A stretch of 49,471 nt of DNA, taken from the IMG/VR virus record IMGVR_UViG_3300021376_000092, positions 1 to 49,471 of that record, one strand, 5' to 3'. Shown piece by piece: positions 1 to 49,471 of this stretch (positions are counted from its first letter, which is position 1; every line of letters begins with the position of its first letter). Source of the DNA: a virus. A program made the translations under genes and the position numbers. The notes beneath the pieces are model-generated. The model saw only the letters and a program-made list of their open reading frames with translations. It was not told the origin of the DNA and ran no database searches.

Positions 1-73
1 GCGTGTGTGTTTGCATGTCGTTTCGTTTGGTATGCCTTAGTATTGCACCGATCAGGGGGGAAGTCTAGGGGGT

Positions 74-99
74 CTGTGCCACTTCCTAAACTGTCACAG
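74..99. repeat. Dispersed palindrome, copy 1
   Basis: Imperfect inverted repeat with left arm CTGTGCCACTTC and right arm AAACTGTCACAG. It overlaps the stop codon (86-88) of the small gene at 86-262. It belongs to the family described in the findings. Two or three arm positions are mismatched, so this is one of the weaker copies. Confidence 0.6.
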
Positions 100-262
100 C
101 TGGCGGCACAAGATCGACCGAGATCTTTTTAATATTCAAACCACACAATTGGTTGTAGACACGCTTGCTGATAACATCGCAGGCATTCTTTAACTTTGAA
201 CGCTCATACCATATGGTACACAAACCGTCGTAAGTTTCAACCCGAATGCGAACGTCTTTCAT
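86..262 (-). CDS. Hypothetical protein, 58 aa
   Basis: A 58-residue frame starting at ATG 262 (MKDVRIRVETYDG) and ending at TAG 86-88 inside copy 1 of the dispersed palindrome. It has a plausible sigma70 promoter just upstream (279-307) and lies in the same direction as all its neighbours. The product is mixed alpha/beta in character with no membrane segment and no motif I recognise. Its support is the promoter, the typical cyanophage small-gene context and the lack of a competing frame. Function unknown. Confidence 0.6.
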   Translation of the reverse strand: MKDVRIRVETYDGLCTIWYERSKLKNACDVISKRVYNQLCGLNIKKISVDLVPPAVTV

Positions 263-278
263 GGAATTCTTTAGAACA

Positions 279-307
279 CGTATACATTACCTGATCATGA
301 GCATCAA
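279..307 (-). promoter_or_regulatory. Sigma70-like promoter
   Basis: On the minus strand TTGATG (302-307) is followed after 17 bases by TATACG (279-284). It lies just downstream of palindrome copy 2 and about 20 bases upstream of the gene starting at 262. This matches the palindrome-then-promoter layout seen at other copies. Confidence 0.5.
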
Positions 308-315
308 ACAACAAA

Positions 316-345
316 CCCTGTGCCAGTTCGAAAAGTGGCACAGGG
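316..345. repeat. Dispersed palindrome, copy 2
   Basis: Inverted repeat with outer arms CCCTGTGCCA and TGGCACAGGG, which pair over 10 bases without mismatch around a short A/T/G centre. It lies between the stop of the gene at 388-591 and the promoter of the next gene. It is one of the best-preserved copies. Confidence 0.75.
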
Positions 346-387
346 GCTATTGCAATATTCAGTTGGATATGTAAGGGTAGATAAGTG

Positions 388-591
388 TTAGGAACTCACA
401 CCGACTTCGTAACACAAACCCTCCAGAACATAGTACTGGCAAAGTAACTCAAACTCAGGGTATGAGTTAACTAGATCGGTGTCCAGCAGATGCTGCACCA
501 GATCTATACTTTCCTCAGTATCTAGACCAACATCAGTATACTTTTCGATGAGCACCTGGTACTTATCGAAATAGGGTGATTCACTCTTCAT
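388..591 (-). CDS. Conserved cyanophage-type hypothetical protein, 67 aa
   Basis: I chose ATG 591 (MKSESPYFDKYQVL) over a longer start at 609 because it leaves only a short overlap with the preceding gene at 581-763. The protein is acidic and mostly helical, with a run of Leu/Val/Tyr-rich helix near the C-terminus (QYYVLEGLCYEVGV). There is no signal peptide or membrane segment. It resembles small proteins common in T4-like cyanophages, but I cannot name a function. Palindrome copy 2 lies 43 bases after its stop and may end its transcript. Confidence 0.75.
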   Translation of the reverse strand: MKSESPYFDKYQVLIEKYTDVGLDTEESIDLVQHLLDTDLVNSYPEFELLCQYYVLEGLCYEVGVSS

Positions 592-763
592 AGCTATAAT
601 CATCCTCATCGAAGTCTAGATCAACATTCTTAATCCTCTTAGAGTTACTTACCCTATCTAAGTAACCACTCTGAGCAAGATCGAGATAGTTAGCATACTC
701 TTTCTTCTTCTGAGAAAAGGAAGAGTTTCTACCTTTTCCACGATTATTCCAGGTTTTAGCCAT
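581..763 (-). CDS. Small basic/acidic hypothetical protein, 60 aa
   Basis: It begins MAKTWNNRGKGRNSS. The N-terminal half is rich in Lys, Arg, Ser and Asn, and the C-terminus is a strongly acidic tail (DLDFDEDDYSYEE). The split-charge, low-complexity composition suggests a largely disordered protein. It overlaps the start of the next gene by 11 bases, so the two are probably translationally coupled. Function unknown. Confidence 0.7.
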   Translation of the reverse strand: MAKTWNNRGKGRNSSFSQKKKEYANYLDLAQSGYLDRVSNSKRIKNVDLDFDEDDYSYEE

Positions 764-788
764 TTTTGTTAGTTTTAGCCTTTTTTGA

Positions 789-1049
789 TCAGTTTACAGT
801 TTTTTGCAGTAAATCTCCGTTTTTCAGAGATTCGTTATAAAATTTCCCAAGTGAAAAACTTTCAGGATCTTTCTGCAATTCTTCCAGCTTTGTCACAAGC
901 TTAGAACTTGCAGGCTTCCAAGTAAACTCGTAGGTCTTGTCGTTTCCTACAAATTGTACGGTAACGTTGGAACCTTGCACTGTTACGTAATCGATGGCAG
1001 AGCTGACTCCTGTGAAGTCAAACTCGTAGGTTTTAGCAGTTCTGGGCAT
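789..1049 (-). CDS. Hypothetical protein, 86 aa, beta-rich
   Basis: It starts at ATG 1049 with a purine-rich leader (GAAGAGAG) immediately upstream. The first half alternates hydrophobic and polar residues as in a small beta-sheet domain (VTVQGSNVTVQFVGNDKTYEFTW); the C-terminal part is helical. I recognise no catalytic motif. It is the first gene after the 289-base non-coding stretch 1050-1338, which holds a TATAAT box and palindrome copy 3. Confidence 0.75.
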   Translation of the reverse strand: MPRTAKTYEFDFTGVSSAIDYVTVQGSNVTVQFVGNDKTYEFTWKPASSKLVTKLEELQKDPESFSLGKFYNESLKNGDLLQKTVN

Positions 1050-1073
1050 CTCTCTTCAGATGTGTACGAAGTA

Positions 1074-1079
1074 ATTATA
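1074..1079 (-). promoter_or_regulatory. Probable -10 element (TATAAT)
   Basis: A perfect TATAAT on the minus strand, 25 bases upstream of the start at 1049. No good -35 hexamer lies 16-18 bases further upstream, so this may be activator-dependent or weak. Confidence 0.35.
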
Positions 1080-1108
1080 AGGGCAGCACTCGGAGAATCT
1101 CGGAGACC

Positions 1109-1134
1109 CTGTGACAGTTCAGAAAGTGTCACAG
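1109..1134. repeat. Dispersed palindrome, copy 3 (compensated stem)
   Basis: Arms CTGTGACAGTTC and AAGTGTCACAG. Relative to the other copies the sixth stem base is changed from C to A and its partner from G to T, so the pairing is kept. This compensatory change is the strongest sign that the paired form matters. Confidence 0.75.
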
Positions 1135-1274
1135 TACTGCTTGACTTTTCGATAGACTTCGGGCTTAGATACCAAAGCACTCGAAGGATCTCACGGAGAA
1201 GTGCAGGCACCTAGACAATCTCAAACGTCTCCGCTACTTAGCTCACACAACTACATTTTTTAGCACGTTTTTTA

Positions 1275-1330
1275 ATTCTCAATAATATAACCTAATTGAG
1301 AATCAATAAGAGTCTTTATTGAGACTCAAT
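1275..1330. repeat. Cluster of small palindromes (ATTGAG..CTCAAT)
   Basis: Downstream of the gene at 1339-1959 lie ATTCTCAAT (1275-1283), ATTGAGAATCAAT (1295-1307) and ATTGAGACTCAAT (1318-1330). The last is a perfect palindrome about a central A, and the last two are also direct repeats followed by AAG. Alternative hairpins can form between the units. This could be an operator array or a terminator or RNA-end structure for the 1339 gene. The rest of 1050-1338 holds only palindrome copy 3 and a -10 box. Confidence 0.6.
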
Positions 1331-1338
1331 AAGCGCAT

Positions 1339-1959
1339 TTACTGAGAACGCCTCCGCAAATAGTCCAGAATGAGACTAAATCTCTCCGCGTTCCCATGGT
1401 TTACGACTCTATGCAAGCTACCAGAGGTAAAACAACAGAGCTTTCCTTCTACTTGTACTCTAGATTCGTTCTTCAGTTCAAGTATACTCTCACCTGTAGA
1501 TTCTACTGGTAACTGTACTCTCACGTTAATAACATCAGGACCTGGTTCAGGATCATAGTGCCAACCTAACGATGCTGACGGATACAATACAGTAAAACCA
1601 CTATACGTTAATGCTTCAATCTCTTTCAGTATTCTACATGTCTTAGGCATGTGTACTGCATTAGGATTGAATACATCACCTTGAAAGTATAATGGTGCTA
1701 GACCCCATTTCGTATCGTTATTGACTTTAGGTGCAGTGAAGTAAGACATATGATTAATTTCATATCCTTGACCTTCATTCCCTATAGTCTGTGCTTGATA
1801 GGATGTGAAATCACGAAACTCTATCTTGTCTTTTGCTTGTTGCCATTCCTTCTGAATAACAGGGAATAGTTGTTCTAACAGATAGAGTTTCGGGTGTACA
1901 TCTTCAGGTCGTAAGAAGGTGCTTTGTGGTTGTACCATATTGAGAATAAAGCTTGGCAT
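1339..1959 (-). CDS. 2OG-Fe(II) oxygenase, aspartyl/asparaginyl hydroxylase-like
   Basis: A product of about 206 aa if ATG 1959 (MPSFILNMV) is used; ATG 1938 is an alternative. It shows the facial-triad pattern of double-stranded beta-helix dioxygenases: GWHYDPEPG supplies the HxD, and a later SGSLHRVVNHG plus ERFSLILDY supplies the distal His and the 2-oxoglutarate-binding Arg. This layout fits the Asp/Asn beta-hydroxylase group, which hydroxylates protein side chains or small substrates using O2 and 2-oxoglutarate. The substrate is unknown. The gene overlaps the 64-aa gene upstream. It is one of three such enzymes in the window, and the others are not close copies. Confidence 0.75.
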   Translation of the reverse strand: MPSFILNMVQPQSTFLRPEDVHPKLYLLEQLFPVIQKEWQQAKDKIEFRDFTSYQAQTIGNEGQGYEINHMSYFTAPKVNNDTKWGLAPLYFQGDVFNPNAVHMPKTCRILKEIEALTYSGFTVLYPSASLGWHYDPEPGPDVINVRVQLPVESTGESILELKNESRVQVEGKLCCFTSGSLHRVVNHGNAERFSLILDYLRRRSQ

Positions 1960-2098
1960 CGTTGATTGCTTGCTGGTCATTATTGAATGGACCATAGGAC
2001 AGCTCTTCGACACCATCATAGGACCAATAGATACCCTTCCTCTTCTTGAAGATGTTAATGGTCAATTCTTTGTCTAGAGCAGTAATGATGGTTTTCAT
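1904..2098 (-). CDS. Hypothetical protein, 64 aa
   Basis: It starts at ATG 2098 (MKTIITALDKELTINIFKKRKG). A short beta-type N-terminal half is followed by a helical segment (DQQAINDAKLYSQYG). It overlaps the following 2OG oxygenase gene by about 55 bases if that gene starts at 1959, less if it starts at 1938. No recognisable motif; function unknown. Confidence 0.6.
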   Translation of the reverse strand: MKTIITALDKELTINIFKKRKGIYWSYDGVEELSYGPFNNDQQAINDAKLYSQYGTTTKHLLTT

Positions 2099-2116
2099 GA
2101 GAATACAGGATGAAGT

Positions 2117-2272
2117 TCAGTGTGAATAACTTTTGAGTCGTGCTGGCGGATTTGTTCTTCGTAATGGGATGCATCCTCTAGAGAAAAGAAGATCAATTTC
2201 TGCGTACTGATCTTTGAGTGTTTCTTCTTCCTCTTCAAGATAACGGCATACTTCATGATAGATGTCGTACAT
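2117..2272 (-). CDS. Hypothetical protein, 51 aa
   Basis: I chose ATG 2272 (MYDIYHEVCRYLEEEEE) because it begins just after the upstream gene's stop at 2286. A start at 2347 would add 25 residues lying almost wholly over that gene. The N-terminal part is an acidic helix and the C-terminal part is basic (CIPLRRTNPPARLKSYSH). Function unknown. Confidence 0.5.
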   Translation of the reverse strand: MYDIYHEVCRYLEEEEETLKDQYAEIDLLFSRGCIPLRRTNPPARLKSYSH

Positions 2273-2285
2273 GGGATACGGATAA

Positions 2286-2489
2286 CTATTTGTCCAGCCC
2301 GTGAATGCTGTTCCAGTGTTCACGAAAGACGAGGGGTAATGAGCCATTATTCAGACGTAGGACGATGTACTTGTGATCGATGTGATTGATGGTACAGGTG
2401 TAACCTTTCCATTCTACAATTTGCCCTTCATGAAAGGGGTTCAGGTTCTTTTCGGTTGTATTCGAGGGAGAGCTGTCGCTTGTATTCAT
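2286..2489 (-). CDS. Small SH3-like conserved cyanophage protein, 67 aa
   Basis: After a Ser/Asn-rich N-terminus the sequence reads GQIVEWKGYTCTINHIDHKYIVLRLNNG and ends near a FREHW motif. That alternation is typical of a small beta-barrel (KOW or SH3-like) fold. I recall similar short proteins from T4-like cyanophages, always unassigned. It overlaps the gene at 2428-2610 by about 60 bases. Confidence 0.65.
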   Translation of the reverse strand: MNTSDSSPSNTTEKNLNPFHEGQIVEWKGYTCTINHIDHKYIVLRLNNGSLPLVFREHWNSIHGLDK

Positions 2490-2610
2490 AGAAGATCTTG
2501 TAGGCAGCGTTCTTCACATAGTCATTATACTCTAGAAGATCTGCAGTGTCAATCACTGCAGAAATTCTTGCCATCTGAGTAATCAGTAATTTCTCAGTTG
2601 CCGAAGCCAT
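2428..2610 (-). CDS. Helical hypothetical protein, 60 aa
   Basis: MASATEKLLITQMARISAVID followed by further amphipathic helix rich in Tyr, Lys and Glu (YEYKRQLSLEYNRKEPEP). No membrane segment. It overlaps both neighbours, by 62 bases at its 3' end and 17 bases at its start, as expected in a tightly packed early operon. Function unknown. Confidence 0.6.
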   Translation of the reverse strand: MASATEKLLITQMARISAVIDTADLLEYNDYVKNAAYKIFYEYKRQLSLEYNRKEPEPLS

Positions 2611-2794
2611 TACCTTTCCTTCTCCATCTACGCTCTTCTCTTAGATTGCGTAATGTACGCTTCAGATAGTGCAATTCATCACTATCATACAGATGATCCA
2701 TCTTCAGAGCAGCTTTGACACCTTTGATGTTCTTGTGCAGATCAGACGTACTCATGTAGTCGATCTTGTCTTGTGAATAGTCAGGGATTTTCAT
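2594..2794 (-). CDS. Basic helical hypothetical protein, 66 aa
   Basis: MKIPDYSQDKIDYMSTSDLHK leads into a very basic C-terminus (LRNLREERRWRRKGNG). The charge suggests contact with nucleic acid, but there is no recognised domain. Its ATG at 2794 overlaps the stop of the 44-aa gene in an ATGA junction, pointing to coupled translation. Confidence 0.65.
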   Translation of the reverse strand: MKIPDYSQDKIDYMSTSDLHKNIKGVKAALKMDHLYDSDELHYLKRTLRNLREERRWRRKGNGFGN

Positions 2795-2925
2795 TTGTCA
2801 TTCCCCAGACGAGTTTCGAGTGTAGATTTGAGCATTTCATTTACCGTGTGTCTAGCACGATAATTTTGGATAATATCCATCACACAATAACCAAAGGCAA
2901 ATCCTGCCATAATACTAACAATCAT
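2791..2925 (-). CDS. Tiny membrane protein, 44 aa
   Basis: ATG 2925 to TGA 2791. Residues 2-17 (IVSIMAGFAFGYCVMD) form one likely transmembrane helix with the N-terminus outside, followed by a basic amphipathic cytoplasmic tail. It is joined to both neighbours by ATGA overlaps (2922-2925 and 2791-2794). Function unknown; a small membrane or envelope effector is possible. Confidence 0.55.
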   Translation of the reverse strand: MIVSIMAGFAFGYCVMDIIQNYRARHTVNEMLKSTLETRLGNDK

Positions 2926-3011
2926 TTGTCGCGATCCTCAAGATAGAAAAGAGTGAGAAAAGAAGTGATGACAAAAGCGCCAATCACATAAAGACCAGTG
3001 GTGACCATCAT
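2922..3011 (-). CDS. Tiny membrane protein, 29 aa
   Basis: ATG 3011 (MMVTTGLYVIGAFVITSFL) to TGA 2922. Nearly the whole peptide is one hydrophobic helix with a charged end (YLEDRDK). Its start overlaps the stop of the 77-aa gene (TGATG) and its stop overlaps the next ATG (ATGA). This positional coupling is the main reason to call it real. Confidence 0.45.
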   Translation of the reverse strand: MMVTTGLYVIGAFVITSFLTLFYLEDRDK

Positions 3012-3244
3012 CAGCACGCTCCGTTCATAGGATTAACATCAACAGCATCGAGATTGAAATCAACAACCTCGTAACCGATACCAATACGCTCGTCACATTC
3101 ACGCCAGAAATCTTTCTTCGTGATGACTTTGGTGCTCATGGTATCTACACCTTGAAACTTCAGCACTTTGAAAAAGAACTGAGAGCTATTCTTGATCGGG
3201 AAATAGTCCACGACCATGGTGCCAGTGGTGGATTGAAGACGCAT
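3011..3244 (-). CDS. Hypothetical protein, 77 aa
   Basis: I place the start at ATG 3244 (MRLQSTTGTMVVDYF) because AAGGAC lies 4 bases upstream and a strong promoter (3266-3294) sits just before it. The open frame extends further but would run across that promoter and the 3282-3300 hairpin. The protein is alpha/beta with no motif I recognise. It is the first gene of a short run that continues through the two tiny membrane proteins. Confidence 0.7.
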   Translation of the reverse strand: MRLQSTTGTMVVDYFPIKNSSQFFFKVLKFQGVDTMSTKVITKKDFWRECDERIGIGYEVVDFNLDAVDVNPMNGAC

Positions 3245-3265
3245 GTCCTTGTTTGAACTGAATAC

Positions 3266-3294
3266 AGTATAGGGCATTTGGAGGGGGCAGGCAA
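3266..3294 (-). promoter_or_regulatory. Sigma70-like promoter
   Basis: TTGCCT (3289-3294) and TATACT (3266-3271) on the minus strand, 17 bases apart. The -35 hexamer lies exactly in the loop of the GGGGGC/GCCCCC hairpin at 3282-3300. It would start transcription near 3259, giving a short leader to the gene at 3244. Confidence 0.7.
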
Positions 3295-3300
3295 GCCCCC
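3282..3300. terminator. GC-rich hairpin at gene boundary
   Basis: GGGGGC and GCCCCC, 6 paired bases with a loop of 7 bases. It lies after the stop of 3312-3725 and touches palindrome copy 4. No T-tract follows on the minus strand, so it is at best a partial terminator. Its loop carries the next promoter's -35 element. Confidence 0.45.
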
Positions 3301-3325
3301 TGTGCCAGTTCTTAAACTGCCAGCG
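3300..3325. repeat. Dispersed palindrome, copy 4
   Basis: Left arm CTGTGCCAGTTC is intact; the right arm AAACTGCCAGCG is partly inside the coding end of 3312-3725, whose TAA stop (3312-3314) falls in the loop. The right arm has diverged where it is coding. Confidence 0.6.
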
Positions 3326-3725
3326 CAGCAGCAGGAATCTCAACAGATTCCATGTAAGAATCATGCCAGGAGCAGGTGTCATAACAGATCCATTCTCCTT
3401 CCCTCGTAAAGAGATAAGCAAACTCTTCTGCACCTTCAGTCAGATACTGTGCAAGATCAGCATCATGACGAGGGGGGCAATCTTCACCACGCTGAGAATA
3501 GTATTCTGGACCATACACACCCTGCACTTTGCTACCATCAAAGCGATCATCAGTCCAGCAGCAAGACATGTCGCCGCCATCAATCAACTCAGAAACAAGA
3601 GAGCGAGTGTTGTAATGAGTGGTCAGAATGCGACCCAGCCACTCAGGATAACCATCCCAGTGGTGATACACAGAGAGCACAGAACCATTCTTGAGCTCGA
3701 TACCGATGCGAGAACGAGTTGCCAT
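3312..3725 (-). CDS. Conserved phage/bacterial hypothetical protein, 137 aa
   Basis: It begins MATRSRIGIELKNGSVLSVYHHWDGYPEWLG, an N-terminus I recognise as widely shared among cyanophage and bacterial proteins of unknown function. Clusters of Trp, Tyr, His and Asp (YHHWDGYPEW, CCWTDDRFDG, CSWHDSYME) suggest a compact, possibly ligand-binding fold. There is no signal peptide. The C-terminus EIPAAALAV runs into palindrome copy 4. Function unknown. Confidence 0.8.
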   Translation of the reverse strand: MATRSRIGIELKNGSVLSVYHHWDGYPEWLGRILTTHYNTRSLVSELIDGGDMSCCWTDDRFDGSKVQGVYGPEYYSQRGEDCPPRHDADLAQYLTEGAEEFAYLFTREGEWICYDTCSWHDSYMESVEIPAAALAV

Positions 3726-3759
3726 GATTAAGAAAAGTAAGGTGAATCAGTAGTGTGCT

Positions 3760-3960
3760 TCAGTTACCCTCAGCGATGTGGTTGAGAACGTTGCGGGCAA
3801 AAGTCATGAAGGTATAAGGAGACACACCGTTGTGATCATAACCATCCAACAATTCAGATTGGTTGTAAGTATTCACAATCAGCAGACAGGCATCGTAGAG
3901 TGCTGCCTGATGCTCCTCTTTAGAATGAAAAGAGATTGCGCTGTAGGAAGGAAGCGTCAC
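3760..3960 (-). CDS. Hypothetical protein, 66 aa (GTG start)
   Basis: The frame opens at GTG 3960 with AAGG about nine bases upstream and a good promoter (3986-4015) close behind, so GTG is the likely true start. The product is helical (SKEEHQAALYDACLLIVNTYNQSELLDG) with no recognised motif. It is the first gene after palindrome copy 5. Confidence 0.65.
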   Translation of the reverse strand: MTLPSYSAISFHSKEEHQAALYDACLLIVNTYNQSELLDGYDHNGVSPYTFMTFARNVLNHIAEGN

Positions 3961-3985
3961 AGGTGTTTCCCTTGATTACCTTTGT

Positions 3986-4015
3986 ATTATACTGCCGAGC
4001 ACAGGCGATTGCCAA
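3986..4015 (-). promoter_or_regulatory. Sigma70-like promoter
   Basis: TTGGCA (4010-4015) and a perfect TATAAT (3986-3991), 18 bases apart on the minus strand. It lies 4 bases beyond palindrome copy 5 and drives the gene at 3960. Confidence 0.7.
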
Positions 4016-4019
4016 AGAA

Positions 4020-4045
4020 CTGTGCCACCTGTCAAACTGGCACAG
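4020..4045. repeat. Dispersed palindrome, copy 5
   Basis: Arms CTGTGCCA and TGGCACAG pair perfectly over 8 bases. The copy begins directly after the TGA stop (4046-4048) of the 4046-4276 gene with no spacer, and is followed at once by a promoter. Confidence 0.75.
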
Positions 4046-4276
4046 TCATTCGTCTTTGTTGAAGAATGTACCAAAGAATCCACTGTCACCAGATTTGCGG
4101 TTCTCTAGCTTGTCCAGAATAGCGTCAGTGTTCTGCAGCGATTCAATTCGTGAAATCAGATCTGCAATCACACTACACACCAACGGGCGCTCTTGTCGAG
4201 CAGCATAGGCTAGTGCATTACGCAACGATGCTTCTGCTTCCTTCAGTGATTCTTCTACAGATTGTGATAGTGCCAT
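4046..4276 (-). CDS. Helical hypothetical protein, 76 aa
   Basis: The start at ATG 4276 (MALSQSVEESLKEAEASL) has AGGAG at a workable distance upstream. Residues 1-60 form long amphipathic helices, probably a coiled-coil oligomer, and the C-terminus is Gly/Phe-rich (SGDSGFFGTFFNKDE). The gene ends on TGA directly abutting palindrome copy 5. Function unknown. Confidence 0.75.
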   Translation of the reverse strand: MALSQSVEESLKEAEASLRNALAYAARQERPLVCSVIADLISRIESLQNTDAILDKLENRKSGDSGFFGTFFNKDE

Positions 4277-4278
4277 GA

Positions 4279-4479
4279 TTAAATGTCTCCTCGTCTTTTG
4301 GGTTTTGGTGGTGGATCCTCCTGCCATTTACAATAGTCTGGCAGCTGTGAATTGTTATCCTCAAAATACTGACACAGCTGTGCTACATCAGGAGGATATT
4401 TTGGTCTCGCATGACTGCGGATATTGTCTAGATGACATGTAATATTCATGCCACAGAGAACATACTCAAACAGAAACAT
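4279..4479 (-). CDS. Hypothetical protein, 66 aa
   Basis: MFLFEYVLCGMNITCHLDNIRSHARPKYPPDV, with a hydrophobic N-terminus too short for a confident membrane helix and a Pro/Lys-rich C-terminus (EDPPPKPKRRGDI). It overlaps the upstream gene by 14 bases and ends 2 bases before the next start. Function unknown. Confidence 0.65.
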   Translation of the reverse strand: MFLFEYVLCGMNITCHLDNIRSHARPKYPPDVAQLCQYFEDNNSQLPDYCKWQEDPPPKPKRRGDI

Positions 4480-4735
4480 TTTCTTTTGGAATCGTTGCTG
4501 AGTATGGTGTAGTCTGATCTAGACTAACAGGCTCTCCGATGATACTGGCGCTGACTGCTGAATAGTATGTCTTGGTCTTGGTGTCGTAGAATCCCCAGAT
4601 ACTACGGACCTCATCACCAAGATTGTAATCATACCGACGATGATGACGAATCCAGATTGCAATAACATTACGCTTAAAGGGAGTAGCCTCATAACTGTAT
4701 CCTTTGGGTGGAGTATGTGAATGCTGGTAATTCAT
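4466..4735 (-). CDS. Hypothetical protein, 89 aa
   Basis: MNYQHSHTPPKGYSYEATPFKRNVIAIWIRHHRRYDYN. A beta-rich protein with several Tyr and Trp residues (SIWGFYDTKTKTYYSAVS). No motif I recognise. It begins 1 base after the stop of the 153-aa gene, in a continuous operon from 5198 to 4046. Confidence 0.7.
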   Translation of the reverse strand: MNYQHSHTPPKGYSYEATPFKRNVIAIWIRHHRRYDYNLGDEVRSIWGFYDTKTKTYYSAVSASIIGEPVSLDQTTPYSATIPKENVSV

Positions 4736-4736
4736 G

Positions 4737-5198
4737 TCAGGTAAGCAGATTGTCTACAGCTTCAGCAGTGAAATCAAACTCATTCACCAATCTCTCCTTG
4801 AGAGTCTCAAATTGCTTCTTCCAGAATGGATCTTGAGTTGCAACAATATTTGCCCAGTCCTGATCCAATTCTTTCTGAAGATTGACTGCCTCATCGATCT
4901 TATGAGAGAGATCTTCAACAAGCACAAGATCGTACTCTTCTGCTACCTTACGCATATCTTCTTTGCTGTTCCAGTCACTGAATGCAGTGCCACATGCACC
5001 CTTCATGATGTTAAGCTCACTGTGACCAATAGCACGCATGAAGTTACTGAAGAAACGGAACACTTGAGTAGTGTTCAGATCCTCAGCAGGAATCTCCATG
5101 GTGATATGCTCCTCAGGCAGCATGTCATCATCAGAATACGCACCAGTGTACGTCCACTTGCTGTCAAATTGTACTTTAATCTTAGCTTCGTAAGTCAT
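4737..5198 (-). CDS. Hypothetical protein, 153 aa
   Basis: The N-terminal part is beta-rich (MTYEAKIKVQFDSKWTY). The middle has the helical segment FRFFSNFMRAIGHSELN, and the C-terminal third is long amphipathic helix (SHKIDEAVNLQKELDQDW). It is soluble and acidic. I recognise it only as a type of protein seen in cyanophages, without known function. It overlaps the end of the membrane protein gene at 5195 by 4 bases. Confidence 0.75.
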   Translation of the reverse strand: MTYEAKIKVQFDSKWTYTGAYSDDDMLPEEHITMEIPAEDLNTTQVFRFFSNFMRAIGHSELNIMKGACGTAFSDWNSKEDMRKVAEEYDLVLVEDLSHKIDEAVNLQKELDQDWANIVATQDPFWKKQFETLKERLVNEFDFTAEAVDNLLT

Positions 5199-5374
5199 TT
5201 GTTGTTAGGGCAATCAGGATGATAAGTGAAGGCAGCACAGTATTCTTGCTGTGCTTTTTGATGATAGTATGCTTTGAACAACTTTGCATCCCTAACAATT
5301 AGGAATGCATTCCAACCGAGAATCGCAGCAAATCCTAGCACGAATGCTGCGACGTATTTGGGTGAGAGATTCAT
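5195..5374 (-). CDS. Small membrane protein, 59 aa
   Basis: The start at ATG 5374 (MNLSPKYVAAFVLGFAAILG) is preferred to a longer frame because a TATAAT box lies just upstream (5396-5401). Residues 7-26 form one transmembrane helix, followed by a basic stretch and a C-terminal segment with two Cys (EYCAAFTYHPDCPNNK). No known function. Confidence 0.65.
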   Translation of the reverse strand: MNLSPKYVAAFVLGFAAILGWNAFLIVRDAKLFKAYYHQKAQQEYCAAFTYHPDCPNNK

Positions 5375-5395
5375 AGGAATCGCGTCGATACATGT

Positions 5396-5401
5396 ATTAT
5401 A
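5396..5401 (-). promoter_or_regulatory. Probable -10 element (TATAAT)
   Basis: A perfect TATAAT on the minus strand, 22 bases upstream of the start at 5374 and overlapping the stop region of the preceding gene. I see no convincing -35. A degenerate palindrome copy (about 5429-5453, arms TGTACCA and TGGCACA) lies upstream, as at other cassettes. Confidence 0.4.
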
Positions 5402-5642
5402 CAGGCAATTTGCCCTTGGACTTGCCTTTTGTACCACTTTTCAATCTGGCACAGTGCTGCTTGACAACCTTCATCGCAGCTGTAAGGGTTCGCTTCTCTT
5501 CAAATTGCTTCCCATCATGCAGGATGATCCAGCATTTAGGTTTCTCATACGGAAATGGGAAGATTGCCCACGTTCCATCACCTATAATCACAGGTTGTGC
5601 AAGAACTTTGTCTTCAAGTAGGGTCGGATTGTTGCTGTGCAT
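5397..5642 (-). CDS. Hypothetical protein, 81 aa
   Basis: ATG 5642 (MHSNNPTLLEDKVLAQPV) is preferred to 5681 because GGGA lies upstream and the overlap with the previous gene is smaller. The sequence GDGTWAIFPFPYEKPKCWIIL is beta-like, and the C-terminus is very basic (KSGTKGKSKGKLPV). A degenerate copy of the dispersed palindrome lies inside this basic tail, so part of the C-terminus may derive from the repeat. Confidence 0.6.
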   Translation of the reverse strand: MHSNNPTLLEDKVLAQPVIIGDGTWAIFPFPYEKPKCWIILHDGKQFEEKRTLTAAMKVVKQHCARLKSGTKGKSKGKLPV

Positions 5643-5859
5643 GATATTTTTCCCAGGGATGTACGTACTGCTTGTTTGCATGAATTGTAATCGTGGGGTC
5701 GGAGCCCCAGTCGTTCATACGCCTGATCCCACCAAATGAAATCTCCAAGTCTGATGAGTCCCACTTTAATTCTTGAACAAATGGAGCTGCAATTGTGACA
5801 TGAAGATTACCACTCTCGTCGTAAGAGTAGTCAAAATAACGTTGAATGTCTGGATTCAT
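5614..5859 (-). CDS. Hypothetical protein, 81 aa
   Basis: MNPDIQRYFDYSYDESGNLHVTIAAPFVQELKWD, an acidic beta-rich protein with short hydrophobic strands and a Trp/His-rich C-terminus (YVHPWEKYHAQQQ). No motif recognised. It lies just downstream of the fibre gene at 5878 in the same direction, with an 18-base gap. Confidence 0.65.
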   Translation of the reverse strand: MNPDIQRYFDYSYDESGNLHVTIAAPFVQELKWDSSDLEISFGGIRRMNDWGSDPTITIHANKQYVHPWEKYHAQQQSDPT

Positions 5860-5877
5860 AACAAAATTAATGTAAAA

Positions 5878-6810
5878 TTACCTTACCCATATTCTATGGA
5901 TTGTACTGTTGCCGCTTGATGTTGAACTTTGAGCAGCAGGATAATCATCAACTTCCCATCTATCACCAAGACCTCTAATTCCCCAGTGTGCTCTTGGATT
6001 TCCGATTGTGGAGTTTCCATACATCGGGAAGTTGGTCATAGCAAGATCTCCCTGATTGCTAAATCCACTTACATCGTTATCAACAAAGAAAGGAAGAGAT
6101 GCATTAATTCTAAGAGATCCATTTTGAATGGTAGTTGTATCCCTATAGTTTCCAGATGGAGAGTTCATGCCACCAGTTCCAGTTTTGATATATGACCTGA
6201 TGTTTGCGTTATTTCCTCGGAAATGTATTACCCTACCATGAAAACTTGTTCTTCCATAGAACATGAATTCAGTCCAGTTATATGCGTCAGCTAATGTGTT
6301 ACTAATATGCCCCCAATAAACTGTAGCAGCTTCATTTGGACCTAAAGTATATTGACTGTTCAATAATGGGAAGCTTGAAGTTCTAACATTAAGCTCTGGA
6401 TTTGTACCACCTTGATGGACATAATTCAAGATCATCATCCAACCACCACCTTCCAATTCCATTTCACAATAAATTGGATAGACAGTTGATCCCCACTGAA
6501 TAAAATAAACTCCAGATGGGGCACTTGGATTTACAGCTTTAATCGCTGCAGCACTAGCAGCTGGATATGCGGCAGATTTACCAAGAATACTTGGACCAAC
6601 TGGGACCCAAAGTGTACCATCCCATATTTCTGTGGTTCCAGTTTGACTATTTAATCCCATTTCTCCAGTGAGAGGAGATACTGGTCTCGTTGATGTTGTC
6701 CAAATAGGAATTCTTAACTTACTAGGAGCTGAAGTTATATTAAGTGGACTAGCAACTTCAATACTTGGATCAGTATTGACAGCGATTTTATTGACTCTGA
6801 GTTCACTCAT
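5878..6810 (-). CDS. Tail fibre with fibrinogen-like C-terminal domain, 310 aa
   Basis: The N-terminal 80 residues look like cyanophage fibre attachment sequence (SELRVNKIAVNTDP, GEMGLNSQTGTTEIWDGTLWVPVG). From about residue 85 the signature of a fibrinogen-related (FReD/COLFI-like) domain appears: PSGVYFIQWGSTVYPIYCEME followed by GGGWMMILNY. It ends in IHRIWVR. Such domains bind sugars or acetyl groups in animal lectins, so the inferred role is host-surface recognition at the fibre tip. A late promoter box (6836-6843) precedes it. Only the domain start is clear, and the calcium-site region is not obvious to me. Confidence 0.75.
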   Translation of the reverse strand: MSELRVNKIAVNTDPSIEVASPLNITSAPSKLRIPIWTTSTRPVSPLTGEMGLNSQTGTTEIWDGTLWVPVGPSILGKSAAYPAASAAAIKAVNPSAPSGVYFIQWGSTVYPIYCEMELEGGGWMMILNYVHQGGTNPELNVRTSSFPLLNSQYTLGPNEAATVYWGHISNTLADAYNWTEFMFYGRTSFHGRVIHFRGNNANIRSYIKTGTGGMNSPSGNYRDTTTIQNGSLRINASLPFFVDNDVSGFSNQGDLAMTNFPMYGNSTIGNPRAHWGIRGLGDRWEVDDYPAAQSSTSSGNSTIHRIWVR

Positions 6811-6835
6811 CGGTAGACACTTTGTTCCGTAAATA

Positions 6836-6843
6836 TATTTATC
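6836..6843 (-). promoter_or_regulatory. T4-type late promoter box
   Basis: GATAAATA on the minus strand, 26 bases upstream of the fibre start at 6810 and overlapping the helicase stop. It matches the T4 late consensus TATAAATA except at its first base. Confidence 0.65.
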
Positions 6844-8092
6844 AAACGAAGGAGATAGCAGGGATACCCTTCACAAAGATACAGTCTACCACATCTTGCA
6901 GACGCTTGGCAATACCTTTGCCGTGATTAGAATAGATGGGAACAGTCACAAACCCAGTGCTCTTACGATAGAGACCGAAAGAACCTGCGGGAATCTTGCC
7001 AGCAGCAATATCGGCAGCGTCGTTGCTATCCATACGAATCACACGACCGATCGTCTGTGCCATCTCAACAATAGGGAGCTGGCGCAGAAGAACACAGTGA
7101 GTCAGACCAGGCACGTTGATACCTTCAGACAGAATGCTGTAGTGGAACATAATGAACTTACGATTCACATCCTTACCCCAGGCAGTCAGAGTCTCAAAGA
7201 ACTCTTCGCGACCGACTTTAGTCTTGTTGATGTAAGCACCGTGCTTGCTGGTGATGTGAAGCACATCGTAACCACGCTTATGGAACTCTGCGATCACGTT
7301 GGTGTTGCTGAGCATCCGCCACAGCACACGAGTGTTGGGCGCTGCCACAAGCACCTTAGAGGCGCTCTCAGGGTCCAGAGAGTCGATGATGTCCAGCAGG
7401 GTGGCACGATCGTTGTCAGCAGCGTACAGACCCGTCTGGCGCTCAAGATCGACCACATGGGTCAGCACAGTGGGAGCTACGATGCTACCATTCTGGATCA
7501 ACTCAGGAGCAGGCACAGACTCAAGAACAGGACCGAACACAATACGATTGTTCATGCCACGACCGAAAGGATTGTTAGAATGCTTCGGTGTTGCAGTGAA
7601 ATAGTAATAGTTCTTGGCGTTGCAGTTAGCTACCTCAGGAAAGAAGTGGCGACGAGTAGCGTTGTGTGCTTCGTCAAAGTATGCAACGTCAACCTGAATA
7701 CCTGCTTCGTTGATGCGACGCAGAGAATTGTAGGTGGTAAAGATAATCTGATGCAGACCTGCAGTCTTACACACAGCATGGTGACACTGGATCTCTTGGA
7801 TCTTAGTGGTGCTCAGGTGATGAGTCTCACCGCTGTGAACATGAAGAACTTCAGCGTTAGTGATGTGCTCAAGAAACTCCTCAGACAACTGATTAGCGAG
7901 GAGAATGCGAGGAGCACAGACTACAATAGTTTGTGGGGTGGTAGATTCTTGAAGACGACGTACAGCGTCGAGAATCATAACAAGAGTCTTACCACCACCA
8001 GTAGGAACAATAACTTGACCAAATGCAGCTTTAATCAGTGCATCGAGAGCACGCTGCTGGTGAGAGCGGAGAGTCAGGGGCACAAGGGACAT
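6842..8092 (-). CDS. SF2 DEAH-box helicase (ResIII type), 416 aa
   Basis: An ATP-dependent DNA translocase or helicase. From ATG 8092 (MSLVPLTLRSHQQRAL) the motifs are Q-like RSHQQRAL, Walker A PTGGGKT (30-36), motif Ia CAPRILLANQ, DEAH (140-143), TATP (166-169), and in the C-terminal lobe LSEGINVPG and AQTIGRVIRM. At 416 aa it is shorter than T4 UvsW and does not look like the usual cyanophage UvsW. It is closer to restriction-type or recombination helicases. The longer frame upstream of 8092 crosses a terminator, so I reject it. It sits after the ParB-like gene and has its own -10 box (8106-8111). Confidence 0.85.
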   Translation of the reverse strand: MSLVPLTLRSHQQRALDALIKAAFGQVIVPTGGGKTLVMILDAVRRLQESTTPQTIVVCAPRILLANQLSEEFLEHITNAEVLHVHSGETHHLSTTKIQEIQCHHAVCKTAGLHQIIFTTYNSLRRINEAGIQVDVAYFDEAHNATRRHFFPEVANCNAKNYYYFTATPKHSNNPFGRGMNNRIVFGPVLESVPAPELIQNGSIVAPTVLTHVVDLERQTGLYAADNDRATLLDIIDSLDPESASKVLVAAPNTRVLWRMLSNTNVIAEFHKRGYDVLHITSKHGAYINKTKVGREEFFETLTAWGKDVNRKFIMFHYSILSEGINVPGLTHCVLLRQLPIVEMAQTIGRVIRMDSNDAADIAAGKIPAGSFGLYRKSTGFVTVPIYSNHGKGIAKRLQDVVDCIFVKGIPAISFV

Positions 8093-8105
8093 CGCGTATG
8101 AATAC

Positions 8106-8111
8106 AGTATA
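8106..8111 (-). promoter_or_regulatory. Probable -10 element (TATACT)
   Basis: TATACT on the minus strand, 14 bases upstream of the helicase start and immediately after the T-tract of the 8121-8138 terminator. The same hexamer is used at 3266, 9226 and 11517. No matching -35 is visible because the terminator occupies that space. Confidence 0.45.
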
Positions 8112-8120
8112 AAAGCAAAA

Positions 8121-8138
8121 GCGCCCCCGAAGGGGCGC
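8121..8138 (-). terminator. Rho-independent terminator
   Basis: GCGCCCC and GGGGCGC form a 7-bp stem with a 4-base loop; on the minus strand it is followed by TTTTGCTTTT. It ends transcription of the ParB-like gene and lies next to palindrome copy 7. Confidence 0.85.
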
Positions 8139-8140
8139 TC

Positions 8141-8164
8141 TGTGCCAGTCGGCAAACTGGTACA
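8141..8164. repeat. Dispersed palindrome, copy 7
   Basis: Arms TGTGCCAGT and ACTGGTACA pair over 9 bases with one G.U wobble. It stands 28 bases after the stop of the ParB-like gene and directly precedes the true terminator hairpin. Confidence 0.65.
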
Positions 8165-8192
8165 CCAAAAGTTCAACAAAACAACTTTAAAA

Positions 8193-9161
8193 TCAAGCCT
8201 GAATCAGATCATCACCCTCCTCAACATCAAGAATCTGAGGAACAAATCCCACAAGATTGAACAACTTGAAGTTGCTGTCACGAAAACGCATCTCAAATGC
8301 CTTCTCAAAACAAGCGTTGAAATATGCAGCAAACTCAGCAGCAGAACGACGAGCTTCAGGAGCATTTTCTGCAGTAATATTCTGCAGGAATCCAATAACT
8401 TCGCTGTTCTTACCAGCGTAGAGAGCTTCCAGACATTCAACAGCAGTACGACGGAAGTAAGTGCTGTTACCGCTTGCATTCAAGGCGATGACGTTAGTAC
8501 CCTTAGAGAGGATCTTTCGGGCATAGTTCTTCGTCTTGCTAGCATCAAACGACTCCATCGATGCAGCTGCAACTGCACTGGCGATCACACTCTCACAGAG
8601 GTTAGTAACTTGCTGCTGAGTGAAAGAGTGGGAGATGCTGTTAACCCAACGCACACATTCTTCGTATGCAGGGATCTCATCATGACGCCCAATCCAAGCG
8701 GCGAGACGCTTGCGGAAATCATCGATGTTAGCTGACTTGCTAGGGGGGTGATCGTTGGCACCAAGACCAACTTCATTCACCACATCATCGGCAGTAAAAC
8801 CATCCTTCACTTCAACCACGTTGAAGATCCAGCGAGCATACTGAAGCTCAATCAGAGCTTGATAACGAGTGAAACCATCGAGCAACTTACCGTTCTCAAA
8901 GATGAACGGAGGCTGTGCATCAACAAGCACACCTTTTACAGTGATGCTGTTCTTGAGAGCGTCCTTATTCTTCTGATCGGTGCCAGTGGAACGAACAACA
9001 TTACGCTCGTGACCATCATCATCCGTATTCAGAATGGTGCTGAGCTCACGAATCTCGCGACGAACAACACGATAGGAGTTCCCCTCAGGGAGATCAAGTG
9101 CATCAAACCACTCAACCTTAGGGGCAGTGGAAGGGGTGCTCAACTTAACAAATTTTACCAT
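8193..9161 (-). CDS. ParB/Srx-like nuclease-fold protein, 322 aa
   Basis: The start at ATG 9161 (MVKFVKLSTPSTAPKV) fits the strong promoter at 9226-9254. Residues about 20-105 resemble the ParB/Srx N-terminal domain: a regulatory strand (YRVVRREIREL), a segment with NSITVKGVLV, and the phosphate-binding LLDGFTRYQAL (93-103), comparable to the GERR motif. The C-terminal two thirds are helical and unrecognised. The family includes CTP-dependent DNA clamps, nucleases and DNA-modification partners. Pairing with a helicase suggests DNA processing or a defence or counter-defence role, but this is inference. It ends at a strong terminator. Confidence 0.7.
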   Translation of the reverse strand: MVKFVKLSTPSTAPKVEWFDALDLPEGNSYRVVRREIRELSTILNTDDDGHERNVVRSTGTDQKNKDALKNSITVKGVLVDAQPPFIFENGKLLDGFTRYQALIELQYARWIFNVVEVKDGFTADDVVNEVGLGANDHPPSKSANIDDFRKRLAAWIGRHDEIPAYEECVRWVNSISHSFTQQQVTNLCESVIASAVAAASMESFDASKTKNYARKILSKGTNVIALNASGNSTYFRRTAVECLEALYAGKNSEVIGFLQNITAENAPEARRSAAEFAAYFNACFEKAFEMRFRDSNFKLFNLVGFVPQILDVEEGDDLIQA

Positions 9162-9225
9162 AATTAAAAATAGCAAAGGTGCATTTTTGATCAGTTTTAG
9201 CAGTGCGCTTGACTGATCTGTAGAC

Positions 9226-9254
9226 AGTATAGCAACTTTGGGTGGGGATGCCAA
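9226..9254 (-). promoter_or_regulatory. Sigma70-like promoter
   Basis: TTGGCA (9249-9254) and TATACT (9226-9231), 17 bases apart on the minus strand. The -35 lies in the loop of a GGGG/CCCC hairpin (9244-9259). It drives the ParB-like gene through a leader of about 60 bases. Half a dispersed palindrome (ATGTGACAG on the minus strand) lies just upstream. Confidence 0.75.
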
Positions 9255-9271
9255 GCCCCTGTCACATTTTG

Positions 9272-9778
9272 TTAGGATCTCTGGATATTTCCAGAAATGA
9301 TCACGCGATCATGGTCACAGGTGTGCGGTGGTACATAATGGAGATCGGTGGGGCTGAAGAACACCAACTTTCCTACTGTAGGGGTGACCACGTTCGCGGG
9401 GGGCAACCAGGGGCGCTCTGGATCAGGAAAGATCAGCGGAGCACACTGGTCACAGCAGTCAATATAATAACAGAATGACTGCACATAGTTTGGATCTGGG
9501 TGCTGATGAATCACGGCATAATCACCAGTACGATACACAGCTCCCCACATCTCACAAACTTCAACACATCCATGCCTGTCCATCAGTATCTGATTGGCAA
9601 GGACATTAATGTGCTCGGTTAATCCCCATAGGGGTGCAAGAATGTGTATGGTCCAGTTAGTAACATCACACTTGAGGCTAGACTGCCTGTTGTTGTAGTC
9701 ACCTAATTCATACACAAGCGATTTGAAAACGGATTCGGGCTCGTAATAGTATTCGGCAACATTAACTCTTCGCACCAT
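9272..9778 (-). CDS. 2OG-Fe(II) oxygenase, phage type, 168 aa
   Basis: A small jelly-roll dioxygenase. Iron ligands are visible as HQHPD (HxD-type), and a distal His in SPTDLHYVPPHTCDHDR. The Arg there, followed by VIISGN, is the likely 2-oxoglutarate anchor. This matches the phage and marine prolyl-hydroxylase-like family of about 170-200 aa. In host cells such enzymes hydroxylate proteins, but the phage target is unknown. The start at ATG 9778 overlaps the end of the metallopeptidase gene by 76 bases. Its C-terminal coding end carries two short palindromes (about 9280-9312). Confidence 0.75.
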   Translation of the reverse strand: MVRRVNVAEYYYEPESVFKSLVYELGDYNNRQSSLKCDVTNWTIHILAPLWGLTEHINVLANQILMDRHGCVEVCEMWGAVYRTGDYAVIHQHPDPNYVQSFCYYIDCCDQCAPLIFPDPERPWLPPANVVTPTVGKLVFFSPTDLHYVPPHTCDHDRVIISGNIQRS

Positions 9779-10194
9779 TTGATAAACTCCTTGTAGATTT
9801 TAGATTCGGTTCCATGTGCTTCTACTTCCCAAGGCTCATCCTCATATGCAGTGTCATCAGATACGATGCGGGAATACCAATACTGCTTGTTGTACTTGGT
9901 AACATGCTCACGGAGAACACGCTGCTTGACGTGAATCAACTCATGAAATAATACCTCAAGATATGTATTGATGTCAAGGCGATTGTGAATCTCCACAAGA
10001 AACTCACGAGGGCGAGAACAAGAGTCTATGATACTGCAGCATCCATACATTCCCTCGCGAGCTAGACCACGGGCAACGAAGTCTATTGAAATCTTGTAGC
10101 GACTTCCAATATATCGAGAGATGTACCATTCAGCAGCGATGGATGTGATGCGCTTGCGGCAATTAGATCCTGAAAACGAGAGGGAAGTAGACAT
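9703..10194 (-). CDS. Putative zinc metallopeptidase (HExxH), 163 aa
   Basis: From ATG 10194 (MSTSLSFSGSNCRKRIT). Residues 84-88 are HELIH in the context VLFHELIHVKQ, and a downstream PWEVEAHG provides a probable third ligand. This arrangement is that of small SprT- or gluzincin-like peptidase proteins found in many large phages, where the substrate is not known. The domain fills the whole protein and there is no signal peptide. It overlaps the next gene by 76 bases and is preceded by a 40-aa acidic gene. Confidence 0.7.
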   Translation of the reverse strand: MSTSLSFSGSNCRKRITSIAAEWYISRYIGSRYKISIDFVARGLAREGMYGCCSIIDSCSRPREFLVEIHNRLDINTYLEVLFHELIHVKQRVLREHVTKYNKQYWYSRIVSDDTAYEDEPWEVEAHGTESKIYKEFIKWCEELMLPNTITSPNPFSNRLCMN

Positions 10195-10237
10195 AACCAG
10201 TGAAGAAACCAAACTCCAGAAATTACAAAAAGGACTT

Positions 10238-10360
10238 TCATGAATTCCAATACTCCTCATACTCTTCTTCAGACATAGCAAATACTTTTGCCATCTCCTC
10301 ACGATCCTCGTCGCTGATGTCGAAGATCTCGCCAGGCATGTCTTGGATTTCGTCCCACAT
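10238..10360 (-). CDS. Tiny acidic protein, 40 aa
   Basis: ATG 10360 (MWDEIQDMPGEIFDISDEDR) to TGA 10238. It is extremely acidic and helical, ending EEEYEEYWNS. It fits snugly between neighbours in the same direction. A DNA-mimic or protein-binding role would suit the charge, but nothing proves it. Confidence 0.5.
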   Translation of the reverse strand: MWDEIQDMPGEIFDISDEDREEMAKVFAMSEEEYEEYWNS

Positions 10361-10395
10361 GAGCGGTGTCCGTCGATTACCTTAGTAGTATAGCG

Positions 10396-10581
10396 TCAGT
10401 CGAGCTCGGCAAGGGCATCGTTGAGACACTTACACAAGTGGCACACCAGGTCGGTCTCCTTCACACGATGCTGCTCCGCCAGTTTCCTGGTGTCTTTAGG
10501 GTCATGACCCCAGAGCACGTCAATAATAAACTGAAGCTGTTGCGTATCCAGTTCAACAAGAGTAACTAAAGATCTAGTCAT
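10396..10581 (-). CDS. Hypothetical protein, 61 aa
   Basis: From ATG 10581 (MTRSLVTLVELDTQQLQF). Helical, with one Cys pair (LVCHLCKC) that could bind metal. A TATACT box lies between this gene's end and the next start (10388-10393), but without a good -35. It resembles small cyanophage proteins of unknown function. Confidence 0.65.
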   Translation of the reverse strand: MTRSLVTLVELDTQQLQFIIDVLWGHDPKDTRKLAEQHRVKETDLVCHLCKCLNDALAELD

Positions 10582-10607
10582 GATAATAAAAGGGGAAAAA
10601 CGCGCAC

Positions 10608-10985
10608 TCACGAACTGCGAGTGCGCTTGAGATATTCTAATGCTTGCTCAAGACCAGCAACTGTATCACCAAGCATACCAATACTGCGGTTACAGTTGTC
10701 ACACAACCAACCACGATGGTGGAAAGTATAGTGATCGTGATCGAAAACGAGCTTTCTATCCGTGCGACCACAATTATCACACGGAGTTCCAAGAGGAGGG
10801 CGCTTTGGCTTACCTGCTAACTTGTAAGCTTCGCTCTTACCTTTAGACTCTTTCTTCGTGCATTCTTTGCACTCAGGACGATAGTATTTGTCTCCACCCG
10901 TATTAGTGGATTGATTGCGGGCAAAGAACTCCTCTGAGAGAGGGAAGGTCTTGCCACACTTGGAACAGGTACGAGATTCAGTCAT
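10608..10985 (-). CDS. Endonuclease VII-like HNH nuclease, 125 aa
   Basis: Resembles the recombination endonuclease VII (T4 gp49) family, which resolves branched DNA. An N-terminal zinc ribbon has CSKC (7-10) and CKEC (39-42). The His-Me finger core has CDNC (69-72), the catalytic stretch VFDHDHYTFHHRGWLC (80-95), CDNCNRSIG and the GLEQALEYL helix. At 125 aa it is shorter than T4 gp49 (157 aa) and lacks that protein's C-terminal dimer extension. It may be the phage's resolvase or a free-standing homing-type nuclease. It lies alone between small hypothetical genes. Confidence 0.8.
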   Translation of the reverse strand: MTESRTCSKCGKTFPLSEEFFARNQSTNTGGDKYYRPECKECTKKESKGKSEAYKLAGKPKRPPLGTPCDNCGRTDRKLVFDHDHYTFHHRGWLCDNCNRSIGMLGDTVAGLEQALEYLKRTRSS

Positions 10986-11021
10986 GATCTGAGAGGTGTC
11001 TAGGAGCGTCTGTGAGGAGTC

Positions 11022-11492
11022 TCAACGAGCATACAGGTATCCACCAGACCAATCTGCATTTTCCAGCAGATATTCACGATCCTTAATGAGACGGAGATCG
11101 TAGCGCACACCCTTGGCAGGTGCTTTCCAAGATGCGGATTTATAGACTTCACCAGTCTTCTTATCCACAAAAGCGTGAACAGAACGGGAGCCACCACCAT
11201 CAACAAAGATGATCTTGTGGTACTTCTTGCCGCTCTCGATCACATAATCGATGGGGCAACGACCACTCTGAAGGTCAGCAATACATGCTTCGTGATACTT
11301 AGTCTGAACAGAGTCAGTGGTGTCGTAAGTATAATTGAGATTCTCAATAGAACGCTTGTGACCACGCACAGAATACTCAACGTAGTTCTGACGAAGCGCG
11401 TCGGTAAGCATCCAGCACCACTTGATCACGTTCAACTGGATGGTGTTGCGAGCATCCTGCTCTGCTTGGAACTGGGCAAAGGTGGCGGTCAT
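11022..11492 (-). CDS. Conserved cyanophage hypothetical protein, 156 aa
   Basis: The start at ATG 11492 (MTATFAQFQAEQDARNT) is supported by a promoter 25 bases upstream. The N-terminal half is helical (IKWCWMLTDALRQNYVEYSV). The C-terminal half has KYHKIIFVDGGGSRSVHAFVDKK, a Gly-rich turn between strands, followed by a basic segment. I remember similar sequences in cyanophages without assigned function. It is the first gene after palindrome copy 8. Confidence 0.75.
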   Translation of the reverse strand: MTATFAQFQAEQDARNTIQLNVIKWCWMLTDALRQNYVEYSVRGHKRSIENLNYTYDTTDSVQTKYHEACIADLQSGRCPIDYVIESGKKYHKIIFVDGGGSRSVHAFVDKKTGEVYKSASWKAPAKGVRYDLRLIKDREYLLENADWSGGYLYAR

Positions 11493-11516
11493 GGGGAATC
11501 CCGTGTTGATATGAAT

Positions 11517-11545
11517 AGTATAGGGGATTCTGCCACCTGTGCCAA
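11517..11545 (-). promoter_or_regulatory. Sigma70-like promoter
   Basis: TTGGCA (11540-11545) and TATACT (11517-11522), 17 bases apart on the minus strand. Same hexamers and spacing as at 9226-9254. It lies 6 bases beyond palindrome copy 8. Confidence 0.75.
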
Positions 11546-11550
11546 GAGCG

Positions 11551-11574
11551 TGTGCCACTTTCCAAACTGGCACA
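11551..11574. repeat. Dispersed palindrome, copy 8
   Basis: Arms TGTGCCACTTT and AAACTGGCACA pair over 11 positions with one C-C mismatch. It starts one base after the TGA stop (11576-11578) of the next gene, giving the same TGA-CTGTGCC junction as copy 5. Confidence 0.75.
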
Positions 11575-11575
11575 G

Positions 11576-11839
11576 TCACTCAAAATCCCATTCCTCCTCT
11601 CCATCACCAAACCAGGACTCATAATTAGCTTCATCTTCCTCATCAAACTCATTCAAATGCCACTGAAGAATGGTATGACCAGCTAAAGAGCTCACTGCAA
11701 TCGTGCTATCTCCATCATTCATGCAAAATGCGTGTCTTAACCAGTCAGCTAATGGATGATCTGGATCATAACACTCTACAATATCAAGAAGTTCTTGAAA
11801 TTGCTCTCTATCTAAATGCTTTCGTTTGATGCGGTCCAT
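11576..11839 (-). CDS. Acidic hypothetical protein, 87 aa
   Basis: MDRIKRKHLDREQFQELLDIV with a very acidic C-terminus (FDEEDEANYESWFGDGEEEWDFE). It overlaps the upstream paralogue gene by 28 bases and ends at palindrome copy 8. No recognised domain. Confidence 0.7.
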   Translation of the reverse strand: MDRIKRKHLDREQFQELLDIVECYDPDHPLADWLRHAFCMNDGDSTIAVSSLAGHTILQWHLNEFDEEDEANYESWFGDGEEEWDFE

Positions 11840-12513
11840 TTTGTACGCTCAATTACTTCCGTTTTTTTGTTGAAATACTGATTGGCATAGTCATCAAGTA
11901 CGGAATTGATGTCCATCTTTTCCTTAGTGTACTCAATTATGTACCCTGGTTTGTGAAATTTTAGCACAGTTTCCTCGTTTTTGGAATAGAACAAGGATCC
12001 TGGTAGGAATTCAGCTCTACCATATGTACAATCCTCTGTTGGAATGATAATAGATTTCGTGCTGACTGGCGCAAAATTAATACTATCTTCAACTTTTATG
12101 ACTCTACGTTGTCTACATGTGATGTTTTTCGCTGTTGGATCAACACCAACACAGATTGCAGACGCATTATTAGTTAGAGCTGTGAATCTCGTGATTCCAG
12201 ACATGCGGAAACTTAAATGTGTCCCAGGTCTATAGCGTAGAGCATGAACCTGACCAGCTGTTTCACTCAACCATACGCCATTCGCGAATAGCAAACAGCG
12301 ACTATGTGCATAGAATCTACGCAAGTAGTCTTGTGGAAATGCGTGAAGAAACTCAGGATATTTCTCAAACAGTCTATCGATATGTTCCTGCTTGACATAA
12401 AGTTTATCTTCCTCTGGATCATCACCTATAAATTTGAATCCTTGATTGCATCCAGAATAATAAAGAACCGTGATTTCATCTAGAGAATCACGGATTGTCA
12501 CCATTTTATCCAT
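11812..12513 (-). CDS. Fibre-cluster protein, paralogue B, 233 aa
   Basis: Clearly homologous to the adjacent product of 12506-13240. Shared stretches include ALRYRPGTHLSFRMSGITRF versus SLIYHAGTFTHFRATGLARM, then FAPVSTKSIIIP versus FTPTSVGSILVP, and a C-terminal GYIIEYTKEK versus GIVIEFTKEE. The pattern of short strands suggests a beta-sandwich or cupin-like fold. Together with the adhesin gene upstream it may be a fibre tip, collar or assembly factor, but no function is known. It overlaps both neighbours slightly. Confidence 0.7.
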   Translation of the reverse strand: MDKMVTIRDSLDEITVLYYSGCNQGFKFIGDDPEEDKLYVKQEHIDRLFEKYPEFLHAFPQDYLRRFYAHSRCLLFANGVWLSETAGQVHALRYRPGTHLSFRMSGITRFTALTNNASAICVGVDPTAKNITCRQRRVIKVEDSINFAPVSTKSIIIPTEDCTYGRAEFLPGSLFYSKNEETVLKFHKPGYIIEYTKEKMDINSVLDDYANQYFNKKTEVIERTKWTASNESI

Positions 12514-13240
12514 AAGTTCTGTCAGTTATTTCAATAAGTCCTCTTTCTACTTGATCGAGCCACTCTTTAGTGAATCTTACCACATCTGGTTCTTCTTTTG
12601 TGAATTCAATTACAATACCAGGAGAGTCCAGAGTAATCGTAACTTCTTCTGGTTCAGTTACCAAAAATGGAAAGTGTTGTGGCATCTTTGTTTTATGATA
12701 CCATCCATCAAACATAGGAACAAGAATAGAACCTACAGATGTAGGGGTAAACTTAGAATTTCCATCTACGTGGATAATTTTTCTATTTGTTGCTGCTCTA
12801 CTCTCAAATCCAGAACAAGCTGCGACACCCTTATCTTCTAATGATGTCATTCTTGCCAGTCCAGTAGCTCTAAAGTGAGTGAATGTGCCAGCATGATAGA
12901 TTAAAGATTTTGTTGCTGGTTTCAGTGAGTCACTTCTCCATGTAGAACCAAACATCACAGTTCTGTGGTGAACTTGAAAGCTATTCTCACCAAGACCAAA
13001 GATTACTTCTTGTTGCTGATCAACAACTCCACCAGGATGTTCGTTGATCCATTCTACCACTATCTGTGTTTGACTGTCAAGTACAATCTCTTTCAGAGGA
13101 TCTGGATCATTTCCAAAAATTCTTTTACCGTTATGTGCATCCGTACAACTGAATACATTTAAACCATCTTTGAGGATTGTCCTACCGAAAGTGTACTCAG
13201 CGATTCTTGCATCTTTTATCTGAGTAAGATCAAGTGTCAT
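12506..13240 (-). CDS. Fibre-cluster protein, paralogue A, 244 aa
   Basis: Tandem homologue of 11812-12513, with matching core blocks at about residues 105-180 and a matching C-terminal EFTKEE. Its N-terminal 90 residues differ from paralogue B. There is no signal peptide or membrane segment. The start overlaps the upstream stop (13237) in an ATGA junction. An ancient gene duplication within the host-recognition region is the simplest explanation. Biochemical role unknown. Confidence 0.7.
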   Translation of the reverse strand: MTLDLTQIKDARIAEYTFGRTILKDGLNVFSCTDAHNGKRIFGNDPDPLKEIVLDSQTQIVVEWINEHPGGVVDQQQEVIFGLGENSFQVHHRTVMFGSTWRSDSLKPATKSLIYHAGTFTHFRATGLARMTSLEDKGVAACSGFESRAATNRKIIHVDGNSKFTPTSVGSILVPMFDGWYHKTKMPQHFPFLVTEPEEVTITLDSPGIVIEFTKEEPDVVRFTKEWLDQVERGLIEITDRTYG

Positions 13241-13698
13241 TCTTCCTCCGCAGCTGCAGCAGATGCTGCTTCAAATTGTGCATTAAAATCATCTTCATTA
13301 TGAACGTTGACAACTTGCATCACGTTCAATACTGGTTCAAGAGTTGTAACATTTTTCTTGAACATTCTTTCTCTATGTCTGTTCATGTCATCAGGAGAAA
13401 CACTAAGCTCTGTGTTCATCAATCCTGTGATGGCAGCGACAGTTCCTCTCTTATCTGCTTCTTGCTTCTTAATTTGCTCAACTTGCCAGAATACAATCTG
13501 AGCAATTTGAAATAAAACAGGTTCTTCTTCTTCAGTCTTTAAATTGCTGACGCTATAAGAAATTGGTGGATACGAGTCTGCTTTCAATTCTGGAGAATTG
13601 AAGTGAATCTCAAAAGTTCCATCCTCTTTGTTAAATTTTTTAAGTGTAAATGTTGGTGCCAGAGAAGCATCAACAGTAAATTGTGGGTCAAATGACAT
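13237..13698 (-). CDS. Hypothetical protein of the fibre cluster, 153 aa
   Basis: The beta-rich N-terminal half (FTLKKFNKEDGTFEIHFNSPEL) is followed by helices (LFQIAQIVFWQVEQIKKQEAD) and an Ala/Glu-rich tail (AASAAAAEEE). It sits between the polyglycine adhesin and the paralogue pair, so it may be a fibre chaperone or connector. That is inferred from position only. Confidence 0.65.
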   Translation of the reverse strand: MSFDPQFTVDASLAPTFTLKKFNKEDGTFEIHFNSPELKADSYPPISYSVSNLKTEEEEPVLFQIAQIVFWQVEQIKKQEADKRGTVAAITGLMNTELSVSPDDMNRHRERMFKKNVTTLEPVLNVMQVVNVHNEDDFNAQFEAASAAAAEEE

Positions 13699-13710
13699 CG
13701 TTAATACTCC

Positions 13711-14595
13711 TTAATTGATACTAGCTCCGCGACGGTCTCCGTTGGCTTGCCAATCATAAACAAATGATGCTCCATCTATGTATGCACCTCTACCTCCACC
13801 AGAACATGATGAAGAAACTCCATTTTCTCCTGGGTTTCCACCTTTTCCACCACCAGCAGATCCACATCCAGCGCCGCCAGCGCCGCCCCCGCCAGCGTCA
13901 GCATTTCCATTTCCACCGCCGTCAACGCCAGATCCTGCAGGATATCCAGCGCCGCCACCGCCACCCCCGCCATTTACTCCATAGAAATAAGTATACTGCC
14001 CAGAACAAGTACCACCTTTCATGCATCCATAATAATAAGTTCCAGTTGCAGAACAGGTTCCATTATTACCACCTCCTCCACCACCGCCGCCACCAAACAT
14101 AGCACCTTGGTTGTTGATAGCTACTGGAGTACGAGTATACAAAGCTGTGCCGCCTGCTGCACCATTCCCACATCCACGAGTTCCACCATTACCACCTGGA
14201 CCTTGAATGCGATTGTTTGCAGATATTCTAACAAAAACTCTAGAGTCTGCTGGAAGTGTACCGATATTCATTCCTGTTGATCCACCTTGATAGCAGTTAA
14301 CTTGAACAACACCTTTAACTGCTTGAGATCCATTCCATCCTTGTCCAGACAACCAGGAACTCAGATTAAATCCATTAGTATTATTTGTACTGAGTGTTGC
14401 TTTAAATTTGAAATGATCTCCTTCATGAATGGATCTCCAAGTTCCACCAGACCTAATATAAACTTCCTTAGCTCTTAACCACGAGCCACCACTCTTTACA
14501 TAAACATCCTGGAGATTCTGATATCCTCCTCCAGTTCTTACAGCAAGATGCCCATTCAGGACATCTGCTTCATAATTATCGTATGGATTTGCCAT
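13711..14595 (-). CDS. Polyglycine-rich tail fibre adhesin, 294 aa
   Basis: The N-terminus has two tandem units of the type VYVKSGGSWLRAKEVYIRSGG, seen in phage tail proteins that attach to the baseplate or fibre shaft. From about residue 130 to the end there are long Gly runs (GGGGGGGGGNN, GGGGGGGAGYPAG) interleaved with variable polar loops and Cys. This is the composition of a polyglycine-II sandwich, as in T-even gp38-type adhesins. The inferred role is host receptor binding at the fibre tip, with variable loops between glycine strands. No chaperone is assigned. Confidence 0.75.
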   Translation of the reverse strand: MANPYDNYEADVLNGHLAVRTGGGYQNLQDVYVKSGGSWLRAKEVYIRSGGTWRSIHEGDHFKFKATLSTNNTNGFNLSSWLSGQGWNGSQAVKGVVQVNCYQGGSTGMNIGTLPADSRVFVRISANNRIQGPGGNGGTRGCGNGAAGGTALYTRTPVAINNQGAMFGGGGGGGGGNNGTCSATGTYYYGCMKGGTCSGQYTYFYGVNGGGGGGGAGYPAGSGVDGGGNGNADAGGGGAGGAGCGSAGGGKGGNPGENGVSSSCSGGGRGAYIDGASFVYDWQANGDRRGASIN

Positions 14596-14611
14596 AATTC
14601 AATTCAACCTA

Positions 14612-17600
14612 TCAGTATCTATACCAGATGTCACCATCGCTTCCGCCAGCTGATGGTGCAGCTGTGCTGATTGTTCTGCTTCCATATGCATTAGAGCTGG
14701 AACCAACAGTAAGAGTAACTGCCCCTGTCGATGCATTAACTGATGCACCTGCAAATCCAGAGATAGCATATGATTGAACACCAGTATTGTTGATGGTAAT
14801 AGAGTTTGCGGCGTTAGTAATACTAATACCAGTAGTAGCACTCAGAGTTGCAAGAGCAAATCCTGAAGAAGCACCAATCAGTAACTGACCATTTGCAAGG
14901 GTTGATGTATCAATTCCAGTGCCACCGTAGTTTCTAGCAATAATCGATGCATTCCAAACACCAGTTGTAAGTGTACCAACAGATGTAAGGTTACTGAGAG
15001 TATCAATTGCTGCTTCGATTGTTGCCTCAGTGGTAGCATCAAGAGCATCAATATTCTTCAGTGTGCATGTTCCAGAGTTATCATTAATAAATGCACTTGA
15101 ACCAACTGTAATATCTCCACCAGAAACAGTAAGATCCCCTGTAATTGTAGCATTTGATCCTACAGTCAGAGCACCAGTTAATGCAGTAGTAGCATTTCTA
15201 ATTGTAGCAGTTCCACTTGTAGCTCCAAGAGTCAGTGATGTAGATGCATTTGCAATATTAACTGTAGTTGCATTTGCATTCACAAAATTAAATGTAGTTG
15301 CTGTAGTAGTAATATCTCCACCATTTACAGCAAGATCACCAGTCAGAGTAACGTTACCAGTCAGAGATGTTGTACCTGTGACTGAGAGTGACCCACCAAG
15401 AGTTGTAGCACCGCTGTTAACGTTTAGTGTGCCAGTATTCTGAATATCAAGACCTAAACCATTCTTGAGTTGCAGGTCTCCAGTCGCATCACTAGAACCA
15501 GATCCACCAGAAACAGCCATGTTTCCAGTATCAGAAAGACCAAACTTAACCCAATCAGCACCAGTCCAATACCAACCAAGATATTGACCACGAGTGATGT
15601 TTTCTAACAGTTTCCAGTCACCTGTGTTAGCAGCTGCGCCAATACTAGGAGTCGCTGCAACAACGTCAACGTTTTTAGATGATTCAGATGCACCGCCAAT
15701 CGTGATGTCATTAACAGTCAGATTATTTTGAACTGTTGTCTCACCACGAACAAGTAACTTACCTTTGAAGTCAGACTCTAGAGTTTGTGATTCAACCGTA
15801 ATCTTATCGCGAACGATAATCTCGTCGAAGGTAGGACGTAGGTTTGCAGTCTCACCAACAATAGACAGAGTTGGTGTATCTAAGTTTGCTTCTTCACCAG
15901 TAACCGAGCTAATTCTTGTGTTACCGATGAACAGGTCACCGTTAGAGTTCAGACCAGAATAGAAAGCAATACCACCTTCTTCTTTCTGTGACTGAGCGAG
16001 AAGAACTTCCTCGTCAGTAAGAACTCTGTTCTGTACAGATGGCAGACCAGTTGAATAGTTACCAGGACCAAAACCAACATACTCAAATGTGTGGTTACCT
16101 GATCTCAGAATTGATGGACGACGAAGTTCTGTTTCTGTACCACCAGTTGAATTAACTGGAATCATACGAAGAGAAAGATCTAATTCTGCTGCTTCTCCAT
16201 CGCGAGCTTCAAGTGTGATGAATCCTGCAGTTGCTGGATTAGTTGTTGTGTAGTTAGTATAGTTATTTCTTTGCTCAGTAATATACTCACTGATAATTTC
16301 TTTAGTGATGGATCTTGACTTGTCTTGATTGTTAGATCCATCTGTGGTTGTTACCAATCCGATCGTAACACTACTTGCTATAGATGTAGCAGATAATGGA
16401 TCTTCAGTTGGATTATCCTTATCAAGGTTTGGATAAAGATCATTAATATTCTGAGAGAATCCAAATGAGCTAACATTTGAATCGGTAGGTGAAATACTAC
16501 CGTTCAACAGTGTCATATAGTAGATACCATTCTGTACACCCTTGATTAAGGTCTGTACTTTTTCAATATCATAGATGTAATATGTGTTGCTGTATGATTG
16601 CCCAGTTGGTACGTTTCTTGTTTGAACGATATATCCATTAATAGGATCTCTTTGCAGAGTTGCTGCAGCACTGTCTACAACGTAACGTACACGATAGGTT
16701 CTGTCTCTTGAAGATCTATTATCTGGAATACGGCGAAGGAATCCAGCTCCAGTGAACAGTGAGTTTGTATAGAAACTATCTGATGCTAGGTGCTCATGAA
16801 TACCAGCATATCCAGTTGTTGCAGATACAGATGAAGATCCAGATGTAGCAGCAGTAACTCTTACATACCAGTTATCAAGTTCCGTGTCAAATTGTAGGGG
16901 ATGTCCAGGATCACCAGGAATAAATTGCTGCTGAGTTACATTAGTATATATAGAATCTGCTGGTGTAGTGCTACTATCTGGTGTAATTAATGCTGCATAA
17001 ATTGTTGGTGTAGAAGAATTTGAAGAATCAATCAGGGTTACATAAAGAATATCTTGCTTTCTTGCACCTAAATTAAAACCTTGCAATCTGTAGGGTGGTT
17101 TAGTAGCTTGAGATGTATAACCATACAGATACAATCTAGTATTAACTGGACCAATATATGCCCAGGCAATATTTCCATCAGATACAATTCCTGATGTATG
17201 CGTAGGAGCAACTGTACCAGCCTGAACTGAACCAGATGAAGCTGCTAACTGTGCAGAATAATATGCATTTCCGTTGTAAATACAAGAATGCTCTCCACCT
17301 GCAGCATTAAAGCTAGCAGATGCGGACCATGTTTTATTACCAACAGAAGATTGGTATTGTACTTTTTGTACGTCAAATGCAATATATCCAACTGGAATCT
17401 CATCAATTGTTCCTAAGAATCCAGTTGTAGATGCAGAAGTTGTTCCTCTATATCCTCTGTTCAGAGTAAGAACACCGCTAGTTGGGTTGACTGAACTTAC
17501 ATAATAAGATTCACCAGAGTCAATCGTTGCAAATCTTACATAGTCACCAACAGCAATTCCATGATTAGCATTTGCTGGAGTTGGAGTTGAAGTAACATTA

Positions 17601-19228
17601 TTCTGAGTAACTGCAAAGGTATATCCAGCAATTTGATCATATGTTCTTCCAAGTTTTTTAGGTGGCACAATATGGGTGATCGTACCAGCTTTATCTTGGG
17701 TAAATGGTGCTGATTTGTATCCTTTTGCTCTCAAAGCGCAGGATCCAAAGTTAGAGTTTGAGTTGGTAATTGACTGGTCACCACCACTTAGAGCTACGAA
17801 GTGATCAGCGAAACCAACGGCGAAGACCGAAACTGCCTGAATAACAGAATCGTTTGAGCACTTAATGTGGAAGTTTCTATACGTTGCTTTATAAATGGCA
17901 TCTCCATCGGTGTGACCACCAGCAATATAATTGGCACCGTCCCACTTGATAAATGCGTTATCGTCTTTCTGGAGAGAAACACCAGTGAACTGAGCAACAA
18001 CCATGGATTTAAATCCTGTTGCTTTTGCACCATCTGCGTGCATACCGCAGATTCCCCAAGTAGAACGAAGGGAGATGTTGAAGACATATGGAGATGCAGA
18101 GTCTACGTTATCGATCTCTACTTTAACTGTTGCACCTGTAGCAGTTGGGTTGCCAGATGGAGCTCCAGTACCAGGATCTTTGATAATATATCTAAATTGA
18201 GTTGGAGTTGGAATCTCACTGATAAAGAAGGATCCATTAAATCTTGATGCTTCAGTTCCAGTGATTCCTTCCATAAGAACAGGAGTTCCTACTGAGAATC
18301 CATGTGGTGTTGCTGTTGTAACTTCTGCTGTTGTAGTGAAAACATTACTGGAAACGAAGTCAGTAACAACAGAAGTAACGGAGATAGGACCCGAAGTATT
18401 AGGACCAACAATACGATTTTCTTCAACCCTGGATTGAAGTTCATCCGCTGCAAGAACACCAGTCGTGTCGGGAATGTCTGCGAAAGCTTTCGCAACTTTT
18501 TGATAGTAAAGGTCAAGGTCAGTTACAGTTAATGGACTTGCATTCGTTCCATTAATACCAGACTGAACATTTCTACCATCAGCATATTCAAAACAAGTCA
18601 ATTTGTGGTGAGAATATGAAGGTGGAGAAGATGCTGCAGGCTGTGCTGGGTCTTTATAAACACCAGACTGAGGACCATCAAAGAAGGAGAATTGCCAGAA
18701 ATAGCAACCACCAGTTACACGCCAGATTGCAGTTCTACCGATAGCGCCAGCTGCAGGATCTGGAACATATAATGGACGAATCTTAGTTTTTCTTAGGTCC
18801 ATACCGACCAGAGATGTACCTCTAGGTACGATAACACCGCCTTCAACAGAGTTGAATCTATAAAGAACGTTGTTTGGGTTAGGTGTTCCGTCAGGATTCT
18901 GCAGATCAAAGTTAGTTGCCGAGCTTAATGTAGAGATATCTGCTGGCAAAAATGCTTGACCGATTGTATTTGTTCCTGGACGGTTATCAATTACATATTC
19001 ACCTGGATACAGGATGATAGTAAATGATTCAAATGCGTCGTTATATTGACCAGTTCTATACGAGAATCTAGATGCTTCAAGCAGTGCCCTTTGGATCGAC
19101 TTAAATGGTCGGTTAGGCGAATTACCTCTATTATCAAACGAATCCGATGCATCGAAATCGTCTGGGTTAACATATAAGCAACGCCCCGTCTTTGATGTAA
19201 AGACGTTCTTAAGTCTGGTGAGTGCCAT
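14612..19228 (-). CDS. Very large tail fibre/structural protein, 1538 aa
   Basis: The N-terminus MALTRLKNVFTSKTGRCLYVNPDDFDASDS with PFKSIQRALLEASRFSY and ILYPGEYVIDNRPG looks like the start of a pectate-lyase-type beta-helix, as in many cyanophage virion proteins. The middle is long and beta-rich. From about residue 1200 short repeats of the kind TGNVTLTGDLAVNGGDITTT form a trimeric shaft-like region. The end, GSDGDIWYRY, is a common cyanophage fibre terminus. Probably a long fibre or baseplate-attached structural protein; the T4 counterpart is uncertain. Confidence 0.75.
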   Translation of the reverse strand: MALTRLKNVFTSKTGRCLYVNPDDFDASDSFDNRGNSPNRPFKSIQRALLEASRFSYRTGQYNDAFESFTIILYPGEYVIDNRPGTNTIGQAFLPADISTLSSATNFDLQNPDGTPNPNNVLYRFNSVEGGVIVPRGTSLVGMDLRKTKIRPLYVPDPAAGAIGRTAIWRVTGGCYFWQFSFFDGPQSGVYKDPAQPAASSPPSYSHHKLTCFEYADGRNVQSGINGTNASPLTVTDLDLYYQKVAKAFADIPDTTGVLAADELQSRVEENRIVGPNTSGPISVTSVVTDFVSSNVFTTTAEVTTATPHGFSVGTPVLMEGITGTEASRFNGSFFISEIPTPTQFRYIIKDPGTGAPSGNPTATGATVKVEIDNVDSASPYVFNISLRSTWGICGMHADGAKATGFKSMVVAQFTGVSLQKDDNAFIKWDGANYIAGGHTDGDAIYKATYRNFHIKCSNDSVIQAVSVFAVGFADHFVALSGGDQSITNSNSNFGSCALRAKGYKSAPFTQDKAGTITHIVPPKKLGRTYDQIAGYTFAVTQNNVTSTPTPANANHGIAVGDYVRFATIDSGESYYVSSVNPTSGVLTLNRGYRGTTSASTTGFLGTIDEIPVGYIAFDVQKVQYQSSVGNKTWSASASFNAAGGEHSCIYNGNAYYSAQLAASSGSVQAGTVAPTHTSGIVSDGNIAWAYIGPVNTRLYLYGYTSQATKPPYRLQGFNLGARKQDILYVTLIDSSNSSTPTIYAALITPDSSTTPADSIYTNVTQQQFIPGDPGHPLQFDTELDNWYVRVTAATSGSSSVSATTGYAGIHEHLASDSFYTNSLFTGAGFLRRIPDNRSSRDRTYRVRYVVDSAAATLQRDPINGYIVQTRNVPTGQSYSNTYYIYDIEKVQTLIKGVQNGIYYMTLLNGSISPTDSNVSSFGFSQNINDLYPNLDKDNPTEDPLSATSIASSVTIGLVTTTDGSNNQDKSRSITKEIISEYITEQRNNYTNYTTTNPATAGFITLEARDGEAAELDLSLRMIPVNSTGGTETELRRPSILRSGNHTFEYVGFGPGNYSTGLPSVQNRVLTDEEVLLAQSQKEEGGIAFYSGLNSNGDLFIGNTRISSVTGEEANLDTPTLSIVGETANLRPTFDEIIVRDKITVESQTLESDFKGKLLVRGETTVQNNLTVNDITIGGASESSKNVDVVAATPSIGAAANTGDWKLLENITRGQYLGWYWTGADWVKFGLSDTGNMAVSGGSGSSDATGDLQLKNGLGLDIQNTGTLNVNSGATTLGGSLSVTGTTSLTGNVTLTGDLAVNGGDITTTATTFNFVNANATTVNIANASTSLTLGATSGTATIRNATTALTGALTVGSNATITGDLTVSGGDITVGSSAFINDNSGTCTLKNIDALDATTEATIEAAIDTLSNLTSVGTLTTGVWNASIIARNYGGTGIDTSTLANGQLLIGASSGFALATLSATTGISITNAANSITINNTGVQSYAISGFAGASVNASTGAVTLTVGSSSNAYGSRTISTAAPSAGGSDGDIWYRY

Positions 19229-19245
19229 TTAGATTCTCTAAGTTA

Positions 19246-20280
19246 TTAGTAAGGTGTTACGGAAATTGCTTCTTCAAAACCAACAAAACTACAATTCACC
19301 GCTGCGGAGCAAGCAACATACAGATGTTGATATTGACCGAGCACAATACCAGTCACTTCAAGTGTCGCATTATCAGATACAGATTTTTGTCTTACAATAT
19401 AGTTATCTACTTTCACAGATGCAACGCTGGCAACTAAGAGTTCTACTCCATTATCATCAACAATTTCTGTTGTTGGAGTAGTTGAAGCTCCAGTTACAGC
19501 ATTAAGACGAGTAACTGTATTTGTCCATGGAGCAAGCTTCAGATTAGTATGAGTTATAGTTACATAACAAGCACCATTCAGTGAACTTCTTCTTTCTCCA
19601 GATACTCCGCCACCAAGAGCACCTAATCTTTGGAAATCAAGATTATTAGCAGTCTCAGGATTATTCAAATATACAACACCTGAAGTTGCATCATAGTATC
19701 TAATCAAACCTTCAAATCCTGTAGTTACTGCAGTTCCAGCATATGCTGGACCAGCATAAATGATTCCACCACCAGCTCCAGTGAAAGTGGTATTTGCGGG
19801 AGCAGCAGGTTCTAATGCTCTTGGATGTGACATATCATATAACCACAATTTTGTGGTTCCTTGATCCCAACGTCTCACTTTTCCAGTGTGAGTATTGTTG
19901 CCAGTTGCAGGGTTTACAATATTTGTATTTGTCCAGGTCACAACTTCGTCTGGAGCAAATCCAGTAGAGTTCCAAGTTGATCCTTCAATAACAAAAGAAG
20001 TTGCATTACCATTCAGTGAGTAATCACTGAAATATGTTCCAGATGGTTGATTAACTGGTACATCAAGTTGAAGAGCATCAGTATACTCAACGATGGCAAC
20101 ATCTACAGAAGCAGCTGCACCAGTATCGTTGGCAATTCTGAGAGTGCCACTTGTTAGTGTGGATCCAGGGCAACTATAAATTGGGAAATATGTACTCGTA
20201 GATGATGTACCTGTAGCCAACCTAAGGTTGGTGTGCTTTGTCACCGTTGGAGTATATTGAGCTAGTAAACCGTTTGCCAT
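19246..20280 (-). CDS. Virion structural protein, 344 aa
   Basis: MANGLLAQYTPTVTKHTNLRL, followed by Ser/Thr/Gly/Val-rich beta sequence with a repeated theme (TNLRLATGTSSTST, TNLKLAPWTNTVTRL). No enzymatic motif. Its position between two fibre genes, all in one transcript direction with gaps under 20 bases, supports a fibre or baseplate component. I cannot match it to a T4 gene. Confidence 0.65.
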   Translation of the reverse strand: MANGLLAQYTPTVTKHTNLRLATGTSSTSTYFPIYSCPGSTLTSGTLRIANDTGAAASVDVAIVEYTDALQLDVPVNQPSGTYFSDYSLNGNATSFVIEGSTWNSTGFAPDEVVTWTNTNIVNPATGNNTHTGKVRRWDQGTTKLWLYDMSHPRALEPAAPANTTFTGAGGGIIYAGPAYAGTAVTTGFEGLIRYYDATSGVVYLNNPETANNLDFQRLGALGGGVSGERRSSLNGACYVTITHTNLKLAPWTNTVTRLNAVTGASTTPTTEIVDDNGVELLVASVASVKVDNYIVRQKSVSDNATLEVTGIVLGQYQHLYVACSAAVNCSFVGFEEAISVTPY

Positions 20281-20292
20281 GATTTTTAGAAA

Positions 20293-21825
20293 TTAGGAGT
20301 ATGCGTGGAAGAACACTTTTGCTCTACTTATACCACCGCCGCCACCTGAACTTGTGGCATCGATTGTGGTAGTTTGCGAAGTAACTGGGTCGGTCAATAT
20401 AATTTTTCTTGCATAGATTTTACCACCGAGATCATTAATAGCATCAGTAACAGCTACTGTAAAATCACCATCAATATTACCATCACCGAAAACATCAAGA
20501 GGATCACCAGGCGTTTTTCCTATTCCCAGACGACCGATTGTATCGACACGAATTTGTACGTTTCCAAGATTATCACGTACATCAAAGTTAATAGCAGCTT
20601 CACGTTTTTGAATAACAAAACCATCACCACCAGAGAATCCACCGATCAGTGTATCCCCCTCAAAGTATATATCACCTGCAACTTCTAGGTTATATGCAGT
20701 TGCTGCTCTACCAATACCAAATCTAAATGAGTTATTTGCGCCAACTTGACCATTACCGTTGACTAACAGATCTTGAGTAAAGGTTGCATCAGATCCACTG
20801 ACATCTCCACCAGCAGAAACATTACCAGTTGTGCTTAATGCTCCAGTAAGAGTTGCACCAGTTGCTGTGGTTTCAAATGTTTTTACATTATTATAGTATA
20901 ACTCAGTGCCACCGTTTACAGTTGCTGCAAAATACTTTTCTGATCCTGTTACTGATCTGATAGTGATCGAATCTGACTCAACAAATAATCCACCAGTGAT
21001 ATTTGTGAGGAATGATTGAGTTCCATCATGCTTAGCAACTAAATCACTGCCTGTTCCGATTCTGAGTTGCTTGTTATCAACTAGAGAAAGGTGACCACCA
21101 AGGGTTACATCACCAGTAACTCCAAGAGTTGAGTTAACTTGTACAGCATTTTGGAATGTTGCAGCAGCCGCAAATTGAGATGTCGCGTTAATTGTGAATG
21201 AGTCTGCACTATCATCACCTAAAGTTGTATTACCAGTAACTGTAATATTCAAGATACTGGTTGTACCAGTAAATGCTGCGTTTGAGAACGTTTTATTTGT
21301 GAGAGTTTGTGTAGCTGTTTGAGTAACTACAGTGTCAGTTTGACCTGGATCTGGGAAAACAAACGTTCTTGTGGTTCCAGGTGCAATTTGAGCGGCGCTA
21401 AAATTAATTCTCTTTGTTACATCTGAGGTGTTTGGAAGTGCAAAAAGAGTATCAGTAATTGCAATTGGAGATGCAAAACGAATGAATCCAGTACCTTGTG
21501 CTTGGATTGTAAAATCTAAGTTTGAATCAGTAGAGTCTTGTGCAGCTACAACGAGAGAAGTTCCAACCTTTTGAAGATTTAATTTAGAATCTCCAAGTGC
21601 AAGACCAATCTGACCTTGAGTTGTTGAAAATACTCCAGTGTTTGTTTTTAACTCAAACTGAAATCCTGGATCATTTGCAGTTCCGCTTGGTACAGACTTG
21701 AAAATGCTGCCAACATTCGTTCTCTTATTACGATCTGTTGGATCGGAATTATCGAGAAGAAGTAGTGTATCGGAACTTGATACAGTTGTTAATAACGTTA
21801 AATCAGATATTTTGCGTGTTGCCAC
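20293..21825 (-). CDS. Tail fibre protein, 510 aa
   Basis: The N-terminus MATRKISDLTLLTTVSSSDTLLLLDNSDPT is typical of phage fibres that attach to the baseplate. It contains TNKTFSNAAFTGTTSILN repeats and shaft units such as STLGVTGDVTLGGHL. A segment near 400-450 (LGIGKTPGDPLDVFGDG) matches the trimeric fibre motif that often precedes a C-terminal domain. Preceded by a late promoter box at 21854-21861. Receptor specificity is not readable. Confidence 0.75.
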   Translation of the reverse strand: MATRKISDLTLLTTVSSSDTLLLLDNSDPTDRNKRTNVGSIFKSVPSGTANDPGFQFELKTNTGVFSTTQGQIGLALGDSKLNLQKVGTSLVVAAQDSTDSNLDFTIQAQGTGFIRFASPIAITDTLFALPNTSDVTKRINFSAAQIAPGTTRTFVFPDPGQTDTVVTQTATQTLTNKTFSNAAFTGTTSILNITVTGNTTLGDDSADSFTINATSQFAAAATFQNAVQVNSTLGVTGDVTLGGHLSLVDNKQLRIGTGSDLVAKHDGTQSFLTNITGGLFVESDSITIRSVTGSEKYFAATVNGGTELYYNNVKTFETTATGATLTGALSTTGNVSAGGDVSGSDATFTQDLLVNGNGQVGANNSFRFGIGRAATAYNLEVAGDIYFEGDTLIGGFSGGDGFVIQKREAAINFDVRDNLGNVQIRVDTIGRLGIGKTPGDPLDVFGDGNIDGDFTVAVTDAINDLGGKIYARKIILTDPVTSQTTTIDATSSGGGGGISRAKVFFHAYS

Positions 21826-21853
21826 TCTATACCCACAAAAATTCGTTCAAGTT

Positions 21854-21861
21854 TATTTATA
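21854..21861 (-). promoter_or_regulatory. T4-type late promoter box (consensus)
   Basis: A perfect TATAAATA on the minus strand, 28 bases upstream of the fibre start at 21825. It overlaps the TAA stop of the CpeT-like gene. Confidence 0.75.
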
Positions 21862-22264
21862 ACCTCTTCTCAAAAATGAAAAAACTATTACTTGATTGCC
21901 AGTATCCTCTGTCCCAAGTATGGTATTCATTTTCAAACAATTTAGCGTCACTACTGAATGGTTGATCTTTGTAGACACATCCACCTCTAGATTGACCTAT
22001 GAAATGCCCATCAGAATAGTCGAAAAACATGTCGCAGATCGGATTTTTTACGATTATCTGATTGTTATTGAACAATTCTACGGTTACTTCTTGTTGCCTG
22101 TATGGATCAAAACAAAAGTTATACCTAGAGCTAGTTAAAAATGTTCTTTCACCAATTCTTTTATGAACTAGGAAAATATGTGCCCAACAAGAGGGATTGC
22201 TTGATGCTTGCTTCCAATTATCAAAGCTTCCCCCAAACCATTCACAAAACGTATCAACATTCAT
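21857..22264 (-). CDS. CpeT-like phycobiliprotein chromophore lyase, 135 aa
   Basis: Starts at ATG 22264 (MNVDTFCEWFGGSFDN), with an 11-base overlap with the upstream gene. It carries the CpeT/DUF1001-type pattern: an N-terminal FxGxFDNWxQ-like helix, RYNFCFDPYRQQEV, ICDMFFDYSDGHFIGQSRGG and a C-terminal TWDRGYW. CpeT proteins attach or handle bilin chromophores on phycoerythrin, and cyanophages are known to carry CpeT homologues as photosynthesis auxiliary genes. At 135 aa it is shorter than typical host CpeT (about 200 aa), so whether it is active is open. Confidence 0.7.
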   Translation of the reverse strand: MNVDTFCEWFGGSFDNWKQASSNPSCWAHIFLVHKRIGERTFLTSSRYNFCFDPYRQQEVTVELFNNNQIIVKNPICDMFFDYSDGHFIGQSRGGCVYKDQPFSSDAKLFENEYHTWDRGYWQSSNSFFIFEKRL

Positions 22265-22529
22265 CGGGAGAAACAATATCTTCTACAGTTCGATGCCCAT
22301 TTACTAAGTTAAGCATAGCGAGAGATTTATCAGCAAATTTTTGATGATAGTGTATCCAACTAGTCAATTCATCTCTCAAATCATTATAGAATGCCAGAGA
22401 AGAAAGTTCTTCATCTTGGAGATATTCTCCAACCACATCTGCCAAACGCTCACGAATTTGCTTTCGATAAACAGCTTCCCAATCTTCTTTAATCTCTGGG
22501 CGACCTTCAACTGTGTTAAATTCAGACAT
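22254..22529 (-). CDS. Hypothetical protein, 91 aa
   Basis: From ATG 22529 (MSEFNTVEGRPEIKEDW). Mostly helical and acidic (YRKQIRERLADVVGEYLQDEELSSL), without a membrane segment. It lies between the zinc-ribbon protein and the CpeT-like gene with overlaps of a few bases. Function unknown. Confidence 0.65.
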   Translation of the reverse strand: MSEFNTVEGRPEIKEDWEAVYRKQIRERLADVVGEYLQDEELSSLAFYNDLRDELTSWIHYHQKFADKSLAMLNLVNGHRTVEDIVSPDEC

Positions 22530-22531
22530 AA

Positions 22532-22720
22532 TTACCATTTACCAATAGGACAAGAGAAATATTCAAATCTAGTTTTTAAAGCTAGTATGCATCCACATTT
22601 AGCACAGGTTCCAAATTTAGTTTTGTACTCACATTCATTACAAATACTCATTCTTCGTTGAGTTAGAGTTTCTCCATCTTGAGGAGGTTCTCTCATTTTA
22701 AATGGTTTTGCTTTTTCCAT
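22532..22720 (-). CDS. Zinc-ribbon small protein, 62 aa
   Basis: MEKAKPFKMREPPQDGETLTQRRMSIC. Four conserved Cys (CNEC and CAKC) plus a final Cys in FSCPIGKW form a likely zinc ribbon. The terminal SCPxGKW is typical of small cyanophage zinc-ribbon proteins related to the DUF6171 type. It lies downstream of a strong promoter and an intervening hairpin (22731-22749). Confidence 0.7.
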   Translation of the reverse strand: MEKAKPFKMREPPQDGETLTQRRMSICNECEYKTKFGTCAKCGCILALKTRFEYFSCPIGKW

Positions 22721-22730
22721 AGTTTTTAAA

Positions 22731-22749
22731 GGAGGGGCAGAACCCCTCC
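22731..22749 (-). terminator. Hairpin terminator or attenuator
   Basis: GGAGGGG and CCCCTCC form a perfect 7-bp stem with a 5-base loop, followed on the minus strand by TTTAAAAA. It lies about 18 bases after the expected start of the transcript from 22774-22802 and before the first gene, so it may act as an attenuator rather than as an operon end. Confidence 0.6.
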
Positions 22750-22773
22750 CACTTCCTTCACACGGACAAAGTA

Positions 22774-22802
22774 ATTATACCACTAAAATGGTGGTCCGTC
22801 AA
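22774..22802 (-). promoter_or_regulatory. Strong sigma70-like promoter
   Basis: TTGACG (22797-22802) and a perfect TATAAT (22774-22779), spaced 17 bases on the minus strand. It overlaps the 3' end of the gene at 22783-23007 and would drive the 22720-21857 genes. Confidence 0.75.
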
Positions 22803-23007
22803 ATCCTTCAAGCTCATGGATTTGTTGTTTATGTTCCTTAATAATCTTTCTTATTTTCTGTGATTGACGCTCGTAAAATGGATCGCCTGTGCGAATATAG
22901 TACTCTTGCAATTTATCGATGTATTTTAACATTTGATAAATGAAAGGGTTCCAATCATTTCTAGTGTCCGAAAAGAACGTTCTACGCTCTGTATTTGGTT
23001 GCGTCAC
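22783..23007 (-). CDS. Hypothetical protein, 74 aa (GTG start)
   Basis: The frame opens at GTG 23007 (read as MTQPNTERRTFF). A late box (23041-23048) lies 34 bases upstream. The protein is helical and basic (YERQSQKIRKIIKEHKQQIHELEG), suggesting a coiled coil. Function unknown. Confidence 0.6.
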   Translation of the reverse strand: MTQPNTERRTFFSDTRNDWNPFIYQMLKYIDKLQEYYIRTGDPFYERQSQKIRKIIKEHKQQIHELEGFDGPPF

Positions 23008-23040
23008 ACATCATCAATCCCTTGATGTAGGGTATTGACA

Positions 23041-23048
23041 TATTTATC
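23041..23048 (-). promoter_or_regulatory. T4-type late promoter box
   Basis: GATAAATA on the minus strand between tRNA-Asn and the gene at 23007, with a leader of about 30 bases. Confidence 0.6.
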
Positions 23049-23055
23049 GGAAAAA

Positions 23056-23128
23056 CTCCCCCTCCTGGGATCGAACCAGGGACATTCTGATTAACAGTCA
23101 GACGCAACTACCGCTGTGCTAAGAGGGA
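23056..23128 (-). tRNA. tRNA-Asn (GUU)
   Basis: The acceptor stem TCCCTCT pairs with AGGGGGA. The anticodon loop is CTGTTAA in a TCTGA/TCAGA stem, and the T-loop is GGTTCGATCC. Discriminator G, no encoded CCA. Confidence 0.93.
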
Positions 23129-23134
23129 ATGAAA

Positions 23135-23305
23135 TCAGGACTGTACGCAGTCCATCACATATTCTACTGTATTTGCTATATCATTCATAGCATCACGTAG
23201 ATGAGGTTGTTGACCTGCTTCTTGTCTAACAACTGGACGATGGTCATCGGTGAGTGTCCATCTCCACTGTTTCATATGAGTGCAAAACCACAAATTAATT
23301 TTCAT
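23135..23305 (-). CDS. Hypothetical protein, 56 aa
   Basis: Start ATG 23305 (MKINLWFCTHMKQWRWTLTD) overlaps the upstream gene's end by 11 bases. A longer start at 23380 would lie wholly on that gene. The protein is Trp/His-rich at the N-terminus (WFCTHMKQWRWTL) and helical at the C-terminus (LRDAMNDIANTVEYVMDCV). A short cyanophage-type protein; function unknown. Confidence 0.65.
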   Translation of the reverse strand: MKINLWFCTHMKQWRWTLTDDHRPVVRQEAGQQPHLRDAMNDIANTVEYVMDCVQS

Positions 23306-23453
23306 GTTTGAAATGCTCCAGTTCAATCCAGTTGAGAAGTGTTTGGAAGGAACTGATTGCGGCTTGATTGCAGTTGTCATCTTTTAATCTTTGGATATAA
23401 AATTCAAGGGCTTCGATTGCCATTTGACGATCTTGTTGAGAAATCAGCGACAT
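23295..23453 (-). CDS. Helical hypothetical protein, 52 aa
   Basis: ATG 23453 (MSLISQQDRQMAIEALEF) to TAA 23295. It reads as two amphipathic helices, the second being FQTLLNWIELEHFKHEN. It overlaps the upstream 2OG oxygenase gene by 10 bases and the next start by 11, so it closes what would otherwise be a gap in the operon. No motif. Confidence 0.65.
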   Translation of the reverse strand: MSLISQQDRQMAIEALEFYIQRLKDDNCNQAAISSFQTLLNWIELEHFKHEN

Positions 23454-24124
23454 AAGTTTTCCAAGTAAGATTTGTTAATCACATGATCAAAGCATAATGC
23501 ATATCTTGGCGTTGTCAAGTTATTTATTACGCCGTGGGGAACCCTGCCATAAAAAAACATGAACTTGTTGTCTTGAAATAATCTCTTCTCAAAATTGTCT
23601 TCAGGACCAAGCCCGAGGTAACATTCTAACCCATCCTCCTGATTTACGTCAACACCCCACAGTCCACGAATAATTAAATTATCACCCAATTCTGGATCTG
23701 GGTCAATATGCCATTTGATTTCTTTTCCTGGATAAACAACACTAATTCCAACTCTTTTTCTAATCCCTGCTTCATAGCATGTTCTAGCTAAGACTGGAAG
23801 ATGTTTTGCATTTTGAGCAAGAATTATTTTCCTATTTTGATCTGGATATAGTTTCTGTTTATATGTCTCTTCAAGCAAAGGAAGAGTGTCAATTAACATC
23901 TCCTTTGTAAACTCTCTGGTATCTTCTAATGCACCAAAGATTGCAGCGATTTTCCACCCAGCATAAGCTACAGAATTTTCTCCGTGATATCCTGCTGTTC
24001 CTGCCCAGTTTGTCCAAACTAACTTATCTTTATTCTCTAAGAATTCTTTTTTGATTTTATCGAATCTTTCAGATAGTAATTTAAGACCTGGATTTATTTC
24101 TTCAAGTGTAAAAAATCTATCCAT
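23444..24124 (-). CDS. 2OG-Fe(II) oxygenase, aspartyl/asparaginyl hydroxylase-like, 226 aa
   Basis: Begins at ATG 24124 (MDRFFTLEEINPGLKLL); the frame is open further but would overrun tRNA-Ala. The triad is clear: IKWHIDPDPELGDN supplies the HxD, VPHGVINNLTT the distal His, and PRYALCFD the oxoglutarate-binding Arg. The order and spacing match the Asp/Asn beta-hydroxylase family. It lies between tRNAs and small genes. It differs strongly from the enzymes at 1339 and 9272, so these are separate acquisitions. Substrate unknown. Confidence 0.78.
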   Translation of the reverse strand: MDRFFTLEEINPGLKLLSERFDKIKKEFLENKDKLVWTNWAGTAGYHGENSVAYAGWKIAAIFGALEDTREFTKEMLIDTLPLLEETYKQKLYPDQNRKIILAQNAKHLPVLARTCYEAGIRKRVGISVVYPGKEIKWHIDPDPELGDNLIIRGLWGVDVNQEDGLECYLGLGPEDNFEKRLFQDNKFMFFYGRVPHGVINNLTTPRYALCFDHVINKSYLENLCR

Positions 24125-24141
24125 TAGTATAGTATATACTA

Positions 24142-24214
24142 TGGAGAATAGGGGACTCGAACCCCTCACCCCTGCCGTGCAAAAGCAGTGCTCTACCAAA
24201 TGAGCTAATTCCCC
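24142..24214 (-). tRNA. tRNA-Ala (UGC)
   Basis: Acceptor GGGGAAT with ATTCTCC (one G.T pair). The anticodon loop is TTTGCAC in a CTGCT/GGCAG stem. D-loop and T-loop (GGTTCGAGTCC) are normal. Discriminator A. Confidence 0.93.
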
Positions 24215-24216
24215 AG

Positions 24217-24243
24217 GTGGGTCGGATATGATGGTCCCGACCC
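24217..24243. other. Inter-tRNA hairpin
   Basis: GGGTCGG and CCGACCC form a 7-bp stem in the 55-base gap between tRNA-Ala and tRNA-Thr. It may guide processing of the tRNA transcript or stop transcription, but there is no T-tract. Confidence 0.4.
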
Positions 24244-24269
24244 GTATGGAAGAACCGAAGTCCATCCAA

Positions 24270-24341
24270 AGCCTAATGTCAGACTTGAACTGACGACCGC
24301 TCGCTTACAAGGCGAGTGCTCTACCACTGAGCTAATCAGGC
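24270..24341 (-). tRNA. tRNA-Thr (UGU)
   Basis: Acceptor GCCTGAT with ATTAGGC. The anticodon loop is CTTGTAA in a CTCGC/GCGAG stem. Its 5' end overlaps the last three codons and the stop codon of the gene at 24332-24592. Discriminator U. Confidence 0.92.
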
Positions 24342-24592
24342 ACTTCTGAACATTCATCATAGTCGATGGAATCAATAAGAGGATGGAATCCTTCCTCTAA
24401 AAGATACATCGAACCATGATAAACGTCATCAATAGAATACACGTATTCTTCTCTTGCCCTCAATATTACATCATTAGATGGAGTATTGTCAAGCTCATCC
24501 CAGGTAAAAGGAATGCCGTTTATGAAGTACATCTTCACCAAGCCATGTTGCTTGAGATATCGGTACTCATAGTAGACAGTCATTTTTTCCAT
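24332..24592 (-). CDS. Hypothetical protein, 86 aa, 3' end inside tRNA-Thr
   Basis: MEKMTVYYEYRYLKQHGLVKMYFINGIPFTW, with an acidic C-terminus ending YDECSEVPD. The last Pro and Asp codons and the TAG stop are read from the acceptor and D-stem start of tRNA-Thr. Start ATG 24592 overlaps the upstream stop; Met4 is a possible alternative. No recognised domain. Confidence 0.65.
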   Translation of the reverse strand: MEKMTVYYEYRYLKQHGLVKMYFINGIPFTWDELDNTPSNDVILRAREEYVYSIDDVYHGSMYLLEEGFHPLIDSIDYDECSEVPD

Positions 24593-25293
24593 AGGAATTT
24601 AAACGGACATTTACTTTCTTCCTGCTCCTTCTTGAGTCTGTTTTGAATCAGCTCCCAAGAAGCATAGCGATCAAACTCTTTCAACCTCAGATTTTGAGAT
24701 TGTTTCTCTAGAACATCCTCTGGTGGTACTTTCTTCTCAAGAAGAAAGTTAGAGTCTGATCTTTGAGAATACAATTTTACCATAAACAACGGAGTTCCTT
24801 TAGGAATCCAGATGTTTGTATCATGATCTAGGATTTTAAATCCAAAGTTGATAGGTCTTTGCCAGACAGAAAGTGGAAAAGTACCTGGAATAGGTTCGAT
24901 ACCGAACCTACAGATTTGGAAGTGTGGTAGCTGTTCTATCCACACATCCTTTTCCTTTGTCCAAAAACACCATCCATAACGAAATTGTATCTCGGGGAGT
25001 TCCCCGTCTAACCAATTTGGTGTTTGCAGGAAAAATTCATCGAACATTTCCTGCGGTAGGTTAGTTTCTAGATATTTAGTCTCGCTTTTATAGATCATTC
25101 CCAGATCAAAAGGTTGATAAAATACCCAGATGTTTTTCCCCCATTCTTTCCAAGCTGGGCATTTTGCATGTGAATAGTTTCTATCATACCCAGAAGAGAA
25201 CTTCTTAGGTGCGGGAATATAATCTTCTGGAAAATATTCCTTTTGGAAACTATCGTTTGCGCCTATTGTTGGAAGATAATAAACTTTTTTCAT
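24580..25293 (-). CDS. Hypothetical protein, 237 aa
   Basis: From ATG 25293 (MKKVYYLPTIGANDSFQKEY); the upstream extension runs into tRNA-Leu. Aromatic-rich throughout: WKEWGKNIWVFYQPFDLG, RYGWCFWTKEKDVW, and PHFQICRFGIEPIPGTFP with SVWQRPINFGFKI. The order suggests a compact beta-sandwich like those of unassigned phage proteins of about 240 aa, and the C-terminus is basic and helical. I do not recognise the family. It sits between tRNA-Leu and tRNA-Thr. Confidence 0.7.
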   Translation of the reverse strand: MKKVYYLPTIGANDSFQKEYFPEDYIPAPKKFSSGYDRNYSHAKCPAWKEWGKNIWVFYQPFDLGMIYKSETKYLETNLPQEMFDEFFLQTPNWLDGELPEIQFRYGWCFWTKEKDVWIEQLPHFQICRFGIEPIPGTFPLSVWQRPINFGFKILDHDTNIWIPKGTPLFMVKLYSQRSDSNFLLEKKVPPEDVLEKQSQNLRLKEFDRYASWELIQNRLKKEQEESKCPFKFLWKK

Positions 25294-25308
25294 AGTTAGA
25301 ATGGGGAA

Positions 25309-25393
25309 TAGGAGCGGGGGGAGTCGAACCCCCACGGATTATACATCCAGCGGATTTTAAGTCCGATACGGCTACCGATTACGTCACGCTCCC
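25309..25393 (-). tRNA. tRNA-Leu (UAA)
   Basis: A class II tRNA with a long variable arm. Acceptor GGGAGCG pairs with CGCTCCT, and the anticodon loop is CTTAAAA. The T-loop GGTTCGACTCC is normal. Discriminator A. Confidence 0.9.
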
Positions 25394-25397
25394 GTGG

Positions 25398-25488
25398 CGG
25401 AAGTGGTTGGATTTGAACCAACGGATACATTATAGCATGTATCGGGGGATTAGCAATCCCCTGCAATAAGCCTCTCTGCCACACTTCC
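25398..25488 (-). tRNA. tRNA-Ser (GCU)
   Basis: Class II, 91 bases with a long variable arm. Acceptor GGAAGTG with CACTTCC. The anticodon loop is TTGCTAA in a GGGGA/TCCCC stem. Discriminator G as expected for serine. Confidence 0.92.
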
Positions 25489-25493
25489 ATAGG

Positions 25494-25567
25494 TGCTCCT
25501 TGAGGGGATCGAACCCACCTCACATCGATTATGAGTCGATTGCTTTCACCAGATAGCTAAAGGAGCG
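25494..25567 (-). tRNA. tRNA with CAU anticodon (Met, or Ile-2)
   Basis: Acceptor GCTCCTT with AAGGAGC. The anticodon loop is CTCATAA in an ATCGA/TCGAT stem. It does not look like an initiator, since the first acceptor pair is a normal G-C. Elongator Met is the default, but a lysidine-modified Ile tRNA cannot be excluded from sequence alone. Confidence 0.88.
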
Positions 25568-25569
25568 AT

Positions 25570-25640
25570 GGGAAATGGTGGATTTGAACCACCGACCTCA
25601 CGATTATCAGTCGTGTGCTCTACCGCTAAGCTAATTTCCC
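25570..25640 (-). tRNA. tRNA-Ile (GAU)
   Basis: Acceptor GGGAAAT with ATTTCCC. The anticodon loop is CTGATAA in a CACGA/TCGTG stem. Discriminator A. It reads AUU and AUC. Confidence 0.92.
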
Positions 25641-25644
25641 TAGG

Positions 25645-25716
25645 TAGGACCGCCGAGAATTGAACTCGGTTCTGCCGCTTATAAGGCGACGGCTTTAACC
25701 AATAAGCAACGGTCCC
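25645..25716 (-). tRNA. tRNA-Ile (UAU)
   Basis: Acceptor GGGACCG with CGGTCCT, the first pair being G.T. The anticodon loop is CTTATAA in a GTCGC/GCGGC stem, giving anticodon UAU for codon AUA. Discriminator A. This anticodon is rare in bacteria. Confidence 0.88.
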
Positions 25717-25722
25717 AAGAAA

Positions 25723-25923
25723 TCAGAATAGATTCAATTGATCTTCTGATTTGTAATCTAAGGGATGATACTTGAGGAACTCCCAAAAAGTCATTTTCAT
25801 TTCCTTTTGAGTCATTCCACAGTGAGCAGCTGCTTCTGGAAGATTCATACTAGCACGGTAAAGTGCTGTATTTGCTTCATTTACCAGTTTAGGCGTTGTC
25901 TTTACTTTCGTCAAGTGCTGCAT
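25723..25923 (-). CDS. Hypothetical protein, 66 aa
   Basis: ATG 25923 ([21 protein letters not shown]) is preferred to 25986, which would overlap the acyl carrier gene by nearly 100 bases. Residues 25-50 ([19 protein letters not shown]) look like a helix-turn-helix DNA-binding segment, followed by the conserved cyanophage ending [12 protein letters not shown] small DNA-binding protein is possible. It ends 6 bases before tRNA-Ile(UAU). Confidence 0.65.
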
Positions 25924-26356
25924 CAATCTGTTCTTCAATATCTTTATTTGCTGTAGAGGTTTTTGATATCTTTGGGTCAGTACCACTAATAGGATTACCA
26001 GGAGTTTTCTGGTATTTTGTCCTATCTATAGTCTTCTTTTTACCCTTTTCTTTCTTACACTTCTTGATAATCTGAATAGCGTCACCCACAGTGACAATAC
26101 TCATAGAGTCTTCGTCTGGAATTTCAATTCCAAAGCATTCCTCCAAGAACATTACAAGCTCAACCAGATCAAGAGAATCTACCTCAAGATCATCGATGAA
26201 CTTTGTCTCCATAGTGACTGTATCCCAATCATAGTCTGGCTTATACACAGACTCTTTGATTGCCATTCTTGCGACGGTAAGCAAGACTGAATCATCAACT
26301 TTTTTTGCTTTTTTAAGAATTTCTCGAATGTCAGAATAAGCTTTACTGTATGCCAT
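25889..26356 (-). CDS. Acyl carrier protein with C-terminal extension, 155 aa
   Basis: Start ATG 26356 ([19 protein letters not shown]); a longer start would cross tRNA-Gly. Residues 45-98 are a canonical acyl carrier fold: [19 protein letters not shown] with the phosphopantetheine attachment Ser61 in D-S-L, then FGIEIPDED and VTVGDAI. A host 4'-phosphopantetheinyl transferase could load it to carry acyl groups, feeding or diverting fatty acid or lipid synthesis. The last 55 residues (a Lys-rich stretch, then Ser/Thr/Asp) have no counterpart in housekeeping ACPs. An ACP is unusual in a T4-like phage. It overlaps the next gene. Confidence 0.85.
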
Positions 26357-26374
26357 GGTAAAAATTCGGTAGAG

Positions 26375-26445
26375 AGCGGGTGACGGGGATCGAACCCGTG
26401 ATTCCAACTTGGAAGGATGGCGTGTTACCGCTACACCACACCCGC
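26375..26445 (-). tRNA. tRNA-Gly (UCC)
   Basis: Acceptor GCGGGTG with CACCCGC. The anticodon loop is CTTCCAA; its stem has one weak pair. Discriminator U. Its 5' end is one base from the stop codon of the next gene upstream. Confidence 0.92.
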
Positions 26446-26446
26446 A

Positions 26447-26620
26447 TCAGGAGTAGACGACTTGATCAGAGTCAAGCTGTGCCCGAACAACATCAAGAAC
26501 CCGAAGGAACTGGTCACCATCTTCACAGTCAAGAGATTTGATCGCACCTTCACTGCTAAACAAAGTAAAGCGGCGGGAAGCGATGTCAACAGAGCAGTGA
26601 GTCACGTATTCATCAATCAT
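26447..26620 (-). CDS. Hypothetical protein, 57 aa
   Basis: ATG 26620 (MIDEYVTHCSVDIASRRFT) to TGA 26447, one base from tRNA-Gly. A beta-then-helix layout with acidic CEDGDQFLRVLDVVRAQL. It has its own promoter at 26646-26675, so it probably leads the transcript that continues into tRNA-Gly and the acyl carrier gene. No recognised motif. Confidence 0.65.
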   Translation of the reverse strand: MIDEYVTHCSVDIASRRFTLFSSEGAIKSLDCEDGDQFLRVLDVVRAQLDSDQVVYS

Positions 26621-26645
26621 GGTGTTTGCTGTTCACAACGTAGTT

Positions 26646-26675
26646 ATAATAGCACTGGATCGGGCAGAATGTCAA
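26646..26675 (-). promoter_or_regulatory. Sigma70-like promoter
   Basis: A perfect TTGACA (26670-26675) and TATTAT (26646-26651), 18 bases apart on the minus strand. It lies 4 bases beyond the partial palindrome at 26680 and drives the gene at 26620 and the tRNA-Gly/ACP region. Confidence 0.75.
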
Positions 26676-26679
26676 GGGG

Positions 26680-26699
26680 TGTGCCAGTTTACAAAGTGG
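26680..26699. repeat. Dispersed palindrome, partial copy 9
   Basis: The left arm TGTGCCAGTTT is complete but the right arm is cut to AAAGTGG. The TAA stop of the 82-aa gene (26689-26691) falls in the loop, as in copies 1 and 4, and a promoter follows. Confidence 0.6.
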
Positions 26700-26937
26700 A
26701 TCTGTCGATGACCTCTTTTGACTTTTGCAGCAAACTTACTGCTGCTCTTCTATGTAGGTTATAAAACTGATACGCTTTTGTTTGATCTGTCTTTGGATCT
26801 TGAAACTTTTCTTTGGTTAATTCTTCAACGTAGTCATCCAAGTGTCTTTGTAATATTTCTTCTAGGAAGACAGCTTCAGCAAATGTCAAACTCATATGGT
26901 ATTCTTTAACACCACTGGTAGTATAAGTCACTTCCAT
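26689..26937 (-). CDS. Hypothetical protein, 82 aa
   Basis: MEVTYTTSGVKEYHMSLTFAEAVFLEEILQRHLDDY. Short N-terminal strands are followed by two amphipathic helices, the second ending in VSLLQKSKEVIDRSTL. It lies just downstream of the spike gene and may be a small structural accessory or unrelated. The start is probably correct because the gap to 26945 is only 7 bases. Confidence 0.65.
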   Translation of the reverse strand: MEVTYTTSGVKEYHMSLTFAEAVFLEEILQRHLDDYVEELTKEKFQDPKTDQTKAYQFYNLHRRAAVSLLQKSKEVIDRSTL

Positions 26938-26944
26938 AATTTTG

Positions 26945-27892
26945 TCAATTTAAGTAAATTCCGTTGTCACACTTGACCTCAATTTTATCTCCTTGAGCTT
27001 CAATCAGCATATTTTCATCTGCATATAAGTGTAGATCAGTAGATACAATTCTAGCAGATTCTCCAGCGTTTACTTGCCAAGCAGTAGGGTTTCCATATGG
27101 ACTATCAGCGGGTTTTTTTACCCAGGATCCAGAAGTATTATCATCTGCGTTATCTTCACAATCAATATCCTCACCGACAACGCTGGTTTTCATTTTACCA
27201 TCGACATAGGTAAAATAATTTCTTTCTACCTTATCATAACGACACCCAGCAGTAAGAATCTGCAAATCCCCAGCACTTCTAATTGCAAACACACCACCAG
27301 GTTTGGTCATCTCGATGACTCTGTTGCCTTTGATCGTATCTACAATCTCTCCACCTTCTTCGAGATCATTCTCTCCAAATGACATTTTTGTAGAGAAATT
27401 TGGAGCATCGAGCTTAAGATTATTATCAGCACTGATTCCAACATTATTGTTAGAGATTAGCAGCATATTATCTGCTCTCATCTCCCATTTTCCATCTACT
27501 TTATCATAACGATCGCCCCAGACTTCGGTATGCATATCACCTTCGACTTGGAGATGAGCATTTCCAACAACGTGAATCGTTAATTTGTCCTTCTCGACAT
27601 CATCACCGACCTTAACGGTCATGTTGCCTGGTGCTGCAGCATGAATGTTTTCATTTGCATTAATATAGATGTCTCCCTTTTCATCAATATCGATGAAGTG
27701 ACCATTACAGTGAAGTAATCTAATTCTTTCACCATTTTTCGATCCATTCAGCTCGAAATGATGCCCACACTGAGTTGTGGTGCAATAGTTTTTTGGGTAT
27801 TCAGTTACAGATTGTGGATTCTTATTCTCGTTTACCGATCCATTAGGCGGCGTTGGATTTACAGCGTTTGCCTGTTCAGGTGTAATTGCCAT
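26945..27892 (-). CDS. Baseplate spike beta-helix (gp5 C-terminal-like), 315 aa
   Basis: After a short N-terminus comes KYCTTTQCGHHFELNGSKNGERIRL-type sequence (about residues 35-60), then a long series of 8-to-10-residue beta units such as GDIYINANENIHAAAPGNMTVKVG and NAHLQVEGDMHTEVWGDRYDKV. This is the VgrG/gp5-type triple-stranded beta-helix needle that pierces the outer membrane during contraction. In T4 it is the C-terminal domain of gp5; here it is a separate gene, starting 2 bases after the gp5-like gene. It ends in DKIEVKCDNGIYLN. Confidence 0.75.
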   Translation of the reverse strand: MAITPEQANAVNPTPPNGSVNENKNPQSVTEYPKNYCTTTQCGHHFELNGSKNGERIRLLHCNGHFIDIDEKGDIYINANENIHAAAPGNMTVKVGDDVEKDKLTIHVVGNAHLQVEGDMHTEVWGDRYDKVDGKWEMRADNMLLISNNNVGISADNNLKLDAPNFSTKMSFGENDLEEGGEIVDTIKGNRVIEMTKPGGVFAIRSAGDLQILTAGCRYDKVERNYFTYVDGKMKTSVVGEDIDCEDNADDNTSGSWVKKPADSPYGNPTAWQVNAGESARIVSTDLHLYADENMLIEAQGDKIEVKCDNGIYLN

Positions 27893-27893
27893 A

Positions 27894-30404
27894 TCAAATC
27901 TTTACTGCAGGGTGACCAACACAATCTATGTAGCTTTGCAGTGGTAGGAGCTCCTTGATTGCTCTTGGTCCACTATACTCATAGGATGGAACAATTGCTG
28001 CTGGAGAATCACCAGCTGGTTCAATTCTTGGTTCTACGAATCCAATAACCTTCTTAGTTAATGTTGGTTTGACCAATCTACCTCTAGAGTCAGTAGTAAC
28101 TGTTCCAACTTCTTCATCTCCAACATAGATCTTAGGATCTTTATATCCTTCTCCAACGTTCGTGATTGTAATATCATTCATGATTGGGATGAGATCTGAG
28201 CATCCAGCATAAATTGCTGTTGCAGTTGGTGGAATGAAGAAGTCTAAGAACTTCTCGGTGAAGTTGATTGTAAATTCATATCCATCTGGAGTTGTCAAGA
28301 CAGCACCAGGTTGAATTAGAACTTCATCTTCTGGGGTGATTGTTGCCAAAGAAATTTTTCCAGTTCCTTGGTAATCGGGATCATCAACTTGTAAGATGGA
28401 TGGTTGATTCTCAACTACAGTTCCATCTGCAAGCTTAACAAGATTAAGAACCGTTCCCTCTGAGATGTAAGATTTCAGTTCGTTATTGACAATCAAAATA
28501 AAGTATTGTTCTTTTGGACAGATAGCATCATCAATACTAAATCCATATCCAACACCAGGAGTTAGAACATCAACTCTTTCGACTTTACCATTTCTGATGA
28601 CGGGTTTAAACGTAGCACCATTTCCTTCTTGTTCATTACATGTAGAGACAGCTCTTGCTTTAGCGTTGAGACCGAGATTAGGAATATCTCCACCTGCCTT
28701 CTTGACAAATGTGCCAACAATTGATCCAACGCTATCAATAATTGGAAGAGCTTTGATTGGTGTGCTTGACTGTAGGGCATCAAACACCATTTTGGGGAAG
28801 CAAGGATTCTTATTCAGAAGACTATTGCTACAATTCAGTGGTACAGGATCTCCCAGATTATCAATAAAGTCTTCAAACTTATCGAGTGGACCTCTGGTAT
28901 CAAAGCTATTGTTGTCAATACCAGTTTCTTCCTTAAATTGTTGAGAATTATTCACTCCCGTTGTTCCACCACCATCTAAAGCTTTAAGATCACCTGTTTT
29001 GGTGTCATATGCGTATTTTCTACCGTCAGAACTTTGCCATGGGACATATCCCTTAGCATTTGGTTTACCATTTCCAATAACAGATCCATTTGCAGGAGGC
29101 TTAACTTTATATTGATCAACCTCTTTCTGCTTAGCATCTCTTCCTTCTGTATCTTCACCCTGACAAGTTTTGAATACACTTGCACCAATAGAGCAGGACA
29201 GAGCACCATCACAGAAGAGATCAAGAAACTCACCAATCTTTGCAATCAATCCCTGAATTAATCCAATAGCACCTTTGATACCATTTAAAATACCAGAAAT
29301 AATTGCGAGACCCTGCTGCAGCAGGCTCATAACTTGAGCCATGATCTTGCCAAGAATGTCTTGGATCAGACAAAGAGCTGTGTCAAGAATCTTCCCAACC
29401 ATGTCAAGAAGAAGATTCATAATAAAGTTACCAATTTCTCCTAGAATTTGGTCAAACAAACAAGCAATCAGATCTCCAAATGATTTGAGTTGTTTCTTGA
29501 CTGGTTGTAGAATATCTGGATTTGGAATCTTGATCTTGTCCATCTGCTTTCGGATGAACTTCTGAACCTCCCTTAAGACCCATCCTTTGATTCCACCCAA
29601 AAGACCACTCATTCCATTTTGGATTCTATTAGCGGTCTTCTGAATCTTACCAACAAAATCTTCTACCTTTCCTGTATTTTTGTTGATAAATTCCCCGATC
29701 GGGTTCTTCTCAATATTCCTAGCAAATGCAAACAATTCATTCAGTGGAGTGCCGATCTTTGTCTCTGCCTCCGATCCACATTTGCCATTTGCAATATTGA
29801 CAACATAGCACTTACGCTTATCTGCTGCTTTCTGGCTGTCAGTTTGCTGTTTACCTTTACCTCTCTTTTCCTGCGATCCTGCAGTTCCAGTTCCACCTCC
29901 TCCGCCACCGCCAAATGGGACGACTGGTAATGATATTGGACCAGCACCTCCTGTAGTTGTAGATCCAGTTCCACCAGGCAGGGATCCAGAATCTCCATGC
30001 TTTTTCTTATCATAGTTTGGAGAAACAATAGGTTTGAATCCTTCTTCTGCAGATTCTTGACCGTAGGTTCCTAAGTGGTTATCACCGATTGTTCCTAAGA
30101 CAATAGGAATTTGAGCCGCGGCTCCATCCATAAAGAATCCAACTACCCAAGCACCTTTCTCCAATTGGTGAACACTACCAATACCATTTGTCTGAGGAGA
30201 AGTTGCAGGCATCATAACAGATGCCCAGGGAAGATCATCAGTCTTTAAAGTTTTCTTGCTTTTAGTATGGTATCCAAGAATTCTGACTTGAACTTTACCA
30301 GTTTCATCCTTATTCTTTCCAGATCCGTTGTTTTCAACCTGACCCATCCACCAGTTGAAACCATCTTTACCGATAAAGTTAGCTGTCGCTTCTAAAAGTG
30401 CCAT
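27894..30404 (-). CDS. Baseplate hub gp5-like protein (OB-fold), 836 aa
   Basis: The N-terminal 110 residues match the gp5/VgrG OB-fold domain: GFNWWMGQVENNGSGKNKDETGKVQVRILGYH, then ASVMMPATSPQTNG and VVGFFMDGAAAQIPIVLGTIG. T4 gp5 continues into lysozyme; I see no lysozyme motif here. Instead there is a Gly-rich linker, then a long hydrophobic-amphipathic helical region (about 280-420) and a beta-rich C-terminal half of unknown role. It forms the hub with the gp27-like protein and is followed by its separate needle gene. Confidence 0.78.
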   Translation of the reverse strand: MALLEATANFIGKDGFNWWMGQVENNGSGKNKDETGKVQVRILGYHTKSKKTLKTDDLPWASVMMPATSPQTNGIGSVHQLEKGAWVVGFFMDGAAAQIPIVLGTIGDNHLGTYGQESAEEGFKPIVSPNYDKKKHGDSGSLPGGTGSTTTGGAGPISLPVVPFGGGGGGGTGTAGSQEKRGKGKQQTDSQKAADKRKCYVVNIANGKCGSEAETKIGTPLNELFAFARNIEKNPIGEFINKNTGKVEDFVGKIQKTANRIQNGMSGLLGGIKGWVLREVQKFIRKQMDKIKIPNPDILQPVKKQLKSFGDLIACLFDQILGEIGNFIMNLLLDMVGKILDTALCLIQDILGKIMAQVMSLLQQGLAIISGILNGIKGAIGLIQGLIAKIGEFLDLFCDGALSCSIGASVFKTCQGEDTEGRDAKQKEVDQYKVKPPANGSVIGNGKPNAKGYVPWQSSDGRKYAYDTKTGDLKALDGGGTTGVNNSQQFKEETGIDNNSFDTRGPLDKFEDFIDNLGDPVPLNCSNSLLNKNPCFPKMVFDALQSSTPIKALPIIDSVGSIVGTFVKKAGGDIPNLGLNAKARAVSTCNEQEGNGATFKPVIRNGKVERVDVLTPGVGYGFSIDDAICPKEQYFILIVNNELKSYISEGTVLNLVKLADGTVVENQPSILQVDDPDYQGTGKISLATITPEDEVLIQPGAVLTTPDGYEFTINFTEKFLDFFIPPTATAIYAGCSDLIPIMNDITITNVGEGYKDPKIYVGDEEVGTVTTDSRGRLVKPTLTKKVIGFVEPRIEPAGDSPAAIVPSYEYSGPRAIKELLPLQSYIDCVGHPAVKI

Positions 30405-30406
30405 CT

Positions 30407-31675
30407 TTAACCAAAAATACCTTTAAGTACGTTCTTCTTCCCGTCTTCAGTGAGGTTACCAAGACTATCACTATATAGGGTTAATTTTGTAATCATAGAT
30501 CCAGTTGATGTTCTCCATTCTCTTTCTACTTTTCCGATCAAATATTTTCCACTGTCTTGAACATTAAGTTGTTTTGTTTTACCGAAGTAGCTTGCAAGCA
30601 AAACAACATCTCCAATCTCTGCATCCATTCTACCATAGTATTCAAGTTCAACTTTCTTGTTGAACAGCATTTTTCCTCTAAATGCAGATTGGAAAGCAAC
30701 TCTATTTGCATCTTTGGTATATGAACCTTCCAAGAACAGAGTGCTGTCCAGAACTTTTGACATGATGCGTGTTGGAGCAGCAACAGCACTGTAATAATCT
30801 GGAAGTTCCGACTCATTCAATTTAGGAATGTCCTTATAAACCTCCAGAGCTTTGTAAGATTGATCGACTACCTTTCTAGATCCAACATCGTAAGTAATCA
30901 ATCGAGCAGCATAACTTCCATAGTTGATTCCCTGCAATACATCACTAGTTTGTGTTGCATTTATCTTATCAACTTGAATTAAACTTCTATCTTCTTTAAG
31001 TTCATCCTCTCCAAAACTACCACCGACAACTACTCTGAATTTCGCTTCTTGCTTAACTAAGCTATCGATTGCTTTCCAGTTGTATCCAGTCTGATTCTCA
31101 TAGAATAAAAACCCAGCAGTAGCAGATGTACCACTCTTCTTTGTGTAAATTGACTTATCAGACATGAATTGTATGATAGTAAATGGATTCCAGAAATTAG
31201 TGATAAAACTGAGTCTATTACTTGCTTTATCAGCATTTAAAGGATATTGACTTTGTAGTATATCCCTTATCAAATACTCTACAACTTCTGTTGGAGTTTT
31301 GTTTTTGATTGGTACAGATAATTTGGCAGCTGTATTATTGATAAAATCTGGACTAACAAGATGCAAAGTTGCTTTTGATTTAGATCCATCAATAATCATC
31401 TTATCAGTAACACAGTAAACAACCATGTTAAGTTCGATAAAATTTGCGTCCTTTGTATTTTGATTGTCAAAGAACTTAAGTTGTACTGGTTCAAATCCAA
31501 AAATTTTCGACAGCACACCAGTCTCTGTATCAGTGAGTTCTACAGATACCCTAAGATTTGATGATTGAATATCTTCGAAGTAGTTCAATCGCAACAAGTG
31601 ACTATCACCAAAGGACTTCTTTTCCCCCTCGATTGTGATATTCAAATAACCTAGTTTAAAATTAGACTTACTCAT
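30407..31675 (-). CDS. Baseplate hub protein, gp27-like, 422 aa
   Basis: MSKSNFKLGYLNITIEGEKKSFGDSHLLRLNYFEDIQ, beta-rich tube-like domains, then a central helical part with FWNPFTIIQFMSDKSIY. The segment EYYGRMDAEIGDVVLLAS followed by SGKYLIGKVEREW is the usual gp27/GpD-type barrel. In T4, gp27 forms the trimeric hub under the tail tube and binds gp5. It is coded directly upstream of the gp5-like gene with a 2-base gap, which supports the pairing. Confidence 0.75.
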   Translation of the reverse strand: MSKSNFKLGYLNITIEGEKKSFGDSHLLRLNYFEDIQSSNLRVSVELTDTETGVLSKIFGFEPVQLKFFDNQNTKDANFIELNMVVYCVTDKMIIDGSKSKATLHLVSPDFINNTAAKLSVPIKNKTPTEVVEYLIRDILQSQYPLNADKASNRLSFITNFWNPFTIIQFMSDKSIYTKKSGTSATAGFLFYENQTGYNWKAIDSLVKQEAKFRVVVGGSFGEDELKEDRSLIQVDKINATQTSDVLQGINYGSYAARLITYDVGSRKVVDQSYKALEVYKDIPKLNESELPDYYSAVAAPTRIMSKVLDSTLFLEGSYTKDANRVAFQSAFRGKMLFNKKVELEYYGRMDAEIGDVVLLASYFGKTKQLNVQDSGKYLIGKVEREWRTSTGSMITKLTLYSDSLGNLTEDGKKNVLKGIFG

Positions 31676-33261
31676 GCGAATTGACTTGTCCTAGCGTAAA
31701 CATCAAAAAATGGACTGACAGATAATTCAACTTCGGCATCTGATTCAGTATCATAGGATGGAGAAGAAGTTGCTGCACTTGGAGACGATATTTGTGTTGC
31801 CTGAGCAAAAGATTGGACTTCGAATTTTGTTTTCTCTTCTTGGCTAGCGATAATATCCATTTCCAATTGATTAGTAAGATCGAGCAAATCTGGATTTCTA
31901 TCAGCTATACTAGAGACATTCTCTGTAAAAGATGGATTATTATATAGAGAAACAATCTTAGATATAAACTCTGGAGCATTTGTTCCAAATGAATTGGAAC
32001 TCATATTTTGAAGCCCGAATCCAAGAGAAGTATTAAAAGATGAAGACTTCATCATGTCTCCACCAAATGACATCGATGGATTGAAAGTAAAGCTCGACTT
32101 TAAGGAATCTGGTGCTCTGGATACTTCAGATAGTATTCCACCTCCAGTACCACTTATTACTCCACCATTTCCAAAAACATTTTGAAAAGAACCAGGTCCA
32201 TATTGTCTTGTAGAGGGGGGTTGTCCAGTATTACTAGTAGCTGATTGTGCCATGGATCCTGGAGTTCCAGTCAATTGTTGACCATTAGCTCCAGTTACTA
32301 GTGGTGCGGCGGGGGATCCAGCAGGACTTGCCGTACCAGAAGTAGTTTGATTATTGTTTGTATTTGTTGTAGTCTGGTTACCACCCCTTAGAGATAATTG
32401 AGATGATGAAGATGGGGCATTCTGTAATTGTGGTTTTGGAAGACCGAATACATTAGAGAGATAATTGATATTTTGAGATACTGCGTCTTGTTGCTCTTTA
32501 GTATGAATTGGTAATGATGACATCAAGTCCATCAATCCAGAGGCAACAGATCTAAGTGGCAAAGCAACTGCACTTGCAAGAGCTTTCTTCAGAGATCCAT
32601 CAATATCTAATGATTCATCGAGTTTTTCTGAGATGTTTTTACTATAATCAGTAAATCCTGCTTCCTTTAAAGATTCTACCTGACTTCCACCTGGAGCTGC
32701 TCCTGCAGGAGCTGCAGACACAGATGGAACTGGTGGCATTAATGCTGACGTTCCACTAATTAATCCACCAGTTGCTTGTCTAGTAGTTGGAGGATTGGAT
32801 CCACCACCTCCACCTCCTGAAGGAGTTGATCCACCACCTCTAGCTCTATTGATTGCATTATCAATCCACCTTTGCCAGTTCTTCTCCTCATCTGCTGATC
32901 TAACTTTCTTATCTTTAGCATCTCTAGCAGCTCTTTCTGCTGCTCCCATTATACCAGGAGTTATGGGATCAAGATCAACATCTCTAAGATCTCCTGGATT
33001 TAAGAAGTTGCTAAACCTCTTAAACGTAGATGCTTCTTGATAAACATCAGTTTGATCTAAGTTTACGTTAGATACAGTTGTCCTATCATCTCTACGATCT
33101 GCTTCTGCAATATCCTGCAGTCTCTCAGCAAGCAAAAAGTCTTTGTAGATATCATCACCAAAATAAAAATTGATAAGGGCATTCCTATCTTCAACCAACT
33201 TTTTAACGTTGGATAAAGTTTCATTTACATCAGCAATAGTCGGAAATGCAATCTCTGCCAT
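31672..33261 (-). CDS. Virion structural (hub-region) protein, 529 aa
   Basis: The helical N-terminus (MAEIAFPTIADVNETLSNVKKLVEDRN) is followed by a low-complexity Gly/Ser/Asn/Thr/Pro middle (GGGSTPSGGGGGGSNPP, TTTNTNNNQTTSGTA). The C-terminal part contains repeated NPSMSFGGDMMKSSSF-type sequence. It is linker-like overall and has no enzymatic motif. Its start overlaps the end of the large M23-like protein region by position only. Probably a hub or tape-like component; function not known. Confidence 0.6.
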   Translation of the reverse strand: MAEIAFPTIADVNETLSNVKKLVEDRNALINFYFGDDIYKDFLLAERLQDIAEADRRDDRTTVSNVNLDQTDVYQEASTFKRFSNFLNPGDLRDVDLDPITPGIMGAAERAARDAKDKKVRSADEEKNWQRWIDNAINRARGGGSTPSGGGGGGSNPPTTRQATGGLISGTSALMPPVPSVSAAPAGAAPGGSQVESLKEAGFTDYSKNISEKLDESLDIDGSLKKALASAVALPLRSVASGLMDLMSSLPIHTKEQQDAVSQNINYLSNVFGLPKPQLQNAPSSSSQLSLRGGNQTTTNTNNNQTTSGTASPAGSPAAPLVTGANGQQLTGTPGSMAQSATSNTGQPPSTRQYGPGSFQNVFGNGGVISGTGGGILSEVSRAPDSLKSSFTFNPSMSFGGDMMKSSSFNTSLGFGLQNMSSNSFGTNAPEFISKIVSLYNNPSFTENVSSIADRNPDLLDLTNQLEMDIIASQEEKTKFEVQSFAQATQISSPSAATSSPSYDTESDAEVELSVSPFFDVYARTSQFA

Positions 33262-36189
33262 TTACTTTTTCTTTGATCCTTTATTAAATGGACTTATCAC
33301 AACTGATCCACCACCACGAAGATTTCTTCTTCTAACTGGCATAGGAACAACTTGAGAACTCCCTCTAACTGGTACAGGGACAACTACACTTCTATTTAAC
33401 CTACTTCTTTGAAGGTTTCTTTCTTGTCTGCCACCGCCAGGTCTATAAACTGGTTTTTGAGTTTTGCCCATATCATATGCAACCTGAGCTCCAAGACCAA
33501 CCCACCCGAACGGACCAGGAATTGCAGATATAGCACCTAAAGCTGCTCCGCCATAATCACCCTTTCTAATTCTATCTTGAACGTCGTATACTGCAGCAGC
33601 AATTCCAAGAAAAGGAATTGCTCTACCAAACTTAGCGAGAATGGGACTAGTCTTAGAACTAATTTTAGCTAACTTTTTAAGAGCTTCAACATCTGCCGCC
33701 TTTGATAAATCATATACAATTTTTCTACCCTGAGCAGCAGATTGACTGAACAATCTCTGAACATCACTGGTCCTAACAAACTGTTCGATACCCTTGGTAG
33801 GATCAAATCCCCTACTAATTCTACTTCCAAAGAAGTTTTTAAGTCCTCTTGCTCCCTGAGCGCGAGGAAGAACAATTACTGTTCCATTCTTACCAGCATA
33901 CTTTATCGATGTCATCAGATCTGGTGTAAAATATTGACCAGCGTAGTTTGCACCTGCCAGTTTTTTAAATATATCTGGTTTCCATTTTTGCCAGAAAAGT
34001 TTTGTGATTTGTTGATCTGCAAAATCAGCTAACTTTCTTCCCTTGAAGATTCTTCCAAAGATAGTCTTTGGATTCGATGGTCCAGATCCAGTAAAATCAG
34101 CACTAAATTCAACACCCTCACCGAGACCTTTGAACATAAGATCTGTCTTAAATCTCAATTCATCAGTCACAGACATCAAGAATCTAGCCATTAATCCAGG
34201 CAGATTGAATGATCCTGTTTTACTTTGTTCCTCCCAGTATTGTCTAGTAGATTCTCTTTCTGACTCTGGTATTAAACCACTATTCAATATCATTTGCTGA
34301 TACTGAGAATTGGACATAGATATAAATTCAGTCAATCCCCCTTGACCACTACCAGGTCCACCAGTTCCGACATATGGAACCAGAGATCTCCACCTTGGAT
34401 AAGGGGAAGTTGTGTTAGGACTCAGAAAATCTAAACTGGTGTGAGGACCAGTCAAACTACCAACTTCAGATCTCGGATGAGATCTTGTTCCCATCAATCC
34501 AAGAACCTGACCTCTTTGTACTGTGTCTCCAGGTCTTACATATTTGTTTACTTCAGAACTTGGAAAGTGAGCATAAAGTTGATCAAATTGCTCATTTGGA
34601 TATTGTGGGTGAGAACCTCTAATTATGACATAGTTACCATAACCAGATCCCATTTCACGATCACCACCAACTCTATTTGGATTATATTGATACCCCCATT
34701 CAATAACTCTACCTGGGAATACGACTAAGTTATAATGTCCATCTGGAGTAAAGTCTACACCAGGTTCACCAGTAGCATCAATTCTAACCCCACCAGGAAT
34801 GTTTAATGGTGCAAATTGTGGTGCCTCTTGAGGTTGTTCAGATGCTTCTCCAGCTGAACCAGGTCTTCTTTTAATTTCTTTGTGGGATGCTACTTGTTGT
34901 AATTTTTGCTGGAATCCCTCAACATTAAAAACTTCCATACTTCCAGCAGCTCTTCCAACTCCCTCTGGTTGGGATATTCTATCCATTCCAAAGGTTCTTG
35001 CGAGTTGTGTAATATCATTCAAAACTCTAGAGGAAGATCTTCCATGTGGTAAAGCATAAGCAACAGAATAAGTTGCTCCAAGCAATACAGATCCGATCTC
35101 TCGATAAATTGATCGAGTGATCTCTGGCATCTGACTCACTCTAGCAACAAGCTCATCTCCTTTTCTACTTGCACGTTCACCGATTAATGCCCTTCCTGGT
35201 CCACTTGGAACACCACCTTTTGCATTTAAGGTTACACCATATTTCCTGTCAGTTTCCTCAATCTGTTTCTCTAATTCTCTAAGAGATTTTGCTTCAGTGG
35301 TGTTGATTGGCGATCCATCTGCATTTAAATCTGCTGTTAAATTTATAGTCTGTCCAGGTATGGTTAAAGGTATTTCTTCCTCTTTAAGTTCTCCCAGTGC
35401 TTTCAAAATAATAGCCGCTGGAACAAATGGAGCGCCAGTCAACTGAAGAACAGGATATATAAGTTTTTCGTCCTTTGCCTCTAATCTCAGTTCATTTAAA
35501 CGTTTTTTATACTCTGCCTTATCTTTAGTTTTAAGATCTAAAAGTTGGTTAGCTCTTTCTTCTGCTTTTTTGTTCTCAAATTCTTGTAAAGCCTGACCCC
35601 CAAGGATAGCAGCCAATCCAATTTTGTTTCCAGTTGGTAAACCAGATCTAATATTGACTGTTGGTTTTGTTGTAGCAGTTCTTGGAGAACGGACAATCTT
35701 ATTTGCAGGAACCTGAGGTGGTTTTGGAACAAATGGTTGCTTCGGACGAATCGTAGGTGGTTGTTGCCCTGGTGGTTTTACTTGTGGGGCAGTTGCTGGA
35801 ACCTGAGCAGCCTTTGGAGTCTGTTTAGTTTTTGGTGCTCCACTCAAAGCAAGAGGAACATTAACTGGAGTCTGAGCTGGTTGTGCAACCTGCTCCTGTG
35901 CCTCTGCTTGACGAACTGGTTGATTTACTCTTACTGGAGTTTTAGTTCTTCCCCTTTGATTTCTTCTAGGTCTAAGATCAACTTTTACTTCTGCCTCTTC
36001 CTTTGGAACAGGTATCTTTCCAATTACAATTCTGTTATGAACGTATTTCTTACCAAGGAAGAATTTTGGTCTAGTTCTTAAGTAATCAAAATACTTAAGT
36101 TCAGTCTTTAAATACCCCTCCATCGACTTTGCGAAGTTATCGCAAGTCTCTTCAAGAGTTTGTAGATCAATAGCGTACTTCTTATCCAT
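33262..36189 (-). CDS. Large hub-associated protein with degenerate M23 peptidase domain, 975 aa
   Basis: The N-terminal 60 residues (FAKSMEGYLKTELKYFDYLRTRPKFFLG) match those of the next large protein. A Pro/Lys/Gln-rich linker (70-180) follows, then helices. At about 468-595 there is an M23 (LytM-like) fold: GEPGVDF (474-480), GYGNYVIIRG, LYAHF (538-542), VRPGDTVQRGQVLGLMG and GPHTSLDF (581-588). The first zinc His seems replaced by Glu and the HxH motif reads H583-T-S585, so catalytic activity is doubtful. The C-terminal third is helical and ends in basic sequence. Role: probable tail-tip cell-wall contact. Confidence 0.72.
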   Translation of the reverse strand: MDKKYAIDLQTLEETCDNFAKSMEGYLKTELKYFDYLRTRPKFFLGKKYVHNRIVIGKIPVPKEEAEVKVDLRPRRNQRGRTKTPVRVNQPVRQAEAQEQVAQPAQTPVNVPLALSGAPKTKQTPKAAQVPATAPQVKPPGQQPPTIRPKQPFVPKPPQVPANKIVRSPRTATTKPTVNIRSGLPTGNKIGLAAILGGQALQEFENKKAEERANQLLDLKTKDKAEYKKRLNELRLEAKDEKLIYPVLQLTGAPFVPAAIILKALGELKEEEIPLTIPGQTINLTADLNADGSPINTTEAKSLRELEKQIEETDRKYGVTLNAKGGVPSGPGRALIGERASRKGDELVARVSQMPEITRSIYREIGSVLLGATYSVAYALPHGRSSSRVLNDITQLARTFGMDRISQPEGVGRAAGSMEVFNVEGFQQKLQQVASHKEIKRRPGSAGEASEQPQEAPQFAPLNIPGGVRIDATGEPGVDFTPDGHYNLVVFPGRVIEWGYQYNPNRVGGDREMGSGYGNYVIIRGSHPQYPNEQFDQLYAHFPSSEVNKYVRPGDTVQRGQVLGLMGTRSHPRSEVGSLTGPHTSLDFLSPNTTSPYPRWRSLVPYVGTGGPGSGQGGLTEFISMSNSQYQQMILNSGLIPESERESTRQYWEEQSKTGSFNLPGLMARFLMSVTDELRFKTDLMFKGLGEGVEFSADFTGSGPSNPKTIFGRIFKGRKLADFADQQITKLFWQKWKPDIFKKLAGANYAGQYFTPDLMTSIKYAGKNGTVIVLPRAQGARGLKNFFGSRISRGFDPTKGIEQFVRTSDVQRLFSQSAAQGRKIVYDLSKAADVEALKKLAKISSKTSPILAKFGRAIPFLGIAAAVYDVQDRIRKGDYGGAALGAISAIPGPFGWVGLGAQVAYDMGKTQKPVYRPGGGRQERNLQRSRLNRSVVVPVPVRGSSQVVPMPVRRRNLRGGGSVVISPFNKGSKKK

Positions 36190-36190
36190 A

Positions 36191-38338
36191 TTACGTTATT
36201 GCAAACCCCTCTGATGAATTGCGTACACCCCTACCAAATGGATCAAAATAATCGAAGTCATCTTCTTCTTTAGAATTTGACATCGGCACATAAGTTACAG
36301 ATCCAGGTATATAAACTGGAGCATAAGCGACAGTAACATTTTCTTCTGGTCTTTTTGAGGGAGTAAGAGATCTTGATTGCTCGTTTCCTCTCAGATCCAT
36401 AGTTTTATCCCACCCAGGGGTACTCGTTTGTTTCATCGTTTCTCTGAGTGTATCATAATATTGTTGCTGTTTTATAGATGTATCAACTGCACTTTCAACG
36501 ATACCTCTATACTGAGATCCACCTGGCATATTGACCACATCTCTAGCATTTTGAATAGCTTGGTTCAATCTTGGATTAGAAGATCTCTGAGCATCTCCTT
36601 GTGGAGATACAGTTTTTGTTGCTTGTGCATCAAATTGCCCTTGTGGACCTTGATACCATCTAGATGTTGGTATTAATTTTCTAGCACTTCTTTGGTTGAA
36701 TCTATTGATATCTTCTTGAGTATATGTCTTCTTCGTCTCTCCAATATCAATTCCTAATAGTTTTTGTTTGACTGTTCCTTGTCCAACAAATTCAGTTCCT
36801 CTAGGAGCTATGACATTACCAGTATTAGGTAAGAATCTAGAAAGCATTTCCAGCCATCCACCACCTTGCCCTGGTGGACGAGCAGCTGCTACAAGATTAC
36901 TAAAGCTTGGTGGTATTCCTGCTGGTCCTGGATTTGTTCTTCCGTATGAGATAGAACCTGGACCAACATACCATCCAAATAAATGCCCATGTCTAGTTCT
37001 ATCTGCTATTCCCCCAGGATAAATGTTTGCTGCAGAAGGAACGGCAAAGTCAGTTCTTCCTCCAACAAAGTTAGCAGCATCTGCCTGCAACTGAGGATTT
37101 GTAATATTTGCTGCTGCTTCATCGACATATTGTGTCGCTGTAGCAATTCCCTTTCCTTTATGAGATGCCACAGCAGCAATAGCAGTATCCCTATCTCCAA
37201 TAGCTCTCCACAAATTCTGATCAGATTCTCTGACTGGTTGAAACTGCCCTGGAGATAAAACAGCTTCTTTTATAGTTTTGACACTATACACTCCAGATGC
37301 AACTCTGTTATACACAACCTGCGCTACGTCTGCTTCTCCTTGAGGAGTTACTCCTTCCAAAGATGCAATAGCTGCTAAGGTCCAAAAGTCTGCACTATCA
37401 CCCTGTATAACTGGACCTGGGGGAGGAGTTGGTTGTTGTAAAAATGGCAGGGGTATGTTTAACGTCTCAATAAAATTAGCAATACCCAATTGAGATTTAT
37501 CGAGTTTTGCCAACATTCCAGCTCCCCCTGGAATTGGACTAGGCATTTTGGTTGAACCAAACGTTCTTCTCAACGACTGGAATCCAAGAAGAACAGATGC
37601 AGTTGATTCTCCAGCTGGCAAATACTCAAGAAGAGAGTCCGTTACACCAACCATCAAAGATCCAACCATGCCAAAAGAATCTTTGATAATATCACCGATT
37701 TGTGGTGCTGGAATAATTATTGTTGGTTCACCAGATGGATTAATTCTGGTCAGAACTGGTTTTTTAACAAATCCACCTTCAGGATAAGAAACTAAAGTTC
37801 CTGGTGTCGTTCCACCTTTTGCATATGCATATTTTCTTACAAATAAAATAGAGAATGCAAAACCTAAATCATCTAAAACTGAAACAGTCGTCTCGGCACC
37901 TTGCTGCAATCCTGCAGCAAATTGCTGCAATCCTGCAGCAAATCCTGGTTCCAAGTCTCGTAACCTAGGAATAGGAATCTGCGGAGGAAAAGAAGGTCCC
38001 TGTTGTGGTTGTGGAGCTGGTGCAGGAGCAGGTGCGGGAGCAGGAGCGGGTGCTGGAACTGGTGCAGTGACTGGTTGCTGCTGTGGTTGCTTCTGTCTAC
38101 CTCTACCTCTTCTAAATGAAGGAATTCCACCAGAAGGTTCCTCTGCTACTTCTACCTCTGGAAGTGTTGGGGTAACATTAATGAACTTCTCAACAAACGC
38201 AGTTACGAAGTAAAACCTCTGTCTTGATCTGAGATATTCAATATATTTCTGTTCTTTCAATAAAAAATTGTCCAACGCCGCAGCGAAACTATCAGCACTT
38301 GCTGTCAGTAATGCTACATCGATTGGACTCTTTGGCAT
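36191..38338 (-). CDS. Large hub-associated protein with SleB-like cell wall hydrolase domain, 715 aa
   Basis: The N-terminal helix (FAAALDNFLLKEQKYIEYLRSRQRF, residues 18-42) resembles that of the 975-aa protein. A Pro-Ala repeat (about 93-110) follows. Residues about 317-460 are a cell wall hydrolase (Hydrolase_2/SleB type) domain: AAIASLEGVTPQGEADVAQVVYNRV, with Glu in LEGV as the likely catalytic acid, then VLSPGQFQPV. It probably degrades peptidoglycan during entry, replacing T4's gp5 lysozyme. The C-terminal part is linker-like. It ends 1 base before the next start. Confidence 0.75.
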   Translation of the reverse strand: MPKSPIDVALLTASADSFAAALDNFLLKEQKYIEYLRSRQRFYFVTAFVEKFINVTPTLPEVEVAEEPSGGIPSFRRGRGRQKQPQQQPVTAPVPAPAPAPAPAPAPAPQPQQGPSFPPQIPIPRLRDLEPGFAAGLQQFAAGLQQGAETTVSVLDDLGFAFSILFVRKYAYAKGGTTPGTLVSYPEGGFVKKPVLTRINPSGEPTIIIPAPQIGDIIKDSFGMVGSLMVGVTDSLLEYLPAGESTASVLLGFQSLRRTFGSTKMPSPIPGGAGMLAKLDKSQLGIANFIETLNIPLPFLQQPTPPPGPVIQGDSADFWTLAAIASLEGVTPQGEADVAQVVYNRVASGVYSVKTIKEAVLSPGQFQPVRESDQNLWRAIGDRDTAIAAVASHKGKGIATATQYVDEAAANITNPQLQADAANFVGGRTDFAVPSAANIYPGGIADRTRHGHLFGWYVGPGSISYGRTNPGPAGIPPSFSNLVAAARPPGQGGGWLEMLSRFLPNTGNVIAPRGTEFVGQGTVKQKLLGIDIGETKKTYTQEDINRFNQRSARKLIPTSRWYQGPQGQFDAQATKTVSPQGDAQRSSNPRLNQAIQNARDVVNMPGGSQYRGIVESAVDTSIKQQQYYDTLRETMKQTSTPGWDKTMDLRGNEQSRSLTPSKRPEENVTVAYAPVYIPGSVTYVPMSNSKEEDDFDYFDPFGRGVRNSSEGFAIT
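37901..37942. repeat. Perfect 21-bp tandem repeat in coding sequence
   Basis: Two identical 21-bp units side by side, each containing TTGCTGCAATCCTGCAGCAA. They encode the duplicated QQ-F-A-A-G-L heptad in the 715-aa hub-associated protein (residues about 133-146). Confidence 0.9.
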
Positions 38339-38339
38339 T

Positions 38340-38510
38340 TTATCTACGATTTCTTTGCCTTTCTTGTTCTACACGCTCTCTTTCCTCTTGCAGGAAAGCA
38401 GCTAGTAAGTTGATATAGACATCCCTTTCCCAAGGAATCATATTTTCAATATCAGTCAAGCTATATTTATGGTGCTGTACTAAAGCGAAGTTGGTCTTAT
38501 AAAATGCCAT
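38340..38510 (-). CDS. gp51-like baseplate hub assembly protein, 56 aa
   Basis: ATG 38510 (MAFYKTNFALVQHHKYSLTD) to TAA 38340. The sequence contains IENMIPWERDVYINLLAAFL followed by an acidic-basic helix (QEERERVEQERQRNRR). Short proteins with this N-terminus stand next to gp26 in T4-like cyanophages and are annotated as gp51, the hub assembly catalyst, although they are far shorter than T4 gp51. It lies 20 bases after gp26 and 1 base before the next gene. Confidence 0.72.
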   Translation of the reverse strand: MAFYKTNFALVQHHKYSLTDIENMIPWERDVYINLLAAFLQEERERVEQERQRNRR

Positions 38511-38530
38511 AAGACTCTCATGGAAAAGGG

Positions 38531-39232
38531 CTATGCGAAAAAATTTGCAAGACCTTCGATAACAATTTCACTCTCAACTCTGGTATTTGGATTTCTAACT
38601 TTAAGAACATGCTTCAGAGTTGGCATCGTATTGAAAAATTCCTGAATCATTTCAAATTGCTTATTGGTCAATTTTTCCACCCATTCTTTTGCTTCATCAA
38701 AAGAAAACTCACCATAATCATCCTCACCAACAAATACCTTGCTGATGCAACTAGCAACCAGATCATATGGATCTGGAGCCTCTGATGTAAAGTTGACTTT
38801 AGCAAAATACTCAAGGTTTGGATACTTCATAACCAAAAGAGTATTGTCATCAAGCTTAATTTCCTTCTTGTGTTCTTTAGGGAAATGAACGTTGATGTCA
38901 TTTACTTGGAACGTAACCTCAATCTCCGTTTCTTGATCGTCTGGGCAGGTTACACGCATCGTAATTTCTTCTTGAATTGATCTTGCTCTCATGTTCAAGA
39001 AGATGTATTCAACATCGAACAGAGAAAGATCATCAATTTTGAAGTTTGGTGTTACGATGCAATTCTCAAAGATTTGAATGATTGCATCTAGAATTTCTTG
39101 TTCTTCTCCAGTTTCAAGTGCAATCAGAAGAAGTTTTTGCTCTTTAACAAGAAATGGGCGATACTTAATTTTCTTTTTTGTCGAAGGCACCACCAATTCG
39201 TAAATTGGTGTTGAAATAGATGGTAATGGCAT
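38531..39232 (-). CDS. Baseplate hub subunit gp26-like, 233 aa
   Basis: MPLPSISTPIYELVVPSTKKKIKYRPFLVKEQKLLL is the T4-baseplate family N-terminus, with KYRPFLVKEQK strongly conserved. A helical middle (DLSLFDVEYIFLNMRARSIQEE) is followed by a beta part (ITMRVTCPDDQETEIEV) and an acidic C-terminus. gp26 is a central hub component needed for baseplate assembly. Length agrees with T4 gp26 (208 aa) within family range. The gene is flanked by the gp51-like gene and the tube-like gene at 39239. Confidence 0.88.
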   Translation of the reverse strand: MPLPSISTPIYELVVPSTKKKIKYRPFLVKEQKLLLIALETGEEQEILDAIIQIFENCIVTPNFKIDDLSLFDVEYIFLNMRARSIQEEITMRVTCPDDQETEIEVTFQVNDINVHFPKEHKKEIKLDDNTLLVMKYPNLEYFAKVNFTSEAPDPYDLVASCISKVFVGEDDYGEFSFDEAKEWVEKLTNKQFEMIQEFFNTMPTLKHVLKVRNPNTRVESEIVIEGLANFFA

Positions 39233-39238
39233 AATGAC

Positions 39239-39904
39239 TTATGGTATAAATGGTTTGGACACTTCGTAGTAGATACCTACAGTAACTTTTACTAGACCGT
39301 TTGCACTCGCACTAGAAAGAGGAATGGATGACATAGAAAAGGGATAAGCATTTTGTAAGGTTACCGCATATGGTGTCCAATAATTTTTAGTTTTTGCTTT
39401 ACCCGTTGGTCCAGTTTTCTCCATTTTATATATGGATAAAGTTTGAGCTATATCATTATAGAAACGAACTGGATTTGTTTGAATTTGTCTATTTAATGCT
39501 TGATCTTTGGTATATGGAGAGTCGGTCGAATAACCAGAAATGAAATCCATCCAACCTCTAAAAAATCTATATGGAGTGGAAGTTGTATCACAATAAAATG
39601 ATACGTCAAATTCATTAAAAATTTTGGCGGATGGAACTTTGATGTTTTTACCTTTATGATATGAACGAATATCTTGGGTGGTAAAAGTCAATCCTGGTAT
39701 CTGAATTTCATTACATAAAAAATCCCAGTTTGATGAGGTATTCCAGTCAGATCGTTGTATTCCAAATCCTTCCAAATATGTTGCAAGATCACCCGTAATC
39801 GCACAATTAAAATTGTAAAGAGTGGCATTAGATGGACCACCCTTTTCTTTGACAATTGAAGATATAAATTGAGAAACAGTTCTGAGTGACGTATAAGCTG
39901 CCAT
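39239..39904 (-). CDS. Tail tube-like protein, probable gp54-type tube initiator, 221 aa
   Basis: MAAYTSLRTVSQFISSIVKEKGGPS, then CAITGDLATYLEGFGIQRSDW and CNEIQIPGLTFTTQDIRSYHKGKNIKVP, with FNEFDVSFYCDTTSTPYRFFRGWMDFI. This is the gp19/gp54 tail-tube fold. At 221 aa and in the gp26-gp48 neighbourhood, gp54 (baseplate-tube junction) fits better than the main tube protein gp19, but I cannot prove which. Its ATG (39902-39904) lies inside the plus-strand late promoter box. The minus late box is at 39933-39940. Confidence 0.65.
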   Translation of the reverse strand: MAAYTSLRTVSQFISSIVKEKGGPSNATLYNFNCAITGDLATYLEGFGIQRSDWNTSSNWDFLCNEIQIPGLTFTTQDIRSYHKGKNIKVPSAKIFNEFDVSFYCDTTSTPYRFFRGWMDFISGYSTDSPYTKDQALNRQIQTNPVRFYNDIAQTLSIYKMEKTGPTGKAKTKNYWTPYAVTLQNAYPFSMSSIPLSSASANGLVKVTVGIYYEVSKPFIP

Positions 39905-39909
39905 AAATA
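39902..39909 (+). promoter_or_regulatory. Late promoter box for gp4-gp53
   Basis: CATAAATA on the plus strand, 28 bases upstream of gp4. Its first three bases (CAT) are the complement of the start codon of the opposite gene at 39904. Confidence 0.7.
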
Positions 39910-39932
39910 CCCATTATGGGGTGAATCCTATT

Positions 39933-39940
39933 TATTTATG
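39933..39940 (-). promoter_or_regulatory. Late promoter box for the tail-tube/hub genes
   Basis: CATAAATA on the minus strand (TATTTATG on the plus strand). Its plus-strand ATG is the start codon of gp4, mirroring the plus-strand box at 39902-39909. Confidence 0.7.
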
Positions 39941-40375
39941 GCGTCATATAAAGGGAAGTACAGACCTACTCACTACAGGAAATACAAAGGAGATCCGACT
40001 AACATTATATACCGATCTCTTTGGGAACGCAAGTTCATGTATTACTGCGATCACAACGAAAATGTGATCGAATGGTCTAGTGAAGAATATGTCATTCCAT
40101 ATAAATCGCCAATTGACGGTCGATGGCATCGTTATTTCCCTGATTTTTACATGAAAGTAAAACAAACAGATGGAAGTACCGAAACATACTTAGTTGAGGT
40201 GAAACCAAAGGCTCAAGTCGATGGTCCGCAACCTCAAAAGAAAGTTACCAAGAGATACATAACGGAGGTAGCGAATTATGCCATCAACCAAGCAAAGTGG
40301 AAAGCAGCAGAAGAATTCTGCAGGGACAGGCTTTGGAAGTTCAAAATCATCACAGAAGTCGAACTCAAAGTTTGA
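39938..40375 (+). CDS. Head completion protein gp4
   Basis: 145 aa. MASYKGKYRPTHYRKYKGDPTNIIYRSLWERKFMYYCDHNENVIEW, then EEYVIPYKSPIDGRWHRYFPDFYMK and TYLVEVKPKAQV. This has the PD-(D/E)XK-like nuclease layout (RYFPDFY, VEVKP) known for gp4/gp50, which completes the head before tail joining. Length matches T4 gp4 (150 aa). First gene of the plus-strand block under the late box at 39902. Confidence 0.9.
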   Translation: MASYKGKYRPTHYRKYKGDPTNIIYRSLWERKFMYYCDHNENVIEWSSEEYVIPYKSPIDGRWHRYFPDFYMKVKQTDGSTETYLVEVKPKAQVDGPQPQKKVTKRYITEVANYAINQAKWKAAEEFCRDRLWKFKIITEVELKV

Positions 40376-40784
40376 TAATCTCATCAAAGAATATAAAGGC
40401 AAGAAGATATCAAATAGCGAACTGAGATATGAGGTCTTCTTGATATTAGACGAGGCTGGGGTAGGAAAAGGAAGTACTGTAAAGGAAGATAATTTTTACT
40501 TCTTTGAGTATGATCCAAAATGGAGGTCTGTACTAAAAGAGTGGGATCAATATCCTCTTATAAAGGTGGTAGAACGAAAAGGAAACATCTTGGGAGCAAA
40601 CTTGCATTATGTTTCTCCAAAGCAGAGGTTATCGATTCTAAATAATAAAAATAGAGCTTTACCTAAAGAAACTCTACATTATTACATTCCTAGAAATAGG
40701 GAAACGAATTTTTATGAGTTGACCGAAGCAGATGCAATCATTTTGAGCCAATTACCCTTAGACAAATTTCACAGGAATAGATAA
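40278..40784 (+). CDS. Unassigned conserved T4-type protein, 168 aa
   Basis: Starts at ATG 40278 with GGAGGT 8 bases upstream, inside the gp4 gene, so it overlaps gp4 by 98 bases in another frame. Residues 1-45 are low-complexity Lys/Gln/Ser/Gly. The conserved part is YFFEYDPKWRSVLKEWDQYPLI followed by GNILGANLHYVSPKQRLSIL. This YDPK...YPL...NLHY pattern recurs in large phages and is not assigned. Its place between gp4 and gp48 suggests a head or tail assembly function. Confidence 0.72.
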   Translation: MPSTKQSGKQQKNSAGTGFGSSKSSQKSNSKFDNLIKEYKGKKISNSELRYEVFLILDEAGVGKGSTVKEDNFYFFEYDPKWRSVLKEWDQYPLIKVVERKGNILGANLHYVSPKQRLSILNNKNRALPKETLHYYIPRNRETNFYELTEADAIILSQLPLDKFHRNR

Positions 40785-42010
40785 TGGCAAATTATTCATA
40801 TCCAAATGGAGTTTCCAAAATACCTTATGCTTCGTATTTGCAGATTAAAAGGTATGAGTACAATTCTGGACTAGCTAACGCTGAGAATGCATCTAAACTT
40901 GGAACTCAAGGTAGAATAAAAAATTTTAATAGTGTTGCAGGTGGTTTAGTTGGAGGACCAGCTAGAGCTCTTTATGGGCAAGATGCAGGCAGCACTTCTT
41001 TGTCATCTTCTTCAACTATAAATCCAACAGCATCTCAAAGAAGAGCAGCAGGTCTTCCTGTTACAGGCGGCAATCGCAGAGGAGCAGCACCAACCCCCCA
41101 AAGCAATATTCCTATTACTGGTCTTACAGAGGAACAGTTTAATAAAATAGTAGAAACTGGTCCTCCAGTAGAAGCCACAAACGCAAATGGTACTAAAAGA
41201 CCAATAACCCGATGGGAAGAAATTAAACAATTAATAGAGTCTGCATCTAAAACTGAACAACAATCAAAAGGAACAACATTAGATATTGTTTTACCAAATG
41301 AGGTTCAGTATAGTTATGGAGCTGAGTGGAATAACACATTTAGACTTGGTACTCTCGCTCTCCTTGCTGGAAATGTTGCTCAAGGTGTTGTACAACTTGC
41401 GACAAGTGCGACGTTGGGATCTCTTTTGGGTGCAGCTGGTGCTGCAGCAAATCAAGGTACTGGAGCAGCCCAAACACCCAGACAGCGACTCACTGGTGCA
41501 GCTTTAGCTGGAGCTTCTCAAGGAATCAACCCATTTCAAATCAACTCACCACTAGAAGTAACTAGCGGAGCAGGATTAACAAATTTAGTGGGTCTTGCTG
41601 GACTTGCCCCTAATGAAAACGCTGTACAGTTTTTTCAGAGGATGGCAAACAGGGAGTTTAGATTTACCTTTGAAATGTTTGCTCCAGATGATACAACTGC
41701 TAATGAGATTGAAAAAATTATTAATATATTCTTCAAACAAGGTATGCATCCAGATGATAAGGTTGGATTATTAGGATTTCCAGATGTATATGAAATAAAC
41801 CCAAAATTTGTATCTGAAAATGGAGTATCTGAAAATCACAAATTACTTCCAAGAACTAAACTTTGTGCTTTGACAAATATGACAGTAAATGCTGCTCCAG
41901 CTAACTTCTTCCAAACAACATTTGAAGGATACATTCCAATTGTAACTTGCGAAGTAACTTTCAAAGAAATTACAGCACTCACAAGACAAGATTTAGAGGC
42001 AGGTCTGTAA
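40784..42010 (+). CDS. Baseplate tail tube cap gp48
   Basis: 408 aa. MANYSYPNGVSKIPYASYLQIKRYEYNSGLANAENA is typical of cyanophage gp48. The middle has the low-complexity Gly/Ala stretch found in these proteins (GAAGAAANQGTGAAQTP). The C-terminal part (FRFTFEMFAPDDTTANEIEKIINIFFKQGMHPDD and FEGYIPIVTCEVTFKEI) is the tube-like domain shared with gp19 and gp54. gp48 caps the baseplate and starts tube polymerisation. Coupled to the previous gene by TAATG. Confidence 0.88.
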   Translation: MANYSYPNGVSKIPYASYLQIKRYEYNSGLANAENASKLGTQGRIKNFNSVAGGLVGGPARALYGQDAGSTSLSSSSTINPTASQRRAAGLPVTGGNRRGAAPTPQSNIPITGLTEEQFNKIVETGPPVEATNANGTKRPITRWEEIKQLIESASKTEQQSKGTTLDIVLPNEVQYSYGAEWNNTFRLGTLALLAGNVAQGVVQLATSATLGSLLGAAGAAANQGTGAAQTPRQRLTGAALAGASQGINPFQINSPLEVTSGAGLTNLVGLAGLAPNENAVQFFQRMANREFRFTFEMFAPDDTTANEIEKIINIFFKQGMHPDDKVGLLGFPDVYEINPKFVSENGVSENHKLLPRTKLCALTNMTVNAAPANFFQTTFEGYIPIVTCEVTFKEITALTRQDLEAGL

Positions 42011-42011
42011 A

Positions 42012-42632
42012 ATGACATTATCTAATTTACCAGACGTACTTTACAATATAAATCCTGGATTTGCAGATACTCGAATTCTTGCAGTCAAGAATCTTTGGCG
42101 CAGAGCACAAATTCTCGATAATTACAAAAACGAAATTTCTCTTTTTGACGAATATATTGTAAACAACGGAGAAACCCCAGAAACCATAGCTCAAGAGTAT
42201 TATTCGAATCCATTCTATAACTGGACAATCTTGATCGCTAATGATATTGTGAATTATCACGATCAGTGGCCAAGATCAAATATTGCACTGAATGAGTATG
42301 TTTTCTCAAAATACGAGAACCCTGGAGCAACAAAGCAATATGAGACAACAGAAGTAACAGACGATTCTGGAAATGTTCTTCTTAAAGCTGGACTGGTAGT
42401 TCCTTCCACATATACTCTTACATATTCAGATTCTGGTGGATTCCCAGTCACGGTTGCTCCAGTTGTTCCTGTTTCCTTCTACGAATATGAAGATCGTTTG
42501 AATGAGGAAAAAGAAAAAATTCAAATCATAAAACCAGACCTAATTGAAGATTTTGTACAAGCGTATCAAAAAATCTTACTACGAGGTGGTGATTTGTCTA
42601 TTGGACTTTCTTTCTCTGACATCAAGTTATAA
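42012..42632 (+). CDS. Baseplate wedge subunit gp53
   Basis: 206 aa. A LysM-like part (YIVNNGETPETIAQEYYSNPFYNWTILIAND) is followed by DQWPRSNIALNEYVFSKYENPGATKQYET, the signature of gp53. The C-terminal part is DLIEDFVQAYQKILLRGGD. gp53 joins wedges around the hub in T4. It ends in a strong terminator at 42654. It starts 1 base after gp48. Confidence 0.9.
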   Translation: MTLSNLPDVLYNINPGFADTRILAVKNLWRRAQILDNYKNEISLFDEYIVNNGETPETIAQEYYSNPFYNWTILIANDIVNYHDQWPRSNIALNEYVFSKYENPGATKQYETTEVTDDSGNVLLKAGLVVPSTYTLTYSDSGGFPVTVAPVVPVSFYEYEDRLNEEKEKIQIIKPDLIEDFVQAYQKILLRGGDLSIGLSFSDIKL

Positions 42633-42680
42633 AAACCCTAGAGCAAAAAAATACCCCGAAATTTTTTTCGGGGTTTTTTG
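42631..42680. repeat. 50-bp repeat with bidirectional terminator (left copy)
   Basis: Shares about 75-80% of bases with 49126-49175: AAAAACCCTA, an A-tract, a stem and TTTTTTG at the same spacing. In this copy CCCCGAAA (42654-42661) and TTTCGGGG (42666-42673) form a perfect 8-bp stem followed by T6 on the plus strand and TATTTTTTT on the minus strand. It ends the convergent gp53 and gp32-operon transcripts. Confidence 0.85.
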
Positions 42681-42683
42681 TAA

Positions 42684-42875
42684 CTAAAAAGTGGATTTTG
42701 CCTGGGGAGGGCAGTTTGGGGAATCGTTCCAGTGTCTTACGACCCCCGCAACAATAAAAAGATTAGTAATGAGATAAGTACAGAATATAATAGTCCGTAC
42801 ACCAGCAACGTAGTCTGCTTCTCTGTCATCATTTGTTGCTTTCTCCCCTAACGCTTTAGACCATATTCTCCACAT
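42684..42875 (-). CDS. Small membrane protein downstream of gp32, 63 aa
   Basis: ATG 42875 (MWRIWSKALGEKATNDDREAD) overlaps the gp32 stop in a TGATG junction. One transmembrane helix (TIIFCTYLITNLFIVAGVVRHW) at about residues 28-49. I recognise this as a conserved small protein next to gp32 in cyanophages, function unknown. Confidence 0.7.
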   Translation of the reverse strand: MWRIWSKALGEKATNDDREADYVAGVRTIIFCTYLITNLFIVAGVVRHWNDSPNCPPQAKSTF

Positions 42876-43768
42876 CAATCCTCAGCAGCGAGCTTGGCGA
42901 AGTATGAGATGGTATCATCTTCATCCTCAACGGATGCCTCATCTACACGAGAACGACTCTCGAAAGTAGGAAGAGAGGGGCTGAATTCTTCCTCCTCATC
43001 TTCAACAGTCTCGCGATCGATGCGAGAAGGTGACACAGTATTGGTCAGCACAGAATCGAGACGCTCTTTCAGCTCTTCGTAGGTCTTGAACTGATCTGGA
43101 GCAGTAAAGGAAGTCAGACTATATTCTTGCTTCCAGATTGCTTCCAGCTTGGCATCTTCATAATCACCCAGAGTACCAGCACGATCAAACTCAGACTTGT
43201 CGTAGTTCCAATAACCAGCGACCTTCTGAATCTTCAACTTGAAGTCAGCACCCTGCCACAGATCAAAAGGATTGACAGGCTTCTCATCTTCAAATGCAGG
43301 CTGCATAGCTTCCATGATCTTATCAAAGATCTTCTTACCATAACGGTACAGGAAGACGCGACCTTCGTTCTCGGGGTGAGCAGAATCCTTCACAACATAA
43401 ATGTTGCTGTAGTAATTCAGCTTACGCTTCTGCTTACGTGCAACCTCTTTATCAGCGTCGTTGCCGCTGTTCCAGAGGACCCGATTGTAGTCCGACACGG
43501 GATCTTTCTTGCCCAAAGTTGTCAAGGAGTTCTCAATATACCAACCACCAGGACCCTGGAAGGCATGACTCCAAACTTGTGCCCAGGGCAGGTCTTCGCC
43601 CTCGGGTGCAGGGAGGAAACGGATCACAGCGTAACCGTTACCTGCTTTATCTACCTCAGGCTTCCAAAGGCGATCATCGCTACTACCTTTGGTTTCAGTC
43701 TTGTTCAGAGTCTCTGCTTTGGCAAGCAGATCAGTGAAGCTGGATTTTTTGAGGGATGCAAAAGACAT
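42875..43768 (-). CDS. Single-stranded DNA-binding protein gp32
   Basis: 297 aa. MSFASLKKSSFTDLLAKAETLNK is the N-terminal cooperativity segment, followed by LWKPEVDKAGNGYAVIRFLPAPEGEDLPW, a gp32 core motif. An acidic C-terminal tail with repeated DEASVEDEDDT-type sequence would recruit replication partners. It coats single strands in replication and repair. Start ATG 43768 has GGAG upstream. A hairpin (43806-43822) in the leader may be an autoregulatory operator as in T4 gene 32. I do not see a His-Cys zinc site as in T4. Confidence 0.92.
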   Translation of the reverse strand: MSFASLKKSSFTDLLAKAETLNKTETKGSSDDRLWKPEVDKAGNGYAVIRFLPAPEGEDLPWAQVWSHAFQGPGGWYIENSLTTLGKKDPVSDYNRVLWNSGNDADKEVARKQKRKLNYYSNIYVVKDSAHPENEGRVFLYRYGKKIFDKIMEAMQPAFEDEKPVNPFDLWQGADFKLKIQKVAGYWNYDKSEFDRAGTLGDYEDAKLEAIWKQEYSLTSFTAPDQFKTYEELKERLDSVLTNTVSPSRIDRETVEDEEEEFSPSLPTFESRSRVDEASVEDEDDTISYFAKLAAED

Positions 43769-43805
43769 GTGTATTCTCCGTATTTTTGGTGTACTTGTCG
43801 TATTA

Positions 43806-43822
43806 CTACCCACTAAGGGTAG
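43806..43822 (-). promoter_or_regulatory. gp32 leader hairpin, possible operator
   Basis: CTACCC and GGGTAG make a perfect 6-bp stem with a 5-base loop, 38 bases upstream of the gp32 start. A TTGACA lies upstream at about 43837-43842 without a convincing -10. T4 gene 32 is autogenously controlled at a leader structure, so this is a candidate. Confidence 0.45.
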
Positions 43823-43830
43823 CATACTAT

Positions 43831-44157
43831 TTAGAAGGTGTCAAGCTGACTCAACATCTTTTTGACATCCTCCTTCAGGGTCTCATAGAATGCTGCATTT
43901 ACATCTGCAGGATTCATGCCCAGCATTTTAGCAGCATTTCTCATCTGCTCCATGAAATCTTTAGCTTGATCGTCATCGCACAAAGAAATTCTCATGAACA
44001 TGGTTTGCTGAAGATCAATCAGATCGATCATCTTCTCTAACTGAATTTTCTTTTGTGATGCTGTGAGCAGCAAACCCATCTTGTTGATCTCGATGTAGAG
44101 TTCTTGCATTCTTTTTAGTTCTTGCTGAACTACCTCGGATTCAAAAAATTTACTCAT
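43831..44157 (-). CDS. DUF1825 family protein, 108 aa
   Basis: MSKFFESEVVQQELKRMQELYIEINKMGLLLT, fully helical, with the FFESEVVQ start typical of DUF1825, a family found in cyanobacteria and their phages. It lies between gp32 and gp59 with an ATGA overlap at its start. Function unknown; co-transcription suggests replication or host takeover. Confidence 0.82.
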   Translation of the reverse strand: MSKFFESEVVQQELKRMQELYIEINKMGLLLTASQKKIQLEKMIDLIDLQQTMFMRISLCDDDQAKDFMEQMRNAAKMLGMNPADVNAAFYETLKEDVKKMLSQLDTF

Positions 44158-44738
44158 AAGAATTCTCTCTGGATGATCTTTTTATATTTAAGAGCATCGA
44201 TGTGAAGAAAGGGTTCGTATTTCACTACTCTATTTTTTAGAGGTTCCCACACTACCTGATCGTTGATTGTCTTATCGAGATGATCGACATACTTAAAGAT
44301 CTTTTGGAAGATAGAGAGTGTCTCCAGAGTTATTCTACCACCCAGGTGAGCTTTTATCAAGGGGGGATGGACACTTTCTGTCCTGAACAGGTCGTCAAAT
44401 TTACTTGAGATCGAGTGAAGGGTGGACACGTCTTGAGAGAACAGATAGGAGAGAGACTGCATCCTTTTTAGATAGTCTGTGTAGTTCTTAGATCCTTCTC
44501 TTGCTATCTGACCTACCCACTGACCACCATCCACAATAAGATTAGACACAAAGAAGTCTCGCAGCTCATCTTCTTTAAACTTACGGGACAACTTCACAAA
44601 GAAGTATTTGTCCTTTCTGCTATCGAAAGCTTGCTGCGATGCCTTTGCTGAATTTCCGTACTTGAAGTAATCAAATGTTTTAGAAGTGAAGTGTAATTTC
44701 AAAGAGAGATACATTTTATAGACTTCAAATCCACTCAC
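44154..44738 (-). CDS. DNA helicase loader gp59
   Basis: 194 aa. MSGFEVYKMYLSLKLHFTSKTFDYFKYGNSAKAS matches the gp59 N-terminus, and LRDFFVSNLIVDGGQWVG and KAHLGGRITLETLSIFQKI complete the pattern. gp59 binds gp32-coated forks and loads the replicative helicase. It overlaps DUF1825 and gp33, forming one operon. Confidence 0.9.
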   Translation of the reverse strand: MSGFEVYKMYLSLKLHFTSKTFDYFKYGNSAKASQQAFDSRKDKYFFVKLSRKFKEDELRDFFVSNLIVDGGQWVGQIAREGSKNYTDYLKRMQSLSYLFSQDVSTLHSISSKFDDLFRTESVHPPLIKAHLGGRITLETLSIFQKIFKYVDHLDKTINDQVVWEPLKNRVVKYEPFLHIDALKYKKIIQREFL

Positions 44739-44992
44739 AGTGCCAAGAACCCCCTTGATGTTTTTTTCATAAAGTTAAGACGTTGAGCATCATACTTCAA
44801 CTTCTCTTTCAAAGGTTTAGAAATCAACTTACCTACAGTTTCAACCTCAATACTTTTGTCTTCACAAAATTGTACGATGGCTTCGATGTAGTTTAGGTTT
44901 GATTGCTTTACCAATCTTTCAATCTCTAGGGAGAACTTGGCAGCAGTCATGAAGTTTTCTTCAAAGACATCATCAATTCTACCAGTCCCCAT
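44735..44992 (-). CDS. Late transcription coactivator gp33
   Basis: 85 aa from ATG 44992 (MGTGRIDDVFEENFMTAAKF), 14 bases inside the end of the nuclease gene. The core NYIEAIVQFCEDKSIEVETVGKLISKPLKEKL is the gp33 pattern. gp33 links RNA polymerase to the sliding clamp so that late promoters such as NATAAATA are used. The longer frame upstream would lie wholly on the nuclease gene. T4 gp33 is 112 aa. Confidence 0.85.
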   Translation of the reverse strand: MGTGRIDDVFEENFMTAAKFSLEIERLVKQSNLNYIEAIVQFCEDKSIEVETVGKLISKPLKEKLKYDAQRLNFMKKTSRGFLAL

Positions 44993-45647
44993 GTGCTTCT
45001 CTATATACGTCGATGTACTCTTTAAGCTTGCGAGTATACTTAAACTTGTCATAAATTTGAAAGACCTGTGCTTCACCTGTTTCACATGCAATAATAGTTA
45101 CGAGTTTCTTAACCTTAAGACCCGTCAACTCTTGAAACATTATAGCATAAGCTGCCTCTTGTGCAAAGTAATCTTGAATCCACTCCTCCTTCTTTAACTT
45201 AGTTGAAGTTTTGAAGTCGATGATAGCGAGTTCACCATTATGTTCTGCGATACAGTCAACTCTTCCAGCGATGCGAAGCATCTTGGAATACAGCGGTGCC
45301 TCTAGGGCATGTATGTTATCTATGTTATCTATATGGGGTTTGATTAGGTGAAATAACCCCATAGACATTACATCGTCCTTGTATCTACTGATATCTTGGT
45401 TAGAAAGATACAACTCAGCAAGCTTGTGAGTCTTATTACCACGAGTCGATGCACGCTTGGAGATCTTATTCGCCTCCTCTTCACCGACACGCTGCCGCCA
45501 CTCCATAATGGACTTCTTTTTACTATGTCCAATTACAGTAGTGACCGAGGGGTAACGTTCACCATCAACGGCATACGTTCTACCACCCTCGGTCGTTTCT
45601 GCGGTCAGATCACGAAAATCATGTATGTTGAGATGTTTAAAAGCCAA
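44979..45647 (-). CDS. PD-(D/E)XK exonuclease, 222 aa
   Basis: MAFKHLNIHDFRDLTAETTEGGRTYAVDGERYPSVTTVIG has the usual start of RecB-like nucleases. Motifs: RGNKTHKLAE (RGTxxH-type), IAGRVDCIAEHNGELAIIDFKTS (D...DxK) and YFAQEAAYAIMF (QxxxY). It probably processes DNA ends during recombination or host DNA breakdown. Conserved in cyanophage gp33-gp32 clusters. Confidence 0.85.
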   Translation of the reverse strand: MAFKHLNIHDFRDLTAETTEGGRTYAVDGERYPSVTTVIGHSKKKSIMEWRQRVGEEEANKISKRASTRGNKTHKLAELYLSNQDISRYKDDVMSMGLFHLIKPHIDNIDNIHALEAPLYSKMLRIAGRVDCIAEHNGELAIIDFKTSTKLKKEEWIQDYFAQEAAYAIMFQELTGLKVKKLVTIIACETGEAQVFQIYDKFKYTRKLKEYIDVYREAHGDW

Positions 45648-46383
45648 GATTCATTTTACTAATAAGGTACGATTTGACAAGTCCAGAACGAACGATGTCT
45701 TGGACCCCAAATTCGATAGAAGCAAACTCTTCCATCTCAGCAAGGATCTTCATAAAGTCTAGCACACCATTCTTCTCGTTGGTGCGGGTCAGGTCAGTTT
45801 GTGCAGCGTCTCCAGCAAAGATTACCTTTGAGTTCACGCCAATACGAGTGATGATCGAGTCGAGCTCGTGGAAGTTAAGGTTCTGAGCTTCATCAATCAG
45901 AATGATTGCGTTGTCAATTGTTGTTCCACGAATAAAACTTGTTGACCAGAAAGAAATAGTTTCCTGGGACTTCAGATTTGCATAAAGTGCCTCAAAAGAA
46001 GCATCATCTGGCATCTCAAACATATACTTGACCATATTCTTATAAGGAATTTGGTACAAGTTACTCTTGTCTTCATGATCACCTGGAAGGAATCCAATCT
46101 CTCTGGTTGGTACAAGCGAACGAACAATATACAGCTTGTCGTAAGGAGTTTTCTCGTCAAGGATTTCCTTGAGAGCAAGGTAAATTGCTACGAAAGATTT
46201 ACCAGTTCCAGCGCAACCATAAAGAAAAAGATTCTTGCCCTTATCATACTCCTCAAACACCTTCTCTTGAGTCGGTGTCATCGGTTTGATTTTTAGTAGG
46301 TGTTCAGTACCAATAGGTTTTCTTCTCATTTGTCTAGCGGTCAGACCGACCATAGATGGTTGCTTTTTGGATTTTACGGGCAT
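45637..46383 (-). CDS. PhoH-like ATPase
   Basis: 248 aa. Walker A GCAGTGKS (56-63), a mid-sequence IVRSLVPTREIGFLPGDHEDK typical of PhoH, Walker B AIILIDEAQN (about 150-160) and FAGDAAQTDLTR. PhoH is widespread in marine phages, often linked to phosphate stress; its true role, possibly RNA-related, is unsettled. It overlaps the nuclease start by 11 bases. Confidence 0.9.
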   Translation of the reverse strand: MPVKSKKQPSMVGLTARQMRRKPIGTEHLLKIKPMTPTQEKVFEEYDKGKNLFLYGCAGTGKSFVAIYLALKEILDEKTPYDKLYIVRSLVPTREIGFLPGDHEDKSNLYQIPYKNMVKYMFEMPDDASFEALYANLKSQETISFWSTSFIRGTTIDNAIILIDEAQNLNFHELDSIITRIGVNSKVIFAGDAAQTDLTRTNEKNGVLDFMKILAEMEEFASIEFGVQDIVRSGLVKSYLISKMNLGF

Positions 46384-46387
46384 AGGT

Positions 46388-46627
46388 TTAGATGCTATCG
46401 AACTTTGCGTAAGGATGATGTTTCTTCACGTTATTCAGACGGTCTTTAAACCCCTGAGGCAGCTTGTTCTGCCAATCACCAGTGCCACTGATGGCAGATC
46501 CAACACCTGCCATCCAGTCTTTATCCCAATCGGGATTATCTTTTCTCCACTGCTCGTAAGCAGCGAGACTCATGTCAAGTTCTTTTGTCTCACCAGTTAT
46601 TAAATTTTTCACAGGATAAATTGCCAT
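46388..46627 (-). CDS. Conserved cyanophage hypothetical protein, 79 aa
   Basis: MAIYPVKNLITGETKELDMSLAAYEQWRKDNPDWDKDW, followed by SGTGDWQNKLPQGFKDRLN. This recalls FmdB-like short zinc-ribbon proteins, but without their Cys pairs. Its start overlaps the ThyX stop (TGATG). Function unknown. Confidence 0.75.
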   Translation of the reverse strand: MAIYPVKNLITGETKELDMSLAAYEQWRKDNPDWDKDWMAGVGSAISGTGDWQNKLPQGFKDRLNNVKKHHPYAKFDSI

Positions 46628-47316
46628 CAATCAATTCTCAACGAAGGTTGAATACTTTCACATCCACAATCATCATTAGGACACCTCCAATCCAGTGCCT
46701 TTGCAACGGTTGGAAACTTACAAATAAAGATCCACTTACATTCTTCGGCAATATCCATATGTTCTTTCTGAGTTCCGTTTGCGGTTCTTAGATTTATATA
46801 GTGAATCCAACTGCGACAAGAACCAGACATGTAGATGCGAGTGGGAGTAGCTAGAGGGAGAACAAACCTTGCACACTCCTTAGCAACACCCTCAGACAAC
46901 AACTGATTATATAAGTCCATGCCCTCAGCAAAATACTGAGCGATCCTCCCTTGTAGAAAAGCCCTAGTCTCGGTACTGAGATCGTCAATTGAGTTCTGCC
47001 TGTTCTTGAGATCCTGCCGCCGCAGATCTGGAACGGGAATTTTATTATCCAGTAAGTTAGCGTCCGCATAACGTTGTGAAAACTCTTGGAACGTAAACGA
47101 ACGATGGCGAAGAATTTGAGCTGCGATGCCACGAGTTGTTTCAATTTCCAGAGTCATAAAAGATTGTTCAAACACCGACCAGTGCTGATGTTGAACACAG
47201 TATTTTAGAAGTCCTTCAAAGGAAGGATTGTCTTGATTGTTTGGGTTAGAGACTCTAGCGATGTACGCCATGTTCTCTTCTGGGTTGGGAGTTGCTTGTA
47301 CAAATTTAACTTGCAT
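46627..47316 (-). CDS. Flavin-dependent thymidylate synthase ThyX
   Basis: 229 aa. The ThyX motif is RHRSFTFQEFSQRYA (70-84), fitting RHRxxSxxxxSxR with Thr and Phe variations. Also present are VFEQSFMTLEIETTRGIAAQ and MSGSCRSWIHYINLRTANGTQKEH, which build the FAD and dUMP site. It makes dTMP from dUMP for phage DNA synthesis. Length is usual for the family. Confidence 0.92.
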   Translation of the reverse strand: MQVKFVQATPNPEENMAYIARVSNPNNQDNPSFEGLLKYCVQHQHWSVFEQSFMTLEIETTRGIAAQILRHRSFTFQEFSQRYADANLLDNKIPVPDLRRQDLKNRQNSIDDLSTETRAFLQGRIAQYFAEGMDLYNQLLSEGVAKECARFVLPLATPTRIYMSGSCRSWIHYINLRTANGTQKEHMDIAEECKWIFICKFPTVAKALDWRCPNDDCGCESIQPSLRID

Positions 47317-47498
47317 CAGTTTGTTTCACTAGGGTTACCAAATCCAACTCTGCTCTTCCACTTTCTCCATTTCTTAATGGCAAGTTGACGGCGAACATAA
47401 TCGAGTTGCTTACGCATGTAGAGGATTTCCTCTGTAGTATACATCTCTGGATGATCAAGTGCTTTTTGGATTAAAGCTTTTTGTTCTTTAAGACGCAT
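47316..47498 (-). CDS. Small basic hypothetical protein, 60 aa
   Basis: ATG 47498 (MRLKEQKALIQKALDHPEMY) has a strong GGAGGT upstream. It is a helical protein with a basic end (RRQLAIKKWRKWKSRVGFG). Its stop abuts the ThyX start, so the two are coupled. A late promoter box lies at 47524-47531. Confidence 0.75.
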   Translation of the reverse strand: MRLKEQKALIQKALDHPEMYTTEEILYMRKQLDYVRRQLAIKKWRKWKSRVGFGNPSETN

Positions 47499-47522
47499 CT
47501 TGACCTCCAGTATAGGCAAGAA

Positions 47523-47723
47523 CTATTTATTTGTGTGCTCATAGAGCATGTCAAATAGTTCATCCGCTAAACTGTCCAGATCTTCTGGAGCTTTCCACTC
47601 TGAAGATGGTGAAAAATCATTTGGCTTTGCCTTAAAAAGATTGTTCACCTCTTCAGTAATCTCTTTCTTTAAATTAACCTCTGTTTCCCCATTCGATTTG
47701 GGGGAAGGCTTCTGCGACGACAT
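47523..47723 (-). CDS. Hypothetical protein, 66 aa
   Basis: From ATG 47723 (MSSQKPSPKSNGETEVNLKK). A disordered N-terminus is followed by acidic helices (LDSLADELFDMLYEHTNK). It overlaps the DUF6433 gene by 50 bases. Function unknown. Confidence 0.6.
   Translation of the reverse strand: MSSQKPSPKSNGETEVNLKKEITEEVNNLFKAKPNDFSPSSEWKAPEDLDSLADELFDMLYEHTNK
47524..47531 (-). promoter_or_regulatory. Late promoter box
   Basis: AATAAATA on the minus strand, 26 bases upstream of the start at 47498. It overlaps the stop of the 66-aa gene. Confidence 0.5.
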
Positions 47724-48129
47724 TTTGAGTGACTCTGTATTTGTCTTGGAGTTTTCTGTTGCACGCAGAGACAAAAAGTTCTGCTTCATCTTTATGAAGT
47801 CCTTCTAACAATTGAATAAAGAGCTGCTCTCTTTTCAGAGATGAAAGACTACCATCACCACCCTTAAAGAAGCGATAGAAGTTACGATATTCATGATCCA
47901 AACGAGTATGCTCCGTGCCAGATGGAGCTTCGTTAGGTGTATAAGGTACATCACCCTCGGGCATAAGGCACTGAAGAGATTCATCAAAGTTGATGATCAG
48001 CACTGCCCGAAGAGCTGGGTTGTTGTACTCTCTAAGGAGATCGATTTTTTCAGTTTTGGTTTTAGCGGAGGATACCTTTTGGAGGATTTCACTCACTAAA
48101 GCATCAGCAGGTAATTTTCTAGGAGCCAT
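47674..48129 (-). CDS. DUF6433-type phage protein, 151 aa
   Basis: MAPRKLPADALVSEILQKVSSAKTKTEKIDLLREYNNPALR, then LPEGD-like (CLMPEGDVPYTPNEAP) and LKREQLFIQLLEGLHKDEAELF. This is the layout of a conserved family of unknown function in T4-like phages. Helical, no enzyme motif. Confidence 0.75.
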   Translation of the reverse strand: MAPRKLPADALVSEILQKVSSAKTKTEKIDLLREYNNPALRAVLIINFDESLQCLMPEGDVPYTPNEAPSGTEHTRLDHEYRNFYRFFKGGDGSLSSLKREQLFIQLLEGLHKDEAELFVSACNRKLQDKYRVTQNVVAEAFPQIEWGNRG

Positions 48130-48156
48130 ATCAAATCAAGATTTTATATTAGTATA

Positions 48157-48387
48157 TCAGTCTTCCTCGTCTTCGTCAAGGAATTCATCTTCGTCTACGA
48201 AACGAACTGCCAACAGTTCTTCATTTATATAGTGACCATTATCATCGTAAAACTCTGGATGAACAGATGTCTTTGCATAAATGGCAGAATCAACAGTCTC
48301 TTTGTAGATCCAACCAACGATGCCGCCGATTGCTAAGAATGCAATCATACTTACGGACGAAAAGAAAAGAATAACGCTAGTGTCCAT
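48157..48387 (-). CDS. Small membrane protein, 76 aa
   Basis: MDTSVILFFSSVSMIAFLAIGGIVGWIYKETVD: one N-terminal transmembrane helix, residues about 5-27. The C-terminal part is soluble and strongly acidic (VDEDEFLDEDEED). A type conserved in cyanophages; no function known. Confidence 0.72.
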   Translation of the reverse strand: MDTSVILFFSSVSMIAFLAIGGIVGWIYKETVDSAIYAKTSVHPEFYDDNGHYINEELLAVRFVDEDEFLDEDEED

Positions 48388-48388
48388 T

Positions 48389-48496
48389 TTACTTCCTGCG
48401 GTGTATGTCTATCTTAACATGTACCGTCCAATTTAAAAAGTGGAAAGTACGATTCAACCAACTCGGTTCCTCTACCCTCCTGCTTTTCGGAAGCAT
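48389..48496 (-). CDS. Possible small protein, 35 aa
   Basis: ATG 48496 (MLPKSRRVEEPSWLNRTFHF) fills most of the 122-base gap between two genes and ends 1 base before the next start. A late box stands at 48511-48518, leaving a very short leader. It could equally be an untranslated leader. Confidence 0.3.
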   Translation of the reverse strand: MLPKSRRVEEPSWLNRTFHFLNWTVHVKIDIHRRK

Positions 48497-48509
48497 GACT
48501 TCTATGCCT

Positions 48510-48860
48510 TTATTTATTGACAGTTCGTCTTCTTTTTCTCGTACCCTTATCAATCTCATACTTCCAGGCATCCTCTAAAATAGAATACAGATAATCTCTT
48601 GCTTTTCTTGCTTCTGGTTTTGTGTACCCAGCATATGCTTCACGAATAAATGAATTGCCACCTTCAATAAAAAGATCAAGATCTTCTACAGTCTGAGATA
48701 GATTAGCTGCAGCTGAACTGTTAATGAATGAAGTTATTTCGTGTTTTTTAAAATTGTTATTGGTCAGATACTCGTACATCTTGAATGTATATTTCTGACG
48801 AAACATACAATCGTCAACTACTTTCTCGACCATTTCGAGGAGTGTGTCTACTGGTTCCAT
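48510..48860 (-). CDS. Hypothetical helical protein, 116 aa
   Basis: ATG 48860 (MEPVDTLLEMVEKVVDDCMF) overlaps the glutaredoxin stop (TGATG). Helices are rich in Tyr and Glu (YLTNNNFKKHEITSFINSS) and the C-terminus is very basic (RKRRRTVNK). No domain recognised. Confidence 0.7.
   Translation of the reverse strand: MEPVDTLLEMVEKVVDDCMFRQKYTFKMYEYLTNNNFKKHEITSFINSSAAANLSQTVEDLDLFIEGGNSFIREAYAGYTKPEARKARDYLYSILEDAWKYEIDKGTRKRRRTVNK
48511..48518 (-). promoter_or_regulatory. Late promoter box
   Basis: AATAAATA on the minus strand at the end of the 116-aa gene, upstream of the membrane protein gene at 48387. Confidence 0.45.
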
Positions 48861-49096
48861 CAGATAACGTTGTTTTCTTTTAGGTAAGCGATTGCATCTG
48901 TGCATCCACCAAGTCTCAGATCACCCATGATAACTTGAGGGAAGGTAGCCGACTCACCAAACTCAGCATAGAATTGTTTACGAGAAAAGTCAACGTCCAA
49001 TTCGTATACTGTATGATTCAGTTCTGCTAACTCCATAACAGTTTTAATTTTATCACAGTATGGACAACCAGCCTTTGAATAGATTGTAAAGATCAT
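48860..49096 (-). CDS. Glutaredoxin, 78 aa
   Basis: MIFTIYSKAGCPYCDKIKTVMEL with the CPYC redox site (11-14), the cis-Pro segment ATFPQVIMGD and GGCTDAIAYL for glutathione contact. It reduces disulfides and can donate electrons to ribonucleotide reductase; T4-like phages commonly carry one. First gene of the replication-side operon, 14 bases after the expected late start point. Confidence 0.9.
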   Translation of the reverse strand: MIFTIYSKAGCPYCDKIKTVMELAELNHTVYELDVDFSRKQFYAEFGESATFPQVIMGDLRLGGCTDAIAYLKENNVI

Positions 49097-49116
49097 AAAA
49101 CTAAAGCAACCAGAAT

Positions 49117-49124
49117 AATTTATA
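49117..49124 (-). promoter_or_regulatory. Late-type promoter box
   Basis: TATAAATT on the minus strand, 20 bases upstream of the glutaredoxin start; one base from consensus. Confidence 0.45.
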
Positions 49125-49125
49125 C

Positions 49126-49175
49126 AAAAACCCTACGCTAAAAAAATTGCCAGAAAATTTTTTTCGACTTTTTTG
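49126..49175. repeat. 50-bp repeat, terminator-like (right copy)
   Basis: Related to 42631-42680. The GC part of the stem has decayed here, but AAAAAAATT (49140-49148) and AATTTTTTT (49156-49164) form a 9-bp A/T stem. It lies 57 bases after the stop of the partial beta-barrel gene and before the late box, and probably acts as its weak terminator. Confidence 0.65.
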
Positions 49176-49232
49176 AAAACAAAAGGGGGAATTTCTTCCC
49201 CCCACTCTAACAGTATTCTATTGTGCTGTCAA

Positions 49233-49471
49233 TCAGAAGGAATACTTCACACCTGCTTTCACATTACTGGTCAGTTTATCACCAGTCAGGAAGTAGTATT
49301 CACCATAGACGCTAACACGCTCTGCAGCAGCAACGGTAGCACCAACCTTACCAGACACCTTAGTTTTTGCACTACCACCATCGGGAGTGAGCAGAGCAGG
49401 ACCAACTTGAGCATAACCACTAACGGTATCGCTCAAAGCAAAATCATAACCAACGTGTGCTTCGGTGACTG
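49233..49471 (-). CDS. Beta-barrel porin-like protein, C-terminal part (cut by window edge)
   Basis: The frame is open through the right edge, and the apparent TTG start at 49436 is internal. The visible 78 residues show alternating strands (VTEAHVGYDFALSDTVSGYAQVG, RVSVYGEYYFLTGDKL) and end in VKAGVKYSF with a terminal Phe, as in outer-membrane barrels. Phage versions may be virion or envelope proteins. The full length is unknown. Confidence 0.6.
   Translation of the reverse strand, partial: VTEAHVGYDFALSDTVSGYAQVGPALLTPDGGSAKTKVSGKVGATVAAAERVSVYGEYYFLTGDKLTSNVKAGVKYSF

Follow-up and report, generated by a model that had tools for sequence, protein, structure and literature searches.

A probable compact pair of facing T4-type late promoters at the divergent gp4 junction of T4-like phages

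Introduction

In a viral genome fragment of 49,471 nt (IMG/VR record IMGVR_UViG_3300021376_000092, positions 1 to 49,471; hereafter 'the window', i.e. the whole stretch of DNA that was analysed), two structural genes that are read in opposite directions are separated by an intergenic gap of just 33 bases. Are both transcribed from promoters that face each other across so little DNA, and, if so, is the arrangement peculiar to this virus? On comparative sequence evidence, we consider it very probable that the junction is a compact face-to-face pair of ordinary gp55-dependent T4-type late promoters. The promoter type itself is already known, and the compact geometry (face-to-face boxes that share bases with start codons) is a variant of it without a published description that we could find: in the literature on T4 divergent late promoters (few subscription journals were covered, so that novelty is unproven) no account of the pair was encountered.

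Results

Window positions 39900-39942 read GCCATAAATACCCATTATGGGGTGAATCCTATTTATTTATGGC. Direct reading bore out, exactly to the base, the claim of an earlier note that two CATAAATA boxes bracket a 39-base divergent interval (outer edge to outer edge): one box lies on the plus strand (39902-39909) and the other on the minus strand (39933-39940), where the plus strand carries the mirror, TATTTATG. The same note had the first three bases of each box double as the opposite gene's start codon, and this is what the letters give: the minus ORF 39239-39904 starts with the CAT at 39902-39904 that opens the plus box, and the ATG at 39938-39940 that starts the plus ORF 39938-40375 makes up the outer three bases of the minus box. 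The features of the locus are as follows:

39239-39904, minus strand: tail-tube-like protein (phrog_45, E 2e-28), first gene of the minus-strand late operon
39900-39942, both strands: perfect 10-bp inverted repeat, GCCATAAATA ... TATTTATGGC, spacer of 23 bases
39902-39909, plus strand: candidate late-promoter box CATAAATA for the gp4-gp2-gp48-gp53 operon, invariant in 11 aligned sequences
39915, plus strand: predicted transcription start, box taken as -13 to -6 (rule of PMC1524935)
39919-39925, plus strand: GGGGTGA between the boxes, invariant in clade L002-L019, the spacer bases around it varying
39927, minus strand: predicted transcription start by the same rule, crossed with that at 39915
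39929-39936, minus strand: second box AATAAATA, shifted by 4 bases, absent from L008, L014, L016 and L019, in which the outer box is kept
39933-39940, minus strand: candidate late-promoter box CATAAATA for the tail-tube/gp26 operon, invariant in 11 aligned sequences
39938-40375, plus strand: gp4, head closure/completion (phrog_218, E 1e-60), first gene of the plus operon
40278-40784, plus strand: gp2, DNA end protector, in the gp4 operon
40784-42010, plus strand: gp48, tail tube cap, in the gp4 operon
42012-42632, plus strand: gp53, baseplate wedge, in the gp4 operon
44735-45091, minus strand: gp33, late-transcription co-activator (phrog_254, E 3e-30)

Downstream of the tail-tube gene, the next gene on the minus strand is that of the baseplate hub gp26; the other long ORFs of the window lie mostly on this strand too, so that the plus operon forms an island. 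As judged by the match to gp33, the late-machinery gene found within this 49-kb fragment, the virus carries some of the T4-type late machinery close to the junction. Aligned across the nearest clade, the gap is invariant chiefly at CATAAATA, GGGGTGA and TTTATTTATG. The shifted minus box is missing from some members of this clade, which nevertheless have the minus box on the start codon, and on account of its loss in four of them AATAAATA is probably secondary. The GGGGTGA is possibly a Shine-Dalgarno-like element of gp4, its distance to the ATG (12 nt in the window, 10-12 nt with the relatives included) being long for one. Other possibilities are a leader element and a second site of regulation.

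We dropped over-representation of CATAAATA as evidence, its count in the window being at chance (3 seen, 2.6 expected), and so the case rests on position, strand and conservation; the count of ATAAATA is likewise near its expectation (10 and 9.9). The third CATAAATA copy (38464-38471, minus strand) was also dropped as a promoter, as it falls inside a small ORF (38340-38510) and is probably coding sequence only; TATTTATG occurs in the window at the junction and in that small ORF only. The placement of CATAAATA at the junction is not due to chance: a facing pair within 45 bp arose in 0 of 200 dinucleotide shuffles of the window, and of facing pairs of the ATAAATA core, two were observed, while 3 of 200 shuffles yielded one pair and none yielded two. 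Furthermore, ATAAATA is split 9:1 between the minus and plus strands, and 49 kb of sequence hold a single plus copy, that at the junction, before the gp4-gp2-gp48-gp53 operon. Both junction boxes end 29 nt before the start of a structural gene on their own strand, the normal distance for a late box (other boxes of the window sit 26 and 29 nt before genes). Four more late-box-like cores on the minus strand (23041-23047, 23521-23527, 25073-25079 and 47524-47530) have no annotated long ORF close downstream, where small genes may have been missed.

The late box of T4, TATAAATA, occupies -13 to -6, and CTAAATA is the late motif of Aeh1 (PMC1524935); for the cyanophages S-PM2 and Syn9 the late motif is NATAAATA (PMC2984593). 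The boxes of the window belong to the same motif family and, like T4 late promoters (gp55/gp33/gp45), would consist of a single 8-bp element with no -35. Both CATAAATA copies fit the 8-bp pattern of NATAAATA and TATAAATA: their first base, C where the T4 consensus has T, is within the N of the cyanophage motif, and position -13 is variable in relatives (PMC1524935). That such boxes follow the direction of transcription is seen in Syn9, nearly all genes of which are on the plus strand: ATAAATA is split 37:1 and CTAAATA 23:2 (plus:minus), with no such split in the control 7-mers GTAAATA (27:16) and ATAATTA (20:22). In this phage 16 of the 37 ATAAATA copies fall 20-40 nt before an annotated start, and the coding strand has TATTTA[TG] at 3 places in 177 kb. 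At its gp48/gp4 junction, just ahead of the sole late operon on the minus strand, stands the only minus-strand ATAAATA of the 177-kb genome, the converse of the window with the strands exchanged. Conservation and strand placement thus argue for what the earlier note had proposed, namely late promoters on both strands.

Since a scan with the tail-tube gene returned only near-identical contigs, gp4 was chosen as the anchor, and gp4-anchored scans gave 241 usable loci, in nearly all of which a gene diverges from gp4, and 139 distinct junctions (related and not independent). Counting as a pair any gap with [AC]TAAATA on the plus strand together with a minus box that lies on or closely precedes the start codon of gp4, we found both facing boxes in 95 of the 139 junctions, as against 0.07% of dinucleotide shuffles; conservation of the mirror arrangement beside gp4 in other phages, which had been put forward as a check, was thereby found. 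Among the paired junctions the core-to-core distance is 16-27 bp. The minus box is ATAAATA at -5 in 57 junctions (its octamer overlapping the ATG by three bases) and CTAAATA at -7 in 37 (octamer TCTAAATA, overlap of one base), and 41 of the 95 pairs mix CTAAATA with ATAAATA. The plus box stands alone in 35 of the 139 junctions, including one coherent clade, from which it follows that the pair is not indispensable. Separately, a marine clade (L053, L057, L175-L181 and part of L185-L240) retains the plus box before gp4, but its gap contains no [AC]TAAATA that could serve the opposite gene.

Named phages were added individually, as the scan with T4 gp4 gave few loci. Syn9 (L092) has gp48 (minus) and gp4 (plus) with the boxes TCTAAATA ... 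TATTTATG, and differs from the window in combining CTAAATA with ATAAATA and in pairing gp48 with gp4; P-SSM2 (L093) has T4-GC10 (minus) and gp4 (plus) with the boxes TCTAAATA ... TATTTAGA, and differs in carrying CTAAATA in both. Facing boxes are also present in P-HM1, Syn1, ACG-2014f and Sinorhizobium phiM7, the gap contains one box only in the sampled Ackermannviridae, Vibrio K353 and Klebsiella KpF2, and no box was found in the gp4 gap of P-RSM6. In T4 (L258) genes 4 and 53 diverge, with TATAAATA GATAATA TATTTATA between them; here, too, gp4 and a baseplate gene have two facing boxes between them, but these are 7 bp apart, with the Shine-Dalgarno sequences outside the boxes and no overlap with start codons, whereas in the window the boxes are 23 bp apart and the partner is a tail tube gene instead of gp53. 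The T4 relatives L261-L268 keep the 4/53 facing pair at varied spacing. The cyanophage framing of the earlier note was therefore too narrow, T4 and its relatives having the arrangement at gene 4/53. The box type (ATAAATA or CTAAATA) varies while its placement stays constant. The partner of gp4 is gp48 in Syn9 and phiM7 (L270), the tail-tube/GC10 gene in P-SSM2 and the window (39239-42632), and gp53 in T4; as the far-side gene differs in this way, the facing pair persists through changing gene order. On these comparisons we regard the pair as an old and widely kept arrangement of T4-like phages, and no one-off. Many forks of the gp4 tree are weakly supported, so that it shows spread only, and its rows for Syn1 (L280) and P-HM1 (L281) were set to wrong starts; both phages carry the pair.

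Two further observations concern annotation and other T4 junctions. The gp4 start appears to be annotated about 90-100 bases short in S-BM3 (L091, 2501-2600) and Syn1 (L280, 901-994), in both of which gp4 homology extends to the junction; TTG is the likely start in S-BM3. T4 uses both orientations of paired late boxes, since inh/segE (L259, 14020-14045) has another facing pair, 6 bp apart, and 26/51 (L259, 18439-18464) an overlapping pair that faces outward (TATTTATAAATA).

Discussion

The simplest account of the junction would be compaction, by which two late promoters of standard spacing, each a single -10-like box about 29 nt before its own gene (as in solo late boxes), would share a gap roughly as long as that spacing. 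With the gap so short, each box would fall on the opposite start codon, the complement of which (CAT) would double as the first three bases of NATAAATA. The late RNA polymerase (host core with gp55 and gp33, activated by the gp45 clamp) would bind either box, starting rightward at about 39915 into gp4-gp2-gp48-gp53 or leftward at about 39927 into the tail tube gene and gp26, and each transcript would pass the opposing box. These predicted starts agree with the earlier suggestion that transcription begins inside the interval, and the leaders computed from the box positions would be 23 nt each, with 5' ends complementary over about 13 nt. We infer that both promoters fire, presumably from these two positions. 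As to the proposal that the operons share one minimal element, there are two boxes; what the operons would have in common is the stretch of DNA covered by a polymerase at either box. Because each polymerase would cover the box and start of the other, simultaneous initiation is unlikely, and two polymerases would be expected to exclude each other at the junction, whereby the operons may compete.

Bidirectional promoters of E. coli (Warman/Grainger) likewise serve both strands from one short stretch, and their polymerase binding is mutually exclusive, an expectation that for the window rests on overlapping footprints. They share or overlap one symmetric -10, whereas the window has two separate inward boxes 23 bp apart, with transcripts that would overlap at their 5' ends, and thus falls outside this promoter class. 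As competition in the E. coli promoters arises only under strong activation, and not necessarily at low activity (PMC12825309), the weight of polymerase exclusion here would depend on the firing rate.

An unlikely explanation of the mirror, though the best of the alternatives, is an RNA hairpin, in which GCCAUAAAUA of a read-through RNA would pair with UAUUUAUGGC and so sequester the start codon, whereas the late RNA would start in the loop and be translated. Such hairpins have precedents in the T4 genes e, soc, 49 and I-TevI and are implicated for segB (PMC3014915); in all five the late-box complement covers the start codon, as it does here, and the starts of segB and I-TevI in particular look alike in that the late-box mirror overlaps them. 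Folding of the junction RNA gives a 10-bp stem that includes the AUG in both directions and would hide the start codon in the long RNA, the predicted late transcripts being without the 5' arm. The T4 hairpins, however, serve one gene on one strand, whereas the mirror of the window faces a second gene, and on the plus side read-through would need an antisense source through the tail-tube gene. Moreover, the fold does not stand out (z -0.7 and -1.3), pairing beyond the boxes is in no excess among relatives and no better than after arm swaps between junctions (two matched-box classes, P 0.1-0.97), the mixed boxes of 41 of the 95 pairs mispair within the stem while both boxes stay, and the boxes of T4 4/53 lie away from the start codons. 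The mixed-box junctions and the arm-swap tests led us to reject the hairpin as a conserved feature; a start-codon-masking hairpin is possible in the window as a side effect.

We give less credence still to the reading that one box only, or neither, is a promoter and that the rest reflects a translation leader or A+T composition, with TATTTATG before a start codon: the junctions in which the plus box stands alone would suit it, but Syn9 and the window otherwise rarely have TATTTATG at a start codon, and shuffled junctions so seldom yield the pair. That the mirror is a protein operator, an inverted repeat bound by a dimer that represses both operons, is scarcely credible in spite of the perfect 10-bp repeat and the invariant GGGGTGA between its arms, as the arms are the late box and little besides, and their spacing (16-27 bp across phages, 6-7 bp in T4) varies more than a fixed dimer would tolerate.

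A pair of ordinary late promoters thus being our preferred reading, it is a long shot that the replication machinery also reads the facing pair as a conserved switch of direction. The T4 clamp is oriented according to the nicked strand, and swapping the nicked strand flips the direction of activated transcription (PMC2988020). If this applied here, and if the two boxes could not both be bound at once, fork direction or lagging-strand discontinuities passing the junction would choose between the gp4/gp48/gp53 side and the tail-tube/gp26 side, and the switch would balance head-closure and baseplate parts against tail and hub parts.

What makes the finding interesting is its range, from T4 to marine phages: the facing pair recurs beside gp4 in T4-like phages of E. 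coli, Sinorhizobium and marine cyanobacteria, although box sequence, spacing and partner gene change. This recurrence makes it a natural test case for interference between clamp-activated promoters, and for whether replication direction may set the choice between them. Furthermore, the strand bias of the boxes (as in Syn9) offers a clean test for late-promoter calls in unmapped phages, and the junction provides an example of a compact genome in which a promoter and a start codon would use common bases.
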